From positions 62,001 to 126,000 of the forward strand of contig NZ_JACHGF010000011.1 in the NCBI RefSeq assembly GCF_014202275.1: 64,000 nucleotides of DNA, given 5' to 3'. Both the position numbers and the translations under genes were made by a program. Below are positions 1-64,000 of this stretch, piece after piece (position 1 is the first letter of the stretch; each line of letters begins with the position of its first letter). The stretch comes from Rhabdobacter roseus (GTDB lineage Bacteria > Bacteroidota > Bacteroidia > Cytophagales > Spirosomataceae). Under the pieces are notes generated by a model that was not told where the DNA came from, ran no database searches, and was given only the letters and a program-made list of their open reading frames with translations.

Positions 1-194
1 TACATGACGTTAAAATGAGCATCCGGGTAGATACCCTCATAGGCACGGGTAAGCGCATTAACCAGCGGGACGAACGATTCGTCCGCCGCAATGGTAATGG
101 TACCCTGCCGGGGATTATCCAATGACTCCGAAGAAGTACAGCCCAATAGCCCTACTACCGTCAGAAAGCCCATTAAGATTGCTACTAGTTTCAT
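1..194 (-). CDS. PstS-like substrate-binding lipoprotein (N-terminal part, cut by window edge)
   Basis: This is the first 64 codons of a minus-strand gene that runs off the left edge. The start is the ATG at 194-192, two bases after the stop of the upstream small membrane protein. The N-terminus is a hydrophobic leader ending in a lipobox (LLGC, Cys about residue 18), so the product should be a membrane-anchored lipoprotein. The following GTITIAADESFVPLVNALTRA and YEGIYPDAHF stretch resembles the start of PBP-like (PstS/phosphate-type) substrate-binding domains. It is the last visible gene of the exbB-tonB operon. Family assignment rests on about 45 mature residues, so the ligand is unknown. 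Too short for the ORF filters, but clearly translated-looking. Confidence 0.7.
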   Translation of the reverse strand, partial: MKLVAILMGFLTVVGLLGCTSSESLDNPRQGTITIAADESFVPLVNALTRAYEGIYPDAHFNVM

Positions 195-196
195 AT

Positions 197-424
197 CTAA
201 GACGCGCGCTGATTTCTTTTCCAATTGATCCACCCCCGATAGCCCCGGTAAATTCCGTACAGAATGAGTACCGAAGCCAACAAGTACCGCCAGAAACTAC
301 CTACCGGAAATAGCCTAAAAGACGAGGAGGAGGCGATCAGATAGATCCCTCCTCCTGCGTAAATCGGGGCCATCAGCAAAGAGGTAAGATCACTAATCCT
401 CTCATGCAAAGGTTTTCCCTTCAT
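197..424 (-). CDS. small two-helix membrane protein in the ton operon
   Basis: A 75-residue protein with a cytoplasmic-looking charged N-terminus (MKGKPLHERISDLTS), two hydrophobic helices (about residues 15-32 and 44-62) separated by an FRLFPVG-type loop, and a basic C-terminal tail (WINWKRNQRAS). I do not recognise a named family. It lies 8 nt after tonB and 2 nt before the phosphate-binding-like lipoprotein, all on the minus strand, so it is almost certainly co-transcribed with them. That context suggests an accessory inner-membrane subunit of the energy-transduction or uptake apparatus; this role is inference only. Confidence 0.7.
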   Translation of the reverse strand: MKGKPLHERISDLTSLLMAPIYAGGGIYLIASSSSFRLFPVGSFWRYLLASVLILYGIYRGYRGWINWKRNQRAS

Positions 425-432
425 AAACTCCG

Positions 433-1254
433 TTACTCAAGCGTAAAGCTAATGGGTAAGTTAAACTTTACCCGGACCGAACGTCCGGACTGCTTTCCGG
501 GCTTCCACTTAGGCATGGTCTTCACCACTCGCATGGCTTCTTCATCACAGCCAAAGCCTAAGCCCTTTAACACCGACACATCTTGAATACTCCCGTCCGT
601 ATTAACAACGAAGGTCAAAAACACCTTTCCGGAGATGTTGGCCCGTGAGGCTGCCGGAGGGTACTTGATGTGCTTGCTCAGGTACTTGTACATTTCTGCG
701 GCACCACCCGGATATTCGGGCTGCTGCTCTACCACAGTAAAGATTTGTTCCGGGGCAGGAGCTGCTTCCACAACGGTACCTCTACCGGGCGACACGGCTT
801 CTGGAGCGATAATAAGCTCTTCGGCGTTAGGGTCTCCTTTTACGGTCACTTCTGCAGCTACAGCTTCCTTCAATTCTTCCACCGTAGGGGGAGGCGTTTC
901 TTCCGGAACTTCTTCATCCTTCTTTACTTCCGGAGGCAAGAACTTCACCGTATTCACCTTAGGCTGTTCTATAGGCGGCGGCGGTGGTGGTGGTGGTTCG
1001 GCCGGGTCAATGGGCGGTGGTGGCAAATTCATCAAATCTACTTCTACCATTACAGCCTGGTCGTCATCACTTTGAAGGAACTTGTCGATCAAAGTAGGGG
1101 CAAACATAGCCAAAATGAAGATAGAAGCGCCGAATATGGTAGCGCGATTAACGACACCACGATATTCCTGCCGAAGTGAATATGCACCATACGCCTTGTT
1201 TCGATTGGCAAACACTATTTCATCCAGTGTTGCATTCGGGCTCATCTCTGCCAT
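433..1254 (-). CDS. tonB: energy transducer TonB
   Basis: TonB links the proton-motive-force motor ExbB/ExbD to outer-membrane receptors such as SusC proteins. The 273-residue product has the Bacteroidota layout: a short cytoplasmic N-terminus containing the ANRNKAYGAYSLRQ-type motif (residues about 15-30), one transmembrane helix (about 37-57), a periplasmic spacer very rich in Pro, Glu and Lys (two poly-Pro runs between about 75 and 95), and a C-terminal TonB domain (about 180-273; YPGGAAEMYKYL, then IKYPPAA, and a final VKFNLPISF). It follows two exbD genes and exbB with gaps of 33-44 nt, so the complex is encoded as one operon. The proline-rich spacer explains a spurious glycine-rich open frame on the other strand. 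Confidence 0.95.
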   Translation of the reverse strand: MAEMSPNATLDEIVFANRNKAYGAYSLRQEYRGVVNRATIFGASIFILAMFAPTLIDKFLQSDDDQAVMVEVDLMNLPPPPIDPAEPPPPPPPPIEQPKVNTVKFLPPEVKKDEEVPEETPPPTVEELKEAVAAEVTVKGDPNAEELIIAPEAVSPGRGTVVEAAPAPEQIFTVVEQQPEYPGGAAEMYKYLSKHIKYPPAASRANISGKVFLTFVVNTDGSIQDVSVLKGLGFGCDEEAMRVVKTMPKWKPGKQSGRSVRVKFNLPISFTLE

Positions 1255-1287
1255 GGCGCTAGTTGGGTTAATGTTTTAATTTAATTA

Positions 1288-1866
1288 CTACTGGTCTTTG
1301 GCCTCTACTTTATCCCCTAATAACTCTTTTTCCGAAGGAGTAAGTTCATCTACGAGGGCATAACGCTTGGTTTTGGTAATTGCCATCTCATCCAGAATAT
1401 CTACCATGTTTCTATAGGTCGATGCGGGAGTAGGCTTGATAACGACCACAAATGGATCATTCCCCTGCTCATCCTTAGGATTTTGCGAATTGATACGTGT
1501 TTTAGACTTAAACACAATATCCCGAATTTCTGAGCCAAAGCGGGCTGTCCCCATATCGGTTTTGGCCTTGTCATCATCCGCCGCAATTCCATCCAGGTAG
1601 TAGATGTCGTTGTTCCGCCCCAGAAAAATCGTTAATACCTTCGAAGCTTTCAGGGGCTCCGTTTTCTCTTCAATTTTGTCCTTTGCCGGGACGTTGAGAG
1701 TCATGGATGTTGGCTTCGTCATGGTAGTAGCCAGCATAAAGAAGGTAATAAGGAGGAATCCTAAATCTACCATGGGGGTCATATCGACCCGGGTAGACAT
1801 TTTTTTGGCCCTAACCTTACCGTCACCTTTACCGTGCCCACCACCGGATTCTACTATTTCTGCCAT
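1288..1866 (-). CDS. exbD: biopolymer transporter ExbD (copy nearest tonB)
   Basis: ExbD is the proton-conducting partner of ExbB. This 192-residue protein has a Gly-rich basic N-terminus (GGGHGKGDGKVRAKK), then the single transmembrane helix MVDLGFLLITFFMLATTM carrying the conserved membrane aspartate (D34), and a periplasmic domain. It sits between the second exbD (37 nt upstream) and tonB (33 nt downstream). Paired, divergent ExbD paralogues behind one ExbB are common in Bacteroidota and may form a hetero-oligomer. The 207-residue paralogue is equally good by motif, so the two copies are separated here only by position. Confidence 0.93.
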   Translation of the reverse strand: MAEIVESGGGHGKGDGKVRAKKMSTRVDMTPMVDLGFLLITFFMLATTMTKPTSMTLNVPAKDKIEEKTEPLKASKVLTIFLGRNNDIYYLDGIAADDDKAKTDMGTARFGSEIRDIVFKSKTRINSQNPKDEQGNDPFVVVIKPTPASTYRNMVDILDEMAITKTKRYALVDELTPSEKELLGDKVEAKDQ

Positions 1867-1903
1867 TGCTTTACTTTATTTTTTCAGGTGAGACCTTACT
1901 CTT

Positions 1904-2527
1904 TTACTCCTCTTCGGCCACCCAACCCGCTGGGGGTTGTTCAGAACCCGTAATCAGGTTGAACTTGTTGATATTCTGCGATTGCAGGTTTGCCAACACA
2001 TCCTTGAATACTGGAAACTTAGAAGCGTTATCGCCTTTGATGGCGAGCCGGAGCTGGTTGTTGGCCTTACGGGCGGCATATACCCAGTCAGCTAGTTCAC
2101 TCGTTCCGGTCGAATCAACCGGAATTCCGGGCTGCTTTACCTGGCTCATTTGATCCGGCGGCAGACTCAACCAGGACTTTAGCTGGCCAACGGGAAATCC
2201 GAAGCTGGATTGAAAAGAAAACTTCTGCTTTTCAAGATCCGTAAACGAAATCCCCTTGGTTTCGCCCATGTTCTCCAGCATGGCTACTCGGGTAGCTGCT
2301 GCATCCACGCCAAAGTATACTTTGCCCTCGGGACTGATGCTAATGATCATGATCTTTTCGTCCGGCACTTTGATCGCCGAAATAGACGTAGGTGTCGTGA
2401 TCTCTGCTGCTTCGTTTGATTTAAACGTCGCCGTCATGATAAAGAACGTGAGCAACAGAAACGCTACGTCGGTCATGGCCGTCATGTCAGTCGTAGGTGG
2501 GTGCTTTTTTGGTCTTACTTTTCCCAT
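1904..2527 (-). CDS. exbD: biopolymer transporter ExbD (copy nearest exbB)
   Basis: Second ExbD paralogue, 207 residues. A short basic N-terminus (MGKVRPKKHPPTTDM) leads into the transmembrane segment TDVAFLLLTFFIMTATF with the conserved aspartate at D20. The periplasmic part is longer than in the neighbouring copy, with an inserted segment around residues 80-130 (Met/Gln/Ser-rich, ending in PVDSTGTSELADW) that I cannot assign. The C-terminal LAIKGDNASKFPVFKDVL and FNLITGSE stretch matches the usual ExbD end. It is 44 nt downstream of exbB and 37 nt upstream of the second exbD, supporting one transcript. Confidence 0.93.
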   Translation of the reverse strand: MGKVRPKKHPPTTDMTAMTDVAFLLLTFFIMTATFKSNEAAEITTPTSISAIKVPDEKIMIISISPEGKVYFGVDAAATRVAMLENMGETKGISFTDLEKQKFSFQSSFGFPVGQLKSWLSLPPDQMSQVKQPGIPVDSTGTSELADWVYAARKANNQLRLAIKGDNASKFPVFKDVLANLQSQNINKFNLITGSEQPPAGWVAEEE

Positions 2528-2571
2528 ACCCCAAATATATAAGTTTTTTTTATATTAACGAAATTTCAGAA

Positions 2572-3411
2572 TTAATAGTGTGCAGCAAAATTTTGCTGGA
2601 TACTCATTCCGATTTCGTCGATGCTATAAGTAAGGTCATCCACCCGGCTGTTTAGGTAGGCGTATGAAATGGTAGCAATAGCTGCCGTACCGATACCTAA
2701 GGCTGTATTAATCAAAGCTTCGGAAATACCCGTTGCCAGGGCTGCGGAGTCAGGCTGACCCGAAGTACCTAGGGCGGCAAAGGCCTTGATCATCCCGATT
2801 ACCGTTCCTAGAAGGGCTAATAGGGTAGAGGCTGATGCCAGCGTAGCAATGATTGTGAGGTTTTTCTGAAGCATGGGCATTTCCAGGGTAGTAGCCTCCT
2901 CGATTTCTTTTTGAAGAGCGGCCAATTTCTGCTCTTTGTCCAGATTGGTTTCTGTCGTGAGCTGCTTGTACTTCTCCAGGCCGGCTTTAATTACATTTCC
3001 TACTGATCCTCTCTGCTTGTCACACTCTTTGATGGCTTCGTCAATTTGATTACGATCGAGCAGGGTTCTGATTTTCCGTACGAAGGCATCAATGTTGCCA
3101 CTACCGCTTGCTTTACCCAGGGTAATCAGACGCTCAATGGTAAATACAAGTACAATTAAAAAACAGGTCATCAAAATAGGTACAATAGGGCCTCCTTTAT
3201 AGACGATGCCGTAGTAGTCGCCGGGCTTTGGACCTTTTTCATGGTCACCATCAATAAAGTGATCGGGGGACCCCAACACAAACAGGTAAATTGAAAGGGC
3301 AATCACAAACAAAACGGGAATCACCAACGCTGGGTTTAAACCGCCTTTGCCTTTCTTCGGTGCTGCTGCAGGCTTGGCTGCTGGTGCCGGAGTCGTAGCT
3401 TTCTTTTCCAT
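2572..3411 (-). CDS. exbB: MotA/TolQ/ExbB proton channel protein
   Basis: First gene of the ton operon. The 279-residue protein has an Ala/Pro/Lys-rich N-terminal extension (residues 1-25), a first membrane helix (about 28-48), a second (about 77-97), a long cytoplasmic region with the ATTLEMPMLQKNL helix, and two further helices (about 185-210 and 227-250) containing the family signature LLALLGTVIGMIKAF and the small-residue run ALINTALGIGTAAIA. It assembles as a pentamer around ExbD in the inner membrane. A good promoter match lies about 115 nt upstream. The start ATG at 3411 is the only good start before the hydrophobic core. Confidence 0.95.
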   Translation of the reverse strand: MEKKATTPAPAAKPAAAPKKGKGGLNPALVIPVLFVIALSIYLFVLGSPDHFIDGDHEKGPKPGDYYGIVYKGGPIVPILMTCFLIVLVFTIERLITLGKASGSGNIDAFVRKIRTLLDRNQIDEAIKECDKQRGSVGNVIKAGLEKYKQLTTETNLDKEQKLAALQKEIEEATTLEMPMLQKNLTIIATLASASTLLALLGTVIGMIKAFAALGTSGQPDSAALATGISEALINTALGIGTAAIATISYAYLNSRVDDLTYSIDEIGMSIQQNFAAHY

Positions 3412-3850
3412 CAGACTTACTTTTAAAGGGTTAATTTAGATTTTTGGTTGTGAAAGAAATAAAAATTTGGGTTTAATAGATTTTTGTAAAATAAAATTTT
3501 GATTACAGCAAAAATAAGCGATTTCACAAAAGTATGCGTTTTCCTTTTAAAATAAAGCAAAGGTTCGGTCAGATTTTTGATATTTTTTAAAAAGGCAAAT
3601 AAAAAATTGTACTATAATAATAATCTAATAGTCATTACCCCATTCTAATCATTGTTTAAACATCTTTTAATCAACGATTTAAATCCGTTAGTTATATATA
3701 GGTAAATTGTACTATGAATCCCTCAAAGACAAATTTGATTTCTATTATCAGGTAAATCTGACTCGAAAAATAGAGTCTTGATTAGAGAAAAGCAAATTTT
3801 ATTCGGAGATTCCCTTCTATTTAACAACTTCTTCATTTTCCTCCTTGCTC
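3412..3850. other. AT-rich intergenic region between polymerase gene end and exbB start
   Basis: About 440 bp without a gene. Both flanking genes are on the minus strand, so this holds the 3' end of the polymerase transcript and the exbB control region. It is strongly AT-rich. I see a candidate exbB promoter (3527-3561) and a 12-bp direct repeat, AAATTGTACTAT, at 3604-3615 and again at 3704-3715, exactly 100 bp apart. No RNA gene or convincing terminator was seen. Confidence 0.5.
3527..3561 (-). promoter_or_regulatory. candidate promoter of the exbB-tonB operon
   Basis: Read on the minus strand, TTTG (3561-3558) is followed after 23 nt by TACTTTTG (3534-3527). This matches the Bacteroidota promoter pattern TTG-N(17-23)-TAnnTTTG, with the spacer at the long end. 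Transcription would start near 3520, giving a leader of about 110 nt before exbB. Confidence 0.5.
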
Positions 3851-5131
3851 CTACTCCTCTCCCTGCTTCTTTCTTAAATCACCGATGGATCCAAACCCGA
3901 TGACATCTTTCAAAAGCAACTCCGTCTTGAGTTCAGAAACGCGCATAATCGCCTCATTTCCAAAACGTGTTTTGATGTCGTAGTAGGCCTTTCGAAGTAG
4001 GTCGCGCCGGGTATTGTTTTCAAAAAGTGTGTATTGTACCATTTCGGCCGGAACAAAATCATAAACACCGACGTGTAGGCGGCTCAAATAAATACTTAGT
4101 ATCTGTTTGGGAGGCTGACCATGCTCGGCCTTTTTGATACGTTCGAGTAGTAAACGATGAATCTCGGCTCCATCTTGTATCGGAAGGCTACTTCGTACTT
4201 CAACCTCATAACGCAGAGAGGTTGTGTAGCGAGCGGAGAAGGTTATGGCTTTGCAAAACAGGGATTGCGTTACTAAGCGTTTTTCAAGGGAAAAACATAG
4301 CTTCATAAATAGAGTATGTACGTCCTCTACGGTTTGACGCTGTTCGGCGGATAAGCTTCGCATGGCCTGCATGCTCTTATAGTTTAACGGAGTAGTGAGA
4401 TCCATTTCTCCGCCGAAGTTGAGACGATAATGCCAATGCAAGCCTACCACGCTGCGAACTACCTGACGCAATTTTTCGGGCGACGCCTGACGCAGGTGCA
4501 GGGGAGAGTCGATGCCTCCGGCTTGCAGGCGAGCGGCCATGGCACTACCTATACCGGGCAGATCGGTTAATCTTAAAGTACTCAAAATACGGTCTATGTT
4601 TTCTGGATCGATACATACCAAGCCATCGGGCTTTTGTAGGCCCGAGGCTAGCTTAGCTAGAAAAGCGTTGGGAGCTACCCCGATGGAGCAGCGAAGCCAG
4701 TCGCCTACATCACGGCGAATGGCCGCTTTCACTTTATGGCCCACATCCACTATATTTGGGTACATAAGCTGATGGTGGGTCAAATCCACGATCGCTTCAT
4801 CAATACTTCTGGGAAAGACATCCGCCGAAAAGGTTTTTAATACCTCCATAATTTTAATGTGAAAGTCACGATAACGGGCAGGGTTGGTTTCTAAGGGCAC
4901 CAAATCAGGGCATACTTTGATGGCGTCATCCAGGCGCATCCCTACCCTAACGCCCCGCCGCTTGGCCTCAATAGAAGGCGAAATCACACAGCCGTTGCGA
5001 CCCGTATACACACACACCGCAACGGGCCTTTCCCGTAGCCAATAATTGACCTGCTGCTCACAGCTAGCGAAAAAGCTGTTCATGTCTACGAACAATACCG
5101 TAGGTTTCGTGTTGGGATTAGCGTGATTCAT
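3851..5131 (-). CDS. Y-family DNA polymerase (UmuC/DinB-like)
   Basis: Translesion polymerase of 426 residues. The palm starts with FVDMNSFFA (catalytic D16), followed by the GRNGCVISPSIEAKRRGVRVGM substrate-site segment and the second catalytic pair in SIDEAIVDL (D111, E112). A helix-hairpin-helix region follows (LTDLPGIGSAMAARL), then the little-finger domain. QYTLF at about 366-370 fits a sliding-clamp-binding motif. The C-terminus does not show the UmuC-specific tail, so UmuC versus DinB is undecided. It diverges from an HTH-S24 gene across 95 bp containing operator-like repeats, the arrangement expected of a damage-inducible umuDC-like unit in which the S24 protein controls the polymerase. 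Confidence 0.9.
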   Translation of the reverse strand: MNHANPNTKPTVLFVDMNSFFASCEQQVNYWLRERPVAVCVYTGRNGCVISPSIEAKRRGVRVGMRLDDAIKVCPDLVPLETNPARYRDFHIKIMEVLKTFSADVFPRSIDEAIVDLTHHQLMYPNIVDVGHKVKAAIRRDVGDWLRCSIGVAPNAFLAKLASGLQKPDGLVCIDPENIDRILSTLRLTDLPGIGSAMAARLQAGGIDSPLHLRQASPEKLRQVVRSVVGLHWHYRLNFGGEMDLTTPLNYKSMQAMRSLSAEQRQTVEDVHTLFMKLCFSLEKRLVTQSLFCKAITFSARYTTSLRYEVEVRSSLPIQDGAEIHRLLLERIKKAEHGQPPKQILSIYLSRLHVGVYDFVPAEMVQYTLFENNTRRDLLRKAYYDIKTRFGNEAIMRVSELKTELLLKDVIGFGSIGDLRKKQGEE

Positions 5132-5174
5132 GGCTTTTTTTAGTAGCTAGTAGGATATTTGTTTTCTTTATTGT

Positions 5175-5182
5175 TATTTTTG
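5175..5182 (+). promoter_or_regulatory. possible -7 element of the S24 gene
   Basis: TATTTTTG fits TAnnTTTG and would start transcription near 5189, inside the inverted repeats of 5185-5211. The only upstream TTTG (5158-5161) is 13 nt away, too close for the usual spacing, so support is partial. Confidence 0.35.
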
Positions 5183-5184
5183 TG

Positions 5185-5211
5185 TCATAAATATATGATA
5201 CTTTTATCATA
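5185..5211. promoter_or_regulatory. overlapping inverted repeats, probable operator of the S24 repressor/polymerase pair
   Basis: Two interlocking palindromes lie in the divergent gap: TCATA-AATA-TATGA (5185-5198) and TATGATA-CTTT-TATCATA (5194-5200 with 5205-5211, 7-bp perfect arms). The half-site TCATAAA thus appears at 5185 and again at 5207, 22 bp (about two helical turns) apart. This is what a dimeric HTH repressor that controls both divergent genes would need. Function is inferred from position and symmetry. Confidence 0.65.
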
Positions 5212-5226
5212 AACATCCATTGACAT

Positions 5227-5931
5227 ATGAAAAAGGAAGATGAATCAGGGCTTAGTATTCAGGAGCGTCTTAAAGAGGTGTTTGAAGCACTTGATCTAAG
5301 CATTTATCAAATAGCCAAAGACTTGGACGAGAATTCTTCCAAATTTTATAATATCCTGAACGGTCGCGCTAAACCCTCCTACGATACCATCTTACAACTC
5401 TTGAATCATTATCCTCAGGTGAGCGCAGATTTTTTACTGCGTGGTATTCCGCCCGTTCTTCATCCCGGCAACCCTTCCAATGCCCGTTTGCTGGCGGAGC
5501 AGACCTCCTACCAGGAAGTACCCTATGTACCTGTGAAATTTCACGCCAGCTTTGTGGAGACCTACACGCAGGGCTTTCGGTACGAAGAATTGGAAACCTA
5601 CCGGGTCAATAGCGAGGTAGTTAAAAATCTGCGGAGCCCCGTAATTCTGGAAATTTCCGGGAACAGCATGACCCCCCAGCTGGCAGACGGAGCCAAAGTA
5701 CTGGCTACGCCCATTGATCAAGGCGACTGGATGTACCAGTCCGGAGGCGTATTTGCGGTTATTTACCGCGACTTCTTCGTAGTGAAGCGTATTCGGGAAA
5801 ATGAACTATTAACCAAACACTACCTTACCCTGCATTCGGACAATCCTTTGGGAGGAAGCGTAAGTGTGCCCGCTAATGAGATAAGGGGGATTTGGCGGAT
5901 CGCGAGTATTGTAAGCTCTCCTGTCGAATAG
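5227..5931 (+). CDS. HTH-XRE / S24 peptidase-like repressor (LexA/CI type)
   Basis: A 234-residue two-domain regulator. Residues about 10-70 form an XRE-type helix-turn-helix (YQIAKDLDENSSKFYNILNGRAKPSYDTILQLL). The C-terminal S24 domain (about 100-225) has the nucleophile in ISGNSMTP (S147) and the general base in FFVVKRI (K187), the dyad used by LexA, UmuD and phage CI proteins. I do not see a clear Ala-Gly cleavage bond in the linker (NARLLAEQTSYQEV), so self-cleavage may differ or be absent. It diverges from a Y-family polymerase and probably represses it and itself through 5185-5211. Alternative: a prophage-derived repressor, but no phage genes are nearby. Confidence 0.88.
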   Translation: MKKEDESGLSIQERLKEVFEALDLSIYQIAKDLDENSSKFYNILNGRAKPSYDTILQLLNHYPQVSADFLLRGIPPVLHPGNPSNARLLAEQTSYQEVPYVPVKFHASFVETYTQGFRYEELETYRVNSEVVKNLRSPVILEISGNSMTPQLADGAKVLATPIDQGDWMYQSGGVFAVIYRDFFVVKRIRENELLTKHYLTLHSDNPLGGSVSVPANEIRGIWRIASIVSSPVE

Positions 5932-5959
5932 GAGCTATTACCATTCTCCTCGTTTTTCC

Positions 5960-5967
5960 TACCTTTG
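5960..5967 (+). promoter_or_regulatory. -7 element of the helicase gene
   Basis: TACCTTTG matches TAnnTTTG exactly and lies 50 nt upstream of the helicase start codon. No good TTG box was seen at the expected distance. Confidence 0.45.
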
Positions 5968-6016
5968 ACTTTTTCTTCTACCAGAAGGAAAAACGGAAAC
6001 GAACTGGAGAGAAATT

Positions 6017-8272
6017 ATGACTGATTATTTGTCGGGCCTGAACGAACCCCAACGACAGGCCGTCACCCACGGCGACGGTCCGCTGATGATTATAGCCGGA
6101 GCAGGGTCAGGCAAAACACGCGTACTTACCTACCGGATTGCCTACTTAATTGAGAACGGCGTGGACCCGTTCCGCATTCTATCGCTGACTTTTACCAACA
6201 AAGCTGCCGGTGAAATGCGACAGCGCATTGAAAAAGCGGTAGGCTACGAGGCCCGTAACATCTGGATGGGTACCTTCCACTCGGTATTTGCCAAGATATT
6301 ACGCATCGAAGCCCGCTACCTGGGCTATACCAGCGATTTCTCGATCTATGACACCGATGACTCCAAGTCGCTGCTCCGCTCTATTATTAAGGAATATAAA
6401 CTGGACGATAAGGTTTATAAGGTCAATGTCGTATTCAACCGCATTTCGGGTGCCAAAAACCGCCTCGTGTCGGCCGACGACTACCTCAACAACGCGCTGA
6501 TCCAAGCCGATGACGCCGCCGCCCGGATGCCGGAAATTGGCCGTATTTTTAAAGCCTACACCATGCGTTGCTTCCAGGCCAACGCCATGGACTTTGACGA
6601 CCTGCTCTTTAATACGAATATTCTTTTCCGGGACTTTCTGGAGGTACTTAACAAGTACCAGCACAAGTTTAAACACGTCATGGTGGATGAGTTTCAGGAC
6701 ACCAACGTGTCGCAGTACCTCATTACGCGCAAGCTCTCGGCGGTGCATCGCAACATCTGCGTAGTGGGTGACGACGCGCAGAGCATCTACGCCTTCCGGG
6801 GGGCCAACATCGAAAACATTCTTAACTTCGAAAAGGACTTTCCGGACGTACGTACCATCAAGCTCGAGCAAAACTACCGCTCCACGCAAACCATCGTCAA
6901 TACAGCTAACTCGGTCATTGCCCGCAACAAGGCTCAGCTCAAGAAAGAGGTATTTACCCATAATGACGAAGGTACCCTTATCGACGTCATCAAGGCAAAC
7001 TCCGACAACGAGGAAGGTCGGCTCATCGCGACGGCGATCTTTGAAGAAAAGATGCAGCAAAGCCTGACGAACTCTCACTTTGCGATTTTGTACCGTACCA
7101 ACGCCCAGTCGCGGGCTTTTGAAGAGGCGCTTCGGAAGCTGGGCGTCAAGTACCGCATTGTGGGTGGGCTGTCGTTCTACCAGCGGAAGGAGATCAAAGA
7201 TTTGCTGGCTTACCTGCGCTTTATCGTTAACCAGCAGGACGAGGAAGCTTTCAAGCGAATCATTAACCTACCCAAACGAGGTATCGGCGATACCACCGTA
7301 GCTAAGATTGCCGTAACAGCCGCCGAGCATAACGTATCGATTTGGCAGGTAACCGGCCATATTCATCAGTACGTAAGCGGGCGCTCGACCACGCCCATCG
7401 AACAATTTGCTACGCTTATTAAAAGCTATATGCTCTTAGTGGAGCAGGGAAAAGATGCGTACGAAATGGCTTCGCACGTAGCCAAAACCTCCGGTCTACT
7501 TCGTGAACTCTACGAAGACAAAACCGTGGAGGGGCTCTCGCGCTACGAAAACATCCAGGAGCTGCTCAATGCGATTAAGGAATTTGTAGACAATGCTGAT
7601 AACGAAGATAAAACGCTCAGTGCGTTCTTGCAATCGGTGTCGCTGCTCACGAATGCCGACGAACCCGATGACGATGGGGATACGGACCGCGTTACGCTTA
7701 TGACGATTCACTCGGCCAAAGGACTGGAGTTTCGTAATGTCTATATAGTAGGGATGGAGGAGGATCTGTTTCCTAGTCAGATGATGCTCGAAAGTCGGCA
7801 GGATTTGGAAGAGGAGCGGCGCTTGTTTTACGTAGCCATCACCCGGGCCGAACGAAAACTTACCTTCTCCTACGCCGAAAGCCGGTATCAATGGGGACGC
7901 TTGAAAATGTGCGAGCCCAGCCGGTTTCTGCTCGAGGTCGACCAACGGTACCTCAATACCTCCAAAACGACCCGCAGCCTGAACGAACGGGAAACGAGCC
8001 CCAGCCCGATGGCCTTTTTGAAAAATATGACGCCCCGCTCCGCGACTTCGCGACCGGCCGCCAGCAGTGCGCACGTACCCTCCTCTGATTTCAAAGCAAG
8101 CGATACCAGCACGCTTTCCGAAGGGCAGCGGGTGGAACACCCCAAGTTTGGCTTTGGACTGGTTAGCCAAATCGATGTAAACGGTACTGACCGCAAAGCC
8201 GTGGTGAAGTTTGACACGGCGGGCGAAAAAACCCTACTGCTGAGTTTTGCCAAATTGCGCATCTTGGAATAA
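6017..8272 (+). CDS. uvrD: UvrD/PcrA-type ATP-dependent 3'-5' DNA helicase
   Basis: Superfamily 1A helicase for nucleotide excision repair and clearing of DNA-bound proteins. 751 residues, a normal length. Walker A is GAGSGKT (28-34), motif Ia LTFTNKAAGEM (about 57-67), Walker B DEFQDTN (224-230), motif III VVGDDAQSIYAFRGAN, motif IV QNYRST, motif V VTLMTIHSAKGLEFRNVYI and motif VI RRLFYVAITRAE. The C-terminus (EGQRVEHPKFGFGLVSQI onward) is the small Tudor-like domain found in PcrA. It follows the S24 gene by 85 nt, with its own -7 element at 5960, so it need not be part of the damage-inducible pair. Confidence 0.96.
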   Translation: MTDYLSGLNEPQRQAVTHGDGPLMIIAGAGSGKTRVLTYRIAYLIENGVDPFRILSLTFTNKAAGEMRQRIEKAVGYEARNIWMGTFHSVFAKILRIEARYLGYTSDFSIYDTDDSKSLLRSIIKEYKLDDKVYKVNVVFNRISGAKNRLVSADDYLNNALIQADDAAARMPEIGRIFKAYTMRCFQANAMDFDDLLFNTNILFRDFLEVLNKYQHKFKHVMVDEFQDTNVSQYLITRKLSAVHRNICVVGDDAQSIYAFRGANIENILNFEKDFPDVRTIKLEQNYRSTQTIVNTANSVIARNKAQLKKEVFTHNDEGTLIDVIKANSDNEEGRLIATAIFEEKMQQSLTNSHFAILYRTNAQSRAFEEALRKLGVKYRIVGGLSFYQRKEIKDLLAYLRFIVNQQDEEAFKRIINLPKRGIGDTTVAKIAVTAAEHNVSIWQVTGHIHQYVSGRSTTPIEQFATLIKSYMLLVEQGKDAYEMASHVAKTSGLLRELYEDKTVEGLSRYENIQELLNAIKEFVDNADNEDKTLSAFLQSVSLLTNADEPDDDGDTDRVTLMTIHSAKGLEFRNVYIVGMEEDLFPSQMMLESRQDLEEERRLFYVAITRAERKLTFSYAESRYQWGRLKMCEPSRFLLEVDQRYLNTSKTTRSLNERETSPSPMAFLKNMTPRSATSRPAASSAHVPSSDFKASDTSTLSEGQRVEHPKFGFGLVSQIDVNGTDRKAVVKFDTAGEKTLLLSFAKLRILE

Positions 8273-8360
8273 ATGTACTTTCTTTTCCCGTAAATTTCCT
8301 GCTTCGCTTCCTTATAGTACCTAAGTACCTACTCAAACACCCTAAACCAAGTATAGTAGT

Positions 8361-9857
8361 ATGTTTAGTTCAGATGATTTACTTCAAATAAAAGAGCGAG
8401 GTAGTGATACTTCGCTGATAGAGGAACAAATACAGTACTTCGTAGACGGCTTCCCGTTTCTTCCTCTTTCCAAAGCCGCAACCCTGGGTGACGGCATCAT
8501 TTACCTTAGCGATGAGCAGGTGGCAGAGTTGGCCGCCGAATTTGAGAAAAACACCGCGGAGGGAGAACTGGCCCTGCTGAAATTTGTGCCGGCCTCGGGC
8601 GCCGCAACCCGGATGTTTAAGTCGCTATTTTCGTTCCTGGAAGAAGGAAAGACCGATTCATCCGTCGAGGCTTTTTTTACCCGCCTGTCGGAATTCGCTT
8701 TCTACGAAGATTTGCAGGACGCACTGGCTTCTGACGGCCACGACATTCGTACAGCCGATCGCCAATTGCTCGTGGACTATTTTCTGACCGACAAGGGGCT
8801 GGGCTACGGTAATCTGCCTAAAGGGCTACTGGAGTTTCACCGCTACGACGAAAGACCCCGCACTCCGCTGGAAGAGCATTTGGTAGAAGGTGCGCTCTAT
8901 GCCAACGCGGGCGGGCGCGTACAACTGCACTTTACCGTATCGCCCGAGCACCGCGATAAATTTGAGAAGCTGGTCGTGGAGGTACTTCCCACCTACGAGA
9001 GCCGCTTTGGTGTAAAGTACTTCGTTTCGTTTTCGGAACAACAAGCTTCCACCGACACCATCGCCGTCAACCTGGACAATACTCCCTTCCGTGAAAAAGA
9101 CGGACGGGTACTTTTCCGTCCGGCGGGGCATGGCGCGCTGCTGGAAAACCTAAACGCCCTCGAAGCGGACATCGTCTTCATCAAGAACATCGACAACGTA
9201 GTACCTGACCGCCTTAAGGAGCCGACCGTAGCATATAAGAAAGCGTTAGCAGGGGTACTTCTCCGCTACCAGAAGCGCATTTTTGGGTATCTGGAAAAAC
9301 TGGATAACTCTCAGGACGCCGGGCTGATTCAGGAGCTGGATGATTTTTTGCGTCAGGAACTGTGCATTGCTCCTCCTGCGGCCTTTAGCAGCTGGGCCGA
9401 CCAGGAAAAGGTAGCTTATTTCCGTCAAAAGCTAGACCGCCCCTTGCGCGTGTGTGGCATGGTGAAAAACGAGGGGGAACCCGGCGGCGGGCCCTTTTGG
9501 GCAACCAATGCCGACGGATCGGCCTCCCTACAGATTGTGGAATCGGCCCAGGTAGCGATGGACGATCCCGCCCAGCGGACAACCTTCCAGGAAGCAACGC
9601 ACTTCAACCCGGTAGACCTGATCTGTGCTTTAAAAAATCGCCAAGGTACCTACTACGACCTGCGTCGCTACCGCGACCCCAAGACGGGCTTCGTGTCGAC
9701 AAAATCCAAAGACGGAAAAGACCTCAAAGCCCAGGAGCTCCCCGGCCTCTGGAACGGCTCCATGGCCGACTGGAATACCCTCTTCGTAGAAGTACCCCTG
9801 ATTACCTTCAATCCCGTGAAGACCGTCAACGACCTACTTCGCGAGCAGCATCAGTAG
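8361..9857 (+). CDS. DUF4301 family protein
   Basis: A 498-residue cytoplasmic protein matching what I know of the DUF4301 family, which is nearly confined to Bacteroidota. Visible conserved parts are LLKFVPASGAATRMFKSLF (about 74-92), GYGNLPKGLLEFHRY, FTVSPEHRDKFE and, near the C-terminus, PGGGPFW with ATHFNPVDLICALKNRQG. The Gly-rich PASGAATRM segment recalls nucleotide-sugar transferase folds, but the biochemical activity is not known to me. It lies 88 nt after the helicase, on the same strand, and is followed by a good hairpin terminator. Confidence 0.85.
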   Translation: MFSSDDLLQIKERGSDTSLIEEQIQYFVDGFPFLPLSKAATLGDGIIYLSDEQVAELAAEFEKNTAEGELALLKFVPASGAATRMFKSLFSFLEEGKTDSSVEAFFTRLSEFAFYEDLQDALASDGHDIRTADRQLLVDYFLTDKGLGYGNLPKGLLEFHRYDERPRTPLEEHLVEGALYANAGGRVQLHFTVSPEHRDKFEKLVVEVLPTYESRFGVKYFVSFSEQQASTDTIAVNLDNTPFREKDGRVLFRPAGHGALLENLNALEADIVFIKNIDNVVPDRLKEPTVAYKKALAGVLLRYQKRIFGYLEKLDNSQDAGLIQELDDFLRQELCIAPPAAFSSWADQEKVAYFRQKLDRPLRVCGMVKNEGEPGGGPFWATNADGSASLQIVESAQVAMDDPAQRTTFQEATHFNPVDLICALKNRQGTYYDLRRYRDPKTGFVSTKSKDGKDLKAQELPGLWNGSMADWNTLFVEVPLITFNPVKTVNDLLREQHQ

Positions 9858-9890
9858 CAGCATCAACTACTTATAAGGATACGATTACCC

Positions 9891-9929
9891 GCGGAAGGAC
9901 TTGGACGACAAGCCTTCCGCTTTCTTTTT
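9891..9929 (+). terminator. intrinsic terminator after the DUF4301 gene
   Basis: GCGGAAGG (9891-9898) pairs with CCTTCCGC (9913-9920), extended by CTT/AAG across a one-base bulge, and a T-rich run TTTCTTTTT follows. Confidence 0.8.
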
Positions 9930-9945
9930 CGCGCTACTTTAGTCT

Positions 9946-9953
9946 TATCTTTG
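9946..9953 (+). promoter_or_regulatory. -7 element of the histidine kinase gene
   Basis: TATCTTTG fits TAnnTTTG. It rules against the upstream TTG at 9951 as a start codon, because transcription would begin near 9960. Confidence 0.5.
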
Positions 9954-9977
9954 CACCCAGAGAACCCATCCTTCCCT

Positions 9978-11012
9978 ATGTCGCTCAGTCCTCGCTTTCT
10001 TGCTTTTTTGCTCGCGTTTCTTATTTCGGCCATCACGACCTCCTTCCTGGCATTCGTCAATGATGTTACGTCGAGCATGCTGTTTGTGGTGGGTGTTTCC
10101 AGCTTTGTGGTGTCCTTCTTTCTGGTACTTTATACCATCGAGATCATTGTGTACCGCGAGGTAAACAAGATGTACCGCAGTATCCATAAGCTGAAACTCA
10201 AAGATTTTAGTATTTCACGAAAATCTTTGATCCGGGAGAATAATCCGCTGAAACGGCTCAACGACGAAATCTTCGTGTATGTAGCCAAGAAGCAAAAAGA
10301 AATCGAGGAACTCCGAAAGCTCGAGCAGTTTCGGCGCGAGTTTCTGGCGGATGTATCGCACGAGCTCAAAACCCCCATCTTTGCTGCGCAGGGTTTTATC
10401 CATACCTTGCTCGACGGAGCCATCGACGACGAAAATGTCAGGGACCGCTTCCTTAAAAAAGCCGCCAAGAGTTTGGACGGATTGGACGCGCTGGTTAAAG
10501 ACCTGGTGACCCTGTCGCAAATGGAAACGGGAGCCATCAAGATGAACATAGAGGTGGTTGACCTACGGCTCGTGACGGATGATGTACTGGAGCGGCTGGA
10601 AAAAATTGCGCAGGATCGAAAGGTGACGCTGAAGGTAAAGCCCGACAAACTACCCGAAGTGCGCGTGAGGGCAGATCCGCAGCGCATTGAGCAGGTGATG
10701 GTCAACCTCATCGAAAATGCCATCAAATATAACCACGAAGGAGGTAAGGTGATCATCCACTTCGACGAAGAAAAGAAGCACTTTGGAGTATCCGTCCGCG
10801 ACAACGGGCCCGGCATACCGCCCGAACACCTCACCCGGATCTTTGAACGCTTTTACCGGGTAGACAAAAGTAGATCCAAGGAGCGCGGCGGAACGGGCCT
10901 CGGGCTGGCCATTGTGAAACATATCCTGAATGGGCACGGTTCTAAGATTGCCGTCATGAGTAAGCTCGATAAAGGCACGACGTTCACCTTCAAACTCGAA
11001 AAAGCCGAATGA
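9978..11012 (+). CDS. sensor histidine kinase (PhoR-like)
   Basis: A 344-residue membrane kinase starting at ATG 9978. Two transmembrane helices lie at about 7-28 and 34-56 with almost no periplasmic loop, so it probably senses a membrane or cytoplasmic signal or a partner protein. A coiled-coil linker leads to the HisKA domain with DVSHELKTP (phosphoaccepting H128). The HATPase part has the N box (MVNLIENAIKYN), G1 (DNGPGIP), and G2 (GGTGLGLAIVKHILNGHG). No response regulator gene is adjacent, so its partner is elsewhere. It overlaps the next gene by 4 nt (ATGA), which implies translational coupling with the SGNH hydrolase. Confidence 0.92.
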   Translation: MSLSPRFLAFLLAFLISAITTSFLAFVNDVTSSMLFVVGVSSFVVSFFLVLYTIEIIVYREVNKMYRSIHKLKLKDFSISRKSLIRENNPLKRLNDEIFVYVAKKQKEIEELRKLEQFRREFLADVSHELKTPIFAAQGFIHTLLDGAIDDENVRDRFLKKAAKSLDGLDALVKDLVTLSQMETGAIKMNIEVVDLRLVTDDVLERLEKIAQDRKVTLKVKPDKLPEVRVRADPQRIEQVMVNLIENAIKYNHEGGKVIIHFDEEKKHFGVSVRDNGPGIPPEHLTRIFERFYRVDKSRSKERGGTGLGLAIVKHILNGHGSKIAVMSKLDKGTTFTFKLEKAE

Positions 11013-11716
11013 ATGGATTCCTCTCAGTAGCCGGACTTGCGCTGAGCCTGCTGGCCTGCCTCTCCGATCCTATATCCTCTACCGTTCCCGCTTCGCCCGA
11101 TATCGTTCCGGTCCCGGCGTACCGCTTCCTTTCCTTGGGCGACTCGTATACCATTGGTGAGAGCGTACCGGTTTCCGAGCGCTGGTCTGTGCAGCTGGCC
11201 GCGATGCTGCGGGAAGAAGGCGTTCCGCTACAGGTACCTACCATCCTGGCCCAGACTGGCTGGACCACGGCCGAGCTGCAATTTGCTATTCAGCAAGCCA
11301 AGGACACATCTACCTATGACCTGGTGTCTTTGCTGATTGGTGTCAACAATCAATACCGGGGCCAAAGCCTAGGGCGCTACCGGACGGAATTTAAAGAATT
11401 GCTTGACCTTAGTACCCACTTTGCTCGCGGACGGCCGGAGCGGGTTTTCGTACTTTCCATTCCCGATTGGGGCGTTACGCCCGCGGGCCTATCGCGACGC
11501 CAAAAGACGGCCACTGAGATTGATGCTTTCAACACCGTAGCCAAAGAAGAATGTGCCAAGGCGGGTATTCTATTTATAGACATTACCCCTCTATCCCGAA
11601 CGGCCCTGAATAACCCTAGCCTGATTGCTTCGGACAATCTTCACTTTTCTGGAAAAATGTATAAATTATGGGCGGAAGAAGCTTTTCTGACTGTGAAGCG
11701 AATGGTTACCAAGTAG
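11009..11716 (+). CDS. SGNH/GDSL-family hydrolase lipoprotein
   Basis: A 235-residue lipoprotein with a signal peptide and lipobox (SLLAC, C17). The SGNH blocks are visible: RFLSLGDSYTIGE (nucleophile S46), LIGVNNQYRG (Gly/Asn block) and DNLHFSGKMYKLW (the Asp-x-x-His pair). Members act as esterases or lipases on varied acyl or acetyl esters; the substrate here is unknown. The start codon overlaps the stop of the sensor kinase, so the two are coupled. This hydrolase may act at the cell surface or periplasm on the process the kinase monitors; that link is inference. Confidence 0.88.
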   Translation: MNGFLSVAGLALSLLACLSDPISSTVPASPDIVPVPAYRFLSLGDSYTIGESVPVSERWSVQLAAMLREEGVPLQVPTILAQTGWTTAELQFAIQQAKDTSTYDLVSLLIGVNNQYRGQSLGRYRTEFKELLDLSTHFARGRPERVFVLSIPDWGVTPAGLSRRQKTATEIDAFNTVAKEECAKAGILFIDITPLSRTALNNPSLIASDNLHFSGKMYKLWAEEAFLTVKRMVTK

Positions 11717-11756
11717 TCCTTCCAGATTCTGTAAGCTGTATTTATCCAACATTTTT

Positions 11757-11764
11757 TACCTTTG
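11757..11764 (+). promoter_or_regulatory. -7 element before the Dabb gene
   Basis: TACCTTTG fits TAnnTTTG, 51 nt before the ATG at 11815. No clear TTG box upstream. Confidence 0.45.
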
Positions 11765-11814
11765 TCAATAGGTACCTTTTACTCTACCTTTATTCCCATT
11801 CAACCTATCTTACC

Positions 11815-12117
11815 ATGTTTGTACACTCCGTTTACTTTTGGCTTAAAGAAAAAGACAACACCGAGGCGCAGCAAGCGCTGTTGGCCGGTTTAAAAACGCT
11901 CGAAAGTATTGAAGCCGTTCACACCGCCTACGTGGGGGTCCCCGCCGAGACGCGTCGGCCGGTGATCGATCATTCTTACGACTTTTCACTGGTATTGGTA
12001 TTTACGGACCAAGCGGCTCACGATATTTATCAGGAGCATCCAGTTCACTTAAAGTTTGTGGAAAACTGCGCACACCTTTGGGACCGAGTTCAGATTTATG
12101 ATGCGGTTCTGGCTTAA
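11815..12117 (+). CDS. Dabb (stress-responsive A/B barrel) family protein
   Basis: A 100-residue cytoplasmic protein; an in-frame extension upstream exists but the ATG at 11815, after a TAnnTTTG element, gives the family's usual length. The N-terminal MFVHSVYFWLKE and the later DFSLVLVFTDQAAHDIYQEHPVHLKFVE motif are diagnostic of the Dabb ferredoxin-like fold, which forms dimers. Dabb proteins have varied, often unknown, roles. It is the last plus-strand gene before a convergent minus-strand pair, separated from it by a long perfect hairpin. Confidence 0.87.
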   Translation: MFVHSVYFWLKEKDNTEAQQALLAGLKTLESIEAVHTAYVGVPAETRRPVIDHSYDFSLVLVFTDQAAHDIYQEHPVHLKFVENCAHLWDRVQIYDAVLA

Positions 12118-12143
12118 AAGTTCAAGCACGGGAGCTTGATTTC

Positions 12144-12198
12144 CACCAGAAAGGGTAGTTATCCACATCGACTGTGTGGATAACTACCCTTTCTGGTG
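12144..12198. terminator. 24-bp perfect inverted repeat between convergent genes, containing two DnaA-box 9-mers
   Basis: Arms 12144-12167 and 12175-12198 are perfectly complementary around a 7-nt loop. The position between the Dabb gene and the convergent oxidoreductase gene argues for a bidirectional terminator, although the flanking T-runs are weak. Each arm contains TTATCCACA (12159-12167 and, inverted, 12175-12183), the consensus DnaA box. Confidence 0.75.
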
Positions 12199-12233
12199 TA
12201 TAACTTCTTCAGTAACAACCTTTGGGCATCTAT

Positions 12234-13250
12234 TTAGGACTCAATGGTCAATACGATTTTGCCAAATTGCTCCCCAGCATCCATGCGCCGAAGCGCGTGC
12301 TCGGCTTCCTGGAGCGGATAGAGCTCATCAACTACTGGCATAAGTTCTTGATCTTCTACAAAACGAAGCATCGCTTCAAACTCGGCTTCGGTCCCCATGG
12401 TAGTACCTAGTATAGTAAGCTGTTTGAAGAACGCTTTCGCCGGTACTACGTCCGTAATGTTCCCGGCAGTGCCTCCATAAAAACAGATGCGCCCACCCGG
12501 AGCGGCCAGGTCGAGAAGACGCGCGAAGCCTGCACCGCCCGCACCATCAATGATGACGTCAAAGTACCCCCGCTTGGGTGCTCGGACCTTCATGAGCAGG
12601 TCGCGGTACCAGGTAGGTACTTTGTAATTGACGCCCCCCCGAGCACCAAGTGCAACTGCTTTACGGATCTTTTCGTCGGAGCCGGACGTAACCCACACTT
12701 CTGCTCCCGCCGCCAGCGCAAATTGTACCGCAAACAGCGCTACCCCTCCGCCTGCACCCGTCACCAGGACCCGTTCACCTTCCCGAAAAGACGCCCGCGT
12801 CATGAGGGCCCGCCAGGCGGTAAGGCCCGCCAGCGGAAGTGTGGCGGTTTGCTCGAATGAAAGATGGCTAGGCTTCATGGCCAGGTACCGGGCTTCCACT
12901 TTTACGTATTCTGCAAAGGTACCTTGGTCGGGTAAGCCCAGGATTTTGTAATCATCCCCATAGTAGCCAGGGTGGTCGCCCCAGTGGTGGGATGGGTTGA
13001 TCACTACTTTTTTTCCCAACCAGTAGTCGGCTACACCTTCTCCTACCTGTGCCACTACCCCGGCTCCGTCGGAGCCTAATACAAGGGGTGTTTTGATGTT
13101 AGGGTAAAGGCCTTTTTGAATCCATACGTCACGGTGGTTGAGAGCTGCTGCTTTTAGTTCTACAAGTACCTCGCCTGGCCCGCAGGTAGGCGTAGGTACT
13201 TCAGTATAGCGTAAAGGCTGATGAAGTTGTTCGAGTAGGGCCGCTTTCAT
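12234..13250 (-). CDS. zinc-type MDR alcohol dehydrogenase / quinone-oxidoreductase family protein
   Basis: NAD(P)-dependent medium-chain oxidoreductase of 338 residues. I start it at the ATG 13250 (MKAALLEQLHQPLRYTEVP), the usual family N-terminus, rather than the upstream in-frame start. The GroES-like half contains LNHRDVWIQKGLYPNIKTPLVLGSDGAG; the Rossmann half has VLVTGAGGGVALFAVQFALAAGAEV and later FYGGTAGNITDV. The structural-zinc cysteines are absent. Substrate unknown; related proteins reduce enones or oxidise alcohols. It lies 49 nt downstream of murQ on the same strand and is probably co-transcribed, without an obvious metabolic reason. Confidence 0.88.
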   Translation of the reverse strand: MKAALLEQLHQPLRYTEVPTPTCGPGEVLVELKAAALNHRDVWIQKGLYPNIKTPLVLGSDGAGVVAQVGEGVADYWLGKKVVINPSHHWGDHPGYYGDDYKILGLPDQGTFAEYVKVEARYLAMKPSHLSFEQTATLPLAGLTAWRALMTRASFREGERVLVTGAGGGVALFAVQFALAAGAEVWVTSGSDEKIRKAVALGARGGVNYKVPTWYRDLLMKVRAPKRGYFDVIIDGAGGAGFARLLDLAAPGGRICFYGGTAGNITDVVPAKAFFKQLTILGTTMGTEAEFEAMLRFVEDQELMPVVDELYPLQEAEHALRRMDAGEQFGKIVLTIES

Positions 13251-13299
13251 ACAAGTTGGTTGTTTAAAAAAGTACAAGTAGGTAATGAGAGTTGCGTTT

Positions 13300-14100
13300 T
13301 TAGGTACGTCCTGCTTCAATAGCCCCCCGCACGCTGCCGTGCGCATCCAGCAGCGCTTCTGCTTCCTCGCGCGTGGTACTTAGCTCGTCCATCACCATCC
13401 CAATCGCGCGCTCCACCAGCTTATGGTTGGTCATCTGCATATCCACCATCTTATTTCCTTTCACTCGCCCCAATTGGATCATCACGGACGTAGAGAGCAT
13501 ATTTAGTACGAGCTTCTGGGCCGTACCTGCTTTCATGCGGGTGCTGCCCGTCACAAACTCGGGCCCCACGACTACCTCTACGGGATACGCGGCGGCCTCG
13601 GCTACGGCCGAGTTTTCGTTACACACAATGCAACCGGTAAGTACCCCTTGTTTGCGTGCTTCGACCAGCCCGCCGATAACATAAGGTGTGCGTCCCGAAG
13701 CTGCTATTCCTACTAACGTGTCCAGTTCCGTAATGTGATATTTCTGTAGGTCCTTCCAGGCTTGCTCGGCATCATCTTCCGCAAATTCAACGGCTCGGCG
13801 AATGGCTTGGTCGCCTCCCGCTATAATACCAATCACCAGGTCGTGGGGCACTCCGTAGGTAGGCGGGCACTCTGATGCATCTACTACGCCCAATCGGCCA
13901 CTTGTGCCGGCACCGATGTAAAACAAACGTCCGCCTTGACGCATACGCTTCACGATTTGTTCTACTAAAGCCTCTAATTGAGGAATAGCCCGTTCTACTG
14001 CCTGAGGCACCGTTTTGTCTTCCTGGTTAATACAGGTTAGTAGCTCTTTAACCGTCATCCTTTCCAGATGATCGTAATGAGAAGTCGTTTCAGTAGTCAT
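13300..14100 (-). CDS. murQ: N-acetylmuramic acid 6-phosphate etherase
   Basis: Cleaves the lactyl ether of MurNAc-6-phosphate to GlcNAc-6-phosphate and lactate during cell-wall recycling. The 266-residue protein has the SIS-fold phosphosugar site RLFYIGAGTSGRLGVVDASECPPTYG with the catalytic glutamate in ASECPPT, then GIIAGGDQAIRRAVEFAEDD, ASGRTPYVIGG, and VVGPEFVTGSTRMKAGTAQKLVLNML. It ends soon after the SIS domain, shorter than the roughly 300-residue enterobacterial form, which is common in this phylum. The following MDR gene shares its strand. No kinase (anmK) or transporter partner is visible here. Confidence 0.94.
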   Translation of the reverse strand: MTTETTSHYDHLERMTVKELLTCINQEDKTVPQAVERAIPQLEALVEQIVKRMRQGGRLFYIGAGTSGRLGVVDASECPPTYGVPHDLVIGIIAGGDQAIRRAVEFAEDDAEQAWKDLQKYHITELDTLVGIAASGRTPYVIGGLVEARKQGVLTGCIVCNENSAVAEAAAYPVEVVVGPEFVTGSTRMKAGTAQKLVLNMLSTSVMIQLGRVKGNKMVDMQMTNHKLVERAIGMVMDELSTTREEAEALLDAHGSVRGAIEAGRT

Positions 14101-14224
14101 CTTGAGAGGTACTTATAAATAGTACTTGTTGAAGATCAAAAATAATTATTTTTAAATTCAATAGGCATTTCTGAGCACAATACTGACATAAAACTAAGAA
14201 TTATACAAAAAAGGAGGTAGATAA

Positions 14225-14256
14225 TTTGGAAAATAAAAAGATACCGCTCTTCTTTG
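14225..14256 (+). promoter_or_regulatory. candidate ilv operon promoter
   Basis: TTTG (14225-14228), a 20-nt spacer, then CTTCTTTG (14249-14256), which matches TAnnTTTG except for the TA. The distance to the leader-peptide ATG (55 nt) resembles that at the leuA promoter (45 nt). Moderate support only. Confidence 0.4.
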
Positions 14257-14310
14257 TAATGCAAATTCAATATTTAGCGAAATTTCACTGTCAGAAAAAT
14301 TTCTTTAATT

Positions 14311-14358
14311 ATGCCAGGCTTGGTACTACTCGTTATTCTACTCGTTGTCCTCTGCTAA
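14311..14358 (+). CDS. ilv leader peptide
   Basis: A 15-codon open frame, MPGLVLLVILLVVLC then TAA. Eleven of the 15 residues are branched-chain: six Leu (TTG, CTA, CTC, CTA, CTC, CTC), four Val and one Ile, which are the products of the operon that follows. It ends one base before the antiterminator arm at 14362. The composition, position and downstream alternative hairpins are those of a classical attenuation leader: scarcity of charged Leu, Val or Ile tRNA would stall the ribosome in the run and leave the antiterminator arm free. Below the length limit of ordinary gene finding. Confidence 0.88.
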   Translation: MPGLVLLVILLVVLC

Positions 14359-14361
14359 GAG

Positions 14362-14425
14362 GTGAGTGAAACGCGGTACCTAGCTCGAACGCCTCACTCA
14401 CATACTCCTTGAGTGAGGCGTTTTT
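14362..14425 (+). promoter_or_regulatory. ilv transcription attenuator (antiterminator/terminator switch)
   Basis: GTGAGTGA (14362-14369), just after the leader stop codon, can pair with TCACTCAC (14394-14401) as an antiterminator. The same middle segment is also the left arm of a strong terminator: 14388-14400 pairs with 14410-14422 (13 bp, loop 9 nt), followed by TTTTT (14421-14425). The two structures are mutually exclusive. A ribosome finishing the leader peptide would cover the first arm and let the terminator form. ilvD starts about 92 nt further on. Confidence 0.85.
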
Positions 14426-14517
14426 ATAAATAAAGTAATTAAAAGTACCCACTTGAACTTTAGCCAGCCTGAATGATACCAGATTGGCCTTACTGTATAA
14501 CCAGCTGATTAGCCCTT

Positions 14518-16203
14518 ATGTCTCAGGAACTAAACAAATTTTCCCGCACGCTTACCCAAGAAGTGACCAATCCAGCCGCTAAAGCCATGCTGTACGGGAT
14601 TGGTCTTAAGGAAGCCGATATGGCTAAGCCTCAAATTGGTATAGCCAGCACCGGCTACGAAGGTAACCCTTGCAACATGCACTTGAATGGCCTCTCGGTC
14701 TATGTCAAGCAGGGAATTCAAGCCAACGAAATGGTGGGATTAATTTTCAATACCATCGGTGTTTCGGACGGTATGACCAACGGCAACGACGGCATGCGTT
14801 ATTCGCTCCCAAGCCGTGACCTCATTGCCGATTCGATCGAAACCGTAGTGATGGCCCAATGGTACGATGGCGTCATTGCGGTGGTAGGCTGCGACAAAAA
14901 TATGCCCGGGGCCGTAATGGCCATGGCCCGCCTCAATCGCCCGGCCATTATGGTTTACGGCGGAACGATCCGGTCGGGACACTACAAGGGACAAAAACTG
15001 GATATTGTCTCCGCTTTTGAGGCCTTAGGAAAGAAGTTTGCGGGGAACATATCCGATGAAGACTACGAAGGCGTGATCCAGAACGCCATTCCAGGCCAAG
15101 GGGCCTGCGGTGGCATGTACACGGCCAATACCATGGCCGCTTCGATTGAAGCCATGGGGCTGAGCCTTCCTTTTAGCAGCAGCTACCCGGCCACGCACGA
15201 AGGGAAACAGGAGGAATGCAAGAAAATAGGGGTTGCCATGAAAAAGCTCCTGGAGCTCAACCTGACGCCCAAAGAAATCATCACGCGCCAGTCGCTAGAG
15301 AATGCCCTGACGGTGGTCATGGCGCTCGGTGGTTCTACCAACGCCACCCTCCACTACCTGGCCATTGCCCGCTCCGCCGGAATCCCTCTCACCCTGGACG
15401 ACATCCAGGCCATCAGCGACCGTACTCCTTACATCGCCGACCTCAAGCCTAGCGGCAAGTACTACATGGAAGACATACTCGCCATTGGTGGGGTACCGGC
15501 CCTTATGAAGTACCTGCACCAAGAGGGATTGATCCATGGCGAGTGCCTGACCGTAACGGGTAAAACCATTGCTGAAAACCTGGCCGAAGCGCCGGATCTG
15601 GATTTTGAAAACCAAAAAATTATTTTTCCGCTTTCCCAAGCCATCAAGAAGAGCGGGCATATTCAGATACTGTACGGTAACCTGGCCCCAACGGGTGCCG
15701 TGGCCAAAATCACCGGAAAGGAAGGCCTCCGCTTTGAGGGCGACGCCAAAATCTGCGAGCATGAGTCGGAAATCATTGAGGCTCTTTCCAAGGGTGAAAT
15801 CAAGGCCGGAAACGTGGTGGTGATTCGCAACGCCGGACCCAAAGGTGGACCTGGCATGTCCGAGATGCTGAAGCCTACATCAGCCGTCATGGGCGCGGGG
15901 CTGGGCGACAAAATTGCTTTGATTACGGATGGTCGTTTTTCGGGAGGTACCCACGGGTTTGTAGTAGGCCATATTACCCCGGAAGCCTTTGACGGCGGCC
16001 CCATTGCGCTGGTGCAAGAGGGTGATCGCATTACGATTGATGCCAATACGCGCGAGCTGACGCTCCACATTTCGGACGAAGAAATGTTGGCCCGCAAAGC
16101 CGCCTGGGTACAGCCCAAGCCGCTATTTACTACCGGGGTACTTGGCAAGTACATCCGCGACGTTAAATCGGCCAGCGAAGGTTGCGTCACGGATGAAGTG
16201 TAA
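14518..16203 (+). CDS. ilvD: dihydroxy-acid dehydratase
   Basis: Third common step of Val/Ile synthesis: dehydrates 2,3-dihydroxy-isovalerate or -methylvalerate to the 2-oxo acid. 561 residues, normal. The three iron-sulfur ligand cysteines are visible in EGNPCNMH (C52), [10 protein letters not shown] (C125) and [15 protein letters not shown] (C197), the pattern of [2Fe-2S] plant-type enzymes. The C-terminal half shows [19 protein letters not shown]. It is the first structural gene after the attenuator, and ilvB follows after 41 nt. Confidence 0.97.
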
Positions 16204-16244
16204 AGAAATACGTATCAGCAGCAAACTAAAATAAAGATAACGTC

Positions 16245-18005
16245 ATGGAATTAAAAGAAAAGCAACTGGTCACCCGCCAGGCGGAGCCCCTGGCCGACTT
16301 GTCCCATCAGCCCGAGATTCTGAACGGATCGCACGCCCTGATTCGCTCCCTGATTGCCGAGGGCGTAGAAACCATCTTCGGGTATCCGGGTGGTGCCATC
16401 ATGCCCGTCTATGACGCTATTTATGACTATCAAGATCAAATCAATCACATCCTGGTCCGCCACGAACAGGGCGCCGGGCACGCCGCCGAAGGCTACGCCC
16501 GCCTGTCGGGCAAAGTAGGCGTGTGCCTGGTGACGTCCGGTCCGGGCGCTACCAACCTCGTAACCGCCGTTGCCGACGCCATCATTGACTCAACGCCCCT
16601 GGTGTGTGTCATTGGGCAGGTTGCCAAGCACTTGCTGGGAACCGACGCCTTTCAGGAAACCGACGTGATTGGTGTGACTATGCCCATCACCAAGTGGAAC
16701 TATCAGATTACCTCTGCCGACGAAGTACCGGAAATCATGGCGAAGGCCTTTTACATTGCCAAAAGTGGACGCCCCGGCCCGGTATTGATTGATATTACCA
16801 AAAATGCCCAGCAGGAGCTCATGTCCCGGCCTTTTTCGTATACCTACTGTGAAAAATTGGTCAGCTACCACCCTCGCTTATCGCCCAAAGCCGATCAGGT
16901 AGAAAAGGCCGCCAAGCTCATCAATGAGGCCAAGCGACCCTTTCTGATGTTTGGCCACGGCGTGCAACTGGCCGGTGCCGAAAAAGAACTACTGGAGCTG
17001 GTGGAAAAAACGGGCATTCCCTGTGCTTCTACCCTCTTGGGTCTGTCATCCGTACCCGTAGATCACCCGCTTTACGCCGGCTGGTTGGGTATGCACGGCA
17101 ACTACGGCACCAACATCCTGACCAACCAGTGCGACGTGCTCATCGGCGTGGGCTTGCGCTTCGACGACCGGGTGACGGGTGACGCGAGCCGTTACGCCAA
17201 GCAGGCCAAAATTATTCATATAGAAATAGATCCGGCCGAAATCGACAAAGTAGTAAAAGCCGAAGCACCCGTAGTAGGTGATGCCAAGCAGGCGCTGCAA
17301 ATGCTCCTGCCTCTGGTAAAACCCAACGACCACAGCGTCTGGCGGAATGAGTTCCGAAAATACGACGCCATGGAGGACGAGCAAATTACGCAGCCCGAGC
17401 TCGCGCCTACGACCGAGAAAATAAAAATGGCTGAGGTAGTCCGGATGCTTTCGGACAAAACCAAAGGCGAGGCGGTTATTGTGGCCGACGTAGGCCAGCA
17501 CCAGATGGTGGCAGCACGCTACTACCAGTTCAAACGAAGCAACTCCTTCATTACCTCCGGCGGGCTAGGTACCATGGGCTACGCGCTTCCGGCAGCCTTT
17601 GGAGCCAAAGTGGGCGACCCTTCGCGCGAGGTCGTCGCCATCATTGGAGATGGTTGTTTTCAAATGACGATTCAGGAGCTAGGTACCATTGCGCAGAGTG
17701 GCCTGCCGGTAAAAGCGATCATCCTGAACAACAATTACCTTGGGATGGTGCGCCAATGGCAGCAGCTCTTCTTCGAAAAGCGGTACTCTTTTGTCGAATT
17801 GCAGAATCCGGATTTCATTACCATCGCCAAAGGATTCGGTATCGCCGGCCATACCTGTTCCCAGCGCGAAAGCCTCAGCGAATCACTGGACCAGCTCCTG
17901 CAATCCGATAAACCTTACCTGCTGGAGGTACTTGTTGAAAAAGAAGAAAACGTATTCCCTATGGTACCTTCGGGAGCCTGTGTCTCGGACATACGCCTCT
18001 GTTAA
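16245..18005 (+). CDS. ilvB: acetolactate synthase large (catalytic) subunit
   Basis: ThDP-dependent enzyme condensing pyruvate with pyruvate or 2-oxobutyrate. 586 residues. The catalytic glutamate lies in HILVRHEQGAGHAAEGYARLSG, the FAD/central domain includes GLGLRFDDR-type sequence (IGVGLRFDDRVTGD), and the ThDP/Mg motif is IIGDGCFQMTIQELGTIAQ followed by ILNNNYLGMVRQWQ. The N-terminal extension of about 25 residues before the first helix is unremarkable. Lies 41 nt after ilvD and 51 nt before ilvN, in the attenuated ilv operon. Confidence 0.97.
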   Translation: MELKEKQLVTRQAEPLADLSHQPEILNGSHALIRSLIAEGVETIFGYPGGAIMPVYDAIYDYQDQINHILVRHEQGAGHAAEGYARLSGKVGVCLVTSGPGATNLVTAVADAIIDSTPLVCVIGQVAKHLLGTDAFQETDVIGVTMPITKWNYQITSADEVPEIMAKAFYIAKSGRPGPVLIDITKNAQQELMSRPFSYTYCEKLVSYHPRLSPKADQVEKAAKLINEAKRPFLMFGHGVQLAGAEKELLELVEKTGIPCASTLLGLSSVPVDHPLYAGWLGMHGNYGTNILTNQCDVLIGVGLRFDDRVTGDASRYAKQAKIIHIEIDPAEIDKVVKAEAPVVGDAKQALQMLLPLVKPNDHSVWRNEFRKYDAMEDEQITQPELAPTTEKIKMAEVVRMLSDKTKGEAVIVADVGQHQMVAARYYQFKRSNSFITSGGLGTMGYALPAAFGAKVGDPSREVVAIIGDGCFQMTIQELGTIAQSGLPVKAIILNNNYLGMVRQWQQLFFEKRYSFVELQNPDFITIAKGFGIAGHTCSQRESLSESLDQLLQSDKPYLLEVLVEKEENVFPMVPSGACVSDIRLC

Positions 18006-18056
18006 GAGCGCCAGGTACCTGACTAACCTTTTTAAAGTAGACGACCCATCAAAGCC

Positions 18057-18590
18057 ATGACTACTTACACCATCTGTGTCTTTACTGAAAATACCATCGG
18101 TATCCTGAATAAGATCACCATTTTATTCACCCGCCGCCGCATCAATATCGAAAGCCTCACCGTCTCCGAAACCGAACGAAAAGGCGTTTCCCGTTTTACG
18201 ATTGTCATTCATCATGACTCCCGCGAAGCCGTGGAAAAGCTGGTTCGGCAGATCCGAAAGGTCGTAGAGGTACTGGCGGTATTTGGGTACTTGTGTGACG
18301 AAATCGTGTACAACGAAATCGCTCTGTTCAAGATTGCCACGCCGCTGGGCTCCAAAGCGCTGGACATTGAAATCATCAACAAGGTACATAAGGCGTGGGT
18401 TGTGTACTGGCACCTGGACTACGTGGCCATTCAGAAAACGGGTACCGAAGAAGAAATTTTTCAGTTCTTTGACTACATCAAGCCCCACGGTATCCTAGAG
18501 TTTGTACGGTCGGGCCGGGTGGCCGTCAGCAAATCTCCCCATAGCCTCGTGGACTACCTGCCCGAAGCCGAATGGGAGTATTATTTGTAG
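18057..18590 (+). CDS. ilvN: acetolactate synthase small (regulatory) subunit
   Basis: Activates the catalytic subunit and confers valine feedback. 177 residues, typical of the longer bacterial IlvH/IlvN form. The N-terminal ACT domain is clear: YTICVFTENTIGILNKITILFTRRRINIESLTVSETE, then FTIVIHHDSREAVEKLVRQIRKVVEVLAVF. The second half (about 85-177) is the C-terminal domain contacting IlvB. Last gene of the attenuated ilvDBN group before the two non-ilv genes. Confidence 0.95.
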   Translation: MTTYTICVFTENTIGILNKITILFTRRRINIESLTVSETERKGVSRFTIVIHHDSREAVEKLVRQIRKVVEVLAVFGYLCDEIVYNEIALFKIATPLGSKALDIEIINKVHKAWVVYWHLDYVAIQKTGTEEEIFQFFDYIKPHGILEFVRSGRVAVSKSPHSLVDYLPEAEWEYYL

Positions 18591-18674
18591 AGAGGAATTG
18601 AACAAGATAGGTACTTTATATACATAAACGGCCGGGTTGTAAACCGACCTTTGACTAAGATAATTGCTCGGCTT

Positions 18675-18707
18675 TTTGCTAGTAAAGCATTTATAGCTGT
18701 ACTTTCG
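18675..18707 (+). promoter_or_regulatory. candidate promoter for the membrane protein/methyltransferase pair
   Basis: TTTG (18675-18678), 21-nt spacer, TACTTTCG (18700-18707; one mismatch to TAnnTTTG). It would let this pair be transcribed apart from ilvDBN. Confidence 0.4.
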
Positions 18708-18735
18708 GGCCATTTTCACCAACTCTCGCTTCCGT

Positions 18736-19878
18736 ATGCAACGTACCCAAACCCTAACGACTCCTTTTCATTGGCTTGAAAAAAGGTTAGCGGTCTTTTT
18801 GGATAGTGCGTTTTGGCGGGTAAAACTTATTGGTCTGGCCCTGGCCTTTTCGGCGGGTAGTTTGTTTTTGTTTAATTCAATTCTCATTGAGCGGGGGCTT
18901 TTGAACTTATACTACGAAATGCGCCATCCGGGATCCATAGGCGGGCTTTTCTGGGACGACATCATCGAGCAGGGTCAGGACCCCTTTACGCAAAAGAACT
19001 ACGAGCCCGGTACCCACGAAGCCAACCAAACCTTCCGGATCACCATTCCCCTGATTGCGCGATTTCTGCACCTCAACGTAGCCACGTTATACCTGCTGCA
19101 TCTGGTGCTGGGGATTCCTTTCCTGCTGGTACTTACCGGAATCGTTGAAAAAATACTTCGGAATAAAATTCATACTTTCTATTTTCTAACGGGGTTTACC
19201 GCCATCTACGCGGGTTCTTGTTTTTATATCAACTACCTGGGGCACGCCGATATTTTTCCCTTTCTCTTTATGCTGCTCATGCTACGGTTTCGGCATCCGG
19301 CAGCCATTCTCTTGTTTTCCCAGCTGGCCTTCTGGTGCGACGAAAGGGCTTTGATCAATTCCTCTTTCATTGGCCTTTGGTACCTTTGGCCCGTCTTAAC
19401 CGATTGGGAGGCTCATCGAAAACTGGTGCTAAGGCGAAGTGTTGTACTTCCGGTTGCGGCGCTGGTGGCTAGCGGGGTCTTGTATCTTCTCATCCGTACC
19501 TGGATGGAACATTCCCTGGGGCTTTTCATTGGCCATGACTCCGAGCTTTCGAAGAAAACGTTTTTCTGGAGCCTAAGTATCTTTGGGGACAAAATCACCC
19601 GGGGCTACGAGGGAATGTGGTTGATCATTTTGGGTGCCTTTGTGTTATTAATTTTAGTGCGCCGGTGGTGGACTTTCGTCTTATTAGCGGGCGCCTGGCT
19701 CCTCAATCTCATCGTCGCCATTCTGGTAGCCGACGGCACCCGCGCTCTTTCTTTTGGCTTCATAGGTTTATTGCTTTGCTTGTGTATCATGGCGGAGCAT
19801 TTACCACCGAAGCAAATCAAGTATGTATTGATAGTAAGTACCCTTTTTTCATTAATGCTACCCCTTTCTTTTCCCTAA
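18736..19878 (+). CDS. polytopic membrane protein of unknown function
   Basis: 380 residues with roughly nine or ten hydrophobic helices (from about residue 30 to the C-terminus) and an N-terminal soluble stretch. The loop after the first helix contains WDDIIEQGQDPFTQKNYEPG and HEANQTFRITIPL, and a central segment reads FWCDERALINSS. Acidic residues in the first large loop are a feature of GT-C glycosyltransferases, but I cannot confirm that fold and the gene is best called unknown. It sits between ilvN and ilvC together with a methyltransferase, in the same direction, 145 nt after ilvN and with a possible promoter of its own. Confidence 0.7.
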   Translation: MQRTQTLTTPFHWLEKRLAVFLDSAFWRVKLIGLALAFSAGSLFLFNSILIERGLLNLYYEMRHPGSIGGLFWDDIIEQGQDPFTQKNYEPGTHEANQTFRITIPLIARFLHLNVATLYLLHLVLGIPFLLVLTGIVEKILRNKIHTFYFLTGFTAIYAGSCFYINYLGHADIFPFLFMLLMLRFRHPAAILLFSQLAFWCDERALINSSFIGLWYLWPVLTDWEAHRKLVLRRSVVLPVAALVASGVLYLLIRTWMEHSLGLFIGHDSELSKKTFFWSLSIFGDKITRGYEGMWLIILGAFVLLILVRRWWTFVLLAGAWLLNLIVAILVADGTRALSFGFIGLLLCLCIMAEHLPPKQIKYVLIVSTLFSLMLPLSFP

Positions 19879-19889
19879 AAAGTAACATT

Positions 19890-20666
19890 ATGAATCAGTC
19901 GTATTATAAAGAATACTATCAGTTGGAGCGTAAACATTGGTGGTTTATCGTTAGGAATAAGATCATAATGGATCATCTAAGAGACAAACTTCCCAAGCAA
20001 CCACTCCGCATCCTAAATGTAGGCGTCGCCACGGGCCATACCTCCGAATTGCTGCGCGAATTTGGTAGCGTTGAATCCATCGAATACGATGAGGAGTGCT
20101 ACGCATTTACGAAAAAAAATGTACTTCCTGACCTCATTCAGGGTTCTATTCTTGAGCTGCCTTCACCCGATCAGGTTTACGATCTGGTTTGTGCTTTTGA
20201 CGTGATTGAACACGTCGAAGAGCATCAGAAGGCCGTTGAAGAAATGAAACGGGTCTGCCGCCCCGACGGGCTGGTGTGCGTGACGGTACCTGCTTTTAAT
20301 TTCCTCTGGAACCAGCACGACGACGTGAATCATCACATAAGACGCTATACAAAGTCGCTACTCACCAGCTTATTCAGGAAGCGAGGCCAAATCCTTTTTA
20401 GCAGCTATTTTAATTTCTGGTTATTTTTTCCCATTGCTGCTTTTCGTGTACTATCTAAAATCCTGCCTTTTCACCAGCGTAGCGTCGAGGAAGCCGGCTC
20501 TGATTTTACAGTTATGAGCGGATCGGTATTCCAAAAACTATTTTATGGGATTTTTTATTCTGAAACGGTCCTCCTAAAACGGGGTATTCGACTTCCCGTG
20601 GGAGTTTCTTTACTGCTCAGTTGGAAAAAAAATAACGCGTTATCCCCTGTTTCCATTTCAAAATAA
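19890..20666 (+). CDS. class I SAM-dependent methyltransferase
   Basis: 258 residues starting at ATG 19890 (MNQSYYKEYYQLERKHWWF); the longer upstream open frame is out-of-family sequence overlapping the membrane gene. The SAM-binding motif I is ILNVGVATGHTSELL with motif II IEYDEECY, and the post-motif region is VYDLVCAFDVIEHVEEHQKAVEEMKRVCRPDGLVCVTVP. The sequence HWWFIVRNKII and NHHIRRYTKSLLTSLF are typical of methyltransferases found in polysaccharide or lipid loci. It lies 11 nt after the polytopic membrane gene, so the two probably work together on a membrane-linked substrate; this is inference. It has no link to branched-chain synthesis. Confidence 0.85.
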   Translation: MNQSYYKEYYQLERKHWWFIVRNKIIMDHLRDKLPKQPLRILNVGVATGHTSELLREFGSVESIEYDEECYAFTKKNVLPDLIQGSILELPSPDQVYDLVCAFDVIEHVEEHQKAVEEMKRVCRPDGLVCVTVPAFNFLWNQHDDVNHHIRRYTKSLLTSLFRKRGQILFSSYFNFWLFFPIAAFRVLSKILPFHQRSVEEAGSDFTVMSGSVFQKLFYGIFYSETVLLKRGIRLPVGVSLLLSWKKNNALSPVSISK

Positions 20667-20739
20667 ATATAAATAAATCCGATTGAGCTCCTTAGGCTCC
20701 GTCACTCTTTTTAAACCAAAAACAAAAAATCGTTTATCA

Positions 20740-21786
20740 ATGGCAAAGTTAAATTTCGGCGGTGTTGAAGAAGAAGTAGTAACCCGCGAAGAATTCCCTC
20801 TCGAAAAAGCCCGTGAAGTACTTGGTAGTGAAACCATCGCCGTCATTGGCTACGGTGTACAAGGCCCCGGCCAAAGCCTGAACATGCGCGACAATGGCTT
20901 CAACGTGATCGTGGGCCAGCGCCAAGGTGGTAAGTCTTGGGACAAAGCCGTAGCCGACGGCTGGGTACCTGGCGAAACCCTGTTTGAGATCGAGGAGGCC
21001 CTGGAGAAGGGTACTATCATCTGCTACCTGCTTTCAGACGCCGCCCAGATCGAGCTGTGGCCTACGGTACAGAAGTACCTAACGGCCGGTAAGTCATTGT
21101 ACTTCTCACACGGCTTTGGCATCACCTACAAAGACCAAACGGGCATCGTTCCTCCGGCCGACGTGGACGTGTTTCTGGTAGCTCCCAAGGGCTCAGGTAC
21201 CTCCCTGCGCCGCTTGTTCGTGGAAGGCAAAGGCCTCAATTCTTCGTTTGCGGTGTTTCAGGACGCCACCGGCAATGCCCGTACCAAGTGCATCGCCATG
21301 GGCATTGGCGTAGGCTCCGGATACCTTTTCGAAACGGATTTTTACCGGGAAGTAACCTCTGACCTCACGGGCGAGCGGGGTACTTTGATGGGGGCCATCC
21401 AGGGAATCTTTGCGGCCCAGTACGAGGTACTTCGTTCCAATGGCCACTCGCCTTCGGAAGCCTTCAACGAAACCGTAGAAGAGCTCACGCAGTCGCTAAT
21501 GCCGCTCGTGGCCGAAAACGGCATGGACTGGATGTACGCCAACTGCTCCACAACCGCCCAGCGCGGCGCGTTGGACTGGTGGAAGCCCTTCCGCGACGCT
21601 ACCAAGCCCGTATTCGAGCAGCTTTACAATTCCGTAAAATCCGGTGAGCAAGCCAAAATTTCTATTACGCGTAACTCCCAGTCGGACTACCGCGTGAAGC
21701 TGGAAGAAGAACTGGCCGAGCTCCGCGAGTCCGAAATGTGGAAAGCGGGCGCTACGGTACGTTCACTACGCCCAGAAAACAGCTAA
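20740..21786 (+). CDS. ilvC: ketol-acid reductoisomerase
   Basis: Second common step of Val/Ile synthesis: Mg- and NADPH-dependent isomeroreduction of acetohydroxy acids. 348 residues from ATG 20740 (MAKLNFGGVEEEV); the upstream in-frame start adds a non-homologous tail. The nucleotide site is IAVIGYGVQGPGQSLNMRDNG, and the metal-binding catalytic domain shows ETDFYREVTSDLTGERGTLMG and later ENGMDWMYANCSTTAQRGALDW. Separated from ilvN by the two unrelated genes, and followed by an intrinsic terminator. Confidence 0.96.
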   Translation: MAKLNFGGVEEEVVTREEFPLEKAREVLGSETIAVIGYGVQGPGQSLNMRDNGFNVIVGQRQGGKSWDKAVADGWVPGETLFEIEEALEKGTIICYLLSDAAQIELWPTVQKYLTAGKSLYFSHGFGITYKDQTGIVPPADVDVFLVAPKGSGTSLRRLFVEGKGLNSSFAVFQDATGNARTKCIAMGIGVGSGYLFETDFYREVTSDLTGERGTLMGAIQGIFAAQYEVLRSNGHSPSEAFNETVEELTQSLMPLVAENGMDWMYANCSTTAQRGALDWWKPFRDATKPVFEQLYNSVKSGEQAKISITRNSQSDYRVKLEEELAELRESEMWKAGATVRSLRPENS

Positions 21787-21847
21787 TTTTCGAGGCGAAG
21801 GTACTTTGGGTGCTGGCCTGTTTCTGGCACCAGGTACCTGCGCTACC

Positions 21848-21881
21848 AAAACCCGCGGGCTTCGATCCTGCGGGTTTTTTT
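21848..21881 (+). terminator. intrinsic terminator after ilvC
   Basis: AAAACCCGC (21848-21856) pairs with GCGGGTTTT (21870-21878) around a 13-nt loop, followed by further T residues. It ends the ilvC transcript before ilvA. Confidence 0.8.
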
Positions 21882-21933
21882 GTGCGAAATTCGTACATTC
21901 GTCCGCTACATTGAGTCCAGATCTCCGTTTTTT

Positions 21934-23205
21934 ATGAAAAATAGTAGGCCCGAATCCGAGCTGGTTTTTCCTAACCTCGATAACATATTCCTGGCCGCCG
22001 AGCGGCTGCGCGGCATAGCGGCCCACACGCCGCTCATGCAAAATCTACATTTGTCGGAGCAGTACGAAGCCAACATCTACCTCAAGCGCGAAGATTTACA
22101 GATCGTCCGTTCTTACAAGATCCGGGGTGCCTACAACAAAATGGCAAGCCTGTCAGCCGAGGCCCTGGCCAAGGGGGTAGTTTGTGCTAGCGCGGGAAAC
22201 CACGCCCAGGGCGTAGCCTACGCCTGCCGGAAAATGGGCGTAAAAGGAGCCATCTTTATGCCTACTACAACCCCGGCCCAAAAGATCAAGCAGGTAGGCA
22301 TGTTTGGGAAAGAATGGGTGGATATTCAACTCGTGGGCGATACCTACGACGACGCCTACCATGCCGCTCTGCAGTACCAAACTACCCACGACGCCACCTT
22401 TGTGCATCCCTTCGACGACCTACAGGTGATGGAGGGGCAGGGTACCGTGGGGCTGGAGATTTTCAAAGACGCCGATTTCAAGATCGACTACCTGCTCATG
22501 GCCATCGGTGGTGGCGGGCTGGCGTCCGGCGTTTCGGTGGTTTTCAAGCAGCTTTCGCCCAAAACCAAGCTCATCGGCGTGGAGCCGCTCGGCTCGCCTA
22601 CCATGCAGCGAGCCATCGAAGAGGGGCAGGTACTTACGCTGGACCACATCGACAAATTCGTGGACGGGGCTGCCGTACGCCGGGCGGGCGACATTACCTT
22701 TGAGGTGTGTAAGCAAAATCTGGATCGCATCCTGCTCATCCCGGAGGGCAAAGTCTGCTCGACCATCCTGCAACTTTACAACGAAGAGGCCATCGTGGCT
22801 GAGCCCGCCGGGGCGCTCTCGGTAGCGGCGCTGGATTTTATCCGGGACGAAATCAAAGGCAAAAACGTGGTACTGCTCATTGGTGGGGGCAACAACGACA
22901 TCACCCGCACCGAAGAAATCAAGGAGCGCTCGCTGCTCTACGAAGGGCTCAAGCACTACTTCATGGTCCGTTTCCCGCAGCGCTCGGGGGCTTTTCGTGA
23001 ATTTCTGGACGTGCTGGGCCCTGACGTTGATATTTCGCGCTTCGAGTACGTTAAGAAAACCAACCGCGAGCAGGGCCCGGCGTTGGTGGGCATCGAGCTC
23101 AAAAAACGCGAAGACTTCGAGCCGCTCCTCCAGCGGCTCGACGAAGGCCGCATCACCTACGAGTACCTCAACAACCAACCCGATTTGTTTCAATTTATGG
23201 TATAA
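21934..23205 (+). CDS. ilvA: threonine dehydratase (biosynthetic), with C-terminal regulatory domain
   Basis: Deaminates threonine to 2-oxobutyrate, entry to isoleucine. Start chosen at ATG 21934 because the upstream in-frame start lies in the terminator hairpin; this gives 423 residues. The PLP lysine is in VRSYKIRGAYNKM (K62), the phosphate-binding glycine loop in AIGGGGLASGV, and VLLIGGGNND follows. Residues about 335-423 (YFMVRFPQRSGAFREFLDVLG onward, with PALVGIELKKREDFEPLL) form one ACT-like regulatory domain, so isoleucine feedback is likely. A citramalate-synthase-like gene downstream may supply 2-oxobutyrate by a second route. Confidence 0.95.
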   Translation: MKNSRPESELVFPNLDNIFLAAERLRGIAAHTPLMQNLHLSEQYEANIYLKREDLQIVRSYKIRGAYNKMASLSAEALAKGVVCASAGNHAQGVAYACRKMGVKGAIFMPTTTPAQKIKQVGMFGKEWVDIQLVGDTYDDAYHAALQYQTTHDATFVHPFDDLQVMEGQGTVGLEIFKDADFKIDYLLMAIGGGGLASGVSVVFKQLSPKTKLIGVEPLGSPTMQRAIEEGQVLTLDHIDKFVDGAAVRRAGDITFEVCKQNLDRILLIPEGKVCSTILQLYNEEAIVAEPAGALSVAALDFIRDEIKGKNVVLLIGGGNNDITRTEEIKERSLLYEGLKHYFMVRFPQRSGAFREFLDVLGPDVDISRFEYVKKTNREQGPALVGIELKKREDFEPLLQRLDEGRITYEYLNNQPDLFQFMV

Positions 23206-23264
23206 ATCTTCGGCTTTTGTCTTTACCGGATAAAGACGCAACGACTATACACCTCCTCCACGTT

Positions 23265-24377
23265 ATGCTTACCTATTCACGCCAAAGCCTTAGGGCTGTC
23301 CTTATTCTATTTCTTGCTTGTCTGTTTTCTCCTTCTGCCTTCGGGCAGGGCAAGTACCTTGAGGGGTACCTGATTACCCATCAAAAAGACACCATTCGTG
23401 GCTTTGTTAAATTTGATGACTGGGAGAAGAGCCCCCGGGAGGTTACGTTTAAAGAAACCCTGGCTCAAGCTCCGCAGGTACTTGACATTAGCAAAGTGGC
23501 TTCTTTTTTCGTAACCTCGGTCAACGAAAAGTACGTCAGCAAAAAGATTGGTCTCACCCACATCAGCGACATGCGGGTGTATACGTCCATACCGCAAGTA
23601 CATACCACCGACTCCACGGCGCTTTACCTACAGCTGCTACTGGATGGCCCGCAGGCGAAACTCTATAAATGGGGAGACGAGCAGGGCCAGAAGCGCTTTT
23701 TTGTGGAGAAAGCAGGTACTCTTCAGGAGCTGTATAACTACCAATACCAGCGCGAAGTAAAGGGGCAAATCTACATGGCTACCCTGGACGCGTATAAAAA
23801 GCAGCTCCAGAATTTGTGCTCTGACGCTCCCGCTTTTAAAGCCGCCGTTCCGGCCTATAAAGAAGGCGCGCTGAAAGCATATTTGCAGAAATACAATGGT
23901 TTTTTTTCCAGCGAACTGATTGCTTATCAATCAGACAAACCTAAAACGACCTTTGATGTAGGATTTAATGCAGGCCTGGAACAGTTCATAGCCGATGCCC
24001 GAACCCAGCGGGCTTCTTTTGGTATAGCCGCCCGCTGGAACCTACCCCGACAACACCGAAACCGCTTTTTAAAAACGACCTTTAACTTCACCCCCAACAT
24101 ACCGTTAGAAGGTACCTTTAAGCCTGGCATTGCGCTGGATATAGGCTTTGGCAGCTACTTTGGCTCGGGAAATGTCAGGCCCTTTTTGAGCTTGCATACG
24201 GGCGTGTCTAACCACCATTCTCCAGCCTATTTCTCCGGCGGGCTGAGCTGGAACCGGAAGCTGGATGTGGAGGTAGGCCATTGGGGCGATTTTACGTCGA
24301 TGTTCCGCAAAACCCATTTTTTCACTCCGCCCCGTATTGGTTTACATTACTATATAAGTACCAAACGTTCTCGTTAA
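23265..24377 (+). CDS. secreted or outer-membrane protein of unknown function
   Basis: 370 residues from ATG 23265, which begins a clear signal peptide (RAVLILFLACLFSPSAFGQG). The mature N-terminus, GYLITHQKDTIRGFVKFDDWEKSPREVTFK, is a motif I associate with many uncharacterised Bacteroidota exported proteins. The C-terminal third is rich in alternating aromatic/Gly strands (FGIAARWNL, FNFTPNIPLEGTFKPGIALDIGFGSYFGSG, FSGGLSWNRKLDVEVG) and ends with an aromatic-containing strand (RIGLHYYISTKR), fitting a small beta-barrel. Function unknown. It lies 59 nt after ilvA in the same direction. Confidence 0.75.
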   Translation: MLTYSRQSLRAVLILFLACLFSPSAFGQGKYLEGYLITHQKDTIRGFVKFDDWEKSPREVTFKETLAQAPQVLDISKVASFFVTSVNEKYVSKKIGLTHISDMRVYTSIPQVHTTDSTALYLQLLLDGPQAKLYKWGDEQGQKRFFVEKAGTLQELYNYQYQREVKGQIYMATLDAYKKQLQNLCSDAPAFKAAVPAYKEGALKAYLQKYNGFFSSELIAYQSDKPKTTFDVGFNAGLEQFIADARTQRASFGIAARWNLPRQHRNRFLKTTFNFTPNIPLEGTFKPGIALDIGFGSYFGSGNVRPFLSLHTGVSNHHSPAYFSGGLSWNRKLDVEVGHWGDFTSMFRKTHFFTPPRIGLHYYISTKRSR

Positions 24378-24399
24378 GTACCTTTCGACTGGCTTATCC

Positions 24400-25254
24400 G
24401 TGTTACGCGTACCTTCCGACATCAGCGCCCAGGAATTTGAATCGCTCAAGATTCAGGACATGACCTTCGTGGCCTACCGCAACGAGGTGTACCCCTCGCG
24501 CTACGAGGTATTTTTTGAAGAGCATGCGGTGATTGTGGTGCTGGAAGGCGAGAAAAAATTCAGCAGTCCCACGCAGGAAGTACGGGTCGAGAAGGGTGAT
24601 ATTCTGTTTATTCAACGGGGCTTTTACCTCATGTCGGAGTCGATTCATGAGGCCTACAAAAGCCTGGTTTTTTTCTTCGACGAAAAGCTTCTTAAGGAGT
24701 TTGTGGGCCTGCACACGGCGCTTTTTGAAGGCGAACAGAAAATGCCTTCGCCGCGCTCGCCCATTCTGCTCCTGAAAGCGACGGATACCTTCTCGCAGTT
24801 TGTGAGCTCGGTATTTCCCTACTTTCGCTCGGCTACGCCGCTCAAGAACCACTTTCTGCGCCTCAAATTTCAGGAGCTCCTGCTGCATCTGCTCGAGATC
24901 GATGCCTCCGGCCGGTTGCAGTCGATCCTGCTGAGCCTGCACCAGGGCCAGAAGGCCGACCTGGCTTTCCTGATGAACAGCTACTACCTCAAGCCCCTTA
25001 CCCTGAACGAACTCGCGCGACTTTCGGGGCGCAGCCTTTCCGCCTTTAAACGTGATTTTCAACAAGAACTACGTACCTCTCCGGCCCTTTGGATCAAAAA
25101 CAAACGCCTTGAGTACGCCGATTTTTTGCTGCGGACTTCTCCCAAAAACGTCACCGAAATAAGTACTGAAATTGGCTACGAGAGCGTGTCTCACTTTATT
25201 AAATCGTATAAAGAGAAGTACGGGCATACGCCCAAGCAACCGCTAAGTACCTAG
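24400..25254 (+). CDS. AraC-family transcriptional regulator
   Basis: 284 residues from a GTG at 24400; an ATG at 24460 is an alternative start, so the exact N-terminus is uncertain. The N-terminal half (FFEEHAVIVVLEGEKKFSSPTQEVRVEKGDILFIQRG) is a cupin-like ligand domain, and the C-terminal 100 residues contain two helix-turn-helix units (LNELARLSGRSLSAFKRDFQQELRTSPALWI and VTEISTEIGYESVSHFIKSYKEKYGHTPKQ). It lies between the ilv and leu groups and could regulate leuC onward or the exported-protein gene upstream; no ligand can be inferred. Confidence 0.9.
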   Translation: MLRVPSDISAQEFESLKIQDMTFVAYRNEVYPSRYEVFFEEHAVIVVLEGEKKFSSPTQEVRVEKGDILFIQRGFYLMSESIHEAYKSLVFFFDEKLLKEFVGLHTALFEGEQKMPSPRSPILLLKATDTFSQFVSSVFPYFRSATPLKNHFLRLKFQELLLHLLEIDASGRLQSILLSLHQGQKADLAFLMNSYYLKPLTLNELARLSGRSLSAFKRDFQQELRTSPALWIKNKRLEYADFLLRTSPKNVTEISTEIGYESVSHFIKSYKEKYGHTPKQPLST

Positions 25255-25492
25255 CCGACAAGGTACTTTCTTCATTAAAGTACCTCAAAAATAAAGTTTT
25301 AAGATCAAAAGTACCTGTTGGACCAAAAACACTATTTTTTGGGCGTTTCGCGTTACCCGGCTTTGTACTATTCTATGGTACTTTGTTGCTCACTTTTGGT
25401 AACTGCCAGAGCCAGGCTAGTAGCCGCTTCGCCAGCCAGGTACCTGAGCCAAAACGTGTTGTTTTGATTTTGAAACATTTACCCAAAAATAC
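25255..25492. other. octamer-rich gap between the AraC gene and leuC
   Basis: 238 bp dense in the iterated motif: AAGTACCT or AGGTACTT copies at about 25261, 25278 and 25309, with a fourth in the end of the AraC gene at about 25245, plus variants near 25376 and 25438. The copies at 25261-25269 and 25277-25285 form a 9-bp perfect hairpin (AGGTACTTT / AAAGTACCT). No leader peptide was found before leuC. Confidence 0.55.
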
Positions 25493-26896
25493 ATGAGTTC
25501 GCAACCAACCACTCTCTTCGACAAAGTCTGGGACGCCCACGTTGTTCGTAAAATCGAGGACGGGCCGGATATCTTTTTTATCGACCGTCACTTCATCCAC
25601 GAAGTAACGAGCCCGGTGGCCTTTCTGGGCCTGGAAAGCCGGGGGGCGGGCGTTCTGTTTCCGGAACGTACCTTCGCCACCGCCGACCACAACACGCCCA
25701 CGATCAACCAGCACCTGCCCGTACAGGACCCGCTTTCGGCCAACCAGCTGAAAGCCCTGGAAACTAACTCGGCCAAGTACGGTATTTCGCACTGGGGCCT
25801 GGGCCACCACAAAAACGGGATCGTGCACGTAGTAGGGCCCGAAAACGGCATCACCCTGCCGGGCATGACCATCGTCTGCGGCGACTCGCATACCTCTACC
25901 CATGGGGCGTTCGGGGCCATTGCGTTCGGGATTGGTACTTCGGAGGTGGAGATGGTACTGGCTACGCAGTGCATCATGCAGCCCAAGCCCCAAAAAATGC
26001 GGATTACCGTCAATGGTATCCTGGGCAAAGCGGTACTTCCCAAAGACGTGATTCTGTACATCATCGCGCAGATTTCGGCCAGTGGCGCTACGGGGTACTT
26101 TGTAGAATACGCCGGGGAGGTTTTTGAAAACATGAGCATGGAAGGCCGCATGACGGTCTGTAACATGAGCATCGAAATGGGTGCGCGCGGCGGGATCATC
26201 GCCCCGGACGCCACCACGCTCGGCTACATCGAAGGCCGCGAACTAGCTCCCAAAGGCGAGGCCTGGGATACGCTTGTTGCCTACGCCCAAACGCTGAAAA
26301 CCGACGAGGACGCGACCTTCGACCTGGAATATACCTTCGACGCGGCCGACATCGAGCCGCAAATTACCTACGGCACCAACCCTGGCCTGGGCACGGGTAT
26401 TAGCCAGCATATCCCCAAAGCCGGGGACGTCAAAGACGGCGAAGCCAGCTACCAGAAATCGCTGAAGTACATGGGCTTTGAGGAAGACGAATCCATCATT
26501 GGCAAACCCGTCGACTACGTGTTTCTGGGTAGCTGTACCAACGGGCGCATCGAAGATTTCCGCGCGTTTGCGTCCATCATCAAGGGCCGTAAAAAAGCCG
26601 ACCACGTGACGGCCTGGCTGGTACCTGGCTCGCACGTCGTAGAGGCACAGATCAAGGAAGAAGGCATTTTGGATATTCTGACCGAGGCGGGTTTCCAGCT
26701 GCGCCAGCCGGGTTGCTCGGCTTGCCTGGCCATGAACGACGACAAGATCCCGACCGGCAAGTACGCCGTAAGTACCTCCAACCGCAACTTTGAAGGGCGG
26801 CAGGGCCCCGGGGCCCGCACGCTACTGGCCAGCCCGCTCGTTGCCGCCGCCGCCGCCGTAACCGGCCAGGTGACTGACCCGCGCGAGCTGCTCTAA
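25493..26896 (+). CDS. leuC: 3-isopropylmalate dehydratase large subunit
   Basis: Aconitase-family isomerase converting 2- to 3-isopropylmalate in leucine synthesis. 467 residues, normal. The [4Fe-4S] cysteines are in [13 protein letters not shown] and [13 protein letters not shown], with the substrate motif [26 protein letters not shown]. The C-terminus, [32 protein letters not shown], is characteristic. In organisms with a citramalate pathway this enzyme also isomerises citramalate, relevant to the IPMS-like gene downstream. leuD follows 103 nt later. Confidence 0.96.
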
Positions 26897-26999
26897 GTAC
26901 CTTATCCAAAGTACCTCCGGGGCGTTTTATAGAAAAAACAAAGCGGACGGGGGTACTTTTTGTTAAAAACCCAGCATTACTAAGTACCAGATCAAAACT

Positions 27000-27596
27000 A
27001 TGGCTTACGATAAATTCACCATCCTGAAAAGTACCGCCGTTCCGATGCCAATTGAGAACGTCGATACCGATCAAATCATCCCGGCCCGCTTTCTGAAGGC
27101 CACCAAACGCGAAGGCTTCGGCGACAACCTGTTCCGCGACTGGCGTTATCATCCCGACGGTAGTCCTAAGGAAGATTTTATCCTCAATAATCCCATCTAC
27201 TCCGGCAAGATCCTGGTAGGAGGTAAAAACTTCGGCAGCGGCTCCAGCCGCGAGCACGCCGCCTGGGCCATCTACGACTACGGCTTTCGCTGCGTGGTAT
27301 CCAGCTTCTTTGCGGATATCTTTAAAGGAAACTCCCTGAATATTGGCATTTTGCCGGTGCAGGTAAGCCCGGCGTTTCTGGACAAGATTTTTCTGGCCAT
27401 CGAAGCCGATCCCCAAACGGAGCTCGAAGTAAACCTTCCCGAGCAGACCATCACCCTGTTGGCGACCGGCGAGCAGGAAACCTTCGCGATCAATAGCTAC
27501 AAAAAAAATAACCTGATGAATGGCTACGACGATATTGACTATCTGCGCGCCATGAAAGAGGAAATTGCTGCCTTCGAAGCGGCCCGACCCTACTGA
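27000..27596 (+). CDS. leuD: 3-isopropylmalate dehydratase small subunit
   Basis: Swivelling-domain partner of LeuC. 198 residues with [37 protein letters not shown] and [20 protein letters not shown], all characteristic. It supplies the substrate-binding loop to the LeuC cluster. The following IPMS-like gene starts 9 nt after its stop, indicating one transcription unit. Confidence 0.96.
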
Positions 27597-27605
27597 CCCG
27601 CTGCC

Positions 27606-29177
27606 ATGCCCAAGCGTTACGTTGAAATCATGGACACGACTCTCCGCGACGGGGAGCAAACCAGCGGCGTGTCTTTTTCGGCCTCAGAGAAGCTCACCAT
27701 TGCCCAGCTACTGCTCCAGGAAGTAAAGGTAGACCGCCTCGAGATTGCCTCGGCGCGGGTGTCGGAGGGGGAATTTCAGGCCGTAAAAAAAATAACGGAC
27801 TGGGCCCAGACTACGGGCTTTCTGGAAAAGATCGAGGTACTTACCTTTGTAGATGGCGAAGCCTCCGTTAACTGGATGCTCAAGGCGGGTGCGCGCGTCA
27901 TGAACCTGCTGACCAAAGGGTCGCTGAACCACCTGACCTACCAGCTCAAAAAAACGCCCCGGCAGCACTTTGAGGACATTGCGCGGGTTATTGCGCTCGC
28001 CAGCTCCCATGGCATCAGCACCAACGTGTACCTGGAAGACTGGAGCAACGGCATGCGCAATTCACCCGGCTACGTTTTTGAATGCCTGGATTTCCTAAGT
28101 ACCCAGCCCATCCGGCGGGTACTTTTGCCCGATACGCTGGGGGTACTTACACCCGCCGAATCGTACGCTTTCGTAAAGGCGATCGTAGACAGGTACCCTG
28201 ATCAGCATTTCGACTTCCACGCCCACAACGACTACGACCTGAGCATTGCCAACGTGCTGGAAGCCGTACGCGCCGGTGCGCACGGGCTGCATCTGACCGT
28301 CAACGGCATGGGCGAGCGCGCCGGAAACGCCCCCCTGGCCAGTACCATCGCCGTACTCAATGACTTCGTGCCGGACGTCGAAACGTCCGTGGTGGAGCAA
28401 TCGCTTTATTCCGTCAGCAAGATCGTAGAAACCTTTTCGGGCATTCGGATTCCGGCCAACAAGCCCATCGTGGGCGAGAATGTCTTTACCCAAACGGCCG
28501 GTATTCACGCCGACGGCGACAAGAAAAACAACCTGTACTGCAGCCACCTCATGCCCGAGCGCTTTGGGCGGCAGCGGCTATACGCCCTGGGCAAAACCTC
28601 CGGCAAAGCCAATATTGAAAACAACCTCCGGGAACTGGGAATCACGCTTTCTGACGACGATCTCAAGAAAGTAACACAGCGGATCATTGAGCTCGGCGAC
28701 CGCAAGGAAGTTGTTACGCCCGAGGACCTGCCGTACATTATTTCCGATGTGCTGGATAGCAACACCATCGAAGAGAAGGTACTGATCCTGAACTACGTAC
28801 TGACGCACGCCAACAACCTCAAGCCTTCGGCTACCTTGCAACTCAAAATCGGTGACGCTGTTTTTGAGGAGAATGCCCAGGGCGACGGCCAGTACGACGC
28901 TTTCATGAACGCCCTCAAGAAGATTTATGCCAAGCAGCAAATCAGCCTGCCCATGCTGACCGACTACGCCGTGCGCATTCCGCCCGGCGGCCGTACCGAC
29001 GCCCTCTGCGAGACCATCATTACCTGGAATATCCAGGGCAAGGAAGTAAAAACCCGAGGACTGGATTCGGACCAGGCCGTGTCGGCCATCAAGGCAACGC
29101 AAAAAATGCTCAATTTATTAAATCAGACCCCGGAACCCACCTCCAAACCATGGCCCGAAAAGCCGGAATTGGTGTAA
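27606..29177 (+). CDS. 2-isopropylmalate/citramalate synthase-like enzyme with regulatory domain
   Basis: HMGL-type TIM-barrel acyltransferase of 523 residues. Key motifs: [21 protein letters not shown], the metal site FDFHAHNDYDLSIANVLEAV, VNGMGERAGNAPL, and GIHADGDKKNN. The C-terminal 130 residues (LPMLTDYAVRIPPGGRTDALCETIITWNI) resemble the LeuA-type dimerisation/regulatory domain. A second, shorter LeuA is encoded 2 kb downstream behind a leucine attenuator, so this one more plausibly makes citramalate (pyruvate + acetyl-CoA) for isoleucine; substrate specificity cannot be read with confidence. Alternative: a feedback-regulated isopropylmalate synthase. Nine nt after leuD; leuB follows. 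Confidence 0.85.
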   Translation: MPKRYVEIMDTTLRDGEQTSGVSFSASEKLTIAQLLLQEVKVDRLEIASARVSEGEFQAVKKITDWAQTTGFLEKIEVLTFVDGEASVNWMLKAGARVMNLLTKGSLNHLTYQLKKTPRQHFEDIARVIALASSHGISTNVYLEDWSNGMRNSPGYVFECLDFLSTQPIRRVLLPDTLGVLTPAESYAFVKAIVDRYPDQHFDFHAHNDYDLSIANVLEAVRAGAHGLHLTVNGMGERAGNAPLASTIAVLNDFVPDVETSVVEQSLYSVSKIVETFSGIRIPANKPIVGENVFTQTAGIHADGDKKNNLYCSHLMPERFGRQRLYALGKTSGKANIENNLRELGITLSDDDLKKVTQRIIELGDRKEVVTPEDLPYIISDVLDSNTIEEKVLILNYVLTHANNLKPSATLQLKIGDAVFEENAQGDGQYDAFMNALKKIYAKQQISLPMLTDYAVRIPPGGRTDALCETIITWNIQGKEVKTRGLDSDQAVSAIKATQKMLNLLNQTPEPTSKPWPEKPELV

Positions 29178-29242
29178 AGTACCCCTACCCTTTTTTTAAA
29201 TACTAACTAACTACTTTGTTTAGAGAAGTACCTTCCAAGCTT

Positions 29243-30313
29243 ATGAAGAAACATATCTTAATCGTTCCCGGTGACGGCATCGGACAGGAAGTAACCGCCG
29301 TTGGAAAAAAAGTACTCGAAAAAATTGCCGAGAAATTCAACCACGAATTTACGTACGACGAGGCCCTGATTGGCCACGAGGCCATCGAAGCCACGGGCAA
29401 TCCGCTGCCCGACGAAACCCTCGAAAAAATGCGGGCGTCGGACGCGGTACTTTTCGGCGCGGTAGGCCACCCCAAGTACGACAACGACCCCAGCGCCAAG
29501 GTACGTCCCGAGCAGGGGCTGCTCAAAATGCGGAAAGAGCTCGGCCTTTACGCCAACCTACGTCCCATTAAGCTATTTGACGAGCTGCTTTCGGCTTCGT
29601 CCATCAAGCCTGAAATCCTGCAGGGCTCCGACATTCTTTTTTTTCGGGAGCTCACCGGGGATATTTATTTTGGCGAAAAAGGCCGCAAGGACGACGGCAA
29701 CTACGCCTACGACATCGCCGCCTACAGCAAGTACGAGGTAGAGCGCATTGCCCGCCGGGCTTTTGAAGCCGCCCGAACCCGCCGCAAAAAGCTCTGCTCC
29801 GTGGATAAAGCCAATGTGCTGGAGACCAGCCGCCTGTGGCGCGAAGTAGTACAGGCCCTGGCCCCGGAGTACCCCGACGTGGAGGTAGAGCACCTCTTTG
29901 TGGATGCGGCCGCCATGATGCTGATTAAAAATCCCAAGCGCTTTGACGTCGTCGTAACGGCCAACCTTTTCGGCGACATCCTGACCGACGAAGCCAGCCA
30001 GATCGCCGGGTCCATGGGTATGTTGGCTTCGGCCTCCGTGGGCGACAGCACTGGCGTGTACGAGCCCATCCACGGCTCTGCCCACGACATCACCGGCCAG
30101 GGCGTAGCCAATCCCATGGCGTCGGTACTTTCGGCAGCGCTGCTGCTAGACATATCGTTTGGCATGAAGCAGGAAGCCGAGGCCGTCATCGCAGCCGTAG
30201 ACCAGGTACTTAAAGCAGGTTTCCGTACCGGCGACATTGCCGATGCCAGCACGCCTAAGGACATGATTTTGGGTACGGAGGCGATCGGCGAGGAGATTCT
30301 GCGCCGCCTCTAG
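29243..30313 (+). CDS. leuB: 3-isopropylmalate dehydrogenase
   Basis: NAD-dependent oxidative decarboxylation of 3-isopropylmalate. 356 residues from ATG 29243 (MKKHILIVPGDGIGQEV). Signature motifs: LLKMRKELGLYANLRPIK, ILFFRELTGDIYFGEKGR, SVDKANVLETSRLWREVV, and FGDILTDEASQIAGSMGMLASASVG, with GVYEPIHGSAHDITGQGVANP. Last gene of the leuCD-IPMS-leuB unit, followed by a stable hairpin. With citramalate-pathway enzymes it also oxidises 3-methylmalate. Confidence 0.96.
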   Translation: MKKHILIVPGDGIGQEVTAVGKKVLEKIAEKFNHEFTYDEALIGHEAIEATGNPLPDETLEKMRASDAVLFGAVGHPKYDNDPSAKVRPEQGLLKMRKELGLYANLRPIKLFDELLSASSIKPEILQGSDILFFRELTGDIYFGEKGRKDDGNYAYDIAAYSKYEVERIARRAFEAARTRRKKLCSVDKANVLETSRLWREVVQALAPEYPDVEVEHLFVDAAAMMLIKNPKRFDVVVTANLFGDILTDEASQIAGSMGMLASASVGDSTGVYEPIHGSAHDITGQGVANPMASVLSAALLLDISFGMKQEAEAVIAAVDQVLKAGFRTGDIADASTPKDMILGTEAIGEEILRRL

Positions 30314-30349
30314 GAGTACATTCTCTTTGTGTCTTGAACCCGTTTAACC

Positions 30350-30380
30350 CAGCCGCGCCCTTTCCATTAGGGTGCGGCTG
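30350..30380 (+). terminator. hairpin downstream of leuB
   Basis: CAGCCGC-G-CCCT (30350-30361) pairs with AGGG-T-GCGGCTG (30369-30380), 12 bp with one G-U pair and a 7-nt loop. No T-run follows, so termination is likely but not certain. Confidence 0.6.
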
Positions 30381-30398
30381 AGTTAGCTTATAGACAAG

Positions 30399-30603
30399 GG
30401 GTACTTTCTTAAGAAGGTGTTTGAGTTAGTTTCTTTGAGCTGCAACATTGTCTTTTCGGCTGCAACCGCGTTACTTTTTCGAACCGTAGCCTCTGGCTAC
30501 GGTCGAGGGCGCCCCCCGTCCAAAAAGTACCTTGTCTCGCTCGAAAATCCTTCGTTTCGCTATCAAATTAATAGCTCAAACACCTTCTAAAGCGAAAGTA
30601 CCC
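30399..30603. repeat. structured 205-bp element with imperfect terminal inverted repeats
   Basis: The ends GGGTACTTTC (30399-30408) and AGAAGGTGTTTGAG (30412-30425) recur inverted at 30594-30603 and 30575-30588, differing only by a few bases and a small gap. Between them lies a 9-bp perfect hairpin, ACCGTAGCC/GGCTACGGT (30483-30491 with 30495-30503). The right arm overlaps the last codons of the minus-strand gene. It looks like a MITE-type or other folded repeat, but I found no second copy or target duplication here. Confidence 0.5.
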
Positions 30604-30934
30604 TATTTTCGCACTCTTCCTGAAGAGTATTGTGAAGACTGATGAGCCGCTCTACGATTTCCAGGCATTGCACCTCTGACAGGTACTTGATGGTATGCAC
30701 CACCTTGTTCAGAATCACCGTACCGTCCGCGGCTACAAGAGGGCCTCGCTGCGTCATGCGGGCTTGCAGATCCACCCATTTCATCCCTAACGGTTCCGAA
30801 AAGTACCTGGGATCAATAATAAGAAAATAAGCGGCCTGTGAAAGCAGTCCTTTTCGGAAATCGTTCTCGTGCTCCCGAAGACCCGCCACCAGCTTACCTA
30901 GCTCGGTGACCGCAAAAATGTTCGATTTTTTCAT
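30587..30934 (-). CDS. conserved-looking protein of unknown function
   Basis: 115 residues starting at ATG 30934 (MKKSNIFAVTELGKLVAGLREHENDF); a GTG at 30967 would add 11 residues. No signal peptide or membrane segment. It is helical in appearance, with a central KWVDLQARMTQRGPLVAADGTVILNKVV segment and a C-terminal amphipathic helix (ECLEIVERLISLHNTL-like). I do not recognise a family. It is the only minus-strand gene inside the leu region, lying between leuB and leuA, and its 3' end lies in a folded inverted repeat. Codon pattern is consistent with coding. Confidence 0.55.
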   Translation of the reverse strand: MKKSNIFAVTELGKLVAGLREHENDFRKGLLSQAAYFLIIDPRYFSEPLGMKWVDLQARMTQRGPLVAADGTVILNKVVHTIKYLSEVQCLEIVERLISLHNTLQEECENRVLSL

Positions 30935-31271
30935 ACGTTGAAGAGGGGGTTCAGTAAGACGGGCCACGGGCCAGCTTCTTTTACTTAAAGAAAGTACCTA
31001 GCATGTATGCTCTCTTGTTGGTTTCGATCAATGGTGGTTTTTTTTCGTTGAATGGTTAAAAGCAAGCGTTTTTTAGCCTTCCTTTTCAATTCTAAACTTT
31101 TTTATTGGTTACCATTTATTCTTTCCCATAAGGCACCTTTCCCCCAACACCCGAACGTACAAAATGCAAGTACCTCTACGTTTTCCTTGCACAAAATTTG
31201 TATAGCTCATTTCTTCGTATAACTTTGCAGAAGAAAATCGCAATGGGCGAAATTTCGCAAGCTTTATTTCC
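30935..31271. other. control region upstream of the leuA leader
   Basis: A 337-bp gap, AT-rich, with copies of the AAGTACCT octamer near 30993 and 31170 and the leuA promoter at its right end. Nothing else was recognised. Confidence 0.5.
31197..31227 (+). promoter_or_regulatory. leuA operon promoter
   Basis: TTTG (31197-31200), a 19-nt spacer and TAACTTTG (31220-31227) match the Bacteroidota promoter consensus exactly. The transcript would start near 31234, 38 nt before the leader-peptide ATG. Confidence 0.8.
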
Positions 31272-31322
31272 ATGAATTGTCCCTATCAAAGCCTACTTCT
31301 TTCGCTTCTTCGTATGCCCTGA
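31272..31322 (+). CDS. leu leader peptide
   Basis: A 16-residue open frame, MNCPYQSLLLSLLRMP then TGA. It has five leucine codons in six positions (CTA CTT CTT TCG CTT CTT). It lies about 45 nt downstream of an excellent promoter and 4 nt before the first arm of an antiterminator. This is the expected anatomy of a leucine attenuation leader controlling the leuA gene that follows. The repeated use of CTT, rather than mixed Leu codons, would make it sensitive to a single tRNA class. Confidence 0.85.
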   Translation: MNCPYQSLLLSLLRMP

Positions 31323-31326
31323 GCGC

Positions 31327-31382
31327 GAGAAAGGTATGGTTATAGCACAACAGCCCCTTTCTCACCTTGAGGAAGGGTTTTT
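31327..31382 (+). promoter_or_regulatory. leu transcription attenuator
   Basis: GAGAAAGG (31327-31334) is complementary to CCTTTCTC (31356-31363), an 8-bp antiterminator. The latter segment is also the left arm of a terminator: 31355-31363 pairs with GAGGAAGGG (31369-31377; 9 bp with one G-U), followed by TTTTT (31378-31382). The structures exclude each other, as in the ilv attenuator 17 kb upstream. leuA begins 54 nt later. Confidence 0.85.
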
Positions 31383-31436
31383 AATTTCAGGAAAAATAGT
31401 AATTTCGTAGTTCAACTTTAAATTAACGTACCCACA

Positions 31437-32591
31437 ATGAGTCAGCGAGTTTACATCTTCGACACTACATTGCGCGACGGCGAGCAAGTACCCGGCTGCC
31501 AATTGACCACGGAAGAAAAAATTATTGTGGCCCGACAGCTCGAAAAGCTAGGCGTAGACGTAATCGAAGCTGGATTCCCGGTATCGAGTCCCGGCGACTT
31601 CCGCTCGGTGGTGGAAATCTCCAAGGCCGTGCAGGAGCCCACCGTTTGCGCGCTGTCACGGGCCGTACAGGCTGACATCGACGCCGCCGCCGACGCCCTC
31701 CAGTACGCCCGGCGCGGGCGGATTCACACGGGCATTGGCTCATCCGACATTCATATACAGCATAAGTTCAATACCACCCGCGAGAAAATCATCGAGCGGG
31801 CCATCGACGCCACCAAGTACGCCCGCAAGCGCGTGGAAGACGTGGAGTTTTACTGCGAAGACGCCGGGCGCGCTGACCTGGTGTTTTTGGCGCAGCTCGT
31901 AGAGGCCGTCATCGGGGCCGGAGCTACCGTCGTGAACATTCCGGACACCACGGGCTACTGCCTACCGGACGAATACGGGGCCAAGATCAAGTACATTTTT
32001 GAGCACGTAAAGAACATCCATAAGGCTACCATCTCCATCCATTGCCACAATGACCTGGGTCTGGCTACGGCCAACTCCCTGGCCGGTATTCAGGCCGGAG
32101 CGCGCCAGGTGGAGGTGACCATCAACGGCATTGGCGAACGGGCCGGAAACACTTCGCTGGAAGAAGTGGTGATGGCGCTGAACGTACACAAGGAGCTCGG
32201 CCTGGAGACGGGCATCCACGCGCCGCTCATTTTCCCAACCAGCCAGTTGGTATCCAAAATGATGCGCATGCCTGTACAAGCCAATAAAGCCATCGTGGGC
32301 CGCAATGCCTTTGCGCACTCGTCGGGTATCCATCAGGACGGCTTCCTGAAGCATACACTGAACTACGAAATCATGAATCCGCAGGACGTAGGGGTAGACA
32401 AATCGGATATTGTCCTGACCGCCCGGAGCGGTCGCCATGCGCTCAAGCACCGGCTCGAGCTCCTGGGCTTCACCTTCGATAAGCCCACCCTGGACGACCT
32501 TTACCGTCGCTTCCTGGACGTGGCGGATGTCAAAAAAGAAGTAAACGACAAAGACCTGGTGGAGCTGGCCCGCACGGCCATAGCTGCCTAG
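31437..32591 (+). CDS. leuA: 2-isopropylmalate synthase, short form
   Basis: First committed step of leucine synthesis. The 384-residue protein contains the whole catalytic barrel ([74 protein letters not shown]) but stops before the C-terminal leucine-binding allosteric domain present in full-length (about 500-residue) enzymes. It should therefore be insensitive to classical leucine feedback, which fits transcriptional control by the leucine attenuator directly upstream. The neighbouring 523-residue paralogue keeps a regulatory domain. Followed by a 23-bp perfect hairpin. Confidence 0.94.
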
Positions 32592-32599
32592 CCACCCGG

Positions 32600-32653
32600 C
32601 CTAAAGCGCCGAAGGTACCTTGACGTGAGCCAAGGTACCTTCGGCGCTTTAGG
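32600..32653 (+). terminator. 23-bp perfect hairpin after leuA
   Basis: Arms 32600-32622 and 32631-32653 are perfectly complementary with an 8-nt loop. Each arm contains AAGGTACCTT, a form of the window's iterated GTAC motif. Strong hairpin, but without a T-run. Confidence 0.75.
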
Positions 32654-32765
32654 GTACTTCATCTCCTGATTTTTAAAACTTTTTCTGGCTATTGGCCGTT
32701 TAAAAAAAGTACGTTCGCGCAATATTCTCTCGTCTTTTGTAGCTGTTGAAACGAACATCCTATTT

Positions 32766-33263
32766 ATGGCCCGACCCAACCTCCAACTCATCGAAGCCTT
32801 ACGACGGACGGCTCACAAACTAGCCACCGGCGCCTCCTACCAGTGGGGGCACATGGGTAGTTGCAACTGCGGCAACCTAGCGCAGGAACTTACCCAGCTC
32901 ACGAAGGCCGAGATTCATCAGCGGGCGCTGGCCGTAGGCCGCGGCGACTGGCACGAGCAGCTCAACGACTACTGCCCCACCAGCGGCCTGCCCATGGACC
33001 TACTCATTGCGGATATGCTCGCCGCGGGCCTTAGCTCCGAAGATCTGCAGCAGCTCGAGCGCCTGTCGAACCGCCGCATCCTGGAGCGGCTTCCCCTCGA
33101 AAAAAGGTACCTACGGCACAACGTCCGGGATGATGTGGTACTTTACTTGGGTACCTGGGCGGATTGGCTGGAAGAGCAACTTCTGGAAAAAATAACCCTG
33201 CCCCGCTGGGAAAAAACGCCCGTCGAAAATTCCGTTTCGGAGCGCGATTCAGTAATAGCCTGA
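32766..33263 (+). CDS. protein of unknown function with a CNC motif
   Basis: 165 residues, no signal peptide or membrane helix. N-terminal LIEALRRTAHKLATGASYQWGHMGSCNCGNLAQELTQLTKAEIHQRAL contains a paired cysteine motif (GSCNCGNLAQ) that could bind metal or sit in an active site; a further Cys-Pro (DYCPTSGLPMDLLI) follows. I do not recognise the family, though the sequence looks like a conserved domain rather than random coding. It stands alone between the leuA hairpin and a good terminator. Confidence 0.7.
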   Translation: MARPNLQLIEALRRTAHKLATGASYQWGHMGSCNCGNLAQELTQLTKAEIHQRALAVGRGDWHEQLNDYCPTSGLPMDLLIADMLAAGLSSEDLQQLERLSNRRILERLPLEKRYLRHNVRDDVVLYLGTWADWLEEQLLEKITLPRWEKTPVENSVSERDSVIA

Positions 33264-33335
33264 CTATGAATTTGATATTTAGGATTAAAATCGGTATACT
33301 TACAAAGAATTTATTTCCATCAGAATAATAATGCG

Positions 33336-33369
33336 AAAGCCCCCGGCCCGTCTGGCCGAGGGCTTTTTT
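33336..33369 (+). terminator. intrinsic terminator of the CNC-motif gene
   Basis: 33336-33348 pairs with 33354-33366 (12 of 13 pairs, loop CGTCT), followed by TTTTTT. Separates this gene from the convergent peptidase gene. Confidence 0.85.
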
Positions 33370-33397
33370 CTTGTGGTAGGCCGCCAAAAGTACCCCT

Positions 33398-33416
33398 AGT
33401 ACCCAAAAAGGGTACT
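33398..33416. terminator. small GTAC hairpin at the end of the peptidase gene
   Basis: AGTACCC (33398-33404), AAAAA loop, GGGTACT (33410-33416). It overlaps the stop codon of the minus-strand M16 gene and is built from the iterated motif. Confidence 0.45.
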
Positions 33417-34792
33417 TAAAAACCCTCCGCTTTGAGCTCCTTTTCGTTCAGGGGGCCGTACTTTTTTACCTGCTCCCGGATCTCATCCGCTTTGCCTACC
33501 AGCACAAACTGAAAGTTTTCTTTGGGAAAGTACTTCGCAATAATCTCCTTCGACTGCGCCAGCGTCAGGCCGTCTACTTTGGTTTGAAAGGTATTGATAA
33601 AGCTTTCGTCGAAGCCGTACACAAACATGTCGGTGAGCAAACGCGCCAACGCCCCCGACGACTCATAGTTGGGCGGGAAGTCGCCCTTGACGTAGGCCTT
33701 GGCCGAGGCCAGGATTTCTTCGTTGAGGCCCGTGCGGTGCAGGCTATCCAGTACCCCCAGCGCCATGTCAATCGCCGGCACGGTCGTGGAGTTTTTGGTA
33801 AAGGTACTGATGTAAAAAGTACCCCCGTGCTTGTAGCGCAGGAAGCGGCTGCCCGCCCCGTAGGTCAGGCCGGAGTTGACGCGCAGGGCGTCGTTGAGCC
33901 AGGACGTAAAGCGCCCGCCCAGGATGGTGTTCACTACCAAGATAGGTACGTAGTCGGGGTTGCTGTAGGCTACGCCAGGTCCACCAATCAGGAAAGTTGT
34001 TTCGCGGGCGTCGGGCTTATTGACAAGCAGTACCCGGCTCTGGGAAAAAGACAGCTCCGGCGCGGCGCGCTTGATCATCTTGGCTTCGGCGGTTTTCCAG
34101 CCACCCAGCAGCGCCGTGATGCGCTTCTTCATGTCGGCGGTTTTGAAGTCGCCCACCACCGCAATGGCCCCGCGGCCGGTGGTGTAGTTTTGCTGGTAAA
34201 ACTGCTTCACGTCGGCCACGCCTATTTTCTCCACGGTGGCGGGCGTACCGCCGTTGGGCGTGGCGTAGGGATGCTGGTCAAAGACCAGGCTGTTGAAGTA
34301 ATTGCCGATCACCGCCCGCGGGCTTTCCTTCTGCTGGACCAGCTCCAAGAGCGTCCGCTGCTTGTGTTTCTCGAACTCGGTGGCGTCAAAGACGGGGTAC
34401 ATCAGTACCTGTTGCAGTACGTCAAACATCTGCTCCTGATCCTTTACCGCAAACGACATCCCGACGTTAGCACTTTCTTTGCCCGCGCTGCTGTAGAGGT
34501 TCGCCCCCACGTAGTCGGTCATTTCTTCGATCTGCGCCTTGCTGTACTTTTGGGTACCAAAGGCCAGGGCGTCGGCCGTCAGGTTGGCCAGGCCGTAGCG
34601 CTCGCCATCCTGGATGGAGCCCGCCTCAAACACCGCCGACAGCTGGATGAGGGGTACTTCGTGTTGCTCCATCAGGTACACCGTCAGGCCATTTTTGAGC
34701 TTAAATTTCTCGTAAAGAGGTACCTTGAAATTGTTCTGCGCCTGGGTGGTTAGCGTGGTTAGCAGCAGTAGCGCCAAAAGTATTTTTTTCAT
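33416..34792 (-). CDS. M16-family peptidase-like protein, catalytically degenerate subunit
   Basis: 458 residues with a signal peptide (MKKILLALLLLTTLTTQAQ). It has the insulinase fold landmarks (FKLKNGLTVYLMEQHEVPLIQLSAVFEAGS, later GRGAIAVVGDF and a C-terminal M16C region), but the zinc motif HxxEH is replaced by LANLTADAL (about residues 68-76), so it cannot bind zinc in the normal way. In bacterial M16B enzymes a zinc-less subunit pairs with a catalytic one and supplies the R/Y residues that bind substrate. The catalytic partner is encoded 0.8 kb upstream on the same strand, separated by a hicBA module. Confidence 0.92.
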   Translation of the reverse strand: MKKILLALLLLTTLTTQAQNNFKVPLYEKFKLKNGLTVYLMEQHEVPLIQLSAVFEAGSIQDGERYGLANLTADALAFGTQKYSKAQIEEMTDYVGANLYSSAGKESANVGMSFAVKDQEQMFDVLQQVLMYPVFDATEFEKHKQRTLLELVQQKESPRAVIGNYFNSLVFDQHPYATPNGGTPATVEKIGVADVKQFYQQNYTTGRGAIAVVGDFKTADMKKRITALLGGWKTAEAKMIKRAAPELSFSQSRVLLVNKPDARETTFLIGGPGVAYSNPDYVPILVVNTILGGRFTSWLNDALRVNSGLTYGAGSRFLRYKHGGTFYISTFTKNSTTVPAIDMALGVLDSLHRTGLNEEILASAKAYVKGDFPPNYESSGALARLLTDMFVYGFDESFINTFQTKVDGLTLAQSKEIIAKYFPKENFQFVLVGKADEIREQVKKYGPLNEKELKAEGF

Positions 34793-35172
34793 ATTTATAC
34801 GGTTATTAAAATGGTACTTTTAAGGGTACTTAAAAATCTTGCTTTTTTGGTTGATAAATGTAACCAGGCGATGGGCTAAGTCTAGTTATGTAACCTTTTT
34901 TAAACTAAGTTTTAATTTTTAATTAATTGAATTTAAACTATTTATATTAAATAAACTTACTTTTATAAACACTGTTAAAAAACAATAGTACTGTAAGAAA
35001 AATAGTACAAATGGCCGCTATTTAGGTACTTTATTGGTGACATAAATTTGACCATTTCTATAACTAATCATAGGATGCATTACAAGTGACTCGATGTTGC
35101 CTGCTTGCATAATATACGAATAGTTGTGGATTTTTGTAATATACACAAAGCGGTATTTATAGGATAAATCTC
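34793..35172. other. AT-rich gap between the split M16 gene pair and hicB
   Basis: 380 bp, strongly AT-rich, with copies of the GTAC motif (34812, 34822, 35023) and a short direct repeat ATGTAACC (34857 and 34886 region). It probably carries the promoter of the degenerate M16 gene on the minus strand and of hicB on the plus strand. I found no exact TAnnTTTG box. Confidence 0.4.
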
Positions 35173-35379
35173 ATGAAATTGACTGTGTTGATCAGACAAG
35201 GCTCCGATTATTTGATCGGGACGATTCAGGAAATACCGGCGGTCATTACCCAAGGGAAAGACAAAGCGGAAGTGATGGCAAATATTCATGATGCGTTGAC
35301 GCTTTATCTGGAAGATATGCCATCTGAGGACGACGATTACGGGGCCATCATTGCCAAAGAAGAACTCATTCTTGCGTGA
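35173..35379 (+). CDS. hicB: HicB-family antitoxin
   Basis: 68 residues with the compact HicB fold: MKLTVLIRQGSDYLIGTIQEIPAVITQGKDKAEVMANIHDALTLYLED. The pattern of a beta hairpin, a pro-Val-Thr-QG turn and an amphipathic helix is typical of the RNase-H-like antitoxin. It overlaps the downstream hicA start by one base (TGATG). HicA downstream carries an in-frame stop, so this antitoxin may have lost its toxin or function as a free regulator. Inserted on the opposite strand between the two M16 peptidase genes. Confidence 0.85.
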   Translation: MKLTVLIRQGSDYLIGTIQEIPAVITQGKDKAEVMANIHDALTLYLEDMPSEDDDYGAIIAKEELILA

Positions 35380-35570
35380 TGTCTATCAAACGCAGTACAT
35401 TTCTCAAACACCTGGAAAGCCATAGCTGCCATCTTCATCGCAATGGGGGTAAACACGATATTTACAAAAACGCCGTCACCGGAAAGAAAACGACCGTACC
35501 AAGGCACCCATAACTAGACCCACACCTGTGTGACCTTATCTGCAAGCAATTGGAAATTGAAAAATTGTAA
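35379..35570 (+). pseudogene. hicA: HicA-family toxin interrupted by a nonsense codon
   Basis: Starts at ATG 35379, overlapping the hicB stop. The reading frame MSIKRSTFLKHLESHS... contains the HicA core NGGKHDIYKN (catalytic His) and TTVPRHP, then meets TAA at 35511-35513. The same frame then continues with LDPHLCDLICKQLEIEKL to a second stop at 35568-35570, exactly the usual HicA C-terminus (family form: PRHP-[E/D]-[L/I]-DP...ICKQL). A GAA-to-TAA type change is the simplest reading. The 44-residue product would lack the last helix. Either a real inactivation or a single-base sequence error. Confidence 0.82.
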
Positions 35571-35620
35571 TACTTCCCAATGCTTCCTATTCCTCTTTCC
35601 TTCGTAATATAAAAACTACC

Positions 35621-36943
35621 CTACGGCGCACTTTGCTCCGGCAGCAGATACCCTACCGTGCGGTTGCGCTCGGTGAAGTACTGGGCCGCCACGCGCTGGA
35701 TGTCGGCGGGCGTCACCTGCTCGTAGCGTTTTGGGGCTTCGTAGAGCCTGCGGTAATCGCCAAAAAATATTTCGTAGGTACCCAGGCTATTGGCCTTGCC
35801 GTTGATGGTCTCCATGGTCCGGTAAAACTCCATCAATTTCTGATTCTTTACTTTCTGGAGCTCGGTGTCGGTCACGCCCTGTTGGATGAGCTCGTCGAGC
35901 TGCGCCAGCACGGCCTGCTCCAGGTCGGGAGCCGAAACGCCCGCCCCCGCCACGGCATAGATGTAGAAGAGGTTGGGGTCGAAGCCGTCGCCCATGAAGG
36001 CAAAGACCTGGCTCGCCAGGGTGGTATCCATCACCAGCGACTTGGTCAGGCGCGAGGAGTTGCCCGCCGTTAGCAGGTTGTTCAGCAGGTCCAGTGCGTA
36101 GTAGTCGGCGTGGCCGGTTTCGGGCGTATGGTAGGCCAGCAGCAGGTTGGGCGTGGAAATATCCTTGTAGGTTGTCACGCGGCGCTCGCCGTTCTGATCG
36201 GGCTCCACGGTACGTACCTGCGGCGGCAGCCCCCGCGCCGCGATGGGTGCCATGTACTGATCGGCCAGCTTACGTACCTGGGCCAGGGTCACATCGCCCA
36301 CCACCACCACCAGGCCATTGTTGGGGGCGTAGTAGGTTTGGAAGTAGTTTTCCAGGTCCTGCTGGGTCCAGCTTTTGATGTCCGACTCGAAGCCAATCAC
36401 CGGAAACATGTACGGGTGCTCCTGAAAAGCCACCGACTTCACGAGCTCGCTGATGAGGCGGTAGTTGCTATTTTCGAGGCCCGTGCTCCGCTCCGAAAGT
36501 ACCACGCCCCGCTCACTCTCGACCATCGTGGAGTCTATGGTGAGGTGGGCGATGCGGTCCGACTCCAGCTTAAAAATCGTTTCCAGGGCATCTTTCTGAA
36601 ACCAGTCGGTGTAGACGGTCACGTTTTCGGTGGTGTAGGCGTTGTTGGAGCCGCCGTTGGCCTCCATGACGCGGTCAAACTGCTTGGGGCCGTAGTTTTT
36701 GGAGCCGTTGAACATCATGTGCTCAAAGAAGTGCGATAGGCCCGTGATGCCGTGTACTTCGTTGCGGGAGCCGACCTTCCAAAACAAGTACATGTTGGCC
36801 GTCGGAATGGAGTGGTCTTCCAGCACCAGGAACTTCATGCCGTTGGGCAGCGTGAACGTTTTGACCTCGTCGGGGGTACTTTGGGCGTAGAGCGTGCCTG
36901 CCCCTCCCAGCAGCACCAGACTCAGTAGTAGTTTTTGGAACAT
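35621..36943 (-). CDS. M16-family zinc peptidase, catalytic subunit
   Basis: 440 residues with signal peptide (MFQKLLLSLVLLGGAGTLYAQ). The zinc site HFFEH is intact (H71, E74, H75) in GLSHFFEHMMFNGSKNYGPKQFDRVMEANGG, with the third ligand expected in VESERGVV. The NPC-terminal half shows AYHTPETGHADYYALDLLNNLLTAGNSSRL. It is the catalytic partner of the degenerate M16 protein downstream. Periplasmic degradation of peptides is likely. The gap between the pair (828 bp) holds the hicBA module, which is unusual for an otherwise contiguous pair. Confidence 0.94.
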   Translation of the reverse strand: MFQKLLLSLVLLGGAGTLYAQSTPDEVKTFTLPNGMKFLVLEDHSIPTANMYLFWKVGSRNEVHGITGLSHFFEHMMFNGSKNYGPKQFDRVMEANGGSNNAYTTENVTVYTDWFQKDALETIFKLESDRIAHLTIDSTMVESERGVVLSERSTGLENSNYRLISELVKSVAFQEHPYMFPVIGFESDIKSWTQQDLENYFQTYYAPNNGLVVVVGDVTLAQVRKLADQYMAPIAARGLPPQVRTVEPDQNGERRVTTYKDISTPNLLLAYHTPETGHADYYALDLLNNLLTAGNSSRLTKSLVMDTTLASQVFAFMGDGFDPNLFYIYAVAGAGVSAPDLEQAVLAQLDELIQQGVTDTELQKVKNQKLMEFYRTMETINGKANSLGTYEIFFGDYRRLYEAPKRYEQVTPADIQRVAAQYFTERNRTVGYLLPEQSAP

Positions 36944-37183
36944 AAAGCGAAGTTAAGCTTAAAGGATACAGCGTTAAAAGTACATATTTTTTAGGTCCTA
37001 ATTCGTTGCAAAGTACCTTTTCTTGCGCGAATTGCCCGACCTAAGCAAGCCCTTCTTGCGAAGAATCGCGGCTTGGAGGCAGGGTATTTACGCACCAAAG
37101 TTGTCTTACTTCATAATAGGAGGTTCCCTTTTCCCCTTACGTTTTTTGCTTTAAGCCCAATCCCTAACCTTTTTTACCAAACC

Positions 37184-38446
37184 ATGACCACCCGTCGCAC
37201 CTTTCTAAAACAAGCTCCCTCGCTCATCGGTCTGCTGGCTAGCTTACCTGCTTTGGGCCAGGCCAAGAAATCCATCATCCTGCGCTCATCCTGGCAAACC
37301 GTCAATATCGGCGACATTGCCCACACGCCCGGCGTGCTCACGCTGCTGGAAAAGTACCTTCCCGACGTGGAGGTGCGGCTGTGGCCGTCGAGCGTTAGCC
37401 AGGGTGTCGAGGAGCTGCTGCGCCGCCGGTTTCCGAAGGTACCCATCATTCGGAAAACCGACGAGATCGCGACCGCTTTTAAGGAATGTGCTTTTCTGCT
37501 ACACGGGTCGGGGCCCTCGCTGGTAGCGCGCAACGACGTGGATCGCTGGCGGAAAGAAACCAGTAAACCCTACGGCATCTATGGCATTACGTTTCCGGGC
37601 GTGTACAGCGACGACCCCAAAGCCGCCGTCACTCCGTCTCCATTAGACGTGGAGCTGCTCACCAATGCGCGCTTTGCGCTGTTCCGCGATTCGATTTCGC
37701 TCGATCTTGCCAAAAAGAATGGCGTTACCAGTCCCGTGATGGAGTTCTGCCCCGACGGGGCCTTTGCCGTGGATTTGCGCAACGACGAAGCCGCTACCGC
37801 CTTTCTGAAAGCCCACGGCCTGGAAGAGGGGAAATTCATGTGCGTCATTCCCCGCACCCGCTTTACGCCCTACTGGGAAATCCCCACGCGCAATACGCCC
37901 TTTGACCAGAAGCGCCACGACCGCAACGAAGCCATGAAAGAGCACGACAACGCGCCGCTCCGGCAGGCGATCATCGAAGTGGTACGGCAAACACCGCTGA
38001 AAATCCTGATTTGTCCCGAAGACGAAACGCACGTCAAGCTCGGCAAGGAAATCTTGCTTGATAAACTACCCGACGACGTGAAACAGAAGGTAGTTTGGCG
38101 CGACAAGTACTGGCTCACCGACGAGGCCGTAAGTACCTACGTGCGCTCAGCGGGTATGTTCGGGCTCGAAATGCACTCGCCCATTATGTGCATTGGCAAC
38201 GGCATTCCGGCCATCGTGGGGCGCTTTTTTGAACAAACCAGCAAAGGCGTCATGTGGCGGGACATCGGCCTGGGCGACTGGCTTTTTGATTTTGACAACG
38301 AGCAGGACGTGGCCCGTTACGTACCTGCTGTACTTGAGATGGCTAAAAACCCGAAGGCGGCCCGCGCTAAAGCGGCCCAAGGGCGTAAGTTTGTGGAAAA
38401 ACGCCAACGGGAGACCATGGGTACTTTGAAGAAAAATCTAGCGTAA
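37184..38446 (+). CDS. polysaccharide pyruvyl transferase-family protein with Tat-type leader
   Basis: 420 residues from ATG 37184, where a twin-arginine leader begins (MTTRRTFLKQAPSLIGLLASLPALG). After it, SSWQTVNIGDIAHTPGVLTLLEKYLPDVEVRLWPSS matches the start of the polysaccharide pyruvyl transferase family, and GLEMHSPIMCIGNGIPAIVGRFFEQTSKGVMWRDIGLGDWLF the C-terminal nucleotide-site region. An exported member of this family is uncommon; most act in the cytoplasm on cell-surface polymers, so it may have another activity. Upstream extension to 37073 is rejected because the leader starts at 37184. Stands alone and converges on the aldolase gene. Confidence 0.83.
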   Translation: MTTRRTFLKQAPSLIGLLASLPALGQAKKSIILRSSWQTVNIGDIAHTPGVLTLLEKYLPDVEVRLWPSSVSQGVEELLRRRFPKVPIIRKTDEIATAFKECAFLLHGSGPSLVARNDVDRWRKETSKPYGIYGITFPGVYSDDPKAAVTPSPLDVELLTNARFALFRDSISLDLAKKNGVTSPVMEFCPDGAFAVDLRNDEAATAFLKAHGLEEGKFMCVIPRTRFTPYWEIPTRNTPFDQKRHDRNEAMKEHDNAPLRQAIIEVVRQTPLKILICPEDETHVKLGKEILLDKLPDDVKQKVVWRDKYWLTDEAVSTYVRSAGMFGLEMHSPIMCIGNGIPAIVGRFFEQTSKGVMWRDIGLGDWLFDFDNEQDVARYVPAVLEMAKNPKAARAKAAQGRKFVEKRQRETMGTLKKNLA

Positions 38447-38485
38447 AGGTACCTGGCCCCTTCTTCACCCGCTTCATTTCTCGTA

Positions 38486-38517
38486 GTCAGGGGGTACTTG
38501 GTGAGGTACCTCCTGAC
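38486..38517. terminator. hairpin between convergent genes
   Basis: GTCAGGGGGTAC (38486-38497) pairs with GTACCTCCTGAC (38506-38517), 12 bp with one G-U, 8-nt loop. It is built on the iterated GTAC motif and sits between converging genes. Confidence 0.6.
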
Positions 38518-38524
38518 AAAGTAC

Positions 38525-39313
38525 CTAAATCCCGGATTTTCTTCCGTCAAAAGTACCCCTGACGCTTTGCACATTCGCCGCTGCCGCGCCCCGAAGCAAG
38601 TGCGTATCCGTGGCCGACGTAACCAGTTGAAAGCCGCGCTCGGCCATCTGGATTGCTACGTCAGGCGCGTTACAATGAATGCCCGTATACAAGCCGTACC
38701 TGGCCGCGACCTCAAGTACCCGGTCGAGCGCCCGCAGCAGCGCCGGGTTCCGGAAATCGCCCATTGTACCCAGCCCGGCCGAAAGGCTCAGGTCCCAGGG
38801 ACCCACGTAGAAACCGTCCAGGGTGGGCGTTTGGGCTATCTCTTCGATGTTTTTTAAGCCCTCGGCGGTTTCGATCATCGCCAGCGTAAGTACCTCCTGA
38901 TTGGCCAGCTCAAAGTAGGTACTTCCGCCAAGGAGCCCCGCCCGCAAGGGCCCGTAGCTCCGGTAGCCCTGCGGCGGGTATCGGCAGGCCTGCACAAAAG
39001 CTTCGGCCTCCGCCCGGTTGTTGATCATGGGGCAAATGATGCCCGCCACGCCCGCATCGAGCATCCGCATGTGCGTAGCGGGGTCGTTCCAGGGTACCCG
39101 CACCAGGGGCACCACCGGGCTGGCCGCCATGGCCTGTAGCATGGGTAGAATCGTGGTGAGGTCGGTAGCCAGGCCGTGCTGGGCGTCGATGGTAAGCGCG
39201 TCGAACCCGGCCTGGGCCATCAGTTCGGCCGTCCAGGCGCTAGGGATGGTCAACCAGCCGTTCACGACCGTTTGGTTGGTTTGCCAAAGCTGGCGAAGAC
39301 GATTCGGAAACAT
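38525..39313 (-). CDS. HpcH/HpaI aldolase-family protein
   Basis: 262 residues of the class II pyruvate-aldolase family (2-keto-3-deoxy or 4-hydroxy-2-oxo acid aldolases). Motifs: WLTIPSAWTAELMAQAGFDALTIDAQHGL, VPLVRVPWNDPATHMRMLDAGVAGIICPMINNRAEAEAFV, YPPQGYRSYGPLRAG, the metal-binding glutamate in MIETAEGLKNIEEI and FYVGPWDLSLSAG with the second ligand. It uses a divalent metal and retro-aldol chemistry on pyruvate-derived aldols. Substrate unknown. Single gene converging with the pyruvyl-transferase-like gene. Confidence 0.92.
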   Translation of the reverse strand: MFPNRLRQLWQTNQTVVNGWLTIPSAWTAELMAQAGFDALTIDAQHGLATDLTTILPMLQAMAASPVVPLVRVPWNDPATHMRMLDAGVAGIICPMINNRAEAEAFVQACRYPPQGYRSYGPLRAGLLGGSTYFELANQEVLTLAMIETAEGLKNIEEIAQTPTLDGFYVGPWDLSLSAGLGTMGDFRNPALLRALDRVLEVAARYGLYTGIHCNAPDVAIQMAERGFQLVTSATDTHLLRGAAAANVQSVRGTFDGRKSGI

Positions 39314-39444
39314 GGTACTTTTTTAGTCAGGCGGAGGTATTTTTCGCGTAGAAGTCGCTTTAAATCCCGCAGAATTTAATACTTTACTTCTTCAAAAGCC
39401 CGACTCGGCGGGATACTAACCCATTCGACCCCAAAAAAAATTGT

Positions 39445-40191
39445 ATGCGCTACCCTCTGCTCCTGCTGCTGTCCGGCATTCTATTTTCGGGCTGCCAGCC
39501 CTCCAACCCTGCCCAACGCGTGGTCGATCAAGCCATTGAGGCCCACGGCGGCCGGGCGTATGACCGCCTCACGATGGAATTTGACTTTCGCGACAAGCAT
39601 TATATAGTGCAAAAAAACGGCGGTGCGTTTCGCTATGAGCGCGTCCAGACGGATTCCACCGGCGCGGAAATCAAGGATATCCTGACCAATACCGAAGCCT
39701 ATCGCACCCGCAACGGCCAGCGGCAAAACGTACCGGATACGACGATGGATAAGTACAAGTACTCCGTGAACTCGGTGGCCTACTTTGTGCTCCTGCCCCA
39801 GCCCCTCAACGACCCGGCGGTGCAGAAAGAGTACCTGGGCGAGGTAACCATCAAAGGTAAACCCTACCATAAAATAAAGGTTACCTTCGGGGCCGAGGGC
39901 GGCGGCAAAGACCACGACGACGTGTTTGTGTACTGGTTCGGCCGGGACGATTCCTCGCTGGACTACCTGGCGTATCTCTACTACGTGGATGAAACGGGCC
40001 TGCGCTTCCGGGAGGTGATTAACCGCCAGAAAGTAGGTGGCATCGTGGTGCAGGACTACCGCAACTACGCCCCCGCCGACTCCGCCCTGGCCGTCAGGGA
40101 AGAAAATCTCCTTAAGCTCGACGCGCTCTTTGAAGCCGGGCAACTCAAGGTACTTTCCACCATTGAAAAAAAGAACGTGCGGGTACAGTAA
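39445..40191 (+). CDS. DUF6503-like lipoprotein
   Basis: 248 residues with a lipoprotein signal (LLLSGILFSGC, C17). The mature part AQRVVDQAIEAHGGRAYDRLTMEFDFRDKHY and YVDETGLRFREVINRQKVGGIVVQDYRNY is the pattern of uncharacterised LolA-like Bacteroidota lipoproteins (DUF6503), in which a half-barrel may bind lipid. Probably in the outer membrane or periplasm. Function unknown. It converges with a membrane protein gene, with only six bases between stops. Confidence 0.8.
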   Translation: MRYPLLLLLSGILFSGCQPSNPAQRVVDQAIEAHGGRAYDRLTMEFDFRDKHYIVQKNGGAFRYERVQTDSTGAEIKDILTNTEAYRTRNGQRQNVPDTTMDKYKYSVNSVAYFVLLPQPLNDPAVQKEYLGEVTIKGKPYHKIKVTFGAEGGGKDHDDVFVYWFGRDDSSLDYLAYLYYVDETGLRFREVINRQKVGGIVVQDYRNYAPADSALAVREENLLKLDALFEAGQLKVLSTIEKKNVRVQ

Positions 40192-40197
40192 AGGTAC

Positions 40198-40821
40198 TTA
40201 ACTCAGGGTACTTTCTGCTTCGGAATCTGGCTCGATTTGCTGCTGCAATTTTTTGAGGTTATCCATAATTTCTTCCAGCCGGGCGTACTCCTTGCGCAGG
40301 GTGCGTCGGCCCAGCACGAAGTAGGCAAATAGGATCCAGCCCAGCGTAACGCTGCACAGCACGATTTTGTAAACCAACGAAAAGTACGGCAGAAACTCCA
40401 GGTAGTATAGCCCCAGCGCCGCGCTCAGCGCCAGTGTATACAGCGGACCATTGTACCGAACCAACCGCCGCCGAAACTGGTAGTAAGCCTCCCACTGCCG
40501 CAAGTGCTCCGCTGCGGGGGCGGCCACATCCAGCCGCCGCAGCCGCCGGTACACGCTCAGGTTGATGAGCCCCTGCCCCAGCGGAATCAGCGCCAGCAGG
40601 CCGGTCGCCACGTAGGTAAGGGACGACTTAAAATCACTCATAAAACCTACGCCTGCAACCCACCCGGTGGTCAGGATCAGCGCCACGGCCGACCACAGCT
40701 GCGTCCGCTCCAGCTTCCGCTGGGCCGACTGGTTGGCTTTTTTCAGGCGGGCTACGTCCAGCACGGGCGGTGGGGGCGTGGGCTGTTGCCACAATCTTTT
40801 AAAATCTTCAAACTCTTCCAT
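40198..40821 (-). CDS. membrane protein, likely partner of the adjacent ECF sigma factor
   Basis: 207 residues if started at ATG 40821 (MEEFEDFKRLWQQPTP); a start at 40830 adds three residues. The soluble N-terminus with a short Trp/Pro motif precedes four predicted membrane helices (about 45-63, 70-90, 128-145, 153-175) and a C-terminal helix (LEEIMDNLKKLQQQIE). It overlaps the end of the sigma factor gene, so translation is coupled. This makes an anti-sigma role the most likely reading, although the N-terminus is not a classical zinc anti-sigma domain. Function otherwise unknown. Confidence 0.7.
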   Translation of the reverse strand: MEEFEDFKRLWQQPTPPPPVLDVARLKKANQSAQRKLERTQLWSAVALILTTGWVAGVGFMSDFKSSLTYVATGLLALIPLGQGLINLSVYRRLRRLDVAAPAAEHLRQWEAYYQFRRRLVRYNGPLYTLALSAALGLYYLEFLPYFSLVYKIVLCSVTLGWILFAYFVLGRRTLRKEYARLEEIMDNLKKLQQQIEPDSEAESTLS

Positions 40822-41302
40822 AGCGGGCATAAAGGGTACTTAGTTGCTTCTTGATCCGGTGAATTCGTACGCGCAGGTTTCCTTCCGACAGGCCGATGAT
40901 CTGGGCGATGTCGGCATAGGGCGTGTCTTCCAGCACCAGCCCGATGATCAGGCGGTCGGTTTCGGGGAGCTGGCTGATGCAGCGGTACAAAGTACCCAGC
41001 GCGCTTTCGGGCTCGTGGGGCTCGTCGGCCAGGTGCTCGGCGTGCCGTTCCGTAAGCTCGGTGGTGGGGCGGGCCTTGGCGGCTCGGAGGTGATACAGGC
41101 AGGTATTGACCGCAATCCGGTACAGCCAGGTACTGAGCTGGGCGTCGCCCCGAAAGCGTGATAGGTTCTCCCAGACTTTTATAAAAGTCTCCTGTGCCAG
41201 GTCCTGCGCCTGCGGGTAGTCTCCCGTGTACCCCAGGCACAGCTTAAGTACCTTGGGGTAGTAGGTGGCATAAAGGGCGTCAAACGAAGCGGATGCGTTC
41301 AT
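40808..41302 (-). CDS. ECF-type RNA polymerase sigma factor
   Basis: 164 residues. Region 2: FDALYATYYPKVLKLCLGYTGDYPQAQDLAQETFIKVWENLSRFRGDAQLSTWLYRIAVNTCLYHLR. Region 4: LPETDRLIIGLVLEDTPYADIAQIIGLSEGNLRVRIHRIKKQL, with the helix-turn-helix. Overlaps the following membrane-protein gene by 14 nt, suggesting a sigma/anti-sigma cassette. The promoter it recognises was not found. It is not adjacent to a SusC gene, so this sigma serves another stress or envelope response. Confidence 0.9.
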   Translation of the reverse strand: MNASASFDALYATYYPKVLKLCLGYTGDYPQAQDLAQETFIKVWENLSRFRGDAQLSTWLYRIAVNTCLYHLRAAKARPTTELTERHAEHLADEPHEPESALGTLYRCISQLPETDRLIIGLVLEDTPYADIAQIIGLSEGNLRVRIHRIKKQLSTLYARYGRV

Positions 41303-41320
41303 GAGGTACGTGGGGGTACT

Positions 41321-42178
41321 TTACAAACTACCCAAAAAAGCATCGATTTGTTGGTAAAACCAGGCCGGTTCGTCGTACATGATGAAGTGCTTGGCCTGGG
41401 CCACCACGATGGTTTTGTGGGGCAGCGTGCGGTACTGCTCGCCCAGAATCCGCTCGGTGGTCTGCGGGCTGTTGAAGTACAAACTACCCAGCACCAGCGT
41501 GGGAGCCGTGATACGGGCCAGGTTGGGCCGCAGGTCGGTCAGGCTTAGCTCCACGATGGTATAGCCCAGCGTTTTGCGGTCGCTCAGAGCGGCCCAGCGC
41601 GCAATCTGCCGCGCCCGGCTGCTATCCCGTACCTGCGTCAGCATGGCCCGGGCCTGGTTTTGCTCAAAGGACGAGTCCGGCAGGCTGACGAAGTTCTGCG
41701 CCACGGTTTCCGCGTTGTACATGGGTAGCTGCCGCAGCGAGTCGGCCCGCACGTTGGGGTTCATCATCGCCGCCAGGAAAGGTACCCCGTCCACGCAAAT
41801 GACTTTGGAAAACAGCTCCGGCTCCGTACTGCTCACCCACAGGCTCATGAAAGCCCCCAGGCTGTGGCCCATCAGCACGGGCTTGTGCAGGTTTTTGGCT
41901 TTTACGTAGGCCATGATCTGGTCCCGGACGGTCTGTAGAATAGGCTGCTCAATGGGCGGTACTCCCGCGTAACCCGCCAGCGTGAGCACGTGGCACTCGT
42001 AGCGGTCTTTGAGGTGTTCGACGGTTTCGCGCCATACCTCGCCGCTGCACGAGTAGCCCGGAATCAGGAGCAGGGGCTGGCCTTGGCCCGTCACCTCCAC
42101 GGTGAAGGCGGTAGGCTGGGCGTAACCCGCCCGAAGTACTATAACAAACAACAGTATAGAAAAAAGAAACTTTTGCAT
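41321..42178 (-). CDS. secreted alpha/beta hydrolase
   Basis: 285 residues with a signal peptide (MQKFLFSILLFVIVLRAGYAQ). The fold landmarks are LLLIPGYSCSGEVW (oxyanion region), the nucleophile elbow GHSLGAF (S106), and near the end APTLVLGSL and AQAKHFIMYDEP with the probable catalytic histidine. Serine hydrolase of unknown substrate, periplasmic. A folded RNA-like element occupies its 5' leader (42188-42249). Located 18 nt downstream-of-start of the ECF sigma gene region on the same strand, so it is upstream of the sigma cassette in transcription order. Confidence 0.9.
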   Translation of the reverse strand: MQKFLFSILLFVIVLRAGYAQPTAFTVEVTGQGQPLLLIPGYSCSGEVWRETVEHLKDRYECHVLTLAGYAGVPPIEQPILQTVRDQIMAYVKAKNLHKPVLMGHSLGAFMSLWVSSTEPELFSKVICVDGVPFLAAMMNPNVRADSLRQLPMYNAETVAQNFVSLPDSSFEQNQARAMLTQVRDSSRARQIARWAALSDRKTLGYTIVELSLTDLRPNLARITAPTLVLGSLYFNSPQTTERILGEQYRTLPHKTIVVAQAKHFIMYDEPAWFYQQIDAFLGSL

Positions 42179-42187
42179 GATCGTGAA

Positions 42188-42249
42188 AAGGATAAATCGT
42201 GGTTGATGTCCGCCTGGGAGGGCCCATCCCGGGGCGGTGATTTATCCTT
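42188..42249 (-). promoter_or_regulatory. structured 5' leader of the alpha/beta hydrolase
   Basis: The 11-bp perfect arms AAGGATAAATC (42188-42198) and GATTTATCCTT (42239-42249) enclose a second stem CCGCC/GGCGG (42210-42214 with 42233-42237) and a third GGGA/TCCC (42216-42219 with 42227-42230). In the minus-strand transcript the stem ends 9 nt before the start codon, so it could control translation or end transcription of the upstream gene. Confidence 0.45.
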
Positions 42250-42305
42250 ACGATACGGGCAGGGGTTGTTTGTTACAGGGCTAGCAATTTTTTTTGTATT
42301 AAAAA

Positions 42306-43667
42306 CTACCTGGTTTTCTGAAGGTACTTGTCCCGATCTGCTTCGTAGGTAGCCACGACTTCTTTTTTATAACGGGTCGTAAAATCCGGCGGTGGTAGCA
42401 GCGACTGGGGGCCCAGCTTAGTTCCTAGGGCAAATTGCAGCCCTCCTTTTTTAGCCTTTGAAACCGTGAATTCGTCATACACTTCCCCTACGGCCGTTTT
42501 GGCTACGTAATGAAGGGCGGTGGGGGTTACGTTTATTTCCTGGTACAGTTGAAGCGAAGTACCTGCCCGCTCCATCCAATCCGTAAAGCGGATCGCATTT
42601 TGGTAAGGCCCCGAAACGCTAACGACATAGACGGGCCATTTCCCTTCCATACGGCCCCGGGCGTATACGTGTTCATGTCCCGTCAGCACCAACGGTACTT
42701 GGTAGCGCTCGTAGAGCGCCTTAAATTCCGGAAACCGAACTCCCGCCTCCCGGTTTCGCGCCAGCTGCTCCATGGAGTAGTGATGCATCACAATAACCCA
42801 GTCGCCCCGAAATTCCTTGAGGCGGTCTTCCAACCAGCTTAGCATAGCTTGGGTACCTGGCTTATCAATGGGATAACGACACAAGTTCAGGGAGACAAGC
42901 CGTACATTGTTATAATCCACGAAGTAGGTCTCTTCTTCGTGCCCCGGGGGTCCATTTTGGGGAAAAGCGAAATTGAGCCGCCAGTGCTTGGTCAGGTAGT
43001 CTGGCGAGCCCGCCGTGGCATATTCGTGGTTGCCGGGGGTAGCCAGGAGCGGGTAGTTTTGGAAAATCCAGCCTCCCGCCGGAAAGAACTCGTTCCAATT
43101 CTCCCGGTTTAACGCGCCTCGGTGAACCAGATCACCCCCAAACAGCAGAAATTTGGCGTCGGGTTTATCCCGTAGGGCTTGTCGGATCGTGCGGCTTCCC
43201 AGAGAATAAATATCCCGCTGGACATCGCCAAAATACAGAAACGAGAACGGTTCGTTCTTTCCGGAGGCGGTCTTAAATTCGGCCCATTCCGACCAGTACT
43301 CCCCATACCCAACGCGGTAGCTATATCGGGTTTGGGGACGTAGACGCTCAATGTTGATACTATGATGGTTCCAGGTTCCGTCGTCGGCCCGGTGAGGCTC
43401 CGTTTGGGCCTTCATCCGTTGTACGCGTTCCCGAAAAAAAGGCGTTGCGGTGGCCTCACAGTATTCGATGTAACTCTGGCGGGTCGTATCGTGGGTGCGC
43501 CAGCTAAAAGATTGGCTCGTACTGGGGTCTGTTTCCCAGGAAACAGAAAGATGATGCGGGTATAAAAAGGAAAGAGAGGAAACCGGGGCTTCAGTGTTTT
43601 CCCGAAGGGCCATGAGCCCTACGCCCACGGCAGCCACCAACAAGCCTGCTAGAAAAACATTCTTCAT
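42306..43667 (-). CDS. purple acid phosphatase-like metallophosphoesterase
   Basis: 453 residues with an N-terminal membrane anchor or signal (MKNVFLAGLLVAAVGVGLMA). A beta-sandwich with a fibronectin-like domain (about 35-130; SVSWETDPSTSQSFSWRTHD, RYSYRVGYGEYWSEWAEFKT) precedes the calcineurin fold. The bimetal motifs are FLYFGDVQ, LLFGGDLVH, TPGNHEYAT, VIVMHHYSM, and LTGHEHVYARG, typical of purple acid phosphatases. A periplasmic phosphomonoesterase or phosphodiesterase; substrate unknown. 127 nt separate it from the hydrolase gene. Confidence 0.92.
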   Translation of the reverse strand: MKNVFLAGLLVAAVGVGLMALRENTEAPVSSLSFLYPHHLSVSWETDPSTSQSFSWRTHDTTRQSYIEYCEATATPFFRERVQRMKAQTEPHRADDGTWNHHSINIERLRPQTRYSYRVGYGEYWSEWAEFKTASGKNEPFSFLYFGDVQRDIYSLGSRTIRQALRDKPDAKFLLFGGDLVHRGALNRENWNEFFPAGGWIFQNYPLLATPGNHEYATAGSPDYLTKHWRLNFAFPQNGPPGHEEETYFVDYNNVRLVSLNLCRYPIDKPGTQAMLSWLEDRLKEFRGDWVIVMHHYSMEQLARNREAGVRFPEFKALYERYQVPLVLTGHEHVYARGRMEGKWPVYVVSVSGPYQNAIRFTDWMERAGTSLQLYQEINVTPTALHYVAKTAVGEVYDEFTVSKAKKGGLQFALGTKLGPQSLLPPPDFTTRYKKEVVATYEADRDKYLQKTR

Positions 43668-43758
43668 CGTAAAGAGCTATAAATTAGTGGAGTCTTCTTT
43701 TTTCGTACTAAGCCAAACCCGCTTCGAGTGGCTTTTCGACCCTTTCTAATACATAGTC

Positions 43759-43802
43759 TAAAAACAAAAAATAAGGCTATTGCCAGCAGCACAATAGCCT
43801 TA
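43759..43802 (-). terminator. intrinsic terminator of the M20 gene
   Basis: On the minus strand, TAAGGCTATTG pairs with CAATAGCCTTA (43802-43792 with 43782-43772, 11 bp), followed by a long T-rich tract (43771-43759). Ends the amidohydrolase transcript before the phosphatase gene. Confidence 0.82.
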
Positions 43803-43838
43803 AAAAAACGGATTACCCAACCAAGCCTAGCAGTCCCG

Positions 43839-45512
43839 CTACTTCCCCTTGGCCTCCATTTCCTTGAGCTTGGCTTTTTGGGCGTCGCTCAGGGTAGGGT
43901 ACTCGATGCCCAGCTGCTCAAGGTAGGTTTTGTACTTCGCAGGATCGTAATAGTACTTCTGGAGCTCGGGCTTGAAGGTCGCCATCGTTTCGCGGTTCAG
44001 GTGTACGGCCGGGTTGTCTTTGGGCCCCACCAGCGGCGTGTACTGAATCTCCTTCGTTTGTTCATCGCGGAAGTAGGCCGTCGCGGCTTTCAATACTTCG
44101 GGCTTTAGCAGCAAGTCCAGCAGGGTCATGGCCTCTACCTTGGCCCCCGCCACGATGCCCTTGTGTGCAATGGGCGTGGCCATCGAGATGGCGTTGGACC
44201 AGTGGTGGCCCGGCAAGCCCGGAATGTTGGAAGGGTACCTTAGCACCACCGTCGGCAGTGACCACGAAATATCGGCGATGTCGTCGGAGCCGCCACCCAC
44301 TGAGCGCATCCCCTGCCCGCCCATAGCCGTGACGGGCGCATCGGCCGGCAAGCCGATGGTATCCAGCTTAATAGCCAGGCCGTCTATTTTGGCGGCTTCC
44401 ATTTCGATTTGGGCCGCTTTGGCCAGGAGTTGGTCTTTTTCGTCCCAGACAGGCAGGCCCACGTGCTTGCTGTTTTGGTACACGGCCTCGGCGATGGGCT
44501 TGTTGAAGTGCCCCGGCCAGGCCGAGCCCAGGATTTCGTAGCTAAATTTCGTGTCGGTCATCAGGGCCGCCCCCTCGGCCATTTTCACGCCCGTTTCAAA
44601 TAATTTTTTGATCTTGGGGTAGCTGCGCTCCCGGAAGTAGTACCAGACCGACGCCTTGGAAGGTACCACATTGGGCTGGTCGCCACCGTCGGGAATGACG
44701 TAGTGCGAGCGCTGGGTGAGCTCCAGGTGCTCACGGCGGTAGTTCCAGCCGATGTTCATCAGCTCCACGGCATCCAGCGCGCTTTTGCCGCGCCAAGGCG
44801 CTCCGGCGGCGTGCGCCGCCTGGCCTTCAAAGGTAAACTTCACCGAGATGAGTCCGTTGTTGCCCGCGTCGCCGTAGCCCACGCTCAGGTTGTTGCCGAC
44901 GTGGGTAAAAATGCAGGCGTCGACGTCTTTGAAGTACCCATCGCGCACGTAGAAGGCCTTGGCTCCCACCAGTTCTTCGGCCACGCCCGGCCAGAGCATC
45001 AAGGTACCTGGTATCTTATCCCGCTCCATGATGTCCTTCACGGCCAGGGCCGAAATGATGTTCAGCGCCTGCCCGGAGTTGTGCCCCTCGCCGTGGCCGG
45101 GCGCTCCTTCTACCATGGGGTCGTGGTAGGCTACGCCGGGTTTCTGGCTGGCCTTGGGAATGCAGTCTACGTCGGAGCCCAGCGCGATGAGTGGCTTGCC
45201 GCTACCCCAGGTGGCGATCCAGGCGGTAGGCATACCGGCAATGCCCCGCTGGACGGTAAAGCCGTTTTTTTCCAGGAGCTCGGTGAGGTACCTGAAGGTT
45301 TCTTCTTCCTGAAAGCCCAGCTCCGCAAAGCTAAATAGCCGGTCGTTGATTTCCTGACCCAGCTTAGCCCGCTGCTCCACGCCCGCTACGGCCTGCTGCT
45401 TGAGCTTCTCGAGCGGATCAGCGGGTACTTTGGCGTTGCGTTTGCCCTGGGCCAAACAGGCCGGCGAAAGTACCCAGCTTCCCAGTAGTAGAACCAGTAC
45501 TACTCTTTTCAT
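43839..45512 (-). CDS. M20-family amidohydrolase
   Basis: 557 residues from ATG 45512 (MKRVVLVLLLGSWVLSPACLAQ, signal peptide); the upstream frame is non-coding. The domain order is AbgB-type aminoacylase: FAELGFQEEETFRYLTELLEKNGF, metal ligands in LGSDVDCIP, and GHGEGHNSGQALNI, and the GDAGNNGLISVKFTFEGQAAHAAGAPWRGKSALDA dimerisation segment, with GGSDDIADISW and HHWSNAISMATPIAHKG at the C-terminal end. It resembles p-aminobenzoyl-glutamate or peptide-amide hydrolases. A long C-terminal tail after about 510 contains YYYDPAKYKTYLEQLGIEYPTL. Substrate unknown. Periplasmic. Confidence 0.92.
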   Translation of the reverse strand: MKRVVLVLLLGSWVLSPACLAQGKRNAKVPADPLEKLKQQAVAGVEQRAKLGQEINDRLFSFAELGFQEEETFRYLTELLEKNGFTVQRGIAGMPTAWIATWGSGKPLIALGSDVDCIPKASQKPGVAYHDPMVEGAPGHGEGHNSGQALNIISALAVKDIMERDKIPGTLMLWPGVAEELVGAKAFYVRDGYFKDVDACIFTHVGNNLSVGYGDAGNNGLISVKFTFEGQAAHAAGAPWRGKSALDAVELMNIGWNYRREHLELTQRSHYVIPDGGDQPNVVPSKASVWYYFRERSYPKIKKLFETGVKMAEGAALMTDTKFSYEILGSAWPGHFNKPIAEAVYQNSKHVGLPVWDEKDQLLAKAAQIEMEAAKIDGLAIKLDTIGLPADAPVTAMGGQGMRSVGGGSDDIADISWSLPTVVLRYPSNIPGLPGHHWSNAISMATPIAHKGIVAGAKVEAMTLLDLLLKPEVLKAATAYFRDEQTKEIQYTPLVGPKDNPAVHLNRETMATFKPELQKYYYDPAKYKTYLEQLGIEYPTLSDAQKAKLKEMEAKGK

Positions 45513-45817
45513 AAAAAGTCGCTTTTCGTTTACGTTAAGAGATTGATCCCTATCAAGTTGTACTTTTTTTAAATAAGAAACAACGGCAAAGCTGCGAGGA
45601 AAGCCAAAATACTTGGGTAGTGCTACAAAGTACCATTTTAGTACCAATCCGTTCGGTAATACTGTACGATTCCGCCCCAGCCCGTATAACTATTTGAGGA
45701 TAAAATTTCACACAAAAGCTACCTGAATGAACGTACCTGCCTACACGAAGCGGGGAACGCTAATTATAAGTACCTCTCACTACGACCCGTTACAGCACTT
45801 AAAACAAGCCAGAAATC
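45513..45817. other. intergenic region before the outer-membrane protein gene
   Basis: 305 bp between divergent genes, moderately AT-rich, with one AAGTACCT copy near 45770. It must contain promoters for both genes, but I found no exact TAnnTTTG box. Nothing else recognised. Confidence 0.4.
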
Positions 45818-46531
45818 ATGAAACGTTTACCGTTACTAAATTGGGTACTGCTCAGTGTGGGGGTACTTAGCTTTGCATCCTGCCGGACGGTCTACGCTCC
45901 CAATGCCATCAACACGCCGCTTTTTCAGGAGCGGGGCGAGTCAAAAATCACACTGGCTACCAATAACCTACAGGCGGCCACGGCGGTCTCCGACCACATC
46001 GGAATCATGGCCAATGGGTACTTCAATGCGTTCACGAGCGACGACCGCGCTTTCCGCAACAACGGCTACGGCCTCGAGGCGGGCGTGGGGGTATTTGGGA
46101 GCAACGAAAACCGGATCAGTTACGAGGCCTACGGAGGTGTGGGCTTCTTGAACGTGAAAATCCGGGAAAACAACGACGCCAAGAACTTCCGGGCGCAGGG
46201 TACCAAGTTTTTTATCCAGCCCGCCGTCGGCTGGGTCAATCCCTACTTTGAGGTGGCCTTCAGCCCGCGCCTATCGGTGGTGAAGTACGGTACGCCGGAG
46301 CTCTCGGGCTACACGGCCCAGGAGCAAGCCGACTACTACTTCAATACGTTGGCCGATGCGCCGCACGCCTTCATTGAGCCCACATTGATCCTGCGGGGTG
46401 GCTACCGCTGGGTGAAGGTACAGGCGCAGTTTGGCCGCTCGCTGAAGCTCACCAAAAATAACCTCAACTACGACGACAATGTAGGGAGCGTGGGACTGAT
46501 TTTTAACCTGGCCCGCTGGTATCGTGATTGA
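45818..46531 (+). CDS. outer-membrane lipoprotein of unknown function
   Basis: 237 residues with a lipoprotein leader ending in SFASC (C22). The body alternates short hydrophobic/aromatic strands with Gly/Asn turns (GIMANGYFNAFTSDDRAFRNNGYGLEAGVGVFGSN, ISYEAYGGVGFLNV, KVQAQFGRSLKLTKNNL) and ends VGSVGLIFNLARWYRD, consistent with a small beta-barrel or barrel-associated lipoprotein. Function unknown. A strong terminator follows. It is the last gene before the octamer-free uptake locus. Confidence 0.78.
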   Translation: MKRLPLLNWVLLSVGVLSFASCRTVYAPNAINTPLFQERGESKITLATNNLQAATAVSDHIGIMANGYFNAFTSDDRAFRNNGYGLEAGVGVFGSNENRISYEAYGGVGFLNVKIRENNDAKNFRAQGTKFFIQPAVGWVNPYFEVAFSPRLSVVKYGTPELSGYTAQEQADYYFNTLADAPHAFIEPTLILRGGYRWVKVQAQFGRSLKLTKNNLNYDDNVGSVGLIFNLARWYRD

Positions 46532-46641
46532 CCTTCACCCCGACCTATAAGGCGCGGCCATTCCCTTACCGCCAACGGCCCTAGACCGTTTGGACCTGAG
46601 CGAGCGCCATTGGCTGAACACCTGACCGTAGCCTGGTGAGC

Positions 46642-46671
46642 ATCCCCGTAGGAAATTTCTACGGGGATTTT
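46642..46671 (+). terminator. intrinsic terminator before the uptake locus
   Basis: ATCCCCGTAG (46642-46651) pairs with CTACGGGGAT (46659-46668), 7-nt loop, then TTTT. Marks the left boundary of the SusCD locus. Confidence 0.85.
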
Positions 46672-46886
46672 CTTTGGTAACATTAAAAATGCAAATCGTC
46701 TGCGCTTCATAAAAATTTTAAAAATAAGGATTTTATTTTGAAATAATTTTGTAAAAATTATACTACTCCACATTATATTCTATATTAAGAACATATAGCA
46801 AATTTTATTCTAAGTTAGCATAGGGAAAAACCTCTTTCACTTGTCTAGGGGAGCACAACCCACTCTGGACACTGAAAAGAGCTACG
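46672..46886. other. AT-rich control region of the SusCD locus
   Basis: 215 bp rich in A and T, following the terminator. It contains TAATTTTG at 46744-46751, an exact -7 element, 135 nt before the sigma gene. No operator was identified. Confidence 0.45.
46744..46751 (+). promoter_or_regulatory. -7 element of the sigma gene
   Basis: TAATTTTG, exact match to TAnnTTTG; the expected TTG box is not evident. Confidence 0.4.
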
Positions 46887-47558
46887 ATGACATTGACTAT
46901 CAGGCAAAAAAATAGCTTATCGGCAGGGATTGCGGCCTCGGAAGAACCGTTTTTGCCAAGCCAGCCCTTCGCCACCATCACTCCCGATGACGAGCGGTTG
47001 CTGAGAGAAACCTTTGCCACCCATCCGCAAGAGGGGTGTGCATTACTCTTTAATCGATACTACGAAAGCCTGTGCAGTCACGCCATTCGGTTTGTACACT
47101 CCAAGGAGATTGCCGAGGACATTGTTTCAGAACTTTTTGCCGCTTTTTGGCAGGATCGCATTTTTGAACAAATTACCAGTTCCTACCGTGCCTACCTCTA
47201 CAAGGCCGTGCGCTTTCGGGCCTATAACTATTTAAAGTGGCAGCTCAAACGCAACGATTCGCTGGATTCGATCCACACGCCGCTGACGGCTCAAACCGTG
47301 AGCCCGGACGAAGCCCTACAATATACGGAGCTGCACCAGCGGGTAGAAAAAATAATTCAACAACTGCCACCCCAATGCCGCCGGGCCTATTTGCTCAAAC
47401 GGGTGGAGGGAAAAAAATACGAGGAAATTGCCAGCGAGCTTCAGATCAGCGCCAAAGCGGTGGAGGCGCTCGTGAGCCGGGCCTTGTTTAAACTCCGCAA
47501 AGAACTGAAAGACAACTGGCTTCTGAGTATTCCGCTTGTGTTGGCGATCGGATCCTGA
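46887..47558 (+). CDS. FecI-type ECF sigma factor
   Basis: 223 residues with an N-terminal extension (about 35) before region 2: ETFATHPQEGCALLFNRYYESLCSHAIRFVHSKEIAEDIVSELFAAFWQDR, and region 4: LPPQCRRAYLLKRVEGKKYEEIASELQISAKAVEALVSRALFKLRKEL. This is the usual Bacteroidota FecI-like factor that sits beside FecR and SusC. Extracytoplasmic binding of substrate to a SusC with an STN domain is relayed through FecR to release it. First gene of the locus; FecR starts 58 nt after its stop. Confidence 0.93.
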   Translation: MTLTIRQKNSLSAGIAASEEPFLPSQPFATITPDDERLLRETFATHPQEGCALLFNRYYESLCSHAIRFVHSKEIAEDIVSELFAAFWQDRIFEQITSSYRAYLYKAVRFRAYNYLKWQLKRNDSLDSIHTPLTAQTVSPDEALQYTELHQRVEKIIQQLPPQCRRAYLLKRVEGKKYEEIASELQISAKAVEALVSRALFKLRKELKDNWLLSIPLVLAIGS

Positions 47559-47616
47559 ACCCCTGAATTACGCCGTATCCAACCATTTATTTCCTTTTAC
47601 AGCAATACCAAGCTAC

Positions 47617-48609
47617 ATGAGAGAATCAGTCACGAAGCAACTTCTGTTCGACTTTTTTGATGGGAATACCACCTGCGTTCAGCGCAAGCTCGTGGAAGAG
47701 TGGTTGGGGAGTAGTTCGGCCCATGAAGAACTGTTTTACCAGTACCTGGACGAATGGGAAAGGAAAGGTCCCCAGTTTTTCCCTGACGGAGAGCGGGCCC
47801 GACAAACCTACCATGCCCTGCTAAACGGTCGTACTTCCGCTGTTAAGCCCCTCGAACTCGTCCCTCCACCGCCCCGACAATTGAACCGGGCGTGGGCGCT
47901 CCGGTTAGCGGTGGCAGCCACTGTACTGCTCACGGCGTTCTTCTTCCGCTCGCCCCTGCTCTATCGTTCCTACGAATCAGCCCCCGGAGAACCGTATGCC
48001 TTTGCCCTGCCCGACGGCTCGCAGGTAACACTGAACGCCAATTCCTGCCTGCGGGTGCCCCGCTTTTCCTTTGGTCACCCGGTACGGGAAGTACAACTTA
48101 CGGGCGAAGCCGAGTTTAGCGTCACGCACACCCAAGACCACACGCCGTTTCGGGTATGGATGGACGACAACTACCAAATCGACGTATTGGGCACCGAGTT
48201 TACCGCCTACTCGCGCGAGCGGGGCAAACGGGTGTACTTAAAAGAAGGGAAAGTTAAACTCCTTCTTCCCAAAGGAGAGCAAATTTATCTCAAACCCGGC
48301 CATTGTTTTTCTTCCAGTCCAGGTGGCGAATTTTCGGTGAGTATACCCGAGCAGCCGCAGGCACTGACCGCCTGGAAAGAGCAGGCATTTTACTTTGACA
48401 ACACGTTGCTTTCGGAAGTGGTCGAACAAATCAAAGAGCGCTTTGCGATCACGATCCGTATCCGTGAACAAGCCTTGGCAAACCGCCGGATTGGTGGCAT
48501 GTACCGCGCCAAAAACGCCGACGAACTGCTGGGCATTTTATCCGAATTACTGGACATGACAATTACCAAAAAATCAGGTTACATCGAATTGAGCACTACC
48601 AAACCTTAG
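47617..48609 (+). CDS. FecR-family anti-sigma factor
   Basis: 330 residues from ATG 47617; the upstream extension overlaps the sigma gene end. A cytoplasmic N-terminus (about 1-88; TKQLLFDFFDGNTTCVQRKLVEEWL), one membrane helix (about 90-110; LRLAVAATVLLTAFFF) and a periplasmic FecR domain follow: AFALPDGSQVTLNANSCLRVPRFSFGHPVREVQLTGEAEFSVTH and IDVLGTEFTAYSRERGKRVYLKEGKVKL, with the C-terminal DUF4974-type region (YFDNTLLSEVVEQIKERFAITIRI). It senses the TonB-dependent receptor and holds the sigma factor. Only 5 nt separate it from the SusC gene. Confidence 0.93.
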   Translation: MRESVTKQLLFDFFDGNTTCVQRKLVEEWLGSSSAHEELFYQYLDEWERKGPQFFPDGERARQTYHALLNGRTSAVKPLELVPPPPRQLNRAWALRLAVAATVLLTAFFFRSPLLYRSYESAPGEPYAFALPDGSQVTLNANSCLRVPRFSFGHPVREVQLTGEAEFSVTHTQDHTPFRVWMDDNYQIDVLGTEFTAYSRERGKRVYLKEGKVKLLLPKGEQIYLKPGHCFSSSPGGEFSVSIPEQPQALTAWKEQAFYFDNTLLSEVVEQIKERFAITIRIREQALANRRIGGMYRAKNADELLGILSELLDMTITKKSGYIELSTTKP

Positions 48610-48614
48610 AATCT

Positions 48615-51600
48615 ATGAAAAGTAAAGTTTTACAACATGGGCTGCTGGGGCTGTTGGCCTTCCTTCCCCTGGGAACAGCCTCCCTGAGTGCCGCCACGCA
48701 GGATATAACGTATGTGCGCAAAACAACGCTTCGCCGCACCGCTGAACACCGGGTGGCTCAGAGCCAGAAGCTGAAAGATGCGCTGCTCGAATTGGGCCGG
48801 AAACACCAGGTTGATATTCTTTTTGAAGAATCTACGCTGGCAGACATCTATGTACAACCGGAAGACAGGTCAACCGACAAGGGACTGGAAAAAAAATTAG
48901 AACAGTTACTGTTTCCCAATGGGCTAACTTATCGAAAAATGAGTAAAAGTGCCTATCTAATCTGGAAAAAGAGTGCCGAAGCGGAGAGTTGGGCCATTCC
49001 CAGATCAACCTCGGCCACGACGCAAAACAAACTCGTGTTTGAACAAGTGACTCCGCTCCAACGGCTGCAAAGCCCAGGGGCCGTGGATCGCGAACTAACC
49101 GGAAAGATTACCGATGAAAAAAACGAAGGGCTGCCCGGTGTCAGTGTGCTTATTAAGGGTACCAACAAGGGGGCTATTTCGGATCAAAATGGGGTCTATT
49201 CCATTAGCCTTCCGGACCAGCCAACTATTCTGGTTTTTTCTTTCATTGGCTATTTAAGTAAGGAACTAACCGTAACCTCCCAAAGCCTCCTCAACGTGCA
49301 GCTAGTTCCTTCAATCAACAACCTGAGCGAAGTGATGGTGGTGGGCTACGGCACGCAGCGTAAAGGCGATATTACGGGCTCGATTGGTTCGATTTCGGCC
49401 AGAAACATTCGGGAAATTCAGGTAACGAACTTTGAAAACGCCCTTCAGGGTCAGATTGCGGGCGTGCAGGTACAGGAACCCAGCGGCGAGCCCGGTGCCG
49501 CCACCACCATTCGGGTAAGAGGCCTGGGGTCCGTATCGGCCGGTAACGAACCCCTGTACGTCATTGACGGTTTTCCAGCCACCAAGAATATGGATCCCGG
49601 CATTCAGGGGGATATTACCCGCCGGACTACGGCCTTCGCCCTGCCCGCCTCTAATCCGCTCGGAACGATCAATCCCAATGATATCGAGTCCATTGAGGTA
49701 TTGAAAGACGCTTCGGCGGCCGCTATTTATGGCTCGAGAGGTTCCAACGGCGTGATTTTGATCACCACTAAAAAAGGGAAGCTCAACACCAAACCTGTCG
49801 TCGGATTTGATGCCTACTTTGGTGTTCAAAGTGTGGCTAAAAAAGTAAACCTGATGAATTCGGAGCAGTTGACGGCCTACGTAAAGGACTCCAAAAATAA
49901 TGCCTACTTACAGGATGTGCCCGGGGCCAATGTCAACGACGATAATGCCACTCGCTATACCAAAACCACCAACGGAAGCTATTTTATTCCCGATGATTAT
50001 GCCAATCCGGACGGAACTGATACCGACTGGCAGGATTTGATTTTTAATACGGCCCCCGTCCAAAGCTATAACGCGTCCGTCTCGGGCGGTAGCGAGTTTG
50101 TAAACTATTATTTCTCGGGCGGCTACTTCAATCAAAAGGGCATCATTGATCGCAGTGGATTTGAACGGTATAGCTTTCGGATAAATCTGGAGGCACAGCC
50201 GGTAAAAAGACTAAAAATTGGACTCGGGCTGAGTCCTTCTTTTACCAATACAGATCGTTCGCCGGCGGGAGCACCCTACTTTGCGGATCCTCCGGGTATC
50301 GTGTATTCGGCTCTGGTAACCTCCCCTACCGTGAAACCTTACCTGCCTGACGGCAGCATCAACCAAACCGATAATCAGTCGCACCTCTTTACCGAAACCG
50401 GACGAGGAGCCAACATGACCGCTTCAAGCAACCCCTTGGCGATCATTAAATACGTAACGGACGACCTCAAACAGTTTCGCACCTTTGGAAATGTGTATGC
50501 CGAATACGAGATGCTGGACGGTCTGACCTATAAACTCTATACAGGTATTGATGTAAACAGCTACAATCGTTCCTTTTACATGGCCCGGGCGTTTCTTAAC
50601 CGAGCCGCCACCGTAGGTGATCCTTATGCGCAGTCCAATGCGTCTCTCAACTACAACTGGCTGACAGAAAATACATTGTCTTATACTAAAACCATTGGAC
50701 AGGTACACCACATCTCGGCGGTAGTGGGTTACACCGCCCAAAAGGACCGGTTGGATGCCAATCAGGTATATGCCCAAAATCATCCCGACGATCTATCACC
50801 CACCATCAGCGGCGGGCAGGTAACGAGCGGCGGCGATAACCGGCAGGAGTGGTCACTGGTTTCGGCACTGGCGCGGGTCAACTATTCGTTTCGGGATAAA
50901 TACCTGCTCACCGCCACAATTCGTTCCGACCGCTCCTCGCGTTTTGGAGCAGGAAATAAAACCGGAACGTTCCCGTCCGTTTCCGCCGGATGGCGCGTTT
51001 CGGAAGAATCGTTTATGAAGGGGGTGACGGCCGTCAGCGATCTGAAATTTCGAGGAAGCTGGGGACAAACGGGTAACTTCCTGATTCCTAACTATGCAGC
51101 CATTGGTCTCCTAAGCACTTACAATTATATTTTTAACAATGTGCTCACCAACGGCATAGCACCTTCCAGCATCAGCAACGAAAACCTGACCTGGGAAAAA
51201 ACCACGCAGGTTGATTTAGGCCTGGATTTTGGGCTTTTCCGTGAGCGGATTTACATCTCGGCGGATTGGTACCGAAAGCTTACATCAGATCTGCTGCTTA
51301 ATGTGCAGGTTCCGGCCGCGGTTGGCTTTTCTACAGCCTTGCAAAACATTGGTGAAGTGGAAAACAAAGGTTTTGAGCTGACCATTAGTAGCCGTAATCT
51401 TGTCGGTGCTTTTGGCTGGACCACCGATTTTAACTTTTCGGTCAATAAAAACGAAGTACTTAAACTCGGACCCACCGGCGACCCTATTTTGAGTTCGGGT
51501 GGTGCGGGCATCCGGCACATTACGGCTATTGGATCCCCTATTGGTAGCTACTTCGGTTACGTAGTGGAGGGGATTTATCAAAGTCAGGCCGAAGTTGACG

Positions 51601-52226
51601 CAGCCCCCAAGGACGCCCTGGCGCCGGCCGCCCGTGCGGGAGACTTCAAGTTCAAGGACGTGAACGGAGACGGTAAAATTGACGCGGCCGACCGTACTGT
51701 CATCGGTAACTATCAGCCGGATTTCATGTGGGGAATTACCAATCGATTCCGTTTCAAAGGAGTAGACCTGAGCGTTTTCTTCCAGGGTGTAGAAGGCTCT
51801 AAAATCTTGAACCTGACCCGACGCCACCTGGGCAACGGCGAGGCTGCCACCAACTCCTACGCCGACTGGACAGAACGATGGATTTCGGCCGAAAATCCGG
51901 GCAATGGCAAAATCCCGCGCGCGGACCGGCTCTCCGATCTGCACAGCGGAAACAACCGGCCGTCCACGTTTCAGGTCGAAGACGGCTCGTACTTTCGACT
52001 CCGCAGCATTTCGCTGGGCTATACATTCCCCAAAACCTTACTCGGTACCCGATTTCAGTCGTTGCGGGCTTACGCCTCCGGTACTAACCTGTTTACCAGT
52101 ACCAAGTACATCGGGTATAACCCGGAGGTAAACAATCAGGCAGGTTTAACCGGAGTGCAGGGTGAAGACTATGGTGCTTACCCCTTATCCCGCAACATCA
52201 CGTTTGGCTTGAACGTCACGTTTTGA
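48615..52226 (+). CDS. SusC/RagA-family TonB-dependent outer-membrane receptor with STN domain
   Basis: 1203 residues with signal peptide. Domains in order: STN (about 52-116; LKDALLELGRKHQVDILFEES), carboxypeptidase-regulatory-like domain (about 161-245; GKITDEKNEGLPGVSVLIKGTNKGAISDQNGVYSI), plug (about 250-390; MVVGYGTQRKGDITGSIGSI, AAAIYGSRGSNGVILITTKKG) and barrel to the terminal ITFGLNVTF. The STN domain is the signal-transducing domain that contacts FecR, so the receptor is both importer and inducer. Normal length. The SusD partner begins 45 nt later. Confidence 0.96.
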   Translation: MKSKVLQHGLLGLLAFLPLGTASLSAATQDITYVRKTTLRRTAEHRVAQSQKLKDALLELGRKHQVDILFEESTLADIYVQPEDRSTDKGLEKKLEQLLFPNGLTYRKMSKSAYLIWKKSAEAESWAIPRSTSATTQNKLVFEQVTPLQRLQSPGAVDRELTGKITDEKNEGLPGVSVLIKGTNKGAISDQNGVYSISLPDQPTILVFSFIGYLSKELTVTSQSLLNVQLVPSINNLSEVMVVGYGTQRKGDITGSIGSISARNIREIQVTNFENALQGQIAGVQVQEPSGEPGAATTIRVRGLGSVSAGNEPLYVIDGFPATKNMDPGIQGDITRRTTAFALPASNPLGTINPNDIESIEVLKDASAAAIYGSRGSNGVILITTKKGKLNTKPVVGFDAYFGVQSVAKKVNLMNSEQLTAYVKDSKNNAYLQDVPGANVNDDNATRYTKTTNGSYFIPDDYANPDGTDTDWQDLIFNTAPVQSYNASVSGGSEFVNYYFSGGYFNQKGIIDRSGFERYSFRINLEAQPVKRLKIGLGLSPSFTNTDRSPAGAPYFADPPGIVYSALVTSPTVKPYLPDGSINQTDNQSHLFTETGRGANMTASSNPLAIIKYVTDDLKQFRTFGNVYAEYEMLDGLTYKLYTGIDVNSYNRSFYMARAFLNRAATVGDPYAQSNASLNYNWLTENTLSYTKTIGQVHHISAVVGYTAQKDRLDANQVYAQNHPDDLSPTISGGQVTSGGDNRQEWSLVSALARVNYSFRDKYLLTATIRSDRSSRFGAGNKTGTFPSVSAGWRVSEESFMKGVTAVSDLKFRGSWGQTGNFLIPNYAAIGLLSTYNYIFNNVLTNGIAPSSISNENLTWEKTTQVDLGLDFGLFRERIYISADWYRKLTSDLLLNVQVPAAVGFSTALQNIGEVENKGFELTISSRNLVGAFGWTTDFNFSVNKNEVLKLGPTGDPILSSGGAGIRHITAIGSPIGSYFGYVVEGIYQSQAEVDAAPKDALAPAARAGDFKFKDVNGDGKIDAADRTVIGNYQPDFMWGITNRFRFKGVDLSVFFQGVEGSKILNLTRRHLGNGEAATNSYADWTERWISAENPGNGKIPRADRLSDLHSGNNRPSTFQVEDGSYFRLRSISLGYTFPKTLLGTRFQSLRAYASGTNLFTSTKYIGYNPEVNNQAGLTGVQGEDYGAYPLSRNITFGLNVTF

Positions 52227-52271
52227 GTTGGTTCTGCAAGAAGTAAAGGCATTTTAATAATACATAAAGAT

Positions 52272-53675
52272 ATGAAAATCAACAAATTACACCTCATAGC
52301 CCTGTTAGCCGGAGCCTTGCTCTCGTGCAGTGAGGATTTCACGAACCTTAATCCGGTTTCCCAGCGAAATGTCAACGGATTTTACCAAACCGCCGGTGAC
52401 ATGAACACGGCCATCAATGCAGCCTACAAAGTGCTGCAAATGAATGGTACCTATAACCAGAGTTACTGGATCATGCATGAAATGCGAACAGACAATACCG
52501 ATCAGGGGCCGGACGGAACCGGCCTGGGGGCTGAACTGACGGTGATTGACAATTTTTCTGAAATATCCACGAGTGAAATCATCACGGCAGCGTATACGGA
52601 TTCGTATCTGGGCATTGCCCGCAGCAACATAGTACTCAGCCGCATTGACGCCATTCCCATGGATCAGGCGATGAAGGATCGGATCAAAGGGGAAGCTCTC
52701 TTTCTACGCTCGTTGTTTTTTTACAATCTTGCCGTTTCCTTTGGTCATATTCCGATGCCACTCACCGAACCCAAATCGGCCGACGAAGGGCGGGCTCTAC
52801 CGCAAGTACCCGCCGCTGAAATTTATCGTCAGATTAGCGCCGACTTGGTACAGGCCGAAGCCTTTTTACCCATCAAACACGCGGCCGCCGCAGATCTCGG
52901 TCGGGCAACCAAAGGGGCCGCGGCGGCCCTGCTCGGAAAAGTATACCTGACCGCTGGCGATAAGTCTTCGGCCGCTACCGTTCTAAAGCGCATCGTAGAG
53001 ACCTACGGGTATTCGCTCATGCCCGACTACGCCACGATCTGGGGACTTGCCAATAAGAACAACCGGGAGTCAATTTTTGAAGTACAGTACCGAGGGGGAG
53101 GCACTGGGACCGGTAATGGTTTTACTAATGCTTTTTCACCCTTGCTGCGCCAAACCACCGGAGCCTATAAAAATCGGCCTACCGTAAACATGATGAACGC
53201 CTACGAACCAGGCGACGATCGGTTTTTGAAATCCATGGATACAAGCTACGTGAACTCACAGGGGACTTTACTGACCAACTCAGCCAACAACGTGCGGTTC
53301 ATTACTAAATTCGGAAAAGAAAATACCTTCAATGAAAACGATGCATCGTATAACTTCATGGTCCTGCGCTATGCCGACGTATTATTGATGCTGGCCGAAG
53401 CACTCGGCGAGTCGGATGCTGCGTACGGATATATCAATCAGGTGCGAGCCCGGGCCAAACTGGCGCCGATCAGTGCGGCCACGCCCGGTACATTTGCCGA
53501 TAAACTCCTACGTGAACGCCGGGTTGAACTAGCCTTTGAAAATCATCGCTGGGCCGATTTGCTGCGGTTTGGCAAAGCGACCGAGGTTATGCAAGCACAG
53601 GGCAAAACCGCCCGGCTGCTGTATTTGATCCCACAGCGGGAGCTGGATATTAATTCATCCTACAAACAAAACTAG
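52272..53675 (+). CDS. SusD/RagB-family nutrient-binding lipoprotein
   Basis: 467 residues with a lipobox (GALLSC, C19). N-terminal FTNLNPVSQRNVNGFYQTAGDMNTAINAAYKVLQ and the TPR-containing core (IKGEALFLRSLFFYNLAVSFG; AAALLGKVYLTAGDKSSAATVLKRIV) lead to the C-terminal LRERRVELAFENHRWADLLRFG and LLYLIPQRELDIN, diagnostic of the family. It forms the lid of the SusC channel and decides which oligomer is captured. Ends the uptake pair. Confidence 0.95.
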   Translation: MKINKLHLIALLAGALLSCSEDFTNLNPVSQRNVNGFYQTAGDMNTAINAAYKVLQMNGTYNQSYWIMHEMRTDNTDQGPDGTGLGAELTVIDNFSEISTSEIITAAYTDSYLGIARSNIVLSRIDAIPMDQAMKDRIKGEALFLRSLFFYNLAVSFGHIPMPLTEPKSADEGRALPQVPAAEIYRQISADLVQAEAFLPIKHAAAADLGRATKGAAAALLGKVYLTAGDKSSAATVLKRIVETYGYSLMPDYATIWGLANKNNRESIFEVQYRGGGTGTGNGFTNAFSPLLRQTTGAYKNRPTVNMMNAYEPGDDRFLKSMDTSYVNSQGTLLTNSANNVRFITKFGKENTFNENDASYNFMVLRYADVLLMLAEALGESDAAYGYINQVRARAKLAPISAATPGTFADKLLRERRVELAFENHRWADLLRFGKATEVMQAQGKTARLLYLIPQRELDINSSYKQN

Positions 53676-53779
53676 CACTTTAAAAAGGAAACCGTCCCCT
53701 TCTCTCCAATCCGGATACACCGTAGCCCGATTAGGAGGACCCGGATCGTACTCCCTTATACCGATCTTCCGTCTATACT

Positions 53780-56275
53780 ATGCAAAGCAACGTAATAAAA
53801 GCAGGCCTTTGGCTGCTCCTTGCCTGCGGATCGGGTTCCCTGACCGCTCAGGCCCCGCAGCGGCTCCCCTCTTCCAAATTGGCTCAGGATATTAAAAAAC
53901 TCAATGTGCTCGGCAATGTACTATACATGGCTGCCCACCCCGACGACGAGAACACAACGTTTATCGGTTACATGGCCAATGAAAAGCTCTATACGACCAA
54001 CTATCTGGCTTTAACCCGCGGCGACGGCGGCCAAAACCTGATTGGCCCCCAAATCCGGGAACAACTGGGTATAATCCGCACGCAGGAGCTTTTGCAGGCC
54101 CGCCGAATAGACGGCGGGCGGCAGTACTTTTCCCGCGCCAACGACTTTGGTTTTTCCAAAAATCCGCAGGAAGCATTCATGATTTGGGAAAAAGAGCAAT
54201 TACTGGCTGACGCCGTATGGGTGATCCGGAAAGTAAAACCGGACGTAATCGTTACACGCTTCCCACCCGATAGCCGGGCCGGGCATGGCCATCATAGTGC
54301 GTCATCTATTCTTGCCGAGGAAGCCTTTGACGCCGCGGCTGATCCCACACGTTTTCCCGAGCAACTCAAATACGTAGCCCCCTGGCAAGCCAAACGCCTG
54401 CTGTGGAACATCAGCATGTGGTCGATTACCAACCGAGCCGAGTTTGTAAAAAATGCCGGGCAGTACCTAAAAATTGACCTCGGCGTCTATAATCCACTGC
54501 TGGGAAAATCGTACGGAGAACTATCGGCCGAAAGCCGGAGTATGCACAAAAGCCAGGGCTTTGGCTCCGTAGGCACGCGGGGAACGTCGGTAGAATATTT
54601 CCAACACACCAAAGGCGACAAAACCATGACCGACCTGTTTGAAGGCATTGACACGTCCTGGAAACGGGTAAAAGGCAGTGCCAAAATAGAACAACTGGTG
54701 CAGCGGGCCGCCAGGGAATTTGACCCGGCCAATCCTGCCGGTAGCGTACCCTTGTTGTTATCTATTCGTACGGAGCTACAAAAACTCCCGGATGGCTTCT
54801 GGAAAACCACTAAACTAGCCGATGTGCAGGAGCTCATCAAAAATGCGCTGGGTCTGTATCTAGAAGTTACGGCCCCGGAATTTGCCTATTCGCCCGGGGC
54901 TACCCTACCGCTTACGGTAGAAGCCATCAACCGCTCGTCGGTGTCTGTTTCGCTGGAAAAAATCCATTTTCCCTTTGCGACAACGGATTCTGCCATGCAT
55001 ACTCCCTTAGCTTATAATCAAGATCTTACCTGGGAAACCAACGCCAAAATACCGGTAACTACCCCCATTTCGCAACCCTACTGGTTACGCAAGGAAATCG
55101 GGTACGCCGGATTGTTTTCGGTGGATGATTTGCAGGAAATCGGTCAGCCGGAAAACCCACCGGTTGCCGTTGTAACTTTTGACCTGCTCGTAGCTGGACA
55201 ACCCCTGCGAATGGAGGTACCGGTGGCATTCAAGAAAAAGGATCCCGTCCTGGGCGAAGTGTACCAGCCTTTGGTTATTACCCCCCCGGTATTTGCCACC
55301 ATTGCACAGGAGGTATACATGTTTGACACGGCCGAACCTCGGAAGGTGGACGTAACGGTCAAAGCCGGAAAAGACAATTGTTCGGGCGACGTGCAGTTAG
55401 CGCTGCCCGAAGGATGGAGGTCCATTCCCGAAAAAATTTCGTTTGCTCTTAGGGATAAAGGTTCCGAGCAAACCGTGGAATTTCAACTTTTCCCCCCCGT
55501 TGATCCGCAGGAAGCCCGCCTGCGGGCCGTGGTGACCCTGGAAGGCCAGGAATACGATAAAAGCTTCGGTTTGATCAGCTATACGCACATTCCAGCGCAG
55601 GCGTTTTTTCCGGCTGCCTCGGCGAAAGCAGTCAAACTGAACCTGGTCAAAAAAGGCACCAATATTGGGTACATTATGGGGGCGGGAGATTTGATCCCCC
55701 AAAGCTTGCGGCAAATTGGCTACCGCGTCTCCCTGTTGGAAGATCAGGATATCACACCTGAAAAATTGGCAACATTTGATGCCGTTATCACGGGCGTTAG
55801 GGCCTATAATACCAATGAACGCATGAAACACCATCAGACGGCTTTGTTAAAATACGTCGAAAATGGCGGCAACCTGGTGGTACAGTATAATACAAATATG
55901 GGCCTTATTACTACCGAGCTGGGTCCCTACCCGTTTGAACTCACCCGGGACCGCATTACAGAAGAAACCTCAGAAGTACGACTTATCAAACCGGAAAGCG
56001 TGGTGCTGAATTCCCCCAATAAAATAACAGCTGATGACTTTAATCACTGGGTACAGGAGCGTGGGCTTTATTTTCCGCAGAATTGGGACCCTCAGTACGA
56101 GGCAATTATTTCCTCTAACGACCCTAACAGCCCACCCCTCGACGGCGGCATTTTGGTGGCTCGCTACGGTAAAGGCACCTATGTCTACACCAGTTTGTCC
56201 TGGTTTAGAGAACTACCCGCTGGCGTACCCGGGGCTTACCGACTTTTTGTAAATCTACTATCCCTTGGTGACTAG
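53780..56275 (+). CDS. PIG-L (LmbE-like) deacetylase with extra C-terminal domains
   Basis: 831 residues with signal peptide. The N-terminal PIG-L domain (about 40-320) has the zinc motif AHPDDE (52-57), TRGDGGQN and, at about 165-175, SRAGHGHHSAS with the third zinc ligand. PIG-L enzymes remove N-acetyl groups from GlcNAc-type sugars in conjugates. A middle region (about 500-610) resembles NEW3-like immunoglobulin folds, and the end (about 620-831; VITGVRAYNTNERMKHHQTALLKYVENGGNLVVQYNTN) a ThuA/glutamine-amidotransferase-like fold. Its periplasmic location and SusCD context fit deacetylation of imported amino-sugar glycan. Overlaps the next gene by one base (TAGTG). Confidence 0.85.
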   Translation: MQSNVIKAGLWLLLACGSGSLTAQAPQRLPSSKLAQDIKKLNVLGNVLYMAAHPDDENTTFIGYMANEKLYTTNYLALTRGDGGQNLIGPQIREQLGIIRTQELLQARRIDGGRQYFSRANDFGFSKNPQEAFMIWEKEQLLADAVWVIRKVKPDVIVTRFPPDSRAGHGHHSASSILAEEAFDAAADPTRFPEQLKYVAPWQAKRLLWNISMWSITNRAEFVKNAGQYLKIDLGVYNPLLGKSYGELSAESRSMHKSQGFGSVGTRGTSVEYFQHTKGDKTMTDLFEGIDTSWKRVKGSAKIEQLVQRAAREFDPANPAGSVPLLLSIRTELQKLPDGFWKTTKLADVQELIKNALGLYLEVTAPEFAYSPGATLPLTVEAINRSSVSVSLEKIHFPFATTDSAMHTPLAYNQDLTWETNAKIPVTTPISQPYWLRKEIGYAGLFSVDDLQEIGQPENPPVAVVTFDLLVAGQPLRMEVPVAFKKKDPVLGEVYQPLVITPPVFATIAQEVYMFDTAEPRKVDVTVKAGKDNCSGDVQLALPEGWRSIPEKISFALRDKGSEQTVEFQLFPPVDPQEARLRAVVTLEGQEYDKSFGLISYTHIPAQAFFPAASAKAVKLNLVKKGTNIGYIMGAGDLIPQSLRQIGYRVSLLEDQDITPEKLATFDAVITGVRAYNTNERMKHHQTALLKYVENGGNLVVQYNTNMGLITTELGPYPFELTRDRITEETSEVRLIKPESVVLNSPNKITADDFNHWVQERGLYFPQNWDPQYEAIISSNDPNSPPLDGGILVARYGKGTYVYTSLSWFRELPAGVPGAYRLFVNLLSLGD

Positions 56276-57426
56276 TGACAACGGCTCAATCAACCAAAAT
56301 TCCGGCCAACGCGTCCTCCCGGGTAGTTCCCCAACGCCTGCAATCGCTTGATACTTTGCGGGGGTTTGACATGTTCTGGATCACCGGTGGAGGGCAGCTC
56401 GTGCATGCTCTCACCGCCGCCTCAGGCTGGGCGTGGCTGCAAAGCGTAGACCAACAGCTTCACCATCCGGAATGGCACGGATTTCGTGCCTACGACCTGA
56501 TTTTCCCACTCTTTATTTTTTTAGCAGGCGTGTCTACCCCATTCTCCATGGACAGCCGCCTAGCCAACGGCCATTCACCCACTCGTTTGGCCCGCAAGGC
56601 CATACAGCGGGGGTTGATTCTGGTGGCCCTGGGTATATTGTACAACAACGGATTTTTCAAAACCGAATGGGCCCTAATGCGCTATCCAAGCGTATTAGGG
56701 CGTATAGGCCTGGCCGGAATGCTTGCGCAGCTTCTTTATATCTATTGCTCAACGCGCTGGCTGATTGCGTGGTCTGTGGGTATTTTGGTCGGGTACTGGG
56801 GCTTTATGTCCTACTTCCCGGTACCCGGCTGCGGGGCGGGTTTGCTGACCATTGAGTGCAATCCGGCCAGCTATTTTGATCAGCTCATAGTACCCGGACG
56901 GCTGCACAATAAAATTCACGACCCCGAAGGCCTGGTATCTACCCTACCCGCCATAGCCACCGGACTGTTAGGTATTTTTGCCGGTAAATTCCTGCGCCTT
57001 TCGCCCCACCAATTTACCCCCTCGCAAAAAGTATTGCTGCTTTGGACGGCCGGAATTCTGGGCATTGGCCTGGCACTAACCTGGAATTCATTTTTTCCCA
57101 TCAATAAAAACATCTGGACAAGCTCCTTTGTACTCCTGACGGGCGGGTTGAGTTTTTTATTACTGGGGCTATTTTACGGGGTCATTGATGTCCTACACTT
57201 CCGTTCCTGGACGTTCTTCTTCGTGGTCATCGGCATGAACTCCATTGTGATTTACATGGTCAAAAAATTCATTGACTTTTCCTATACCGCTCAGACTCTG
57301 TTTGGGGGGTTGCTAAGCTTTTTTTCTGAGCCGGTACAAATGGTCGGGGCGGTGGTAACCTATATTCTGATTCAATGGCTATTTATGTGGATTCTGCATC
57401 GCAATAAGTTATTCTTAAAAATATAA
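56275..57426 (+). CDS. NagX/DUF5009-like membrane protein (heparan alpha-glucosaminide acetyltransferase-like)
   Basis: 383 residues starting with GTG at 56275, the last base of the PIG-L stop codon, so translation is coupled. About ten membrane helices. The N-terminal signature LQSLDTLRGFDMFWITGGGQLVHAL and YDLIFPLFIFLAGVSTPFSM are typical of this family, relatives of the HGSNAT enzyme that acetylates glucosamine across a membrane. The C-terminal LHFRSWTFFFVVIGMNSIVIYMVKKFIDFS matches. With a deacetylase next door, transfer of an acetyl group (or N-acetyl sugar transport) is plausible; the direction of chemistry is unknown. Confidence 0.85.
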   Translation: MTTAQSTKIPANASSRVVPQRLQSLDTLRGFDMFWITGGGQLVHALTAASGWAWLQSVDQQLHHPEWHGFRAYDLIFPLFIFLAGVSTPFSMDSRLANGHSPTRLARKAIQRGLILVALGILYNNGFFKTEWALMRYPSVLGRIGLAGMLAQLLYIYCSTRWLIAWSVGILVGYWGFMSYFPVPGCGAGLLTIECNPASYFDQLIVPGRLHNKIHDPEGLVSTLPAIATGLLGIFAGKFLRLSPHQFTPSQKVLLLWTAGILGIGLALTWNSFFPINKNIWTSSFVLLTGGLSFLLLGLFYGVIDVLHFRSWTFFFVVIGMNSIVIYMVKKFIDFSYTAQTLFGGLLSFFSEPVQMVGAVVTYILIQWLFMWILHRNKLFLKI

Positions 57427-57534
57427 TATGCCTGGAATTCCCTTGCCTAACCCTTAAAAAAGTCTATTCCCCGCTTAAACCGCTTCCTTCCAAGGGGTGG
57501 TGGGGGGGAAACTCAAGTTTTTATAGAACGTATC

Positions 57535-58815
57535 ATGCAAGAAAAAAAATCTACCAAAAAAGGAGTTTCCCGGCGTGATTTCGTCAAAGGAACTGCCGCC
57601 ACCTTGGCGGCTTTTACCATTGTTCCGCGCCATGTGCTGGGCAAAGGGTTCCTGGCCCCGAGCGATCAGCTCACCAAGGGAATTATTGGTGTGGGCGGTA
57701 TGGGACAAGGCCACATTTCCTACGCCGGAACCCGCGTGGTGGCTATTTGTGATGTAGATAAAAGACACCTGGCCGCAACATTGACCAAGCTCGACCAAGG
57801 CACCAAAACGTTTACCGACTACCGCGAACTAATCAAACTGCCGGAGGTGGATATTGTCCACATTGCGACACCCCCTCACTGGCACGGAATCATGGCCGCC
57901 GACGCCGCTCGCGCGGGGAAAGATATCTGGTGCGAAAAACCCATGACCCGCACCATCGGCGAAGGCAAGCGCGTGATGGAGGCCGTGCAGCAGCACGGCC
58001 GCATTTTCAGGCTCAATACCTGGTTTCGGTTTGAATCTAACTTTTACGGCATGAATACGACCGTGAAGCCGATAAAAAAACTCGTTGACAGCGGCATGCT
58101 GGGTTGGCCCCTGACCGTGACCGTAGGCAAGCATACGGGCTTTGACTGGAAGTTCTACTGGGTAGGCAAAACGGATCTTGCGCCCCAGGCCGTTCCGGTC
58201 GAACTTGATTATGACCAATGGCTTGGCCCGGCGCCGTACAAGCCTTACAACGCCCACCGCACGCATGGCACCTTCCGGGGTTACTGGGACTATGATGGCG
58301 GTGGATTGGGCGATATGGGGCAGCATTACATAGATCCGATTCAGTATTTTCTAGGAAAAGACCACACCAGCCCGATTCAGGTAGAGGTGGATGCCCCCCA
58401 GCAACATACCGACGCCGTTGGAACCTGGCGGCGGATTGAATTTACCTACGAAGATGGCTGCAAGATTATCCTTGATGGCGAAGGTAAGGACGTCAACGCG
58501 CCCTACATTGCGGGTCCCAAAGGCAATGTATACAACGGGTTCCGCTGCGATATTCCTGATTTTGAGAAAAAACTGGCCGCATTCCCCGATCCCGAACCAC
58601 AGGTGACGGACTTTGTTGAAGCAGTAAAAAAACGGAAGAAATTTGCCCTCAATGAAGAAAACGGACACCGCTCGTGTACCATTGTAAACATGGGACTGGC
58701 CGCCTTGCGTTTAGGAAGATCGCTTTCATTTGATCCGGTAAAACAACAGTTTATCGGCGATGAAGGAGCCAACCGCCTGATCGATCAACCCATGCGCGCG
58801 CCCTGGAATGTGTAA
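57535..58815 (+). CDS. Gfo/Idh/MocA-family oxidoreductase with Tat leader
   Basis: 426 residues with a twin-arginine leader (SRRDFVKGTAATLAAFTIVPRHVLG). The Rossmann site is KGIIGVGGMGQGHISYAG, then DIVHIATPPHWHGIMAADAARAGKDIWCEKPMTRTIGEGKRVMEAV, with the EKP catalytic lysine motif. The C-terminal half includes FRGYWDYDGGGLGDMGQHYIDPIQYFLG. Exported members carry a bound NAD and oxidise or isomerise sugars at C3, and partner DUF1080 hydrolases in 3-keto-glycoside pathways. The next gene encodes exactly such domains, so a 3-keto step is likely here. Confidence 0.9.
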   Translation: MQEKKSTKKGVSRRDFVKGTAATLAAFTIVPRHVLGKGFLAPSDQLTKGIIGVGGMGQGHISYAGTRVVAICDVDKRHLAATLTKLDQGTKTFTDYRELIKLPEVDIVHIATPPHWHGIMAADAARAGKDIWCEKPMTRTIGEGKRVMEAVQQHGRIFRLNTWFRFESNFYGMNTTVKPIKKLVDSGMLGWPLTVTVGKHTGFDWKFYWVGKTDLAPQAVPVELDYDQWLGPAPYKPYNAHRTHGTFRGYWDYDGGGLGDMGQHYIDPIQYFLGKDHTSPIQVEVDAPQQHTDAVGTWRRIEFTYEDGCKIILDGEGKDVNAPYIAGPKGNVYNGFRCDIPDFEKKLAAFPDPEPQVTDFVEAVKKRKKFALNEENGHRSCTIVNMGLAALRLGRSLSFDPVKQQFIGDEGANRLIDQPMRAPWNV

Positions 58816-58884
58816 AAACAGGGTGGAAAAAGAAGATTGAATGCTTCTTCTTCTCCATCTCTATGTAGTCCGTACAATTGATTC

Positions 58885-61800
58885 ATGAAACGACCGAAGG
58901 AAGTGAAAAAATATATTTACAGTATCCTCTTGTTCTGTTTGCCCCTGACACCCGGTTGGGCGCAGCAACTGAACGCCAACCGAACAACCGCCACCCGAAT
59001 TGCTGATTTACTGGCCCAAATGCCCGCAAAGGATGCCAAAGCGCTGGCCAAAAATGCCGAAGAAACCGCCGCATTAGGCCAAGAGGGTATTGTCCTACTC
59101 ATCTCCCGCCTGTACCCGACTGGCCACGGCGACAACTCCGCCATTCAGTATGCCGTGGGTGGCTTTACCTACTACGTCACACAGCCCGGCAGAGAAACCT
59201 GGCGTCAATTAGCCTCCGAAGCCTATGCCGAAGCGCTGCCCAAATTGACTGATAAAACCAACCAGGCATTTGTCCTTTTTCAGTTGCAGCAGGTAGCCAA
59301 GACCGAAGCCGTCCCAACGCTGGTGTCGTTCCTCAGCAATAAAGACCTGGCCGGACCCGCTGCACGAGCGTTGGTAAAAGCCGCTACACCCGAAGCCGGA
59401 AAAGCCTTATTGGCTGCGCTGGAAAAACCCTGGGGCACCAATCATCTGTCGTTTATGGAAGCACTCGGCGATATGCCTTACCCGGAGGCTGCCCCGCTTT
59501 TGGAAAGTTTGGCCGCAAATGAAGATCAAACGATTAGAAATACAGCCTACTATGCCCTAGCCCAACTAGCTGCGTCGTCCTCGGAAAGTGTGCTGCAACA
59601 GGCTGCTCAAAAAGCCGGATACGTATACACTGAATCTAACGCTACGGCCTACTATCTGCGATATCTCACCCTTAGGCTGGCCAAAGGTGAAAATACAGCC
59701 GTGGCCAAAGCAGCCCAAACGCTGCTCGCTCAAACGCCAGGCGCTACACAGGTATCTACCCGCACCGCCGCACTCAAACTACTGTCGGATGCCAAAGGCG
59801 ATGCCGGGCTGGAAATTTTGGTAAAAGCTGCCGAGAGTACAGACGGGGCCTACCGGGCCGCCGCGTTGAAATACCTGCAACCCCTGGCTAGCCCCACTAC
59901 TACGTCTCTACTATTAAAATCGCTGGCCAGAGGGTCGCTCGCAGTAAAGGCCGATGTGATGGACTATTTTGCCAAAATTAATGCAAAAGCCGCATTACCT
60001 ACTATCCTTAAACTACTCCCTGAGAAAGACCCGATCGTACAATTGGCAGCCATTGATGCCGCCGGGAAAATCGGGGGCGAAAGTGTTTTACTTGCCTTTT
60101 TACCGCTACTCAAAACAGGGCATGCCGAGACGATTCGTGCGGTAAAAACAGCTATTTTGTCCATGAAAGGCCCAACCGTAGTGGGTCAGGTGGTGAAGGC
60201 GGTTCCGTCGCTATCGCCCGCGGCACAGGTGGCCTTTGTGGAAATTTTGGGCGCGCGCCGGGCCGATGCTCACATGAGCGTGATCGCGGCTTTGCTCAAA
60301 AGCCCACAGGCAAACGTAAAAACTGCCGCCTTCACCGCCCTGAAACAAGTAGCTACGGGTCAGGATTTACCCCAACTTTTTACCTTACTAAACACGACTA
60401 CCGACGCCGCACATCAGCAAGCGGTACAGGAGGCTATCAAGGCTACCATTCCGTCGGTGGGTGGAGTGAATCAGCAAGCCGACCTGGTGTTGCAGCAAAT
60501 GGCATCGGCTCCTCAGAAGTCGGTCTATCTGCCGGTATTAGCAGCAATTGGTGGAAAAAAAGCGTTGAATGTCGTTACTTCCGCCTACAAAAGTACCGAT
60601 CAGCAAATGCAGCAGGCGGCTATAGCATCGTTGGCGGCATGGACAACCCAGGAAGCTGCCGGTGAACTGTACACGATCGGCATGACCACAACAAATGACA
60701 TCTACCGTGATGCAGCGCTGAAAGGATACGTAAAAAGTGTAAGTAGCGCCTTGGCCACGCCCGTTCAGAAAGTCCTGATGCTTCGCAAAGCCCTGGCATT
60801 TTCCTCAACCCCCGAACAAAACCAACTGATATTAAAAGAATTACAAAAAAATAAAACCTTTGAATCACTGATTGTAGCAGGAAAATATCTTAATGACGTT
60901 CCTGTACAGCAGGTCGCCGCCCAGGCCGTCATTGCCATTGCCCTGGCTAATCCCGATTGGAACGGCTCAGTAGTTACGGATTTACTGACCAAATCCATGC
61001 AAGTGCTAACCGGACAGGATAGTGAATACCAAAAGGAAGCGATTCGCAAACATTTGTCAGAACTACCCAAAGGCGATGGTTTTGAAGCCATCTTTAACGG
61101 GCAAGATTTAACCGGCTGGAAAGGTCTCGTCGAAAATCCAATCAAACGCGCCAACCTGCCCGCCGATTCACTGCGTGCCCAACAGGCTCTCGCTGATGAA
61201 AAAATGCGTACCGGATGGGTGGTGAAAAAGGGAGAGCTAGTCTTTACCGGAAAAGGGGATAATCTCTGCACCGTTAATAAATATGGCGATTTTGAGATGT
61301 ACGTGGATTGGAAAATTGAGCCCGAAGGCGATGCCGGAATTTATCTGCGGGGCACGCCACAGGTGCAAATTTGGGATACCTCCCGCGTGAGCGTAGGCGC
61401 ACAGGTAGGTTCAGGAGGATTGTACAATAACCAAAAAAATGAAAGCAAGCCCACGCAGGTAGCCGACAACGCGGTGGGCGAATGGAATACGTTTTATATA
61501 AAAATGATCGGCGACCGGGTAACCGTTGATCTGAACGGAATACGGGTGGTGGAAAATGTAATTCTGGAAAATTATTGGGATAGAAACCTGCCTATTTTTC
61601 CGACGGAACAACTGGAATTGCAGGCCCATGGCACACAGGTATATTACCGCGACATTTATGTAAAAGAACTTCCCCGCCACGAGCCTTTTGTACTGCCCGC
61701 CGAGGAACAGCAGGCAGGTTTCAAAATGCTATTTGACGGAACTAACATGCACGAATGGACTGGAAATACGCAGGATTATGTCATTGAGGAGGGAATACTC

Positions 61801-62349
61801 GTGACCCGCCCCACGGGCCGAGGCAACGGAAACCTGTATACCAAAGAACAATACCAGGATTTTAACTTTCGGTTTGACTTCCAGCTGACGCCCGGAGCCA
61901 ACAACGGTCTCGGCATACGCGCCCCGCTCACGGGCGATGCAGCCTACGTAGGTGCTGCTGAAATACAGATTCTGGACGATAACGCGCCGATTTATGCCAA
62001 CCTGCAACCGTACCAGTACCACGGCTCGGTGTATGGTATCATCCCGGCCAAACGTGGTTTTCTAAAACCCGTGGGGGAATGGAATTCCGAAGAAGTAATG
62101 GTGCAGGGGACAAAAATAAAGGTCATTTTGAACGGTACGACCATCGTGGATGGAGACCTGGCAGAAGCCACGAAAAAAGGCACCGCCGACCACAAGGACC
62201 ACCCCGGCCTGACTAATCCCACGGGTCATATCGGTTTTTTGGGCCACGGAACGGTCGTGAAGTTTCGTAACGTGCGGATAAAGGATTTAACGGTGAAAGA
62301 AGCCCTTGCTCCTATTGTGGAATCAAAGAAAAAACGGAAGAAAAAGTAG
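58885..62349 (+). CDS. HEAT-repeat protein with two DUF1080 (3-keto-disaccharide hydrolase) domains
   Basis: 1154 residues with a signal peptide (YIYSILLFCLPLTPGWAQQ). Residues about 30-720 are alpha-alpha HEAT-like repeats (repeating AAPLLESLAAN..IRNTAYYALAQLA, LQLAAIDAAGKIGGESVLLAFL, VKTAAFTALKQVA). Two DUF1080 domains follow: one from about 730 (GFEAIFNGQDLTGWKGL) and one from about 944 (GFKMLFDGTNMHEWTGN), each with DAGIYLRGTPQVQIWD- or NNGLGIRAPLTGDAAYVGAAEIQIL-type strands. The domain family includes enzymes hydrolysing 3-keto-glycosides. The C-terminus ends in a lysine-rich tail (SKKKRKKK). A large outer-surface or periplasmic glycan hydrolase is likely. Confidence 0.88.
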   Translation: MKRPKEVKKYIYSILLFCLPLTPGWAQQLNANRTTATRIADLLAQMPAKDAKALAKNAEETAALGQEGIVLLISRLYPTGHGDNSAIQYAVGGFTYYVTQPGRETWRQLASEAYAEALPKLTDKTNQAFVLFQLQQVAKTEAVPTLVSFLSNKDLAGPAARALVKAATPEAGKALLAALEKPWGTNHLSFMEALGDMPYPEAAPLLESLAANEDQTIRNTAYYALAQLAASSSESVLQQAAQKAGYVYTESNATAYYLRYLTLRLAKGENTAVAKAAQTLLAQTPGATQVSTRTAALKLLSDAKGDAGLEILVKAAESTDGAYRAAALKYLQPLASPTTTSLLLKSLARGSLAVKADVMDYFAKINAKAALPTILKLLPEKDPIVQLAAIDAAGKIGGESVLLAFLPLLKTGHAETIRAVKTAILSMKGPTVVGQVVKAVPSLSPAAQVAFVEILGARRADAHMSVIAALLKSPQANVKTAAFTALKQVATGQDLPQLFTLLNTTTDAAHQQAVQEAIKATIPSVGGVNQQADLVLQQMASAPQKSVYLPVLAAIGGKKALNVVTSAYKSTDQQMQQAAIASLAAWTTQEAAGELYTIGMTTTNDIYRDAALKGYVKSVSSALATPVQKVLMLRKALAFSSTPEQNQLILKELQKNKTFESLIVAGKYLNDVPVQQVAAQAVIAIALANPDWNGSVVTDLLTKSMQVLTGQDSEYQKEAIRKHLSELPKGDGFEAIFNGQDLTGWKGLVENPIKRANLPADSLRAQQALADEKMRTGWVVKKGELVFTGKGDNLCTVNKYGDFEMYVDWKIEPEGDAGIYLRGTPQVQIWDTSRVSVGAQVGSGGLYNNQKNESKPTQVADNAVGEWNTFYIKMIGDRVTVDLNGIRVVENVILENYWDRNLPIFPTEQLELQAHGTQVYYRDIYVKELPRHEPFVLPAEEQQAGFKMLFDGTNMHEWTGNTQDYVIEEGILVTRPTGRGNGNLYTKEQYQDFNFRFDFQLTPGANNGLGIRAPLTGDAAYVGAAEIQILDDNAPIYANLQPYQYHGSVYGIIPAKRGFLKPVGEWNSEEVMVQGTKIKVILNGTTIVDGDLAEATKKGTADHKDHPGLTNPTGHIGFLGHGTVVKFRNVRIKDLTVKEALAPIVESKKKRKKK

Positions 62350-62713
62350 TTTCAGCCTCAATAGAACATAGGCGTTGATCGGCATTGCCTTAGTAGACTA
62401 CCGGGACCCTAACAATGAGCTAGTTTTATATACGCTTGAAAAGATTTATTATAGCTAATCCTGCACCCATCAGGCTTATAGTTCAGCTGGGATCCGAGCC
62501 GGTAAAAGCTCAGTCGCCGGATTTGTGGTGTGCCGTTTTCGAATGCAGTTTTTTTTCGGCCGACCAAACCCCGGAGGAGCGTCTCCCAGCCAAAAGGGCC
62601 AGGGTTTTACACTCCTATTTCATAATACATTAGCCTTTTAGCCTATATTTTGTACTTTTGCGCCGTCTTTTGTACAAATCTTGTTTGGCTATTTTACTAA
62701 TTTATTTACGAAC
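62350..62713. other. gap before the isocitrate dehydrogenase gene
   Basis: 364 bp with no convincing gene; the 65-codon frame at 62436-62633 lacks homology and start signals. A TACTTTTG element lies at 62653-62660, 54 nt before the idh start. A short tRNA D-arm-like sequence (62479-62492) has no other tRNA parts. This is the right end of the octamer-free block. Confidence 0.5.
62653..62660 (+). promoter_or_regulatory. -7 element of the isocitrate dehydrogenase gene
   Basis: TACTTTTG, exact TAnnTTTG, 54 nt before the ATG at 62714. Confidence 0.5.
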
Positions 62714-63940
62714 ATGAACAAAATTAAGGTTGCAAACCCAGTCGTTGAGCTCGACGGCGACGAGATGACCCGCATCATCTGGAAATTCATCAAGGAAAAA
62801 CTCATTCTACCCTACCTGGATGTCGATATTAAGTACTATGACCTGGGTATCGAATACCGCGACGAAACCAACGATCAGGTGACGATCGACGCCGCCCATG
62901 CCATCAAAGAGTACGGCGTCGGGATCAAGTGCGCCACCATCACGCCCGACGAGGCGCGCGTGGAGGAGTTTGGTCTGAAGCAAATGTGGAAGTCGCCCAA
63001 CGGTACCATCCGGAACATCCTGGACGGAACAGTATTCCGCGAGCCGATCGTGATGAGCAACGTACCCCGCCTGGTGACGACCTGGACCTCCCCCATCATC
63101 GTGGGACGTCACGCCTTTGGCGACCAGTACCGTGCTACGGATTTTGTGGTACCTGGCAAGGGAAAACTAACCATGAAATTTGAGGGTGAAGACGGTACCG
63201 TGCAAGAGTTTGAGGTATTCAACTTCCCCGGTGGTGGCGTCGCGATGGGTATGTACAACCTCGACGAATCCATCCGTGGCTTTGCGCGTTCGTGTATGAA
63301 CATTGGCCTCCAGAAAGGCTGGCCGGTGTACCTTTCGACCAAAAATACCATCCTGAAAAAATACGACGGCCGCTTTAAGGACCTGTTCCAGGAAGTATTC
63401 GAAGCCGAATTCAAAACGAAGTTTGAAGAAGCGGGCATCGTATACGAGCACCGCCTGATCGACGACATGGTGGCCTCGGCCCTGAAATGGAGCGGTAGCT
63501 TCGTGTGGGCTTGTAAAAACTACGACGGCGACGTACAGTCTGACTCCGTAGCGCAGGGCTTTGGCTCGCTGGGCCTGATGACGTCGGTACTGGTAACGCC
63601 CGACGGAGGTACCATGGAAGCCGAAGCGGCCCACGGCACCGTAACGCGCCACTACCGCGAGCACCAAAAAGGCCGGCCTACGTCTACCAACCCCATCGCC
63701 TCCATTTTTGCCTGGACGCGCGGCCTAGCCTTCCGCGGCAAGCTTGACCAAAACCAGGAGCTGATTCACTTCGCCGACACGCTCGAGAAGGTGTGTATCG
63801 ATACCGTGGAAAGCGGAAAAATGACCAAAGACCTGGCCATCATCGTACACGGCAACGACGTGAAGCATGGCGATCACTACCTCTATACGGAGGAGTTCCT
63901 GGAAGCCATTAACGAAAACCTACAGGCAGCCCTGGCCTAG
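62714..63940 (+). CDS. icd: NADP-dependent isocitrate dehydrogenase (dimeric type)
   Basis: 408 residues from ATG 62714 ([36 protein letters not shown]); the earlier in-frame start adds only a short non-homologous tail. Oxidative decarboxylation of isocitrate to 2-oxoglutarate in the TCA cycle. Sequence follows the eukaryotic-like subfamily: [110 protein letters not shown] and [16 protein letters not shown]. Monofunctional, ordinary length. It stands alone with its own promoter and a hairpin terminator at the window's edge. Confidence 0.96.
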
Positions 63941-63966
63941 TCGGGCTTCCGGTAAAGTACCTTTCA

Positions 63967-64000
63967 ACCGCCGCTAGTTTCGCAGGAAATCAGCGGCGGT
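63967..64000 (+). terminator. probable terminator after icd (at window edge)
   Basis: ACCGCCGCT (63967-63975) pairs with AGCGGCGGT (63992-64000), with an inner GTTTC/GAAAT pairing. The T-run, if any, lies beyond the window. Confidence 0.65.

Follow-up and report, generated by a model that had tools for sequence, protein, structure and literature searches.

Sequence evidence for a leucine-leader transcription attenuator and a probable second operator layer before leuA in Rhabdobacter roseus and its relatives

Transcription of leuA in Rhabdobacter roseus is very probably regulated by ribosome-mediated attenuation of the classical kind, with charged leucine tRNA as the signal, and probably by a second layer of control at an operator. 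The attenuator and the operator lie in a window of 64,000 nucleotides (the whole stretch of DNA analyzed: contig NZ_JACHGF010000011.1, positions 62,001 to 126,000), which is part of a 6.9-Mb genome. Comparisons were made within the family, represented by 36 genera in the genome collection, and a protein search covered 99 relatives, in most of which leuA was detected. As judged from sequence, the leuA element is a leader-peptide attenuator under a testable definition of that class: a short open reading frame (ORF) rich in Leu codons is present, an intrinsic terminator lies between this leader and leuA, and a mutually exclusive antiterminator is governed, in computation, by the position of the ribosome. 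The sensed amino acid also fits the gene, as LeuA makes leucine.

GENOMIC CONTEXT AND PROMOTER

The leuA gene (31437..32591, + strand) encodes a 2-isopropylmalate synthase of 384 aa, which matches NCBIfam model NF002086 with 604 bits over model positions 4-383 of 516; the end point of this LeuA coincides with the start of the C-terminal part in full-length models. Upstream of leuA are leuC, leuD, a CimA-like gene, and leuB (25493-30313), with ilvD-ilvB-ilvN-ilvC-ilvA located farther upstream. The CimA-like gene between leuD and leuB (27606-29177, 523 aa) has the Leptospira-type citramalate synthase CimA as its best model (690 bits, below the cut-off), and its product carries the LeuA allosteric domain that is apparently absent from the 384-aa LeuA. 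A connection between the C-terminal loss in LeuA and the attenuator was considered and dropped, several relatives having short LeuA frames without an attenuator. On the 3′ side of leuA, a long near-perfect inverted repeat, CTAAAGCGCCGAAGGTACCTT...AAGGTACCTTCGGCGCTTTAG, spans 32601-32652, with no T-run immediately behind it.

The window also carries an iterated heptamer, AAGTACC/GGTACTT, in 112 copies versus 7 expected (15,982 in the genome versus 1,323 for the reversed control), which resembles HIP1-like iterated motifs. It has no fixed flanks except a preferred following T or C, GGTACTT favors one reading frame in the listed genes (20/27), and its frequency is partly raised in genomes G017, G015, and G003 but in few of the other relatives. 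The segment 46024-64000 has just 3 of the 112 copies, the others being located in 1-46023; with a GC content like that of the rest, this segment may be a recently acquired island.

The predicted leuA promoter (31197..31227, + strand) is of the Bacteroidota type, composed of a -33 box TTTG, a 19-nt spacer, and the -7 box TAACTTTG, and these boxes recur before leuA in many relatives. It had been described in a first-pass annotation as an exact consensus match. The match is indeed present and unique, TTTG-N19-TANNTTTG occurring on either strand of the window only at 31197-31227, but taken alone it is weak evidence, with 0.29 matches expected and at least one found in 24/100 shuffles. A sigma-70 promoter scan gave no match, as is expected for this phylum.

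ARCHITECTURE OF THE leuA LEADER

Between the promoter and leuA lies a leader peptide ORF of 16 codons, MNCPYQSLLLSLLRMP (31272..31322 including TGA, + strand), whose five Leu codons, CTA CTT CTT CTT CTT, are exactly as first annotated, and Leu-rich leaders are found at the equivalent place in relatives. No ATG ORF with five Leu in six codons arose in 2000 dinucleotide shuffles of 31234-31436. The Leu-codon stretch (31290..31312) is assigned as strand 1, which, according to folds and to the matching of leader and strand 2 within genomes, would pair with strand 2 if the ribosome is absent. Strand 2 is the antiterminator, GAGAAAGG (31327..31334), identified from folds and from the ribosome-position model described below; its antiterminator pairing is with CCUUUCUC at 31356-31363 (-12.6 kcal/mol, z -2.0). 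Strands 3 and 4 make up an intrinsic terminator hairpin of 10 pairs, CCCTTTCTCACCTTGAGGAAGGG (31355..31377), with counterparts in 30 family genomes, and are followed by the T-run TTTTT (31378..31382); all of these elements are on the + strand. The elements of the three-arm antiterminator/terminator proposed earlier before leuA were thus recovered, and a terminator as strong was seen in 0/400 shuffles of 31234-31436. Single-sequence folding of the whole leader is unexceptional (z -1.3); an attenuator is recognized by its alternative pairings, not by a single stable fold.

The dynamics of the switch and the leucine response of the leuA attenuator can be inferred from these pairings. With ample Leu-tRNA, the ribosome would reach the leader stop and cover strand 2, leaving strands 3 and 4 to terminate transcription before leuA. 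With scarce Leu-tRNA, the ribosome would stall at the Leu codons, strands 2 and 3 would pair, the terminator would not form in time, and leuA would be transcribed. In an untranslated leader, the Leu codons of strand 1 would pair with strand 2, and the terminator would form.

RIBOSOME-POSITION MODEL AND CONSERVATION IN THE FAMILY

Ribosome position was modeled by equilibrium folding with a chosen footprint of 12 nt, a stall being represented by a ribosome on the middle Leu codon and the 2:3 pairing being counted at six or more pairs. In this folding model, the stalled ribosome permitted the 2:3 pairing in 30/30 cassettes, while with the ribosome at the stop codon the pairing was gone in 26/30 and the terminator formed. 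For the leuA cassette of the window, the antiterminator had 9 pairs in the stalled state versus 1 at the stop, and the terminator had 0 versus 10 pairs. In about two thirds of the relatives, the equilibrium favors the full terminator even when the ribosome is stalled, and a kinetic switch is therefore required there.

The strands also appear to be fitted to each other genome by genome. Over 30 cassettes, the mean strand 2-strand 3 energy was -13.2 kcal/mol within the own genome, -11.4 kcal/mol when strands were swapped between genomes (a control that is conservative because the genomes are related), and -7.9 kcal/mol with strand 2 shuffled, and 0/5000 permutations were as good as the own pairing. 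In the same 30 cassettes, strand 1, formed by the leader codons, is likewise matched to strand 2 within genomes.

A leader ORF and a terminator precede leuA in 30 of 59 family genomes, representing 18 genera, with 22-35 nt between the stop codon and the terminator; the pair was not found in the leuA upstream regions of the other 29 (about half). For G023 and G004, an ATG frame ending beside the antiterminator was used as the leader ORF. Whether close relatives retain the leader frame was a check proposed in the first-pass annotation; the closest ones do (MKPIAQNLILLLLITS, MANYLINRQNLLLLFTYS), and so do the 30 genomes. The protein sequence of the leader is free to vary (MKPIAQNLILLLLITS, MNALALNLNLLNLLIP, MVQNLPLQLLLLSLSA) and is Leu-rich in nearly all; just two Leu codons are present in the leaders of G004, G036, and G052, those of G036 and G052 having three Ile codons alongside. 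An equal layout with an unrelated stem, TTGGGTT/AACCCAA, was found in G094, from another family of the same order, and it is therefore the architecture that is kept. A strong terminator was also looked for before leuC, as the mark of an attenuator there, and was not found.

LEUCINE CODONS AND ALTERNATIVE READINGS OF THE LEADER

Across the family, CTT and CTC account for 62% of leader Leu codons versus 29% in leuA genes (Fisher test on pooled codons, 1e-13; p = 0.04 when paired by genome), CTA accounts for 19% versus 5%, and CTG and TTG are avoided in leaders. The host genome contains five tRNA-Leu genes, one each of GAG, TAA, CAA, TAG, and CAG; under standard wobble rules, tRNA-Leu(GAG) decodes both CTT and CTC. 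The leaders of five relatives have no CTY codon at all, and in the folds the CTT stretch pairs with the purine-rich antiterminator strand 2. A structural reason for CTT therefore competes with tRNA sensing, and the codon bias, having at least two possible causes, does not alone identify one tRNA.

Two other ways of reading the leader were weighed against these data. The hairpin might simply terminate an upstream transcript or a small RNA, with the leader ORF incidental, given that intergenic terminator hairpins are commonplace and that leuB is encoded upstream in the same orientation; this is very improbable, however, as the hairpin is located 1.0 kb past leuB and about 130 nt past its own promoter, and the Leu-rich frame, the spacing, and the complementarity of strand 2 recur across 18 genera. 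The joint reading of promoter and leucine-leader attenuator put forward in the first-pass annotation is supported. The same annotation had taken the mono-codon use of CTT to mean that one leucine tRNA sets the response, and here the richness in CTY codons was upheld but the narrowing to a single tRNA was not. A switch that, through its CTT run, responds specifically to the charging of tRNA-Leu(GAG) is judged rather unlikely: the CTY excess, the mostly CTT/CTC leaders of the closest relatives, and the lone tRNA-Leu(GAG) gene speak for such specificity, whereas the five CTY-free leaders, the close relative G003 with TTA/CTA/CTG/CTA, the enrichment of CTA as well, the need for CTT bases opposite strand 2, and a genome-paired p of only 0.04 speak against it.

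A TANDEM OPERATOR AT THE TRANSCRIPTION START

Promoter and attenuator had been regarded as a complete regulatory cassette; this description overlooked a putative tandem operator, GAAGAAAATCGC-N5-GCGAAATTTCGC (31230-31258), at the transcription start. Box 1, GAAGAAAATCGC (31230..31241; family consensus near GTGWAAWTACGC), is located 2 nt past the -7 box and over the likely transcription start, at a position that is fixed in 23 genomes. Box 2, GCGAAATTTCGC (31247..31258), is a perfect palindrome 17 bp from box 1 and has its sole exact copy in the 6.9-Mb genome here, most one-mismatch copies other than the one before ilvD seemingly lying, as judged from context, within coding sequence. When the leuA promoters were aligned on the -7 box, box 2 began 19 nt past it in 21/23 and 18 nt past it in 2/23, and boxes in a 12-5-12 arrangement, 17 bp apart, were present in 21/23 relatives, box 1 being the weaker. 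Two near-identical boxes at fixed spacing are what characterizes a RamB/ScfR-type operator, and overlap with the expected transcription start is a position typical of repression.

The likeness to the arrangement before ilvD, pointed out at the start, was confirmed, a cassette of the same kind being found there (14277-14425) with its own operator copy. It consists of the operator box GCGAAATTTCAC (14277..14288), which has one mismatch to box 2, is placed like it, and is conserved before ilvD in the family, a Leu/Val/Ile leader peptide ORF, MPGLVLLVILLVVLC (14311-14358, + strand), an antiterminator strand, GAGGTGAGTG (14359..14368, + strand), complementary by eye to the terminator arm, and a terminator hairpin, CGCCTCACTC...GAGTGAGGCG, plus a T-run (14390-14425, + strand). 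The operator and Leu/Val/Ile-rich leaders recur in many relatives. Genera g2 and g36 have two palindrome copies about 241 bp apart near ilvD (L116 1502 and 1743; G036:C16:91171-91425), and in L116 one of the two sits within a longer perfect palindrome.

An operator without an attenuator is found before leuA in G007, G039, G008, and G055, as well as before ilvD in several genera, and an attenuator without an operator is found in G020 and G059. Each is therefore present without the other, marking operator and attenuator as separate layers, and leuA is probably under two-layer control. The palindrome could instead be an RNA element, namely, a 5′ stem-loop of the attenuator, as it would be transcribed from a start near 31234 and its GCGA/UCGC could form a stem of four pairs. 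Such a role is improbable: the distance to the -7 box is constant (19 nt in 21/23) and that to the leader variable, the palindrome stands without an attenuator at the leuA and ilvD loci just named, and variants such as GCGAAATTTCAC disrupt the RNA stem. On spacing and on occurrence without the attenuator, a part in the attenuator RNA was rejected, and the operator as a DNA element is well supported by the alignments.

CANDIDATE REGULATOR OF THE OPERATOR

The 13-mer AGCGAAATTTCGC occurs in 72/121 family genomes, with its reversed control almost absent, and ilvD or leuA adjoins the site at 18 of 30 sampled places. In other genera, the site adjoins aceB and a divergent gene for an HTH/M78 protein, and it is also found near pckA, fbp, and the gene for a long GAPDH. 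The HTH/M78 protein, which joins an HTH to an M78/IrrE-like domain, has RamB as its best NCBIfam model, at 56 bits versus a family cut-off of 700 bits. In a test on 37 family representatives, with the site defined by at most one mismatch and A/T left free in the center, a site before ilvD or leuA was present in 31/33 representatives with the RamB-like protein versus 0/4 without it (p = 2.3e-4). Counted over 121 genomes, uncorrected for relatedness, the site was present in 71/105 with the RamB-like gene versus 1/16 without it (p = 3e-6). The losses are concentrated in two genera, so that the effective sample is smaller than these p-values suggest. The RamB-like gene of the host genome lies at G000:C2:611975-613282; the region upstream of it was checked and has no matching site.

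The second layer would consist of the tandem operator setting initiation over the transcription start via a RamB/ScfR-like regulator, a role suggested by co-occurrence only, and the hypothesis that the regulator is such a protein is placed at about even odds. Binding by another regulator, e.g., of the Lrp/AsnC type, is a strong competitor with slightly poorer prospects. In its favor are the extended sites TAGCGAAATTTCGCTA, which may resemble Lrp-type sites, the lack of a site at the host RamB-like gene, and the lack of a site before ilvD in order-level relatives that carry the regulator. Against it, the site and the RamB-like gene coincide in their presence within the family, the site lies beside the RamB-like gene, aceB, pckA, and fbp in some genera, and none of the Lrp/AsnC genes of the host genome has a site nearby, these particular genes being rejected for that reason. 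It is conceivable, at somewhat less than an even chance, that leuA and ilvD belong in this family to a RamB/ScfR-like regulon, together with genes of the glyoxylate cycle and gluconeogenesis in some genera. Branched-chain amino acid synthesis would then be gated by acyl-CoA status at initiation, via the tandem operator over the start site, and by leucine afterwards, via the attenuator, with the layers gained and lost independently.

RELATION TO KNOWN SYSTEMS AND IMPLICATIONS

Attenuation by leader peptides has been well described for Proteobacteria and Actinobacteria, and Lopatovskaya et al., as cited in PMC4833913, reportedly devoted a comparative paper to attenuation in 2010. The leuA element is like the leu leaders of Enterobacteria (leuL type; Rfam Leu_leader) in having a short Leu-rich leader, strands 1 to 4, and an intrinsic terminator before leuA, with the same inferred logic. 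It is unlike them in giving no Rfam match (searched over the window at the gathering score and over 31190-31440 up to E = 10), in its CTT/CTC codons, the E. coli leu leader having a CUA run, in preceding a lone leuA with leuCD-leuB elsewhere, and in its Bacteroidota promoter and the additional tandem operator where transcription starts.

A literature search for a leucine leader or leuA attenuator in Bacteroidota, with most subscription journals outside its scope, found nothing specific and general hints only. In Flavobacterium psychrophilum, another member of the phylum, leader-peptide attenuation has been noted, and structured 5′ regions with leader peptides lie before amino-acid operons (PMC9723704); for Bacteroides, there is a looser suggestion of leader peptides (PMC7366714). 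Unlike the F. psychrophilum study, which concerns another class and whose main text offers general clues (PMC9723704), the present analysis centers on a named gene, examines how the strands are matched, and extends across a family of another order. For the operator, ScfR-family sites are composed of two near-identical boxes, as in Paracoccus (PMC10370305), and the RamB/PrpR sites of Mycobacterium tuberculosis contain TTTGC(A/G)AA (PMC6765138). The sites described here share the two near-identical boxes, a half-site, GCGAA, that is contained in TTTGC(A/G)AA, and glyoxylate-cycle targets; they differ in box length and spacing, in targets that include ilvD and leuA, and in a regulator that only resembles RamB (56 bits versus the cut-off of 700 bits).

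The leuA cassettes represent a family-wide testable set in which the strands are matched within genomes. If the tandem operator, as a layer independent of the attenuator, and the regulator proposed for it are borne out, leucine synthesis in these bacteria would be linked to carbon state, and the two control layers would be swappable in evolution.
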